Assembly: GCA_946480595.1 (NCBI GenBank)
Contig: CAMLKC010000012.1
Location: forward strand, 1-23,118
DNA: 23,118 nt
DNA from: an uncultured Candidatus Saccharibacteria bacterium
GTDB taxonomy: Bacteria > Patescibacteria > Saccharimonadia > Saccharimonadales > CAMLKC01
Direction of reading: 5' to 3'
A model generated the notes under the pieces. That model worked only from the letters and a program-made list of their open reading frames with translations, did no database searches and had not been told where the DNA came from. Below, piece after piece: positions 1-23,118 of the stretch; positions within the stretch are counted from its first letter, which is position 1, and each line of letters begins with the position of its first letter. The translations under genes were made by a program, and so were the position numbers.

Positions 1-54
1 AGCAGAGGCCTGAAGAGCCTTGTGTCCCCAGTTCGAGTCTGGGAGGAGCCACCA
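1..54 (+). tRNA. tRNA-Phe (GAA), 5' part outside the window
   Basis: The 3' two thirds of a tRNA is visible. The anticodon stem is GAGGC (5-9) paired with GCCTT (17-21). The loop is CTGAAGA with anticodon GAA at 12-14. The variable loop is GTGTC, the T stem is CCCAG/CTGGG around TTCGAGT, the acceptor 3' strand is AGGAGCC, the discriminator is A, and CCA is encoded (52-54). The layout matches bacterial tRNA-Phe position by position. The D arm and 5' acceptor strand lie upstream of the window. Confidence 0.9.
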
Positions 55-71
55 AGATTATCAACAGATAC

Positions 72-107
72 GAAAAAGTTCTAGAATTTATTTTCTAGAA
101 CTTTTTC
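72..107 (+). terminator. Terminator hairpin after tRNA-Phe
   Basis: A perfect 15-bp inverted repeat (72-86 with 93-107) has a 6-nt loop. Its A-rich left and T-rich right flanks make it look bidirectional. It lies 17 nt after the tRNA CCA end. Confidence 0.8.
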
Positions 108-129
108 TTTCTGTCGTCTCTGTTATTTT

Positions 130-146
130 AGTTCAAGTCTGGGAGG
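130..146 (+). repeat. Partial copy of the tRNA-Phe 3' end
   Basis: AGTTCAAGTCTGGGAGG repeats tRNA-Phe positions 30-46 with a single change (G35 to A), exactly 100 bp downstream. No other tRNA parts surround it. It could be a duplicated tRNA tail of the kind left by site-specific integration, or a decayed tandem tRNA. Confidence 0.5.
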
Positions 147-220
147 GTTGGAATTGGAGAGGTCGTTCTTGTCGTGAGTCTGGTATCATTAGAGTAAATA
201 TTAACCAAACAAAAAGATCT

Positions 221-1555
221 ATGTCTCTAGACCAAAACACTCTTCAAAACCCAATTACTCCTAATAACAATGAGCGGCAGGAGTCGCCGGTGCCAAAGCG
301 AAACAGACTCCTTCGTATTGTCGGTCTAATCGGGGCTATTGTGGGTGTGATCTTCGTAGTTCCTGTAGTACTTTTTGTTTTCGGTATGCTATACACAGTT
401 CTTAATAGTGGCGCACCTCAAATTGACGTAGCTGCTGAAACAAAAAACATTCAGTCCTATCTGTATGAACGGTACGGAAAAGACTTTGAAGTCGGGGAGA
501 TAAAAGGCCATGGCGCATCATCCCTTGGTGATAAGCCGTCTCTTACTGCGAAAGCGCACCCCAAAGACGACAAGGAACTTGAAGTGTCTGTATATAAAAA
601 ATTTGAACTAGGCGGGAGATATAGCGACACCTACCTCCAAGCGTATTGGAGTAAGAAAAATAAAGAAGTGCTTACCCCTAAGTTACGTGAAGTTTTCGGA
701 ACCGTACCAGCTTTTACAAATGCAATTACTCCATCCTTCCCGCTCAACCAAAGTGATATGAGGGGGCGGGTTATTCCTCTCGAGGAAGTATTTTCAAAGT
801 ATAGAAGTCAAGTTAGCTACCAAATTACGATTGATCTAGGATTGGTGGGTAGTACGACGATTCAAGAAAATATTTCGGCACAATTATACAAACTTATACT
901 ATATATGCGGCAACGGATCAACGGCGCGGGATCGAGTGTGGAGCTGAACTATGAAACAAAAGATGTAGCATATGCATGCAGTTTACATGGTTTTAACTAT
1001 GACTTTATTGAGAATGCACAACAACTGTATGGCTGCTGGACTAAAAAAATGAAAGGAACAGCTCAGAATCCAAAGCAAAAACATGAAAGCGTGACTGTCC
1101 TTAAAGATCCTTCGCTTCCCGTTACGTTCAAGGGTTCCGGTGTTAGCCTGGCTAAAGTACCATCAGCCAAAGGAGCTTCTGCGACGTACAGTATTAGCGA
1201 GAAGTCTCAACTGCTCGCGATGGTAAGTGTATATCAAAATGGATATGGCGAAAAAATAAATCAAGAGAAAAAAGACTTTTCTACCAATTGGCTAAAAAAT
1301 AATATTGCAGCACCTGTCGGGGCGAGCAGTACTTTACTTACGCCAGATGCCTCCGTTATGATGGGCACTTTGGCCTATCGAGCGGATAACACTACTGGAA
1401 CGAGAACTGTACACTATGCTATAGCCTATAAGAAATATCTGATATACGTGCAAGCAAGAACATTGGATAGCGGTACCGATATTCGAGATAGGGAGTTTTA
1501 TCTAAAATGGCTTATCGATACTATCGAACCGCTGGACGGATTTAGTAGTGTATAG
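221..1555 (+). CDS. Membrane-anchored extracytoplasmic protein of unknown function
   Basis: The protein has 444 residues if read from the ATG at 221 (MSLDQN). An in-frame ATG at 20 lies inside the tRNA and is rejected. Residues 1-28 are polar, and a long hydrophobic segment at about 30-60 follows a KRNR stretch, so the N-terminus is probably inside. The remaining roughly 380 residues would be outside the membrane. The outer part is mixed alpha/beta, with a YLYERYGKDFEV stretch near its start. I do not recognise a named family and see no catalytic motif. No good Shine-Dalgarno precedes the start. The gene stands alone between the tRNA terminator and the convergent hydrolase. Confidence 0.75.
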   Translation: MSLDQNTLQNPITPNNNERQESPVPKRNRLLRIVGLIGAIVGVIFVVPVVLFVFGMLYTVLNSGAPQIDVAAETKNIQSYLYERYGKDFEVGEIKGHGASSLGDKPSLTAKAHPKDDKELEVSVYKKFELGGRYSDTYLQAYWSKKNKEVLTPKLREVFGTVPAFTNAITPSFPLNQSDMRGRVIPLEEVFSKYRSQVSYQITIDLGLVGSTTIQENISAQLYKLILYMRQRINGAGSSVELNYETKDVAYACSLHGFNYDFIENAQQLYGCWTKKMKGTAQNPKQKHESVTVLKDPSLPVTFKGSGVSLAKVPSAKGASATYSISEKSQLLAMVSVYQNGYGEKINQEKKDFSTNWLKNNIAAPVGASSTLLTPDASVMMGTLAYRADNTTGTRTVHYAIAYKKYLIYVQARTLDSGTDIRDREFYLKWLIDTIEPLDGFSSV

Positions 1556-1575
1556 GCGGCTTCATTTCGGATGAT

Positions 1576-1740
1576 TTAAGACGAGAATTCCATAATCTCT
1601 TCAATATCCAACTCGTCCAAACGCTCACATAACTCAATTAAACTATCAAATGAATAGTTCCAGTTTTCCCTGGCCTGGTCCACCAAAGAAATAACCTCAT
1701 CATTTGATGGGGTTATTTCTTTGGTAATAATTACGGCCGC
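1576..1740 (-). pseudogene. Possible gene remnant downstream of the hydrolase
   Basis: Minus-strand reading from about 1740 to a TAA at 1578-1576 gives a protein-like acidic sequence, with NWNYSFDSLIELCERLDELD near its end. It has no ATG in frame. Its upstream part runs through the 1683-1724 hairpin and into another frame of the hydrolase gene. It could be the tail of a decayed gene or chance. There is no family match. Confidence 0.25.
1683..1724. terminator. Inverted repeat between convergent genes
   Basis: A perfect 14-bp inverted repeat (CCAAAGAAATAACC at 1683-1696 with its complement at 1711-1724) has an inner CATCA/TGATG element. It lies between the converging genes 221-1555 and 1731-2306 and could terminate both. 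The T-tract is inside the stem rather than after it. Confidence 0.6.
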
Positions 1741-2306
1741 CGGGCAACAAAAAGGAGGTAGCCGCTGAAAATCGTCAGCGCGAGCAATATGGTAAAAAAA
1801 TGTCCAACACTGGGAAGTCTGATAAGGCGAGTGCCCGGCACGGCCGCATCCTTCATGGGGACGGTATTGTCATGTATCGGATAAAGCGAAATGAAATTCT
1901 GGCGCGCCGCACTTGTCAGTGCTGGCACTAGTGCGTCTGTAGCTCGCATAGCTTCTCGAAAAGCGACATGCTGGCGGTAAAGACGCGGCGCTACGGTAGA
2001 GCCGTGATAGTTTTTGCCCGAGATGGTCATTGTCTTCTGGAGCTCGTTGTGTCGTATGGAATGCACAGCCACTACCATGCTGGCACCGGCGCTCTCTCCG
2101 ATAAGAACGATTCGCTTATTCTTTGCGCGATTTATAGCGCTGTCGATACGCGCCAGTTTGTGGGCATAGCTTTCGGAACTTTCCCAACGCATAGGAACAA
2201 AATCTGTCGTGACACCAAAGATTCGCCAACAGTTGAAAAGCGGTCGTCTTCCTTTGTCATATCGGTCACCAAATCCGGGAACGTAAATGACATGCAGGTT
2301 ACTCAT
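1731..2306 (-). CDS. Small alpha/beta-hydrolase-fold protein with C-terminal membrane segment
   Basis: This 191-residue protein begins with a strand and loop typical of alpha/beta hydrolases (VIYVPGFGDR). The nucleophile elbow GESAG has Ser72. Plausible triad partners follow: Asp146 in HDNTVP and His169 in SVGHFF. The set suggests a serine esterase, lipase or thioesterase of unknown substrate. Residues 169-187 form a hydrophobic segment ending in ARRP, so the C-terminus may anchor it in the membrane. At 191 residues it is short for the fold and probably lacks much of the lid region. A TATAAT (2319-2314) ends 7 nt before the ATG with no Shine-Dalgarno, so the message is probably leaderless. 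Confidence 0.75.
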   Translation of the reverse strand: MSNLHVIYVPGFGDRYDKGRRPLFNCWRIFGVTTDFVPMRWESSESYAHKLARIDSAINRAKNKRIVLIGESAGASMVVAVHSIRHNELQKTMTISGKNYHGSTVAPRLYRQHVAFREAMRATDALVPALTSAARQNFISLYPIHDNTVPMKDAAVPGTRLIRLPSVGHFFTILLALTIFSGYLLFVARRP

Positions 2307-2313
2307 TAACTTT

Positions 2314-2319
2314 ATTATA
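2314..2319 (-). promoter_or_regulatory. -10 box of the hydrolase gene (leaderless start)
   Basis: A consensus TATAAT on the minus strand has seven bases between it and the ATG at 2306. No convincing -35 element is seen. Confidence 0.5.
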
Positions 2320-2374
2320 CGCTCTAGAGAGTGCTCTTTGGTATGATAGGGATATCGACTAGCAGGGAGTAGGT

Positions 2375-3184
2375 ATGGACTACAGGGTATTCATGGAGCA
2401 AGAGCTGAAAAAAGCGGCCGAAACCGCCACAAGCTTTTTCGGAAAAGTGAGCGGCACGGTAAAGCCGGATGATAATAACCAGGTGCTAACGGATGCAGAT
2501 ATCGCCATCGGCAAACAGCTGGTCGCCGCCGTCCAGGCTGCATATCCCGATCATAACGTTATTGATGAGGAAGCGGGAGGTATCGATAAAGGCTCACGCT
2601 ATACATGGGCGATCGATCCTATCGAGGCAACGAGCAATTTTGCCGCCGGTCTGCCACAGTACGGTACTATGATTGGCCTGCTGGAAGACGCCACGCCAAT
2701 TGCAGGTGGAATCATTGCTCCGGCCTACGGCAGGCTGTACCTTGCGGAAAAGGGCAAGGGAGCTACCTCTAACGGCGAGCCCATACGTGTTACTGGCGAA
2801 ACCAACCTGTTCAATGCTTTGGTGTCGTACGGCATAGATGGCCATCAAGAAAACCCCGAGCGCACAGTCAATGAATGCCGCGTCATGGCCGATATTATTT
2901 TAGGCTGCCGCAACATGCGAAACACCGGCTGCGAAGCGCTCGACCCGATGTACGTCGCTGAGGGCCGGTATGGCGGCAGAGTCAATACGACCTCTAAAAT
3001 ATGGGACAACGTTGCGCCGCAAATCATAGCCGAGGAAGCGGGTGCCCTATGGACGAGTGCGAATGGAGCGTCACAGGATTATTCAAATCCAATGAGCAGG
3101 ATCGACCAGAACTTCACCTTTTGCGTTGCTAGCCCCGCGCTACACGGACAACTTCAAGCAATCATCGGCGGGCGTCTAGGCTAG
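2375..3184 (+). CDS. Inositol monophosphatase family protein with altered metal motif
   Basis: The protein has 269 residues, the usual size of the Li-sensitive FIG/IMPase phosphatases, which cleave sugar or inositol monophosphates using Mg2+. Family marks in order are TDADIAI (39-45), DEEAG (64-68), WAIDPIEATSNF (78-89) and KIWDNVAPQIIAEEAG (208-223). The central metal motif is normally DPIDGTxNF. Here the second Asp is Glu84 and the Gly is Ala85, while Asp81, Thr86 and Asp211 are kept. Activity is therefore likely but its specificity or metal use may differ. A GGGAG stretch sits just before the ATG, and TATGAT at 2342-2347 is a possible -10 with a short leader. It is divergent from the hydrolase. 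Confidence 0.85.
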   Translation: MDYRVFMEQELKKAAETATSFFGKVSGTVKPDDNNQVLTDADIAIGKQLVAAVQAAYPDHNVIDEEAGGIDKGSRYTWAIDPIEATSNFAAGLPQYGTMIGLLEDATPIAGGIIAPAYGRLYLAEKGKGATSNGEPIRVTGETNLFNALVSYGIDGHQENPERTVNECRVMADIILGCRNMRNTGCEALDPMYVAEGRYGGRVNTTSKIWDNVAPQIIAEEAGALWTSANGASQDYSNPMSRIDQNFTFCVASPALHGQLQAIIGGRLG

Positions 3185-3190
3185 GACGCA

Positions 3191-3199
3191 TGGTACACT
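3191..3199 (+). promoter_or_regulatory. Extended -10 of the CYTH gene (leaderless start)
   Basis: TGG-TACACT forms an extended -10. Seven bases separate it from the ATG at 3207, and there is no room for a Shine-Dalgarno. Confidence 0.5.
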
Positions 3200-3206
3200 T
3201 AGGATA

Positions 3207-3797
3207 ATGAAGACTGAAATCGAAGCCAAATTTCTCCACGTCGATCCCGACGACATCCGTACTCGCCTTACAGAAGCTGGCGCCACGTGCAAGCAGGCCA
3301 TGAAAGACATGCGCCGCGTTATTTTCCGCAGCGACGACATGGACAGTAAGCATGCCTATCTGCGTGTCCGTGACGAAGGTTACCGCGTGGCAATGACCTA
3401 CAAGCAGTTCGACGAAATGTCCCTGACGGGTGCAAAAGAGATCGAGTTTAACGTAGGTGACTATGAGTCGGCTGTGGCACTACTAAAGACTATTGGCCTT
3501 GAGGCTCGCAGTGTGCAGGAAACCCGGCGTGAAATTTGGTATTTGGGCGACACGGAGGTAGTGATCGACGAATGGCCGTGGATAGATCCATTTATCGAGA
3601 TTGAGGCGCCGAGCGAGGAGCTGGTAGAAGAAACAGCTGGAAAGCTGGGGCTCGACTGGCACGACGCTGCCTTTGGCGATATTATGACCGCCTACCGCGC
3701 CGAATATCCGCACCTTGGCCACGAGCCAAAAGATATGGTCTACAACCTGCCCGTGGTTCGCCTGGGCGACCCGCTGCCAGACATGCTGAAAATCTAG
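3207..3797 (+). CDS. CYTH-domain protein (CyaB / thiamine-triphosphatase superfamily)
   Basis: This 196-residue protein starts with the CYTH signature ExExK (E4, E6, K8 in MKTEIEAKF). It continues with the alternating acidic and basic strands of a triphosphate tunnel: YLRVRDEGYRVAMTYKQF, KEIEFNV, RREIWYLGDTEVVIDEWPW and FIEIEAPSEE. The family hydrolyses or cyclises triphosphate substrates (class IV adenylate cyclase, thiamine or inorganic triphosphatase) with divalent metals. The sequence does not decide which. The gene runs into the next one with a 9-nt gap, suggesting co-transcription. The start follows an extended -10 by 7 nt. Confidence 0.85.
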   Translation: MKTEIEAKFLHVDPDDIRTRLTEAGATCKQAMKDMRRVIFRSDDMDSKHAYLRVRDEGYRVAMTYKQFDEMSLTGAKEIEFNVGDYESAVALLKTIGLEARSVQETRREIWYLGDTEVVIDEWPWIDPFIEIEAPSEELVEETAGKLGLDWHDAAFGDIMTAYRAEYPHLGHEPKDMVYNLPVVRLGDPLPDMLKI

Positions 3798-3806
3798 AGG
3801 AGATAT

Positions 3807-4517
3807 ATGACAAAAGTTGGAATTTTGGTGCACTGCCGGCACCTTGAAACAGTGGCCTGGGAGGAGCTGGTTTTCGGTATTCCCGAAGAAGACAAACTGG
3901 GTGATTTCGCAACGCTTGCCCGCGTGATTTTAACACTTGAGCCGTCGGAGCAACTTGAAAGCATCGTTGTTGGCTGCGGACCTTCGTGGCGCGACGGCTT
4001 AAATGAGGGTGAGTATACTAAAAAGTTTTGGCTCGATAATTTTGAACGTCTGCGAGAATTCCCTCGGTTACGGCCGTTGCTCGATGCTCTGAATAAAGAC
4101 GAGCTGTTGGCATTTCGTGCATCTTTTGAAGAGATTATCGTGACGCACGAAATCAAAAATACCGTTGCCGAAATCGAAACGGCTTCTGCATTGTTTACTG
4201 AAAAGGACGTGCAGAAGGTGGTACAAATCTGTGCCGCCAGTCATGCATCGCGCTGCATTAAAGAGCAGGCAGTGGCGCGTTCGCACGGGAAAATTGACAT
4301 GAATCAGCTATGGCAAACTGTTGCGACCGACGTATGCTATCACGACACTAAGCCAGAAGATGTTGCCGTCCTAGAACCGCATCATCGCCGCGATCAATTC
4401 ATGACATTTATGAGGCCTGGACTTTCCGAGGTTATTGCGCCGTACTTCTTTTTGCCGGACGACGACAAAAAAGAATTTGTAAAAACCGTAGAAGAGTTCA
4501 TGGCTACAAGAAAATAG
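3807..4517 (+). CDS. Possible DUF218/YdcF-like protein, function unknown
   Basis: This 236-residue soluble protein has a clear AGGAG Shine-Dalgarno 9 nt after the CYTH gene and is probably in the same operon. The stretch HEIKNTVAEIETASALF (114-130) followed by VVQICAASHASRC (138-150) resembles the NT-EEA and TS-H--R motifs of the DUF218/YdcF/SanA superfamily. The overall similarity is weak and the usual N-terminal glycine-rich strand is not obvious. There is no signal peptide or membrane segment. Function is not assigned. Confidence 0.7.
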   Translation: MTKVGILVHCRHLETVAWEELVFGIPEEDKLGDFATLARVILTLEPSEQLESIVVGCGPSWRDGLNEGEYTKKFWLDNFERLREFPRLRPLLDALNKDELLAFRASFEEIIVTHEIKNTVAEIETASALFTEKDVQKVVQICAASHASRCIKEQAVARSHGKIDMNQLWQTVATDVCYHDTKPEDVAVLEPHHRRDQFMTFMRPGLSEVIAPYFFLPDDDKKEFVKTVEEFMATRK

Positions 4518-4546
4518 TTGCATCTGTGACCGCTGTTATGTATAAT
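4518..4546 (+). promoter_or_regulatory. Promoter of tRNA-Gly
   Basis: TTGCAT (4518-4523), a 17-bp spacer and a perfect TATAAT (4541-4546) lie 20 nt before the first tRNA base. Confidence 0.7.
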
Positions 4547-4566
4547 TACCAAGGTACAACACCTAT

Positions 4567-4642
4567 GCGGGTGTAGCTCAGCTGTTAGAGCGCGTCCTTG
4601 CCAAGGACGAGGTCCAGGGTTAGAGTCCCTGTACCCGCACCA
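4567..4642 (+). tRNA. tRNA-Gly (GCC) with U19-A56
   Basis: This is a full 76-nt cloverleaf with encoded CCA. The acceptor is GCGGGTG/TACCCGC, the D stem GCTC/GAGC, the anticodon stem CGTCC/GGACG with loop TTGCCAA (anticodon GCC), and the T stem CAGGG/CCCTG. The D loop AGCTGTTA has T where G19 is expected, and the T loop TTAGAGT has A where C56 is expected. The nearly universal G19-C56 elbow pair therefore appears replaced by U19-A56, which keeps Watson-Crick pairing. Everything else looks functional. Confidence 0.95.
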
Positions 4643-4680
4643 GAAAAGACTTTTCAAGACTGAAAGGTCTTTTCTCTTTA
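4643..4680 (+). terminator. Terminator after tRNA-Gly
   Basis: GAAAAGAC (4643-4650) pairs with GTCTTTTC (4667-4674), extended inward by TTTC/GAAA. A T-rich run follows. It begins directly after the tRNA CCA. Confidence 0.75.
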
Positions 4681-4681
4681 T

Positions 4682-4690
4682 TGCTATACT
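4682..4690 (+). promoter_or_regulatory. Extended -10 of the DUF4287 gene (leaderless start)
   Basis: TGC-TATACT is an extended -10. Exactly six bases separate it from the ATG at 4697. Confidence 0.6.
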
Positions 4691-4696
4691 AATAGC

Positions 4697-4978
4697 ATGT
4701 CATTTCAAGCTTACCTAGATAACATAGAGACAAAGACGGGCAAAACCCCCAACGACTTTATTGCGCTTGCAAAAGAAAAAGGATTTTCTGCTGAAACAAA
4801 AGCGGGAGAAATTGTATCCTGGCTTAAAGAAGATTTTGGGCTCGGGCACGGACACGCCATGGCGTTAGTACAAGTGATTAAGACAGGTCCGAAAATTAGC
4901 GACAAGCACGTTGGCAGCGGCACGGCTCATAATGACGATAGCGACACGCTACGTCTAGATGGCTTGAAAAATCGTTAG
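4697..4978 (+). CDS. DUF4287 domain protein
   Basis: This 93-residue protein matches the DUF4287 pattern over most of its length: MSFQAYLDNIETKTGKTPND at the start, then KAGEIVSWLKEDFGLGHGHA (56-75). It is a small helical cytoplasmic domain without known function. The C-terminal 20 or so residues are polar. The next gene, DUF1801, begins 3 nt after its stop, so the two are probably expressed together. Confidence 0.85.
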   Translation: MSFQAYLDNIETKTGKTPNDFIALAKEKGFSAETKAGEIVSWLKEDFGLGHGHAMALVQVIKTGPKISDKHVGSGTAHNDDSDTLRLDGLKNR

Positions 4979-4981
4979 TAG

Positions 4982-5389
4982 ATGATTATGCAAAAATATA
5001 AAACAATCGAGGAATTCCTTGGCGGGCTGAGTAAAGAAAAGCGTTTGCAAGTGGATGCGCTGCGAGATCTTATCTTAAAAACGCAGCCACAATTACAAGA
5101 GCACATCAAGTGGAACGCGCCTAGTTATGTACTGGACGGGGATGATAGGATCACATTCAATCTTATAAATAAACAGCAACTGGTCAAGATCATACTTCAC
5201 ATGGACGTAATTCGTAAAGAAAATAAGAAGGGCGCGCCGCTAATGCAAAATGACAGTGGCCTCATAGAGTGGAGCTCGGATATTCGGGGAACGATTACGT
5301 TTGCCTCTATGGAAGACGTTACGTCTAACCTGACGTTGCTGCAAAAAATTATTAAAGACTGGCTTGCAATTCCATCGGCTACCGATTAG
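4982..5389 (+). CDS. DUF1801 domain protein (YdhG-like)
   Basis: This 135-residue protein matches the DUF1801 fold: an N-terminal helix TIEEFLGGLSKEKRLQVDAL, the conserved HIKWNAPSYVLDGDDRITFN stretch, and ILHMDVIRKENK. Family members are small cytoplasmic proteins found singly or fused to other small domains, and their role is not established. There are two possible ATGs (4982 and 4988), and no clear Shine-Dalgarno precedes either. The short gap suggests coupling to the DUF4287 gene. It converges on the 2H phosphoesterase with only 14 nt between stops. Confidence 0.85.
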   Translation: MIMQKYKTIEEFLGGLSKEKRLQVDALRDLILKTQPQLQEHIKWNAPSYVLDGDDRITFNLINKQQLVKIILHMDVIRKENKKGAPLMQNDSGLIEWSSDIRGTITFASMEDVTSNLTLLQKIIKDWLAIPSATD

Positions 5390-5403
5390 CGTGATCCTAA
5401 TTG

Positions 5404-6045
5404 TCAGACTAGTTCGAACTCTGCAATTTTGCGTATGCAGGTGCCGTTTGTTCCCATTTCAAACAGGCCAATGTGCGTAAACTCTCCGGTATAGATGGAA
5501 GGATCTGGCAGACCGGCAAGGTTAGGCTCGATTTCTATGGGGAATTTTGTCAGCGTAATATGCGGGCGGAAGAGTGCGCCGATTGCCGGGTAGCCGTATT
5601 TTTGCAGGTTTTCAAGCTTGAGTCCGGTGGCGTCAGTCATTTTTGCCTTGTCGCTTTCGCGCATGCCGGCACGCAGGCTATTGAACGCCTCGACAGTTCG
5701 CTGCTGTAATGCATCAGCCTCCGTATTTCTCTTGAATGCAATATCAACATAGCCTTTGCCGTGACCCGAATCTTGATAAAAATAGCCGTCTTGGGTGAGC
5801 TGTTGCGACTTGGTTTGCTCGGCAAGTCGTCGCAGCGCATCAATACATGCCACCTGATCACTTACGTTCATTTGAAACATATACAGAGATGAATGCGCAA
5901 AGAAATGCTCATTGTCTAAAGTGAACAAGCTGCCTTGCGACGCAAGTTGCTGACTGGCGCTGGCGGCGAGCCTGGCTTGTTCGCGACTAGGCAGTAAGAC
6001 GATATCACAGGGGAGCGTTTTATTTTCAGGTGAAGGTGATTCCAT
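5404..6045 (-). CDS. 2H phosphoesterase superfamily protein (2'-5' RNA ligase-like)
   Basis: This 213-residue protein carries the two HxS/T motifs that define the 2H phosphoesterases: HSSL with His51 and HITL with His162, about 110 residues apart in symmetric strand contexts (HFFAHSSLYMF and LFRPHITLTKF). Family members open 2'-3' or 1'-2' cyclic phosphates or act on 2'-5' linked RNA ends. The exact substrate cannot be read here. There is no signal peptide. An extended -10 (TGC-TAGACT) ends 6 nt before the ATG, so the start is likely leaderless. It diverges from the lysozyme-like gene. Confidence 0.8.
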   Translation of the reverse strand: MESPSPENKTLPCDIVLLPSREQARLAASASQQLASQGSLFTLDNEHFFAHSSLYMFQMNVSDQVACIDALRRLAEQTKSQQLTQDGYFYQDSGHGKGYVDIAFKRNTEADALQQRTVEAFNSLRAGMRESDKAKMTDATGLKLENLQKYGYPAIGALFRPHITLTKFPIEIEPNLAGLPDPSIYTGEFTHIGLFEMGTNGTCIRKIAEFELV

Positions 6046-6051
6046 ATGGCT

Positions 6052-6060
6052 AGTCTAGCA
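6052..6060 (-). promoter_or_regulatory. Extended -10 of the 2H phosphoesterase gene
   Basis: On the minus strand TGC-TAGACT is followed by six bases (AGCCAT) and then the ATG at 6045. Confidence 0.55.
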
Positions 6061-6127
6061 GACTGCGGGGCGGTGCGAAACGCCTGGCTGTGCGTGGTAC
6101 GATAGAAGAAGAGAAAAAGGAGCGAGG

Positions 6128-6754
6128 GTGCGGCTAAAACGAAAAATAATTCGCTGGGCAAAGAAGTCACTGAAAAACAGGAAAGCTGTTTTTCTCGTGG
6201 CAGTACTTTGTCTCGTGGGGGTAGTTTCTATGATGAAAGACAACCGTTTGGCCGTAGATGCCGCGTCGTGCAGGTCATTATTGGATCTCATTGCCAAGGC
6301 AGAAAGTAGGGGTAACTACAACGCGTATTTTGGTAATGCCAATAATACGAAGATTGATTTCACGTCGATGACTGTCGCCGAGGTGCTGAAGTGGCAGGCG
6401 GATTTTGTGCAAAAAGGCAATGCCAGTAGTGCTGTAGGTAAATATCAGATTATCAACACGACGCTTGAAGGTCTGGTGCGTGAGCTGGCCATTGATGGCA
6501 AAGAATTATTTAATCCCGCACTTCAGGATAGTATGGCGATCGCATTGATTGAGCGGCGTGGTGCTGCCGAGTATGCGCACGGCAAACTAAGCCGCGAGGC
6601 GTTTGCGGGTAATCTTGCCAAGGAGTGGGCGGCGCTACCAAGCGTGACGGGTAGCCACCCTGAAAAAAGTTATTATGACGGCGACGGTCTCAACAGTTCG
6701 CTCGTTAGCGTTACTGAGGTGCTAAAAGCGATAGATCCGATTCGTCCGGCGTAG
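6128..6754 (+). CDS. Membrane-anchored lysozyme-like (muramidase-fold) protein
   Basis: The protein has 208 residues from a GTG at 6128, preceded by an AAGGAGCGAGG Shine-Dalgarno and an extended -10 (TGG-TACGAT). A very basic N-terminus (residues 2-19) is followed by one hydrophobic segment (20-36), so the rest is secreted or tethered outside. The body resembles phage-lambda-type and GH104-type muramidases: the AESRGNYNAYFG stretch with candidate acid Glu59, then SSAVGKYQIINTTL, which corresponds to the AAGRYQ motif. A role in cutting peptidoglycan is inferred. Whether it acts on its own wall or on a neighbour's cannot be read from the sequence. Its stop directly abuts that of the convergent FKBP gene. 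Confidence 0.75.
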   Translation: MRLKRKIIRWAKKSLKNRKAVFLVAVLCLVGVVSMMKDNRLAVDAASCRSLLDLIAKAESRGNYNAYFGNANNTKIDFTSMTVAEVLKWQADFVQKGNASSAVGKYQIINTTLEGLVRELAIDGKELFNPALQDSMAIALIERRGAAEYAHGKLSREAFAGNLAKEWAALPSVTGSHPEKSYYDGDGLNSSLVSVTEVLKAIDPIRPA

Positions 6755-7144
6755 TTACGCTAGGGCGACGAGTTCGATATCGAATACAAGGTCAGAGTTT
6801 GGTGGAATATTGGCCGCAGCGCGTACCGAGCCGTATGCCATCTTCGATGGTATAACCAGGCGGCGAGTACCGCCTACTTTCATGCCGGGAACTCCCTTCG
6901 TCCAGCCCTCGATGACCTGGCTCAGGCCAAAGGTAATAGGCTTGCCGAAATCATGCGAGCTCTGAAATATGGTGCCGTCTTTACAGAGAGCGCCTGTATA
7001 GTGCGCAGTAATGGTCGCGCCAGCAGGGACTTCTTCGCCGTCACCTTCCTTAACGTCGATGATTTCTAGTTCGGGGACAGTATTGAGCGGCGTAAAGTTT
7101 GCAAGTTTTGTGCCTTCGAGTGGCGTGGTTGGGTCGTTATTCAT
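6755..7144 (-). CDS. FKBP-type peptidyl-prolyl cis-trans isomerase
   Basis: This 129-residue protein is a short N-terminal tail plus one complete FKBP domain. Typical elements are GATITAHYTGALCKDGTIFQ, PITFGLSQVIEGWTKGVPGM, GGTRRLVIPSKMAYG and NSDLVFDIELVAL. The aromatic pocket residues (HYTG, VIEGW) are kept, so it should catalyse proline isomerisation. There is no signal peptide, so it is probably cytoplasmic. TAAAAT (7156-7151) ends six bases before the ATG, a leaderless arrangement. Confidence 0.95.
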   Translation of the reverse strand: MNNDPTTPLEGTKLANFTPLNTVPELEIIDVKEGDGEEVPAGATITAHYTGALCKDGTIFQSSHDFGKPITFGLSQVIEGWTKGVPGMKVGGTRRLVIPSKMAYGSVRAAANIPPNSDLVFDIELVALA

Positions 7145-7150
7145 ATCTCT

Positions 7151-7156
7151 ATTTTA
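7151..7156 (-). promoter_or_regulatory. -10 box of the FKBP gene (leaderless start)
   Basis: TAAAAT on the minus strand, then AGAGAT, then ATG. A weak TTTGCG lies 17 bp upstream as a -35. Confidence 0.5.
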
Positions 7157-7206
7157 ACCTGCGGGGACCAACACGCAAAGTCTTCGCATTTGTATTAACG
7201 ATATAT

Positions 7207-7227
7207 ATTTATTGTAAAACAATAAAT
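7207..7227. promoter_or_regulatory. Candidate operator palindrome before the DUF2975-XRE pair
   Basis: ATTTATTG and CAATAAAT form perfect 8-bp arms around a 5-nt centre. The site lies 41 nt upstream of the DUF2975 start, where the XRE regulator of the same operon could bind. It is inferred from position and symmetry only. Confidence 0.45.
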
Positions 7228-7267
7228 TGTATGCAAAAATAGTAATAACAAACCAAGAAAGGACTAT

Positions 7268-7750
7268 ATGAAACGAGGATCGACACTATTCTTACGTGCA
7301 ACCGTCACGGTTCTGGGGCTTATCGCGCTCGGCCTTTGCTTTTTAATTTTACCGGCAATATACAGGGAATGGGGCCTAGAGTACCCAGATACTGCCTACT
7401 TGAAGTTCCCGGTCCTTATTATTCTGGGTGCAACGGTGGTTCCGTTTTTCACGGCACTGTATCAAACATGGAAGCTGCTAAATTATGTCGATAAAAACGA
7501 CGCATTTTCTCAAAAATCCGTCACCGCACTGAAAAAGATAAAATACAGCGCACTTGTTTTTAGCGGCCTATATCTCGCATTCTCTCCGGTTGCGTATTAT
7601 GTGGCGCAAAAAGAGGATGCTCCCGGCCTAATGGTGATTGGGCTGATTATGGCATTTGCGCCAATGGTGATCGCGGTGTTTGCGGCGGTGCTGCAGCTCC
7701 TGCTGAAAAACGCTATGGAAATTAAGTCAGAAAACGATCTGACGGTATAG
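7268..7750 (+). CDS. DUF2975 membrane protein
   Basis: This 160-residue protein has four hydrophobic segments at about 10-30, 46-65, 92-111 and 120-145. The pattern, with a WKLLNYVDKNDAFSQKSVTAL loop between the second and third segments, is that of DUF2975. Such proteins are commonly encoded just before a small XRE regulator, as here. The function is unknown. The Shine-Dalgarno is GAAAGGA, 6 nt before the ATG. Confidence 0.85.
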   Translation: MKRGSTLFLRATVTVLGLIALGLCFLILPAIYREWGLEYPDTAYLKFPVLIILGATVVPFFTALYQTWKLLNYVDKNDAFSQKSVTALKKIKYSALVFSGLYLAFSPVAYYVAQKEDAPGLMVIGLIMAFAPMVIAVFAAVLQLLLKNAMEIKSENDLTV

Positions 7751-7752
7751 CT

Positions 7753-7953
7753 ATGATTGTTATTAACATCGATGTCATGCTGGCAAAGCGCAAGATGAGC
7801 GTGGGTGAACTGGTTGAAAAAGTAGGCATTACTCCGGCCAATCTTTCCATTTTAAAAAACGGCAAGGCAAAGGCAATTCGCCTCTCTACGCTCGAGGCGA
7901 TTTGCGAAGCGCTCGGCTGCCAGCCGGGAGACATTTTAGAGTATCGCCCGTAG
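7753..7953 (+). CDS. Small XRE/Cro-type helix-turn-helix regulator
   Basis: This 66-residue protein is a single Cro/CI-type helix-turn-helix. Helices include MLAKRKMSVGELVEKVGIT, the recognition helix PANLSILKNGKAKAI and STLEAICEALGCQPGDILEY. It matches the YozG-like regulators paired with DUF2975 proteins. It starts 2 nt after the DUF2975 stop, so it is translated from the same message. It probably regulates this operon, perhaps through the 7207-7227 palindrome. Confidence 0.9.
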   Translation: MIVINIDVMLAKRKMSVGELVEKVGITPANLSILKNGKAKAIRLSTLEAICEALGCQPGDILEYRP

Positions 7954-8003
7954 GCCTCTGTTTTTAGTTGTATTATAAAGATACGACAGTAAATGGAGGG
8001 CGT

Positions 8004-8690
8004 ATGATACTGCAACTTATCTCGAAAGAAAATTTAGTAGACAATGTCTGGGCATTCCGCTTTAAGCCCAGCGAGCCACTGATCTATGCGGCGGGGCAAT
8101 ATGTTCGGGTAGAATTGCCACATGATAACCCCGATGATGAGGGAACAAAACGCTGGTTTACGAATTCGGCGGCACCCTACGAAGGTATTTTGCAGATCAC
8201 CACAAGGGTGACGGACAGTACGTTTAAGCAATCGCTATCCCGCTTGGAGGAAGGTGCTACCACCCTTCAGCTTATTGAGAACCCGGATGGTGATTTTGTG
8301 TGGCAGGATTCGGAACTGCCAATTGTTTTTGTTGCAGGCGGTATTGGCGTAACGCCATTTCATAGTATCTTAAAGCAGCGTGTGCACGACCGGTTTCCGC
8401 TTGACGCAACACTGGTATACGGCGCAAGAACCGATGACGTGCCGTTTAAAGACGAACTTACCGAATGGTCGCAGACCGACCCGTTACTAAAGGTGCACTA
8501 CGTAGTTGGCAAGCCATTAACGGTTGAGAAATTAGCTGAAGTCGTCCCTGGACTCAGCCAGTCATTGGTGTATGTTTCAGGTCCCGAGCCAATGGTTCAG
8601 GCGCTTGTAGCCGACCTGAAAGCGCACGGTGTTCCCGCGGAGCAAATCAAGCTAGACGAGTTTCCGAACTATAACGAAAATAACTATTAG
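8004..8690 (+). CDS. Ferredoxin-NADP reductase-like FAD/NAD(P) oxidoreductase
   Basis: The protein has 228 residues from the ATG at 8004, chosen over an in-frame ATG at 7968 because GGAGGG lies 4 nt before it. The N-terminal flavin barrel has AGQYVRVELP and RWFTNSAAP (R50 to T53, the flavin-binding RxYS-type motif). The C-terminal nucleotide domain has VAGGIGVTPFHSIL (110-123) and VYVSGPEPMV near residue 190. There is no 2Fe-2S or globin domain, so it must pass electrons to a separate partner. The cupin gene follows 10 nt later with a strong Shine-Dalgarno, so the two are probably an operon. Confidence 0.9.
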   Translation: MILQLISKENLVDNVWAFRFKPSEPLIYAAGQYVRVELPHDNPDDEGTKRWFTNSAAPYEGILQITTRVTDSTFKQSLSRLEEGATTLQLIENPDGDFVWQDSELPIVFVAGGIGVTPFHSILKQRVHDRFPLDATLVYGARTDDVPFKDELTEWSQTDPLLKVHYVVGKPLTVEKLAEVVPGLSQSLVYVSGPEPMVQALVADLKAHGVPAEQIKLDEFPNYNENNY

Positions 8691-8700
8691 GAGGCAGATT

Positions 8701-9048
8701 TTGCAGCGCATACAAAAAACAGAAGCAGTTGTTTTTACGAATGGTCCTACCTGCGAGGGTGCGGAATATTCGTTTGATGACAAGACGATGAACATCGCCC
8801 TGGTGACCGTGAATGGCCGCTACCCGGAAAATGGGTTTGTTGTGAATGAGGTATGTAAAGAAACCGCCTATGTTGTTTCAGGGAGCGGCAAAATCGTTAC
8901 AGAGGGCAGCGAACCGCTGCCGGTAGCTGTCGGCGATGCAGTGTTTATGGCGCCGGGCGAGAAATACTATTGGGAGGGTGAAAACCTCACGATGGCAATG
9001 CCTTGTTCGCCGGCATTTTACCCGGAACAACACCAGCATATTGCTTAA
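8701..9048 (+). CDS. Cupin-fold small protein (TTG start)
   Basis: This 115-residue protein is read from a TTG at 8701, with GGAGG centred about 10 nt upstream. The beta-rich sequence fits a single cupin barrel: YVVSGSGKIVTEGSEPLPV, VGDAVFMAPGEKYYWEG and TMAMPCSPAFYPEQHQHIA. The usual first-motif histidines are weak or absent, so metal binding is uncertain. It is encoded directly after the flavin reductase, and a perfect terminator follows it, closing the operon. Confidence 0.8.
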   Translation: MQRIQKTEAVVFTNGPTCEGAEYSFDDKTMNIALVTVNGRYPENGFVVNEVCKETAYVVSGSGKIVTEGSEPLPVAVGDAVFMAPGEKYYWEGENLTMAMPCSPAFYPEQHQHIA

Positions 9049-9059
9049 TCTAACACAAG

Positions 9060-9096
9060 ATAATAACTCTCTACCCCTGTAAGAGTTATTATTTTT
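9060..9096 (+). terminator. Intrinsic terminator after the reductase-cupin operon
   Basis: ATAATAACTCT (9060-9070) pairs perfectly with AGAGTTATTAT (9082-9092), and a T run follows directly. Confidence 0.9.
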
Positions 9097-9107
9097 GTCA
9101 TACTACC

Positions 9108-9136
9108 TTGACAGTCATAGTAATGTGCTGTACAAT
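9108..9136 (+). promoter_or_regulatory. Strong promoter of the PadR/export operon
   Basis: Perfect TTGACA (9108-9113), a 17-bp spacer and TACAAT (9131-9136). Six bases then lead to the ATG at 9143, so transcription should start at or next to the start codon. It is the clearest leaderless promoter in the window. Confidence 0.85.
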
Positions 9137-9142
9137 GCAATT

Positions 9143-9472
9143 ATGATTGATAAAAAGATGTCATCAGATTTGCTTCGCGGCCATACCGATACCATCATTC
9201 TCAGGTTGCTGAGTGATGGCGACAAGTACGGCTACGAAATCACCAAGCTGGTCCATGAGCATTCTGACTATCAGTACGAACTAAAGGAAGCCACGATGTA
9301 TTCAAGCCTAAAACGGTTGGAACACGATGGTCACATTAGCTCATACTGGGGCGACGAATCGCAGGGTGGACGGCGCAAGTATTATCACATGACCGAAACC
9401 GGCCGCGTGGTATACGAAGAGAATAAAGAAAACTGGAATGCCGCTAAGCGGATTTTGGATAAATTACTTTAA
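9143..9472 (+). CDS. PadR family transcriptional regulator
   Basis: The protein has 109 residues from the ATG at 9143. The upstream ATG at 9095 lies before the promoter and is rejected. It is a classic PadR winged helix: LLRGHTDTIILRLLSDGDKY, GYEITKLVHE, LKEATMYSSLKRLEHDGHI, then the wing YWGDESQGGRRKYYHMTETG. PadR proteins usually repress adjacent detoxification or export genes and release DNA on binding small molecules. It is the first gene of a four-gene operon (PadR, pentapeptide protein, ABC ATPase, permease), so it probably controls its own operon. Confidence 0.95.
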   Translation: MIDKKMSSDLLRGHTDTIILRLLSDGDKYGYEITKLVHEHSDYQYELKEATMYSSLKRLEHDGHISSYWGDESQGGRRKYYHMTETGRVVYEENKENWNAAKRILDKLL

Positions 9473-9481
9473 GGAGAAAAT

Positions 9482-10315
9482 ATGGAAAAGAAATTAGAAC
9501 AATTTTTAGACGAAACATTCAAACCGTACGGCATTTTTCCTTCACGAAAGGACGTCGAGCAAGAGCTGCTTGCTAACCTGACAGAAAAGTACCGTGATCT
9601 TAAATCTCAGGGCAAAAGTGACGAAGAAGCCTACCAGGCGACCATCGATTCTTTTGGCGACGTGACTGAAATCATGGACAATGTCCAACATGGCCAAGGC
9701 CGAGCACTCGACAGCGATGAGCGGTCAGTCGGACGCACGCTGCGCGAAACATTCAAGTTTGCTAAAAAGAGCAAGTCGAAGTTTTCAATGACCGAGCTGA
9801 AGCAGAGCGACCTAAGCGGTACGCAGCTTGCGGGTTCTGACTTCAACTTTAGCTCGCTCAGCGGCACGGACTTTAGTGAGTCTAACCTGACGGGATCGAC
9901 CTTCAATGGGTCTGATATGCGGGGATCATCATTTAAAGCAGCCAACCTGACAGATGCGTCTTTTGCCGGTAGCGACCTGACAGACGTTAACTTTGACAAG
10001 GCGAACCTAACAAACGCTCAGGTGAAGGCATGTGCGCTTAAGAATTCATCGTTTAGTGAAGCAGCCCTGGACGGCACGTATTTCAAGCATTCCGATCTTT
10101 CCGAGGTATCGTTCGAGGGGCAGACGCTCAGCGGCACGGTATTTGACAGCACGTCGGTCAAAAAAGCATCGTTCAAAAACGCTGTTCTGGCGGACGTGAC
10201 ATTCCATCATTCCGATGTGAAGCACACGATCTTCGACGGTGCCACAATGGACAAGGTAACCTATGCACTGCTCAAGGGCGCAAAAGCAAACCTAGACAAC
10301 GTTACGATTAAGTAG
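9482..10315 (+). CDS. HAAS-type prefix domain fused to pentapeptide repeats
   Basis: The protein has 277 residues with an AAGGAG Shine-Dalgarno. Residues 1-70 form a helical domain like the HAAS/DUF1700 or permease-prefix domains often encoded beside PadR genes (FPSRKDVEQELLANLTEKYR, SDEEAYQATIDSFGDV). From about 107 to the end it is a nearly unbroken run of about 30 pentapeptide repeats of the A/S-D/N-L/F-x-x type, for example SDLSGTQLAGSDF and ANLTDASFAGSDL. This folds as a right-handed square beta-helix. No membrane segment is present. Pentapeptide proteins of the Qnr/MfpA class mimic DNA and protect gyrase, but most have unknown roles and I do not claim that function. Confidence 0.9.
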   Translation: MEKKLEQFLDETFKPYGIFPSRKDVEQELLANLTEKYRDLKSQGKSDEEAYQATIDSFGDVTEIMDNVQHGQGRALDSDERSVGRTLRETFKFAKKSKSKFSMTELKQSDLSGTQLAGSDFNFSSLSGTDFSESNLTGSTFNGSDMRGSSFKAANLTDASFAGSDLTDVNFDKANLTNAQVKACALKNSSFSEAALDGTYFKHSDLSEVSFEGQTLSGTVFDSTSVKKASFKNAVLADVTFHHSDVKHTIFDGATMDKVTYALLKGAKANLDNVTIK

Positions 10316-10326
10316 GAGCCATCAAT

Positions 10327-11268
10327 ATGAAAGAAAATTCAGCGGCTATCGAAGTCCGCCAGCTTAAGAAGTCCTTTAAAAAGGTAGATGTACTAAAAGG
10401 CGTATCGTTCAGTGTCGAGAGGGGAAAAATTTTCGCGCTGCTTGGTGCCAATGGCGCGGGCAAGACGACGACCATAAATATCCTAACCACCCTTACGAAT
10501 GCCGATAGCGGCCAGGCAATGGTGGATGGATATGACACAGCCAAACAAGCTTCCGCCGTTCGTAACCGCATTAGCCTGACAGGTCAGTTTGCTGCGGTTG
10601 ATGACATTCTAACGGCGCGGGAAAACCTGGAATTGATCGGTGATCTGCGCCACGAAAAAAATGCCAAGCAAACAGCAACTAGGCTTCTGCAAGAGTTTGA
10701 TTTGGAGGATGCTGCCGACCGCCGCGTGGCAACGTTCTCGGGCGGGATGCGCCGTCGGCTGGATATCGCCATGAGCTTGATTGGCGATCCTTCGGTGGTA
10801 TTTCTCGACGAGCCGACCACCGGCCTTGATCCTCAGAGCCGCAACAAAATGTGGGAAACGATAAAATCGCTGGCTAGTAATGGCACGACTATCTTTTTAA
10901 CTACCCAGTACCTGGAAGAGGCCGACCTGCTGGCGGACAAGATCAGTATTTTAAACCAAGGCAAGATTGTCGCTGAAGGCACGCCCAGCGAGCTGAAAAA
11001 ATTATTGCCGCACGGACAGGTGGAGCTAAAGTTCCAAAACCAGCAACAGCTGAATGCGGCAACGAAGCTGCTTGTCGCGTATGAAGCGGTGCAAGACGAC
11101 GAATCGATGACGCTAGCCGTGACGACTAGCGGTACGGTTGCCGAGCTGACGCGTTTACTAAGTAAGCTGGAAAAAGCTGGCGTTGAAGTAGCAGAGTTTG
11201 CGCAAAAAGCACCATCGCTCGACGACGTCTTTCTGAAAATCGTTAACGAAAACAAGGAGAAAAAATAA
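10327..11268 (+). CDS. DrrA-type ABC exporter ATP-binding protein
   Basis: This 313-residue protein has a complete nucleotide-binding domain. Walker A is GANGAGKTT (40-48), the signature FSGGMRRRLD starts at 137, Walker B VVFLDEP starts at 157, and TTGLDP follows. The switch position reads TTQYLEEAD, with Gln in place of His, as in daunorubicin-resistance DrrA proteins. The last 90 or so residues match the DrrA C-terminal regulatory region. With the next gene it should form an ABC-2 exporter for a hydrophobic or cationic compound. The Shine-Dalgarno is TAGGAG, and its stop overlaps the permease start (TAATG). Confidence 0.93.
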   Translation: MKENSAAIEVRQLKKSFKKVDVLKGVSFSVERGKIFALLGANGAGKTTTINILTTLTNADSGQAMVDGYDTAKQASAVRNRISLTGQFAAVDDILTARENLELIGDLRHEKNAKQTATRLLQEFDLEDAADRRVATFSGGMRRRLDIAMSLIGDPSVVFLDEPTTGLDPQSRNKMWETIKSLASNGTTIFLTTQYLEEADLLADKISILNQGKIVAEGTPSELKKLLPHGQVELKFQNQQQLNAATKLLVAYEAVQDDESMTLAVTTSGTVAELTRLLSKLEKAGVEVAEFAQKAPSLDDVFLKIVNENKEKK

Positions 11269-12029
11269 TGAGTATGCTCCGCGATACCTGGACAATGGCA
11301 AAGCGCAGCCTGCGCCATACGACACGCAGCATGGACACTATCATTACGGTGGTCATTACCCCGATCGCTATGATGCTGATGTTTGTGTATGTGTTTGGCA
11401 GTTCGTTTGAAAAAGCGCTAGGTGGCGTCAAATACATAGATTTCATTACGCCCGCGATTATTATTATGACAGTGGTGAGTGGCATCGCGTACGCGGCGGT
11501 TCGCTTGAATATGGATTTGCAGAAGGGAATCATCAACCGTTTTAAGACAATGCCGGTGGCACCGTCGTCGATCCTCAGCGGCCATGCCGCGTCGTCGGCC
11601 GTGTCGAACCTGTTTTCGTCGCTCCTCGTACTGCTTGTGGCATTGCTGATCGGTTTTCGATCGGGCGCGGATATTGCCGAGTGGGGCGTATTTGCCGGAC
11701 TGCTTGTGCTGTTTACGCTGGCAACTACCTGGCTGGCGATATTGTTTGGCCTGCTGGCTAAAACGATGGAAGGCGCCGGTGCATTTAGCTACATTTTACT
11801 GTTCCTTATCTTCCTTAGCTCCGGGTTTACTCCTGTCGAAAACATGGCACCTGCACTTCGTTGGTTTGCCGAGAACCAGCCGATGACGCCGATTATTGAG
11901 ACGATGCGTTCGCTATTGACGAATGGTACGGTAGGCGACAGCGCTATGATCGCGGTGAGCTGGTGTGTCGGACTGCTAGCGGTCTCGTATGCGCTAGCCC
12001 TTCGGGTATATCGAACAAAAACTATCTAG
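11268..12029 (+). CDS. DrrB-type ABC-2 permease
   Basis: This 253-residue protein has six hydrophobic segments and the ABC-2 permease signature around GIINRFKTMPVAPSSIL after the second segment. It starts within the stop of the ATPase gene, so translation is coupled. The final segments (FLIFLSSGFTPVENMAPALR and the region around WCVGLLAVSYALALRV) are typical of DrrB. Together with the ATPase it makes the membrane pore of the exporter. No plus-strand terminator is evident after it. Confidence 0.93.
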   Translation: MSMLRDTWTMAKRSLRHTTRSMDTIITVVITPIAMMLMFVYVFGSSFEKALGGVKYIDFITPAIIIMTVVSGIAYAAVRLNMDLQKGIINRFKTMPVAPSSILSGHAASSAVSNLFSSLLVLLVALLIGFRSGADIAEWGVFAGLLVLFTLATTWLAILFGLLAKTMEGAGAFSYILLFLIFLSSGFTPVENMAPALRWFAENQPMTPIIETMRSLLTNGTVGDSAMIAVSWCVGLLAVSYALALRVYRTKTI

Positions 12030-12035
12030 AGATAT

Positions 12036-12058
12036 AAAAAATACACCCAGTAGGATGT
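12036..12058 (-). terminator. Minus-strand terminator of GC-rich cassette 1
   Basis: In the minus-strand RNA ACATCC pairs with GGGTGT (one G-U wobble) around TACT, and six T's follow (A run at 12036-12041). On the plus strand the same stem contains a C/A mismatch, so it fits the minus strand better. Confidence 0.55.
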
Positions 12059-12067
12059 AGACGTCAA

Positions 12068-12132
12068 GAGAGGTGTCCACCCCGCCGCCGAAGTTGCCTT
12101 CGGGGCGGGGCGGATGGTTCGGACACCCTCTC
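12068..12132 (-). terminator. Large nested GC-rich hairpin at the 3' end of cassette 1
   Basis: The outer arms are GAGAGGTGTCC (12068-12078) and GGACACCCTCTC (12121-12132). The inner stem is CCCCGCC-G-CCGAAG (12080-12093) with CTTCGG-GGCGGGG (12098-12110) around a TTGC loop. It begins right after the stop of the GC-rich gene. Confidence 0.7.
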
Positions 12133-12133
12133 G

Positions 12134-13189
12134 TCACTCGCCGCTGAACCGTGCGATGACCGCTGCGACCCTGGGGTCGGTGGCCTGCCGTGCGGCGAGC
12201 TTCTGCTGGAGTTCGGCGATCTCTTCGTCCTTCGCCGCCAGCTCCTTGCTGTGAGCCTCGCGCTCGTCGGTGAGCTGGGTCTCCAGCCTGGCGACGATGC
12301 CGAGCAGCGCCTCGATCGGGTCGTCGACCGTCTGAGACGCCTTCGCGGCGGTGGCTCGCTGCCCGGGCCTGGGACCCGGCCTGGCCGTTCTGGCCGGCGA
12401 TTCCGAGACCTTCGTGGCCCCCGTACCTTCCGGCGCGGGAGCCTTGGTGGTGGGCTCGGTTTCGACCTTGCGGACCGTCACCGGACCAGCCTCAGGAGTG
12501 CCGGAGCGTTCCCGCTTCCTGCGCTCCTGAGAGGCCTCGAACGAACGCTCGCCGGATGCCATGCTGCGGAGCTTGGCGGCGTCGAGCGGGTCGGTCGAGA
12601 TCGTCCACCACCAGAGCTGGGCCGATGTGTCGTCGCACTGGTTGTGCGAGCAGATGAGGCCGAGCTCCTTGAGGTAGTAGCGGAGACGCCGTTCGGGCTC
12701 ACCGGTGATGCCGATGGCCTTGAGGACGCCCTTGACGTTGATCGCCACGCGTCCCGAGGTGTCCCGTCGCAGGGCTCGGCTGGCGGCGCCTTGCAGCTCG
12801 CGGTAGGCGAGCTGGCACTGTCGGCCGAGTTCGGTGAGGTTGACCTCGCAGTCATCGGTGGTGCCGATGAACAGTGCGAGGTTGGCCTTGTGGGACTCCT
12901 CCAGCTTGGCCGCGTCGATGACGGTGAGTTCCTGGAGGAGCTCGATGCCGTACGTCCGCGTGCGGCCTTCGTTCATGCTGCGCTTGATCAGCTTGGTCTG
13001 CTCCATCAGTCCGAGGACTTCGGAGAGCTGGGTGTTGATCGTCTTGGTGTCAGGAAGTGTGAAGTACTCGCGGATGCGAGAGGCCACGCGTCCGGTACCG
13101 TCGATGATCGCACCCTGCTTGTGCAGCATCAGCAGGATCAGGTCGCGGAGTGCGGCTGGCTTGGGTGTCCAGAGGATGGGTGTGGTCAC
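12134..13189 (-). CDS. GC-rich foreign-looking protein: winged helix, linker and coiled coil
   Basis: The protein has 351 residues from the GTG at 13189. GGAGGGAG lies 7 nt before it. An in-frame ATG at 13228 is rejected because it is 1 nt after a -10 box and would not be transcribed. Residues about 13-85 look like a winged helix (LRDLILLMLHKQGAI, a helix pair, the wing LIKRSMNEGRTRTYGIEL). A second helical segment with RRLRYYLKELGLI lies near 167-182. A Pro/Ala/Thr/Arg-rich linker spans about 215-288. A coiled coil (LETQLTDEREAHSKELAAKD, then EEIAELQQKLAA) lies near the end. DNA binding and oligomerisation are inferred. No named family is recognised. GC content and GC-ending codons are far above those of every neighbour, as in actinobacterial genes. 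Confidence 0.75.
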   Translation of the reverse strand: MTTPILWTPKPAALRDLILLMLHKQGAIIDGTGRVASRIREYFTLPDTKTINTQLSEVLGLMEQTKLIKRSMNEGRTRTYGIELLQELTVIDAAKLEESHKANLALFIGTTDDCEVNLTELGRQCQLAYRELQGAASRALRRDTSGRVAINVKGVLKAIGITGEPERRLRYYLKELGLICSHNQCDDTSAQLWWWTISTDPLDAAKLRSMASGERSFEASQERRKRERSGTPEAGPVTVRKVETEPTTKAPAPEGTGATKVSESPARTARPGPRPGQRATAAKASQTVDDPIEALLGIVARLETQLTDEREAHSKELAAKDEEIAELQQKLAARQATDPRVAAVIARFSGE

Positions 13190-13229
13190 GAGATCGCTCC
13201 CTCCGAGCGGGGTGTATTGAACCGACATT

Positions 13230-13258
13230 ATTATACAATTTATTTATGAATATGTAAA
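13230..13258 (-). promoter_or_regulatory. Promoter of GC-rich cassette 1
   Basis: On the minus strand TTTACA (13258-13253), a 17-bp spacer and TATAAT (13235-13230). The predicted start near 13223 gives a leader of about 34 nt ending in the GGAGGGAG Shine-Dalgarno (13204-13197). Confidence 0.75.
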
Positions 13259-13273
13259 TAACAAGGAAGAAAT

Positions 13274-13302
13274 TTTACGTCTTGGCGCAAATCGTTTATG
13301 AT
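13274..13302 (+). promoter_or_regulatory. Promoter of the Mur ligase gene
   Basis: TTTACG (13274-13279), a 17-bp spacer and TATGAT (13297-13302). The ATG chosen at 13313 lies 10 nt after the -10, which leaves almost no leader. Confidence 0.55.
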
Positions 13303-13312
13303 AGCTATAAGC

Positions 13313-14593
13313 ATGTTCAAAAAATACGTCCAGAAAAAACTTGAAAAATACGTCGTCAAATATTTCCGTAAGCACCCGGAGGTCAAACTTATTGTCGTTG
13401 CCGGTAGTGTAGGAAAGACCAGCACTAAACGGGCAATTGCCACGCTCCTTTCACAGCGTTACCGCGTGGCGCTCCACGAAGGTAATCACAACACGCCCAT
13501 GAGCGTGCCGGTGGCAATCCTAGGGATCCACTACCCTGATAATGTGCATAGTATCGGTGCCTGGATTTCTGTTTTTCGGGCGGCACGCCAGCGTATTAAA
13601 CAGCCGACCGGTGCAGATGTGATTATTGCTGAAATTGGTGCCGATCACCCGGGTGATATAGCGGCGTTCGGTACATACCTTAAGCCATACATCGGGGTTG
13701 TGACTGCCGTGACGCCGGAACACATGGAGTTCTTTAATAGTATTGAAGCCGTCGCCCAGGAGGAGCTGACAACAGCGAACTTTTCGCAGCTGGCTATTAT
13801 TAACCGTGACGATATTGATGGGCGCTTTGCGAATTTTGTGACCAACTCTAATATCGACACGTATGGAACGACCGGCGCTGCCGAATACCGGTTTGAGGTT
13901 GAGGATTTTACTGTCGAGGCGGGCTACAAGGGTTCAGTTATTATCCCCGAGCTTGAGCAACCAATACCTGTGATGCTCAAGGTTGTTGGTGAACACAGTA
14001 TTCGCCCTGCTATGGGCGCGGTTGCAGTTGCGGTGAAAATGGGGCTCATGCCCGATGAAATTGCAAAGGGTCTGGCGCTTATCCGGCCAGTACCTGGCCG
14101 CATGAATATCCTCCGGGGTGCCGAAGACTCGATTATTATTGACGATACATATAACTCTAGTCCGCTCGCCGCCAGTTCGGCATTGCAGGCACTCTATACA
14201 TTGCAGGCGCCGCAGCGGATTGCGATTTTGGGGAGTATGAACGAACTGGGCGTTACCTCGGCGGCAGAACATGAAAAGCTTGGGCTTCTATGCGACCCGA
14301 TGCTGCTGTCGTGGGTGGTGACCATCGGCGAAGAAGCCGAAAAGTATCTTGCCCCGGCGGCACGCCGTCGTGGCTGCCAGGTAAAGAGCTTCAAAAGCGC
14401 CATCGAAGCGGGCGGCTTTGTGCATAGTGTACTCGAGCGAAATGCCATTATTCTTGCCAAAGGCTCGCAGGGAAATGTGTATGCCGAAGAGGCTGTCAAG
14501 GTGCTTTGCATGATGGACGACGACACAAAACTGGTTCGTCAGTCGCCTGAATGGATGCAGGCCAAAGACGAATTCTTTTCAAAATTTGCCTGA
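13313..14593 (+). CDS. MurF-like Mur ligase lacking the usual N-terminal domain
   Basis: The protein has 426 residues from the ATG at 13313. The in-frame ATG at 13298 overlaps the -10 box. It starts almost directly with the ATP-binding central domain: VVAGSVGKTSTKR (P-loop at 31-38), HEGNHNTPMSVP, IAEIGADHPGDIA and VTAVTPEHMEFF. The ligase C-terminal domain follows with PVPGRMNI, IIIDDTYNSSPLAASSAL and ILGSMNELG. The DDTYNSSP motif is typical of MurF, which adds D-Ala-D-Ala to the UDP-MurNAc peptide. The roughly 80-residue substrate-binding N-terminal domain of standard MurF is replaced by a basic helix of about 25 residues, so a related ATP-dependent ligase with another acceptor is also possible. 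Confidence 0.85.
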   Translation: MFKKYVQKKLEKYVVKYFRKHPEVKLIVVAGSVGKTSTKRAIATLLSQRYRVALHEGNHNTPMSVPVAILGIHYPDNVHSIGAWISVFRAARQRIKQPTGADVIIAEIGADHPGDIAAFGTYLKPYIGVVTAVTPEHMEFFNSIEAVAQEELTTANFSQLAIINRDDIDGRFANFVTNSNIDTYGTTGAAEYRFEVEDFTVEAGYKGSVIIPELEQPIPVMLKVVGEHSIRPAMGAVAVAVKMGLMPDEIAKGLALIRPVPGRMNILRGAEDSIIIDDTYNSSPLAASSALQALYTLQAPQRIAILGSMNELGVTSAAEHEKLGLLCDPMLLSWVVTIGEEAEKYLAPAARRRGCQVKSFKSAIEAGGFVHSVLERNAIILAKGSQGNVYAEEAVKVLCMMDDDTKLVRQSPEWMQAKDEFFSKFA

Positions 14594-14651
14594 TATTATG
14601 CTAAGCTGATGGTAACGACAAACCATAAGCAAGATGATTAAAGGGGGTCTG

Positions 14652-15032
14652 ATGGACGACCAAAATCAAGCAAATAATCAATTTGGCAACCAGCCAAAAA
14701 AAGAGCAGCCAGCAGATGTCACGTCATCAGCGCCGGTTGAAGTAGAGCCTGCTACTGACAGTTCGGCGATGCCGCCAGCTTCTCCTGTATCACCTTCGCC
14801 TACATCACCACAGCCGTCAAACCAGCCATCCCCAGTTATTCCACCGCAGCCTTCTCAGGTACCAAATGCGTCTGTCGCGCAACCAGAAGGCGAGAAGTTG
14901 CTGGAAATGCCTCCGCAGCCAGGCCTGCTTGAAGCGCCAAAACAGAAGAACGGCATGTTCGTGGCTCTTATTGCCGTCGCTTTAGTGGTTGTACTTGCTC
15001 TCATCGGGTTCTTTGTTTACCAAGCAATGTAA
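14652..15032 (+). CDS. Proline-rich, tail-anchored small protein
   Basis: The protein has 126 residues from the ATG at 14652, preceded by AAAGGGGG. An in-frame ATG at 14634 lacks such a site. Residues 1-100 are disordered-looking and rich in Pro, Ser, Gln and Ala (SPVSPSPTSPQPSNQPSP). Residues 103-123 form one hydrophobic segment ending only a few residues before the stop, so it is a tail-anchored membrane protein with its bulk in the cytoplasm. No family is recognised. The next gene shares the design of a proline-rich cytoplasmic tail plus one membrane segment. Confidence 0.7.
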   Translation: MDDQNQANNQFGNQPKKEQPADVTSSAPVEVEPATDSSAMPPASPVSPSPTSPQPSNQPSPVIPPQPSQVPNASVAQPEGEKLLEMPPQPGLLEAPKQKNGMFVALIAVALVVVLALIGFFVYQAM

Positions 15033-15071
15033 TAAGCAAAAGCTTTTTGTCATAAGCTGAGAATATTCTGA

Positions 15072-15077
15072 TATACT
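15072..15077 (+). promoter_or_regulatory. -10 box of the 15084 gene (leaderless start)
   Basis: TATACT is followed by six bases and then the ATG at 15084. A possible TTGTCA -35 lies at 15047-15052 with a long 19-bp spacer. Confidence 0.55.
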
Positions 15078-15083
15078 TGTGGC

Positions 15084-16304
15084 ATGAATCGCGACGAACA
15101 ACCTCAAGAGAACGAACCGCAGACTCCACCTGTGGCAAAAAATAATGACGAAACCCTGGAAACACGGCCTCTGGGTATGACGGAACCCGTGCCGCAGACC
15201 AGCGCGCCGACTCCTTTCCAGCCAGCGGGCGTGCCACAGCAGCCGGATACGATGCCTGTTGGTGGCATGCCAGCACCTCAGCCAAAGCGACGACCAAAAT
15301 GGTTCATCCCGGCTATTATTGCAGGCGTTCTTGTAATCTTGGGCGGCAGTAGTGCTCTGGCATATAACTTTTGGTACCAGAACCCGCAAAAGGTAATTAG
15401 CGATGGTCTCATGCATGCACTGCAGGCTAAAAGCTTTACCTACAAGGCGACAGCAAATGTGAAAGCCGACACTGGTGCATTTACTATTGCTGTGACGGGT
15501 ATTTCTAAAGACGGCGCCAATAGCGCAGACGCGTCTGTTGACATGACGATAGACAACAAGCCATATAAAATAAACGGTAGCCTGGTTGTCGACAACAAAA
15601 GTAACATCTACGTAAAGGTAGCCAATGTTGACCGATTGCTTGCAGATTTTGAAATGCAGTTTCCTGCAAACGCACGGGCTGTTATTGGCGATTTTATCAA
15701 GAAGATAAATGATCAGTGGATCGTCATCAGTAATGACCGCATCAAGACCTTTAGCGATGCCTACGCTAAAATGCAAAAGTGCTCACAAGACGCAGTCAAA
15801 AAACTCCAACAGGACAAGAGCTATTCGACAGAGGTGACCGATCTATACAAGGCGCACCCTTTCATGAAAATCGCCAAGGAGCTTGGCAGCAAGGACGGCA
15901 GCCTTGGATACGAGGTGGCAGAAGATGAAGCGGCTGGAAAAGCATTTGCCGAAGGCCTCAAAAACACCAAGATCTACAAAATGATGCACGACTGTGACGA
16001 TAGCTTTACTGTCGATAGTTCAGATACGTCCGAAAGTACCGATAATGCCAAGGTCGAAATATGGGTAAGCCGCTGGTCGCACGAAATTACCAAAGCGACG
16101 ATGAACCAGACCGAAGATGGTAACACGACTTCGTTGGTCTTTGAGCCCGTTTTCAACACAGACAAATCCGTCACAACGCCAAAGAACGCTAAGAGTGTCG
16201 ATGAGCTGATGCAGGACCTTCAGGACCTACAGGCTGCACTGTTCCAGGCGAGCATGGAAGCCCAAATGTCCCAGGGTGCCGCTAGCGACAGCTTGTTTTC
16301 TTAG
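15084..16304 (+). CDS. Single-pass membrane protein with large external domain
   Basis: This 406-residue protein has a cytoplasmic Pro/Gln-rich tail (1-68), a basic stop PKRRPK and one membrane helix at about 73-94. An external domain of about 310 residues follows. The external part begins QKVISDGLMHALQAKSFTYK and continues with beta-rich stretches such as FTIAVTGISKDGANSADASV and KINGSLVVDNKSNIYVKV. This loosely recalls lipoprotein carrier or LppX-like beta-sheets, but without a lipobox. It contains two cysteines (in MQKCSQ and HDCDDS) that could form a disulfide outside. The function is unknown. It probably works at the cell surface with the preceding small proline-rich protein. Confidence 0.75.
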   Translation: MNRDEQPQENEPQTPPVAKNNDETLETRPLGMTEPVPQTSAPTPFQPAGVPQQPDTMPVGGMPAPQPKRRPKWFIPAIIAGVLVILGGSSALAYNFWYQNPQKVISDGLMHALQAKSFTYKATANVKADTGAFTIAVTGISKDGANSADASVDMTIDNKPYKINGSLVVDNKSNIYVKVANVDRLLADFEMQFPANARAVIGDFIKKINDQWIVISNDRIKTFSDAYAKMQKCSQDAVKKLQQDKSYSTEVTDLYKAHPFMKIAKELGSKDGSLGYEVAEDEAAGKAFAEGLKNTKIYKMMHDCDDSFTVDSSDTSESTDNAKVEIWVSRWSHEITKATMNQTEDGNTTSLVFEPVFNTDKSVTTPKNAKSVDELMQDLQDLQAALFQASMEAQMSQGAASDSLFS

Positions 16305-16347
16305 GACAAGCCCGCTGCGCATAAGGAGTGTAACGGGGGAGAAAGTT

Positions 16348-16356
16348 TGCTATACT
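16348..16356 (+). promoter_or_regulatory. Extended -10 of leuS (leaderless start)
   Basis: TGC-TATACT is an extended -10, and seven bases lead to the ATG at 16364. Confidence 0.6.
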
Positions 16357-16363
16357 GGGGCAC

Positions 16364-19279
16364 ATGAAGCGCTATAACCCGACCGAAATCGAACAGAAAT
16401 GGCAAGACAAGTGGGAAAAGGACGGTACATACAAAGTAGACCTCCTCGACCGCTCGCGCCCTAAGTACTTCGGTTTTAGCATGCTTCCGGGCATCACGGG
16501 TGCCGGTATCCATATTGGCCATGGACGCACGTACCAGTTTAGTGATATTAAAGTGCGCGCTAAGCGTCAGCAAGGATACAACGCGTATCATCCTATTGGC
16601 TGGGATTCTTTTGGTCTGCCGGTTGAAAATTACGCCATTAAGGTTGGCAAAAAACCGCGTGAGGCTCATGACGACGCTAAGGTGAACTTCAAGCGTCAGC
16701 TAAAACGACTGGGCTACAGTTATGACTGGAGCAAAGAAATCAGTACTGCCGATCCGTCGTACTACAAGTGGACGCAGTGGATCTTCAACCAGCTGTATAA
16801 GAACGACCTTGCTTACCAAAAAGAAAGCCCGCAGTGGTGGTGCGAGACCGACCAGACCGTACTTGCCAACGAGCAGGTAGAAGGTGGCAAATGTTGGCGC
16901 TGTGGCAACCCGGTCGTCAAAAAGAACCTTAAGCAGTGGTTTTTCAAGATTACCGAATACGCCGATGAAATGCTTGAGGCAACCGATGAGCTGAACTGGA
17001 CCGAGTCGGTCAAGGTGATGCAAAAAAACTGGATCGGCCGTTCGCAGGGCGCCGAGGTTGAGTTTAAGCTTGATGGCCGCGACGATATTATTACTGTATT
17101 TACCACTCGTCCCGACACGTTGTTTGGAGCAACGGTTCTGGTTGTCGCACCTGAACACGAACTTGCGTCTAAGCTTGCCACCGGCGAGACGGCGGCTGCT
17201 GTCGAGGCGTACCGCGAAGAAGCCGCACGAAAGTCAGAGATCGAGCGCATGAACGATACCCGTGAAAAAACGGGCGTATTTACTGGCGCTTACGCCATCA
17301 ACCCAGTCAATGGCGAGAAAATCCCTATCTGGCTGGCCGACTACGTACTGGCTGGCTATGGTACTGGTGCGATTATGGCGGTCCCAGCGCACGATGACCG
17401 TGACTTTGCCTTTGCTGACAAATTTGGCATACCCATCAAAGATGTTATCGCCCAGGATTATGGCGAAGAATTGCCGGACCCGAAAGAAATTGAGGGCGTG
17501 GTTGTTATTGGCTACGACCCTAAGATCAAACGATTTATGGCCCTTAGAAATAAGCGTAACAATCGAGGTTGGCTTGTAGCCGGCGGCCATGAAGAGGGCG
17601 AAACGTTTGAACAGACAGCTTACCGAGAACTGCGCGAAGAAGCTGGGTTCGTTGACGTAGAAGCTATGATTCCGCTTGGTGCACCGGTGTATTCGTACTA
17701 CTACAACAGCAACAAGGATAGCAACCGCCGTTCCAAAGGGTATAACTTTTTAGCGATTATTGACTCGACCATGCAGGGTGAGCAGGCCCTTGAATCCCAT
17801 GAAGATTATGAAGTGTACTGGAGCGAAGGCGAAGCGCTTAAAGCTAGTACCAATCCTGAAGGCGGCGCTGACCACTGGCAAGAAGGTATTGAGCGCGCCA
17901 TTCAAGCCGCCAAAGCCTACGAAAAGGGCGAAAAATACCGCGGCCAACTGTTTACTGGCGAGGGTATCCTTATTAATTCTGGCGCGTTCGACGGCATGCG
18001 TACCGAACAGGCCCGTGAAGAAATCGTTGACTGGCTAGAGCAGCAAGGCGTTGGCCGCAGCAAAGTGACGTATAAAATGCGCGATTGGCTTATCAGCCGT
18101 CAGCGCTATTGGGGCGCGCCGATTCCTATTGTCCACTGTGCAAAGGACGGCGCCGTGGCGGTGCCTGACGACCAGCTGCCGGTTATTCTGCCGGACGTCG
18201 AAAACTACAAGCCAACTGGCGGTGCTACCTCGGTACTTGCCGGCGTGACCGATTGGGTTAATACGACCTGTCCTACTTGCGGGGGCCCGGCAACACGTGA
18301 AACCGACACGATGGACGGTTATGCCTGCAGCAGCTGGTATTTCCTACGTTATCTTGACCCATTCAACGACGAAAAAGCCTGGGATCCTGAAGTCGAGTCT
18401 TTCTGGGGTCCGGTCGACTTTTATAACGGTGCCGACCACGCCGTGGCACACCTTTTGTACGCTCGCTTCTGGACGCGCTTTTTCTACAAGCAAGGTCTCG
18501 TGGCAACGCCCGAACCATTCAAGCGCATGATGTATAACGCCTACATCATGGCACCTGACGGCCTGAAAATGAGCAAGTCAAAGGGCAACGTCATCGACCC
18601 GCTTGAAATAATGGACAGCGGTTACGGCGCGGACAGCCTCCGGGTATACGAAATGTTTATCGCGCCGTATGACATTGAGGCGCCATGGGATGTTCGTGGT
18701 GTTCCTGGCACCTACCGGTTCTTGAACCGAGTATGGAACCTAGCGCAGGAATACATCGAAGCGAGCGAAGGCACGATCGGCCAATCTCAAATCTCTGAGC
18801 TGTTGGCGATGGCGCACAAAACAGTGAAAAAAGTCACCGAAGACATCGAGAACGAAAAGTTCAACACTGCCGTTTCAAGCATGATGGAAGCAGTCAACGC
18901 ATACTATAAGCTCAAAGACGTTCATCCTATCGTGAAGTCTGCCGAATGGAAATTTGCCATCGAGAGTCTGCTGCAGGTACTCTCGCCGTTCGCGCCACAC
19001 CTTACCGAAGAGCTCTGGTCGCAAATGGGCTACGAAACGACTATCCATGTTGATACGTGGCCGAAATGGGACAACAGCTACCTCGTGCAAGACGAAGTGA
19101 CGGTTGTGGTACAGGTAAACGGTAAGCTCCGTGCCAAGCTGACAGTGGCCAAAGACAGTAATGACGAAGACGTCAAGATGCGGGCGCTGCAAGAAGAGAA
19201 TGTCCAAAAGTATCTTGAGGGCAAGGAGCCTAAAAAAGTTATTTATGTTCCGGGGCGACTCGTCAACATCGTTCTCTAA
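16364..19279 (+). CDS. leuS: Leucyl-tRNA synthetase with inserted Nudix domain
   Basis: This 971-residue bacterial-type LeuRS charges tRNA-Leu. The HIGH motif is at 50-53 and KMSKS at 735-739. A zinc-ribbon-like cluster has C160, C177 and C180. The CP1 editing domain has FTTRPDTLFGAT (246-257) and GTGAIMAVPAHDDRDFAFA (333-351), including the editing Asp345. The catalytic core resumes at LISRQRYWGAPIP (576-588), and the C-terminal region is complete. E. coli LeuRS has about 860 residues. The excess lies between the end of CP1 (about 370) and TGEGILINSGAFDG (531-544), where a full Nudix hydrolase domain sits. The reading frame is unbroken and composition is like the neighbours. It is probably monocistronic and leaderless. 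Confidence 0.97.
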   Translation: MKRYNPTEIEQKWQDKWEKDGTYKVDLLDRSRPKYFGFSMLPGITGAGIHIGHGRTYQFSDIKVRAKRQQGYNAYHPIGWDSFGLPVENYAIKVGKKPREAHDDAKVNFKRQLKRLGYSYDWSKEISTADPSYYKWTQWIFNQLYKNDLAYQKESPQWWCETDQTVLANEQVEGGKCWRCGNPVVKKNLKQWFFKITEYADEMLEATDELNWTESVKVMQKNWIGRSQGAEVEFKLDGRDDIITVFTTRPDTLFGATVLVVAPEHELASKLATGETAAAVEAYREEAARKSEIERMNDTREKTGVFTGAYAINPVNGEKIPIWLADYVLAGYGTGAIMAVPAHDDRDFAFADKFGIPIKDVIAQDYGEELPDPKEIEGVVVIGYDPKIKRFMALRNKRNNRGWLVAGGHEEGETFEQTAYRELREEAGFVDVEAMIPLGAPVYSYYYNSNKDSNRRSKGYNFLAIIDSTMQGEQALESHEDYEVYWSEGEALKASTNPEGGADHWQEGIERAIQAAKAYEKGEKYRGQLFTGEGILINSGAFDGMRTEQAREEIVDWLEQQGVGRSKVTYKMRDWLISRQRYWGAPIPIVHCAKDGAVAVPDDQLPVILPDVENYKPTGGATSVLAGVTDWVNTTCPTCGGPATRETDTMDGYACSSWYFLRYLDPFNDEKAWDPEVESFWGPVDFYNGADHAVAHLLYARFWTRFFYKQGLVATPEPFKRMMYNAYIMAPDGLKMSKSKGNVIDPLEIMDSGYGADSLRVYEMFIAPYDIEAPWDVRGVPGTYRFLNRVWNLAQEYIEASEGTIGQSQISELLAMAHKTVKKVTEDIENEKFNTAVSSMMEAVNAYYKLKDVHPIVKSAEWKFAIESLLQVLSPFAPHLTEELWSQMGYETTIHVDTWPKWDNSYLVQDEVTVVVQVNGKLRAKLTVAKDSNDEDVKMRALQEENVQKYLEGKEPKKVIYVPGRLVNIVL
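17486..17947 (+). other. Nudix hydrolase domain inside LeuRS (residues about 375-528)
   Basis: The insert starts IEGVVVIGYDPKIKRFMALR and contains an intact Nudix box (G-x5-E-x7-REUxEExGU) at residues 407-429, nt 17582-17650, with G407, E413, R421, E422, E425, E426 and G428. A Nudix-like second half follows (SKGYNFLAIIDS, DYEVYWSEGEAL). A polar helix-rich tail (HWQEGIERAIQAAKAYEKGE) leads back to the synthetase. All metal-binding residues of the box are kept, so the domain is likely active. Confidence 0.93.
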
Positions 19280-19288
19280 TATCTCCGC

Positions 19289-19317
19289 TTGAGAAAAAAG
19301 TGTAAGTCGGGTATAAT
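19289..19317 (+). promoter_or_regulatory. Promoter of the bL32-nusB-nudix-rnc cluster
   Basis: TTGAGA (19289-19294), a 17-bp spacer and TATAAT (19312-19317). The leader of about 38 nt ends with AAGGAG before the ATG at 19362. Confidence 0.75.
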
Positions 19318-19361
19318 ATCTATAAGTTTTATTACACCAAACCCAACAAGGAGATCTTTTC

Positions 19362-19562
19362 ATGGGACAACCAAAAAAACAAAGTAGCCCTCGCAAGACC
19401 GGTTTGCGTCGCAGCCATCTTTTGTTGAAGCTCGCTCGCCGCGTTAACGGCAAGTCACCAGTAAAAGTCGCGACAACCAAGCGCGAGACCGGCAAGGCAA
19501 AGCCAGCAGCAACTACAACTGCTAAAAAGACAGCCAAAAAACAACCAGCTGCTACCAAGTAG
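19362..19562 (+). CDS. rpmF: Ribosomal protein bL32 with basic C-terminal tail
   Basis: This 66-residue protein begins MGQPKKQSSPRKTGLRRSHL, matching the start of bL32 (MAVPKRKTS-type with a following RR-H). bL32 is a component of the large ribosomal subunit. There are no zinc-binding cysteines. Residues 37-66 form a Lys/Ala/Thr-rich tail (KAKPAATTTAKKTAKKQPAA) not found in typical bL32. The Shine-Dalgarno is AAGGAG, 8 nt before the ATG. nusB follows after 47 nt. Such short basic proteins carry little information, so the identification is good but not certain. Confidence 0.8.
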   Translation: MGQPKKQSSPRKTGLRRSHLLLKLARRVNGKSPVKVATTKRETGKAKPAATTTAKKTAKKQPAATK

Positions 19563-19609
19563 TATTCTTGTTTAGTACCTAAATCTACCAAAAGAAAGAA
19601 CCAAACGAC

Positions 19610-20071
19610 ATGGCCTCAAACCGTCACCTAGGACGCATCGTTGTATTACAAAGCCTTTACGAGTACGAGTTTCGTACCGGGTCAGGTGATACTACTGTAG
19701 ATATCGATGAGATCCTGGGACGGAACCTGGAGCGGTACGAATCGGCAATTGAGGATAAAACCTTTGTCGCCGACCTTGTCAAAGGTGTGATTGCGGATCA
19801 GGCTGATCTTGATAAAGAAATCCAACCGATTGCCCCCGACTGGCCGATTGAACAGATCGCCCGGGTTGACCGGACAATTCTTCGTATCGGGCTTTACGAG
19901 CTGCTCAAGCTTTCAAACATTGTCCCACCGAAAGTGGCGATCAACGAAGCCGTAGAGCTCGCCAAGGCCTTTGGTTCTGATAACTCAAGCAAGTTTATTA
20001 ACGGGGTGCTCGGCACCGCGTACCGTACGCTTGTTGAAGGGAAATCAGATAGTGCAGAATCCAAAGTTTGA
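19610..20071 (+). CDS. nusB: Transcription antitermination factor NusB
   Basis: This 153-residue protein is an all-helical NusB fold: [17 protein letters not shown] at the start, [20 protein letters not shown], then the family hallmark [17 protein letters not shown] and [19 protein letters not shown], ending [14 protein letters not shown]. NusB binds boxA RNA with S10 (NusE) to prevent early termination in rRNA operons. It is a typical neighbour of translation genes. Its last 20 nt overlap the start of the Nudix gene, suggesting translational coupling. Confidence 0.95.
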
Positions 20072-20546
20072 GCGATTCAAGAAATATTTTAAAAAACCTG
20101 GCGGATCGATCCAGGAGATTGTCCGAGAGCCGACCGCTGGCGGCATTGTGTTTCGCCGCAACAAAGATAACGAAGTAGAAATACTGCTTATCCAGGACGC
20201 CAAGGACCGCTGGACGATCCCCAAAGGCCACATCGAGGAAGGCGAGACCGCGCAGCAGACTGCTAAGCGTGAAATCGGCGAAGAAGCCGGTCTCCATAGC
20301 ACCGATGTGCTGGGCTGGCTCGGAAAAATCCATTTCCGCTACCGCCGTGTTGACCGCCTAGTCCTCATGACGACACAGATTTATCTTGTCCGCGCCAAAG
20401 GTGACACTAATGCCATCAAAAAAGAAGAATGGATGAACGGTATTAAATGGTTCAGATTCCATGATGCGCTCGAGGTGATAGAATACGAAGATATCGGCAA
20501 GCTTATGCTGCTTGCCATGAAAAGAATCCGACAGGAGAACCTATAA
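20052..20546 (+). CDS. Nudix hydrolase
   Basis: The protein has 164 residues from a GTG at 20052, with AAGGGA about 10 nt upstream. An in-frame ATG at 19971 would overlap nusB by 100 nt and encodes an unlikely N-terminus. A basic N-terminal stretch ([14 protein letters not shown]) precedes the domain. The Nudix box [20 protein letters not shown] runs from residue 59 and has all required acidic residues. RWTIPKGH before it suggests a diadenosine-polyphosphate or NTP-type hydrolase, but the substrate is not determined. It overlaps nusB at its start and rnc at its stop (TAATG). The domain is not obviously close to the one inside LeuRS. Confidence 0.92.
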
Positions 20547-21265
20547 TGAGCGGAATGCTAACGGCACCTTACCAAGAATTCGCCCGCGAAAAGCTGGGGT
20601 TTGAATTTAAAAACATCGACTATCTCGTAACTGCCCTGACGCATCGCAGTTACGTAAACGAGCACAAGAAAAGTGTTTCCGAGCACAATGAACGATTGGA
20701 ATTTCTCGGTGATGCTGTTCTTGAGCTGGTTGTTACCGACTATCTTTTTCGTAACTTCTCTGACCCTGAAGGCACATTGACCTCTTGGCGTGCCGCACTG
20801 GTCCGCACCGAAAGCATCGGCGAAGCAGGCGACGCGCTTGGTTACGAGCCGCTACTGCGCATGAGCCGGGGCGAGAAGAATGGCAGTCGTCGTGCACGCC
20901 AGCAAATTCTCGCTAACGCCTTCGAGGCGGTGATCGGCGCAGTTTATCTTGAGCGCGGCTACGCGGACGCTGAAGTCTTTATTTCAAAAAACATTTTGTC
21001 CAAGCTGGACGGGATCCTCAAGTCGGGTAGCTGGCGCGATCCAAAATCACACCTGCAAGAGGTGTCACAGCGTATCGACAACCAGACACCGCAGTACCGC
21101 GTGCTGGAAGAAGTTGGGCCGGATCACGACAAGACGTTCACGCTGGGCGTGTTCGTCGGCGACAAGCTGATGGGGCAGGGCGTTGGCCCAAGCAAGCAGC
21201 AGGCGCAGCAGCAGGCTGCCCGCGCTGCCATCGAAAACTACGGCAAGCGCACTAAAACAGATTGA
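20546..21265 (+). CDS. rnc: Ribonuclease III
   Basis: This 239-residue protein is full length for bacterial RNase III, which cuts double-stranded RNA in rRNA and mRNA maturation. The catalytic domain has the signature HNERLEFLGDAVLELV and the later metal-binding NAFEAVIGAVYLERGY. The double-stranded RNA-binding domain (about 165-235) has DPKSHLQEVSQRIDNQTPQY and GPSKQQAQQQAARAAIENYG. The start overlaps the Nudix stop. The bS16 promoter overlaps its 3' end. Confidence 0.97.
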   Translation: MSGMLTAPYQEFAREKLGFEFKNIDYLVTALTHRSYVNEHKKSVSEHNERLEFLGDAVLELVVTDYLFRNFSDPEGTLTSWRAALVRTESIGEAGDALGYEPLLRMSRGEKNGSRRARQQILANAFEAVIGAVYLERGYADAEVFISKNILSKLDGILKSGSWRDPKSHLQEVSQRIDNQTPQYRVLEEVGPDHDKTFTLGVFVGDKLMGQGVGPSKQQAQQQAARAAIENYGKRTKTD

Positions 21266-21290
21266 CGTAGCGGCCAAAACAGTGTAAACT
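21262..21290 (+). promoter_or_regulatory. Promoter of rpsP
   Basis: TTGACG (21262-21267), overlapping the rnc stop, a 17-bp spacer, and TAAACT (21285-21290) preceded by TG. The leader of about 48 nt ends with AAAGGAAG. Confidence 0.7.
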
Positions 21291-21344
21291 TGGTCAAGAA
21301 CTAATAAAAAGTCTGTGAAGAGAAAGTAAAGGAAGTTTTAATCT

Positions 21345-21698
21345 ATGCTCGCAATTCGTTTGCAACGACTCGGCCGTAAAGGCTACCCAGTCTACCGCCT
21401 TGCCGTACAGGAAGCACAGCGCCACCCATCTAGTGGCCGCGTTGTTGCCTATGTTGGCACCTACAACCCACACACCAAAGAAGCTAACGTACAAGTTGAG
21501 GAAGCTCAGAAGTATCTGAACAACGGCGCACAGCCAACTCCACGTGTCGTTAAATTGCTTGCTGACGCAGGTGTCGCGCTTCCTAAGTGGGTAAAGCAGG
21601 CTGACGCAACCAAGCAGAGGACTATCAAGAACGCTGAAAAACTTCGCAAGAACCAGCCAAAAGAAGAAGCTCCAGTAGAAGAAGCTGCCGAAGCGTAA
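21345..21698 (+). CDS. rpsP: Ribosomal protein bS16
   Basis: This 117-residue protein begins MLAIRLQRLGRKGYPVYRLA, the bS16 consensus, and continues VVAYVGTYNPHTK and AQKYLNNGAQPTPRVVKLLADAG. The core ends near residue 85. The rest is a charged tail (AEKLRKNQPKEEAPVEEAAE) longer than in E. coli bS16 (82 residues). bS16 is an early-assembly protein of the small subunit. A terminator follows directly, then the KH gene, the same order as the common rpsP-KH-rimM-trmD cluster although rimM and trmD are absent here. Confidence 0.97.
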   Translation: MLAIRLQRLGRKGYPVYRLAVQEAQRHPSSGRVVAYVGTYNPHTKEANVQVEEAQKYLNNGAQPTPRVVKLLADAGVALPKWVKQADATKQRTIKNAEKLRKNQPKEEAPVEEAAEA

Positions 21699-21719
21699 AA
21701 AATTCGTGTCAGATTATTC

Positions 21720-21749
21720 AAACACCCGCTTGCAAATGCGGGTGTTTTT
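21720..21749 (+). terminator. Intrinsic terminator after rpsP
   Basis: AAACACCCGC (21720-21729) pairs perfectly with GCGGGTGTTT (21738-21747), and a short T run follows. Confidence 0.9.
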
Positions 21750-21751
21750 CG

Positions 21752-21760
21752 TGTTACAAT
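21752..21760 (+). promoter_or_regulatory. Extended -10 for the KH gene
   Basis: TGT-TACAAT lies just after the rpsP terminator. A leader of about 57 nt ends with GGAGGGG before the ATG at 21824. Confidence 0.55.
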
Positions 21761-21823
21761 GGGGTGAATAGCCAATATCAGATCGGTGGAAGAATACCGA
21801 AGTAAATACGGAGGGGCAAATAC

Positions 21824-22207
21824 ATGTCGACTATAGACCAGCAATTTGTAGAGTACGTTGTGAAATCACTTGTCAGTCATCCTGATGACGTTGTCATTGA
21901 CCGGCTCATAGATGAAAAGGGAGTGCTGCTGACACTAACCGTTCACCCAGATGACTTAGGACGAGTTATTGGTAAGCGCGGTGTGACGGCTCAGAGCCTG
22001 CGTACGCTGTTGCGCGCGCTTGGCACCAAGAACGACGCCAGGTATAACCTGAAGATCGTCAACAATGACGACGACCGCGAAAACTACGAAGCACCAATGC
22101 CAGAAGAGGCTGTGAAGAACTTTACAGAGGAAGATGTGGAAAACGAGTCAGTTCTTGCAAAAAACACACGAAAAGAGCTTGCAGAACTCGATGATCTCGA
22201 TATATAA
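21824..22207 (+). CDS. KhpA-like KH-domain RNA-binding protein
   Basis: This 127-residue protein has a single type-II-like KH domain in residues 1-80, with the GxxG loop as GKRG at 50-53 (LGRVIGKRGVTAQSLRTLL). KhpA proteins bind RNA, often with KhpB, and are encoded next to rpsP, as here. The usual length is about 76-80 residues. This one has an extra acidic tail (81-127, for example NFTEEDVENESVLA and KELAELDDLDI) of unknown role. The Shine-Dalgarno is GGAGGGG. Confidence 0.9.
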   Translation: MSTIDQQFVEYVVKSLVSHPDDVVIDRLIDEKGVLLTLTVHPDDLGRVIGKRGVTAQSLRTLLRALGTKNDARYNLKIVNNDDDRENYEAPMPEEAVKNFTEEDVENESVLAKNTRKELAELDDLDI

Positions 22208-22214
22208 TCATAAA

Positions 22215-22280
22215 CAGTTCAAAGACACTTGAACTGCGAGAAAGCTCTATGCGAGCAACAAAACATATTTGTTGAGAGCC
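22215..22280. other. Two hairpins downstream of the KH gene
   Basis: CAGTTCAA (22215-22222) pairs with TTGAACTG (22229-22236). A second imperfect hairpin pairs GCTCT and CAACAAA with TTTGTTG and AGAGC over about 22244-22279. Together with the terminator that follows they form three stems in a row. Confidence 0.45.
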
Positions 22281-22290
22281 TTGTATGTGT

Positions 22291-22324
22291 CACGACAACC
22301 CACCTGAAAACGGTGGGTTTCGTG
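22291..22324 (+). terminator. Terminator between convergent KH and tail-anchored genes
   Basis: CACGA-C-AACCCACC (22291-22304) pairs with GGTGGGTT-TCGTG (22312-22324). The T run is weak, but the location between convergent genes fits. Confidence 0.65.
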
Positions 22325-22346
22325 ATTCTTAGCATTTTTCGTCGTT

Positions 22347-22667
22347 CTATCTGAAAAAGAGAAAACCGCCAACAAGCAGTGTAATGACAGCTGCTGCCGC
22401 CACGATGCCAATAGTAAAGCCACTGCCGTTCTTGGTAGCTTCGGACTGGTGTAGGAGTCCTTCAGAGGGTTGTATGAAGGTTTTGTCCTGTTCAGTGTCG
22501 CTTTCAAGATTGGCAATGGCCGGCTCGTTAACGTGGCGTGCGGCGATTTCGGATCCTGGGAGGTCGTCTGGCTGAATATTGGTATGTACTGGTTGCAAGG
22601 TGATTTTTTTAGATTCTGCCAAGCGGCGCTGATCGTCGCTGACAGGCGTGTTGTTGTCGAATTCCAT
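22347..22667 (-). CDS. Tail-anchored small protein of unknown function
   Basis: The protein has 106 residues. Residues 1-80 are polar and acidic without clear structure. Residues 85-105 are a hydrophobic segment ending FLFFR directly at the stop, so this is a C-terminal membrane anchor with a cytoplasmic body. A strong GAGGAGAGGG lies just before the ATG, and an extended -10 (TGT-TATACT) sits at 22699-22691. No family is recognised. It resembles the 14652 protein in layout but not in sequence. Confidence 0.65.
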   Translation of the reverse strand: MEFDNNTPVSDDQRRLAESKKITLQPVHTNIQPDDLPGSEIAARHVNEPAIANLESDTEQDKTFIQPSEGLLHQSEATKNGSGFTIGIVAAAAVITLLVGGFLFFR

Positions 22668-22690
22668 AGACCCTCTCCTCGTTTACCACT

Positions 22691-22699
22691 AGTATAACA
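22691..22699 (-). promoter_or_regulatory. Extended -10 of the tail-anchored protein gene
   Basis: TGT-TATACT on the minus strand abuts the T run of the cassette 2 terminator, so any -35 would fall inside the terminator stem. Confidence 0.55.
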
Positions 22700-22759
22700 A
22701 AAAAACACGCCCTGCGTCATCTGTCGGTCAGATAGCGCAGGGCGTGCCCCGAAGGGCAC
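22700..22759 (-). terminator. Terminator of GC-rich cassette 2
   Basis: On the minus strand, a GTGCCC-TTCG-GGGCAC hairpin (22759-22744) follows the stop. The perfect 11-bp stem CGCAGGGCGTG/CACGCCCTGCG (22736-22746 with 22706-22716) overlaps it, and a run of seven T's follows. Confidence 0.85.
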
Positions 22760-22764
22760 TGGGC

Positions 22765-23049
22765 TCAGCCGAGGCCGAGCCGCTCGTGCCCTTCCGGGAG
22801 GTAAGGCGGTTCGTGCTCACCGTACTCGGTCAGGTAGACATCGACGAAGCCCAGAAGGGCGCCGCAGGCGATGTTGTAGCGGGTGGTGCCCACCGCGGCA
22901 CCTCGGACCAGTTCGATCTGGGCCGTGACGTGCTCGGCGGCTTCCTGCTGCTCCTGGGTGTCTCCCGGGATGCCCTGTGTGCGGGCAGCCAGGAAGGCGC
23001 GGAACGCCTGACTCGCGAGCAGGCTGTTCATTGTCTCTGGTGTGATCAT
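22765..23049 (-). CDS. GC-rich foreign-looking small protein, function unknown
   Basis: This 94-residue protein starts MITPETMNSLLASQAFRAFL and looks mainly helical (QEQQEAAEHVTAQIELVRGA), with a short tail rich in Pro, Gly and Glu. There is no membrane segment or known motif. AGGGG lies 7 nt before the ATG. Codons end mostly in G or C, unlike the neighbouring genes but like the gene at 12134-13189. It has its own AT-rich promoter and its own terminator. No function can be assigned. Confidence 0.65.
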   Translation of the reverse strand: MITPETMNSLLASQAFRAFLAARTQGIPGDTQEQQEAAEHVTAQIELVRGAAVGTTRYNIACGALLGFVDVYLTEYGEHEPPYLPEGHERLGLG

Positions 23050-23094
23050 GGTGATTCCCCTAGAGGGTGCGAATACGTGTACTTACCTCTATTA

Positions 23095-23100
23095 ATTATA
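23095..23100 (-). promoter_or_regulatory. -10 box of GC-rich cassette 2
   Basis: TATAAT on the minus strand in a very AT-rich stretch. The -35 would fall at the window edge or beyond. The leader to the ATG at 23049 would be about 39 nt. Confidence 0.5.
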
Positions 23101-23118
23101 TATTAAAAACTATAATTT

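Follow-up and report, generated by a model that had tools for sequence, protein, structure and literature searches.

The leucyl-tRNA synthetase (LeuRS) encoded in a 23,118-nucleotide stretch of DNA from an uncultured Candidatus Saccharibacteria bacterium (contig CAMLKC010000012.1; this whole stretch is referred to as the window) contains a complete Nudix domain within its CP1 editing domain, and judging from sequence comparison the insert appears to behave as an exchangeable cassette, related genomes swapping or losing the inner enzyme or holding unrelated ones. We consider it probable, with moderate confidence, that the insert is an autonomous metal-dependent nucleotide pyrophosphohydrolase lodged in a permissive surface loop of LeuRS and exchanged by recombination. 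The computed support consists of a complete predicted fold, kept glutamates, a fixed insertion site, patchy presence, discordant histories of insert and core, and the presence of unrelated enzymes at this and other sites in relatives. The relevant features of the window, all on the forward strand, are as follows.

16364..19279, +: leuS, bacterial-type leucyl-tRNA synthetase of 971 amino acids (TIGR00396, 963.9 bits; matches to LeuRS structures in the PDB)
17024..17458, +: first part of the CP1 editing domain, residues about 221-365, with TTRPDTLFGAT and AVPAHDDRD (PF13603 at 221-368, profile positions 1-146 of 185)
17072..17092, +: site A, residues about 237-243, upstream of TTRPDT; empty in the window, occupied by ASCH, serine-hydrolase or Nudix domains in some relatives
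17459..17953, +: site B, Nudix insert with linkers, residues about 366-530 (alignment boundaries; Pfam NUDIX; predicted model with fold match)
17582..17650, +: Nudix box, residues 407-429 (GGHEEGETFEQTAYRELREEAGF), with E422, E425 and E426 all kept in 101 of 104 inserts
17699..17728, +: second family motif Y....K..NR, residues 446-455 (K451, N454 and R455 in 96, 76 and 73 of 104 inserts, respectively)
17819..17821, +: W486, near-invariant tryptophan of the insert family (103 of 104 inserts)
17954..18115, +: remainder of the editing domain and return to the catalytic core (GILINSGAFDG ... RQRYWG; second PF13603 stretch)
20052..20546, +: separate Nudix gene, Ap4A-hydrolase-like (NUDIX, 67.2 bits; best PDB match Ap4A hydrolase 3i7u, 5.4e-15)

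The host protein scored far above the TIGR00396 cut-off of 548.4 bits, and the HIGH, KMSKS and editing motifs were all found in its translation, in agreement with the preliminary description, which had credited the enzyme with all of its own motifs. Residues H343, D344, R346 and D347 of the editing domain were invariant among 66 aligned LeuRS. The same description had placed the insert after the editing domain, a position that has to be corrected: PF13603 matched the window LeuRS in two stretches, whereas it matched the insert-free LeuRS of locus L006 in a single stretch (1-185 of 185), so that CP1 is split by the insert. Two further observations were made in the window. At 18530-18585, the counterpart of residues about 593-636 of Thermus thermophilus LeuRS (before KMSKS), which we take to be the leucine-specific domain, was unmatched; and a 94-amino-acid ORF at 22765-23049 on the reverse strand, possibly of foreign origin, lies in a patch of about 59-68% GC beside sequence of about 40-52% GC (200-base windows).

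That the insert is a complete Nudix domain, as first proposed, was borne out by the Pfam NUDIX match, by the complete fold of the predicted model, which could be matched to known structures, and by the Nudix box GX5EX7REUXEEXGU at residues 407-429 with strongly kept catalytic residues. The best structural matches of the predicted model were RppH-, Ap4A-hydrolase- and DHNTPase-like enzymes, with identities of at most 24% in the 50 structural alignments listed. The strict box pattern was present in 100 of 100 homologues, which had themselves been selected by similarity to the insert region. In an alignment of 104 Nudix-type inserts (L007, L014 and L194, which are not Nudix, were left out), the three metal-binding glutamates were among the most conserved positions, together with G407, W486, K451 and R421 (E422 = 104, E425 = 102, E426 = 103, G407 = 104, R421 = 95). 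Identity to the window insert fell to 18% among 40 inserts; since all three glutamates are kept in nearly all of these divergent domains, most inserts are probably active as enzymes. The window insert reached none of the NCBIfam cut-offs (for RppH, PRK00714.1-3, 23.9 bits against a cut-off of 118).

The preliminary description would have been refuted had no other genome carried the insert; this is clearly not so, as a search of LeuRS in related genomes returned it widely. When residues 365-540 were compared with 5.8 billion proteins, 100 matches were obtained, all of which carried LeuRS domains and NUDIX in a precomputed domain list. In the class to which the genome of L001 belongs, a continuous match spanning the insert was found in at least 72 of 392 genomes (hand count of the rows listed), and many of the other class genomes listed had insert-free LeuRS frames of about 770-860 amino acids. 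From a 379-genome sample of the phylum, 40 LeuRS loci outside the class sample were chosen because of the length of their frames or matches, and 32 of them had a Nudix-type insert at site B (30 recognized by sequence pattern, L173 and L193 by sequence plus alignment); among the remaining eight, L194 had a nucleotidyltransferase-like domain (best Pfam match PF10706, an adenylyltransferase family) and seven had nothing at site B. A Nudix insert was also present in LeuRS L018 from a bin labelled Nanoarchaeota; L018, L007 and L014 all come from bins labelled archaeal. A frame of 24995 amino acids in G692 of the phylum sample adjoins masked N.

The histories of insert and core often disagree. In 2556 pairwise comparisons from 72 rows, in which pairs share members and are not independent, the inserts were less than 45% identical in 13 of the 31 insert-bearing pairs whose cores were at least 80% identical, and 15 pairs with cores less than 65% identical nevertheless had inserts at least 60% identical. 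Examples from 26 hand-picked pairs include similar cores with unlike inserts (L109/L110, 97% core and 46% insert; L092/L101, 87% and 27%; L082/L002, 85% and 26%) and unlike cores with similar inserts (L137/L138, 48% core and 71% insert; L087/L099, 61% and 76%). In others, for instance the window and L085 (88% core, 94% insert), descent looks vertical. L089 and L155 agree at 332 of 345 and 358 of 376 core positions (about 96%), and only L089 carries the insert.

On a LeuRS tree of 109 hand-picked rows (the window, 87 of the 93 loci L080-L172 and 21 of the 79 loci L001-L079), the presence of a site-B insert required at least 17 changes, 14 of them forced by starred branches; as the rows were hand-picked, the counts are events within the chosen rows and give no rates, and L007 and L014, although not Nudix, were scored as site-B inserts. 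L146 and L163 (internal stop), L172 (two-part frame) and the duplicates L081, L083 and L084 were left out of this tree. Core and insert tree distances were uncorrelated (Spearman −0.02), as against 0.44 for the core and the nearby Nudix gene (53 loci). Because the insert tree has long branches, part of its discordance with the core may be tree error, and the claim of exchange rests on the identities, which are independent of the tree. Raised identity just downstream of the insert, as expected after recombination, was found in some exchanging pairs only (78-81% in L108/L140, L108/L144 and L087/L099 against a background mean of 49%, but 44% in L089/L138). The dN/dS of the insert was 0.005 and 0.007 in two close pairs and 0.125 to 0.53 in three others, with no sign of positive selection in these five computable pairs; dS was large in all pairs, and in the other 21 of the 26 it was saturated.

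Nudix is not the only occupant of these loops. At site A we found ASCH (L016, L140, L150, L164 and L208), a PF06821 serine hydrolase (L147, L199 and L206) or Nudix (L152 and L225, the latter confirmed as LeuRS); at site B, a serine hydrolase in L014 and Nudix with HAD in L204; and at a third site, a serine hydrolase in L201 and, by eye, a similar domain in L203. The site-A Nudix of L152 grouped with the site-B Nudix of L148 and L018 (100/94), so that one Nudix type occurs at two sites. In surveys of 14 genomes each, the frames of at least 900 amino acids with ASCH (seven) or PF06821 (seven) all had the place or the length of LeuRS, and in ten chosen genomes, which may be incomplete, the LeuRS copy was the only ASCH (five) or PF06821 (five) detected; since the surveyed genomes were hand-chosen and include known insert carriers, these counts say nothing on frequency. 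Among the matches listed for 14 chosen genomes, Nudix-bearing frames of at least 500 amino acids were LeuRS-sized except for a 564-amino-acid frame in G180.

Several single cases were also noted. Nudix matches per genome numbered at least 3 to 27 among those listed in 14 chosen class genomes of about 0.8-1.4 Mb. P0078 is a LeuRS of 1616 amino acids that combines three Nudix domains, each of another type, with a serine hydrolase and a weak match to ASCH. Tandem duplication as the source of such multiple copies was rejected, the copies within P0078, P0047 and P0053 falling in different clades. L213:1998-3113 (−) encodes a free-standing 371-amino-acid fusion of serine hydrolase and Nudix, a pairing also found in some LeuRS, and L217:333-2021 (+) a 562-amino-acid ORF that is Mur ligase-like (by eye) with a C-terminal Nudix domain.

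The inserts extend to isoleucyl-tRNA synthetase (IleRS). L224:1214-5647 (−) in G314 encodes an IleRS of 1478 amino acids in which NUDIX and a histidine phosphatase were matched and a nucleotidyltransferase-like stretch was recognized by eye; its Nudix domain shares 46% identity with LeuRS inserts (best E 6e-50), which rules out that the insert is confined to LeuRS. Most IleRS frames listed were about 950-1050 amino acids long, and four of the eight longer frames scanned carried a named insert: a NUDIX of another kind than the LeuRS inserts in L241 (confirmed as IleRS), an LMW phosphatase in L240, YunG in L244 and PF06821 in L239. Pfam at E 0.001 named no insert in L242, L243, L231 or L234, of which L231 and L234 are truncated at the start of the locus. 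The LeuRS site-A insert of L151 and the IleRS insert of L243 have in common a domain that Pfam does not name (E 1.6e-12), with a weaker match to the site-B insert of L007 (1.5e-5).

Free-standing relatives of the insert are few in the class, making up 2 of 41 matches with a single query. This query, the free-standing P0110, matched 38 LeuRS-sized frames (938-1103 amino acids), two free-standing genes (G256 and G308) and the IleRS of G314 in the 392 class genomes at E 1e-10; the window insert alone as query gave no free relatives at 1e-3. A profile of 40 inserts found 35 proteins, P0101-P0135, after which the score dropped sharply. Eight of them had LeuRS domains in the precomputed list, P0123 and P0130 look like a reduced editing segment, and 20 of the 22 free-standing ones read had a methionine start. 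The preliminary description had proposed a tree of the domain with free Nudix proteins; with the doubtful members P0134 and P0135 left out, free-standing relatives nested inside the insert family at four places, so that capture or escape occurred more than once. P0123 (277 amino acids, 73 member sequences in its cluster) resembles a LeuRS editing segment that has shrunk around a Nudix domain (NUDIX 53.6 bits; PF13603 18.6 bits, below the cut-off of 25), and P0122 had no match in phage records.

According to the explanation that we favour, an autonomous Nudix enzyme in a permissive loop of the editing domain would make LeuRS a bifunctional protein. The insert would be catalytically active on a soluble nucleoside polyphosphate (NDP-X, a dinucleoside polyphosphate or a damaged NTP), independently of leucine charging, with LeuRS as its always-expressed carrier. 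The conserved leuS flanks may permit exchange of the cassette by homologous recombination, which would be why it stays mostly inside LeuRS; natural competence is known in Saccharibacteria. Against an autonomous cassette speak the P0110 matches, 38 of 41 being LeuRS-sized and one IleRS, by which the subfamily is far from a random genomic Nudix sample, and the altered boxes of some inserts. More tentatively, and with somewhat less than even confidence, we suggest that in Patescibacteria the loops of the LeuRS and IleRS editing domains might be general docking sites for a circulating set of small enzymes, as might those of bacterial-type LeuRS from some bins with an archaeal label. The set would comprise Nudix domains of many types as well as ASCH, RBBP9-like serine hydrolase, HAD, nucleotidyltransferase-like, histidine phosphatase, LMW phosphatase and YunG cassettes, which would move between sites, between both synthetases and between lineages, their diversity being kept by selection, for instance for protecting charging or for fast enzyme acquisition in very small genomes.

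The preliminary description had suggested that the domain may hydrolyse Ap4A or a misactivated adenylate product in place, or may act as a sensor between charging and nucleotide stress. A role in Ap4A turnover or a coupling to charging is possible; the specific proposal that Ap4A or another adenylate by-product of LeuRS is broken down by the Nudix domain, or that the domain adjusts charging by sensing nucleotide stress, seems to us unlikely. Within this class the P0110 matches are almost confined to synthetases, which may point to a function linked to these enzymes and is the best argument for one. The proposal also draws on the insertion site within the editing domain and on a fold close to those of Ap4A hydrolases and RppH, one solved complex of which holds Ap4A; synthetases are described as a main source of Ap4A in passages of PMC10148737. 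In sequence, however, the window insert only weakly resembles Ap4A hydrolases (1f3y, E 0.075 as a single sequence; 8e-9 with the insert profile, one among many Nudix subfamilies matched). L155 lacks the domain despite its core being so like that of L089, relatives have unrelated enzymes at the same sites, and a Nudix domain of this family occurs in an IleRS. Moreover, the gene at 20052-20546 is a better Ap4A-hydrolase candidate by sequence than the window insert. It lies two small genes downstream of leuS (leuS - small ORF - nusB - nudix - rnc), and its relatives neighbour leuS whether or not the locus carries the insert. With these results, a tie of the domain to leucylation, editing or Ap4A made by LeuRS is so far unsupported. 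The insert is not a copy of this neighbouring gene, as 72 inserts and 80 such genes were split by a 100% branch.

A role in local detoxification or immunity, in which the inserts would shield LeuRS and IleRS from nucleotide-like inhibitors or effectors and their diversity would reflect an arms race, strikes us as improbable. Diversity and exchange at fixed sites, the prevalence of hydrolases, phosphatases and transferase-like domains among the named inserts, and their occurrence in two related editing synthetases are in its favour, but no positive selection showed in the five computable pairs, and the idea is purely inferential. Slightly less probable still is a structural or binding role, the domain acting as a scaffold for nucleotide or tRNA with no catalysis: L136, L141 and L193 each lack one catalytic glutamate, and the box arginine is absent in nine of 104 inserts, including the L089/L090/L137/L138 type, which also lacks the glycine, but the retention of all three glutamates in the other 101 argues against it. 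An assembly chimera or gene-calling error is rejected, since an unbroken frame crosses the insert in 69 of the 70 class loci fetched (of the 72 with a match across it) and the insert of L085 is 94% identical to that of the window. Nothing was found in its favour; the one fetched class locus with a stop in the LeuRS frame is L146.

No report of a Nudix domain in LeuRS was found among open-licence papers, and a report outside these may exist; a review of synthetases (PMC7373986) does not use the term nudix in its main text. A housekeeping enzyme that is essential and evolves slowly appears to be host to exchangeable second enzymes at a few fixed loops. If this is true, very small genomes would acquire genes by an unusual route, and two questions become open to direct tests: which substrates the embedded hydrolases have, and who benefits from them, the host synthetase or only the cell.

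Compared with known systems, the insert shares its complete fold and box with Nudix enzymes of the MutT, RppH, Ap4A hydrolase and DHNTPase types (2azw, 7sp3, 3i7u and 2o1c), which were its best structural matches and among its best profile matches, but it sits inside LeuRS and has the family motif K..NR and W486. Unlike in the bacterial LeuRS of T. thermophilus (1h3n) and E. coli (4aq7), CP1 of the window enzyme is split by a second enzyme. Synthetases with appended or inserted domains, for example those of the NCBIfam model ileS_w_GNAT (NF040702), likewise have an extra enzyme domain in a class I synthetase, whereas here a few fixed loops take many unrelated folds, with exchange of inserts across lineages. 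Inteins and other in-frame intragenic elements are patchy and horizontally exchanged in essential genes. The insert shares with inteins its in-frame position in an essential gene, its patchiness and its horizontal exchange; however, Pfam at E 0.05 gave NUDIX only and no splicing or homing domain for the window insert, which, as far as its sequence tells, stays in the protein.
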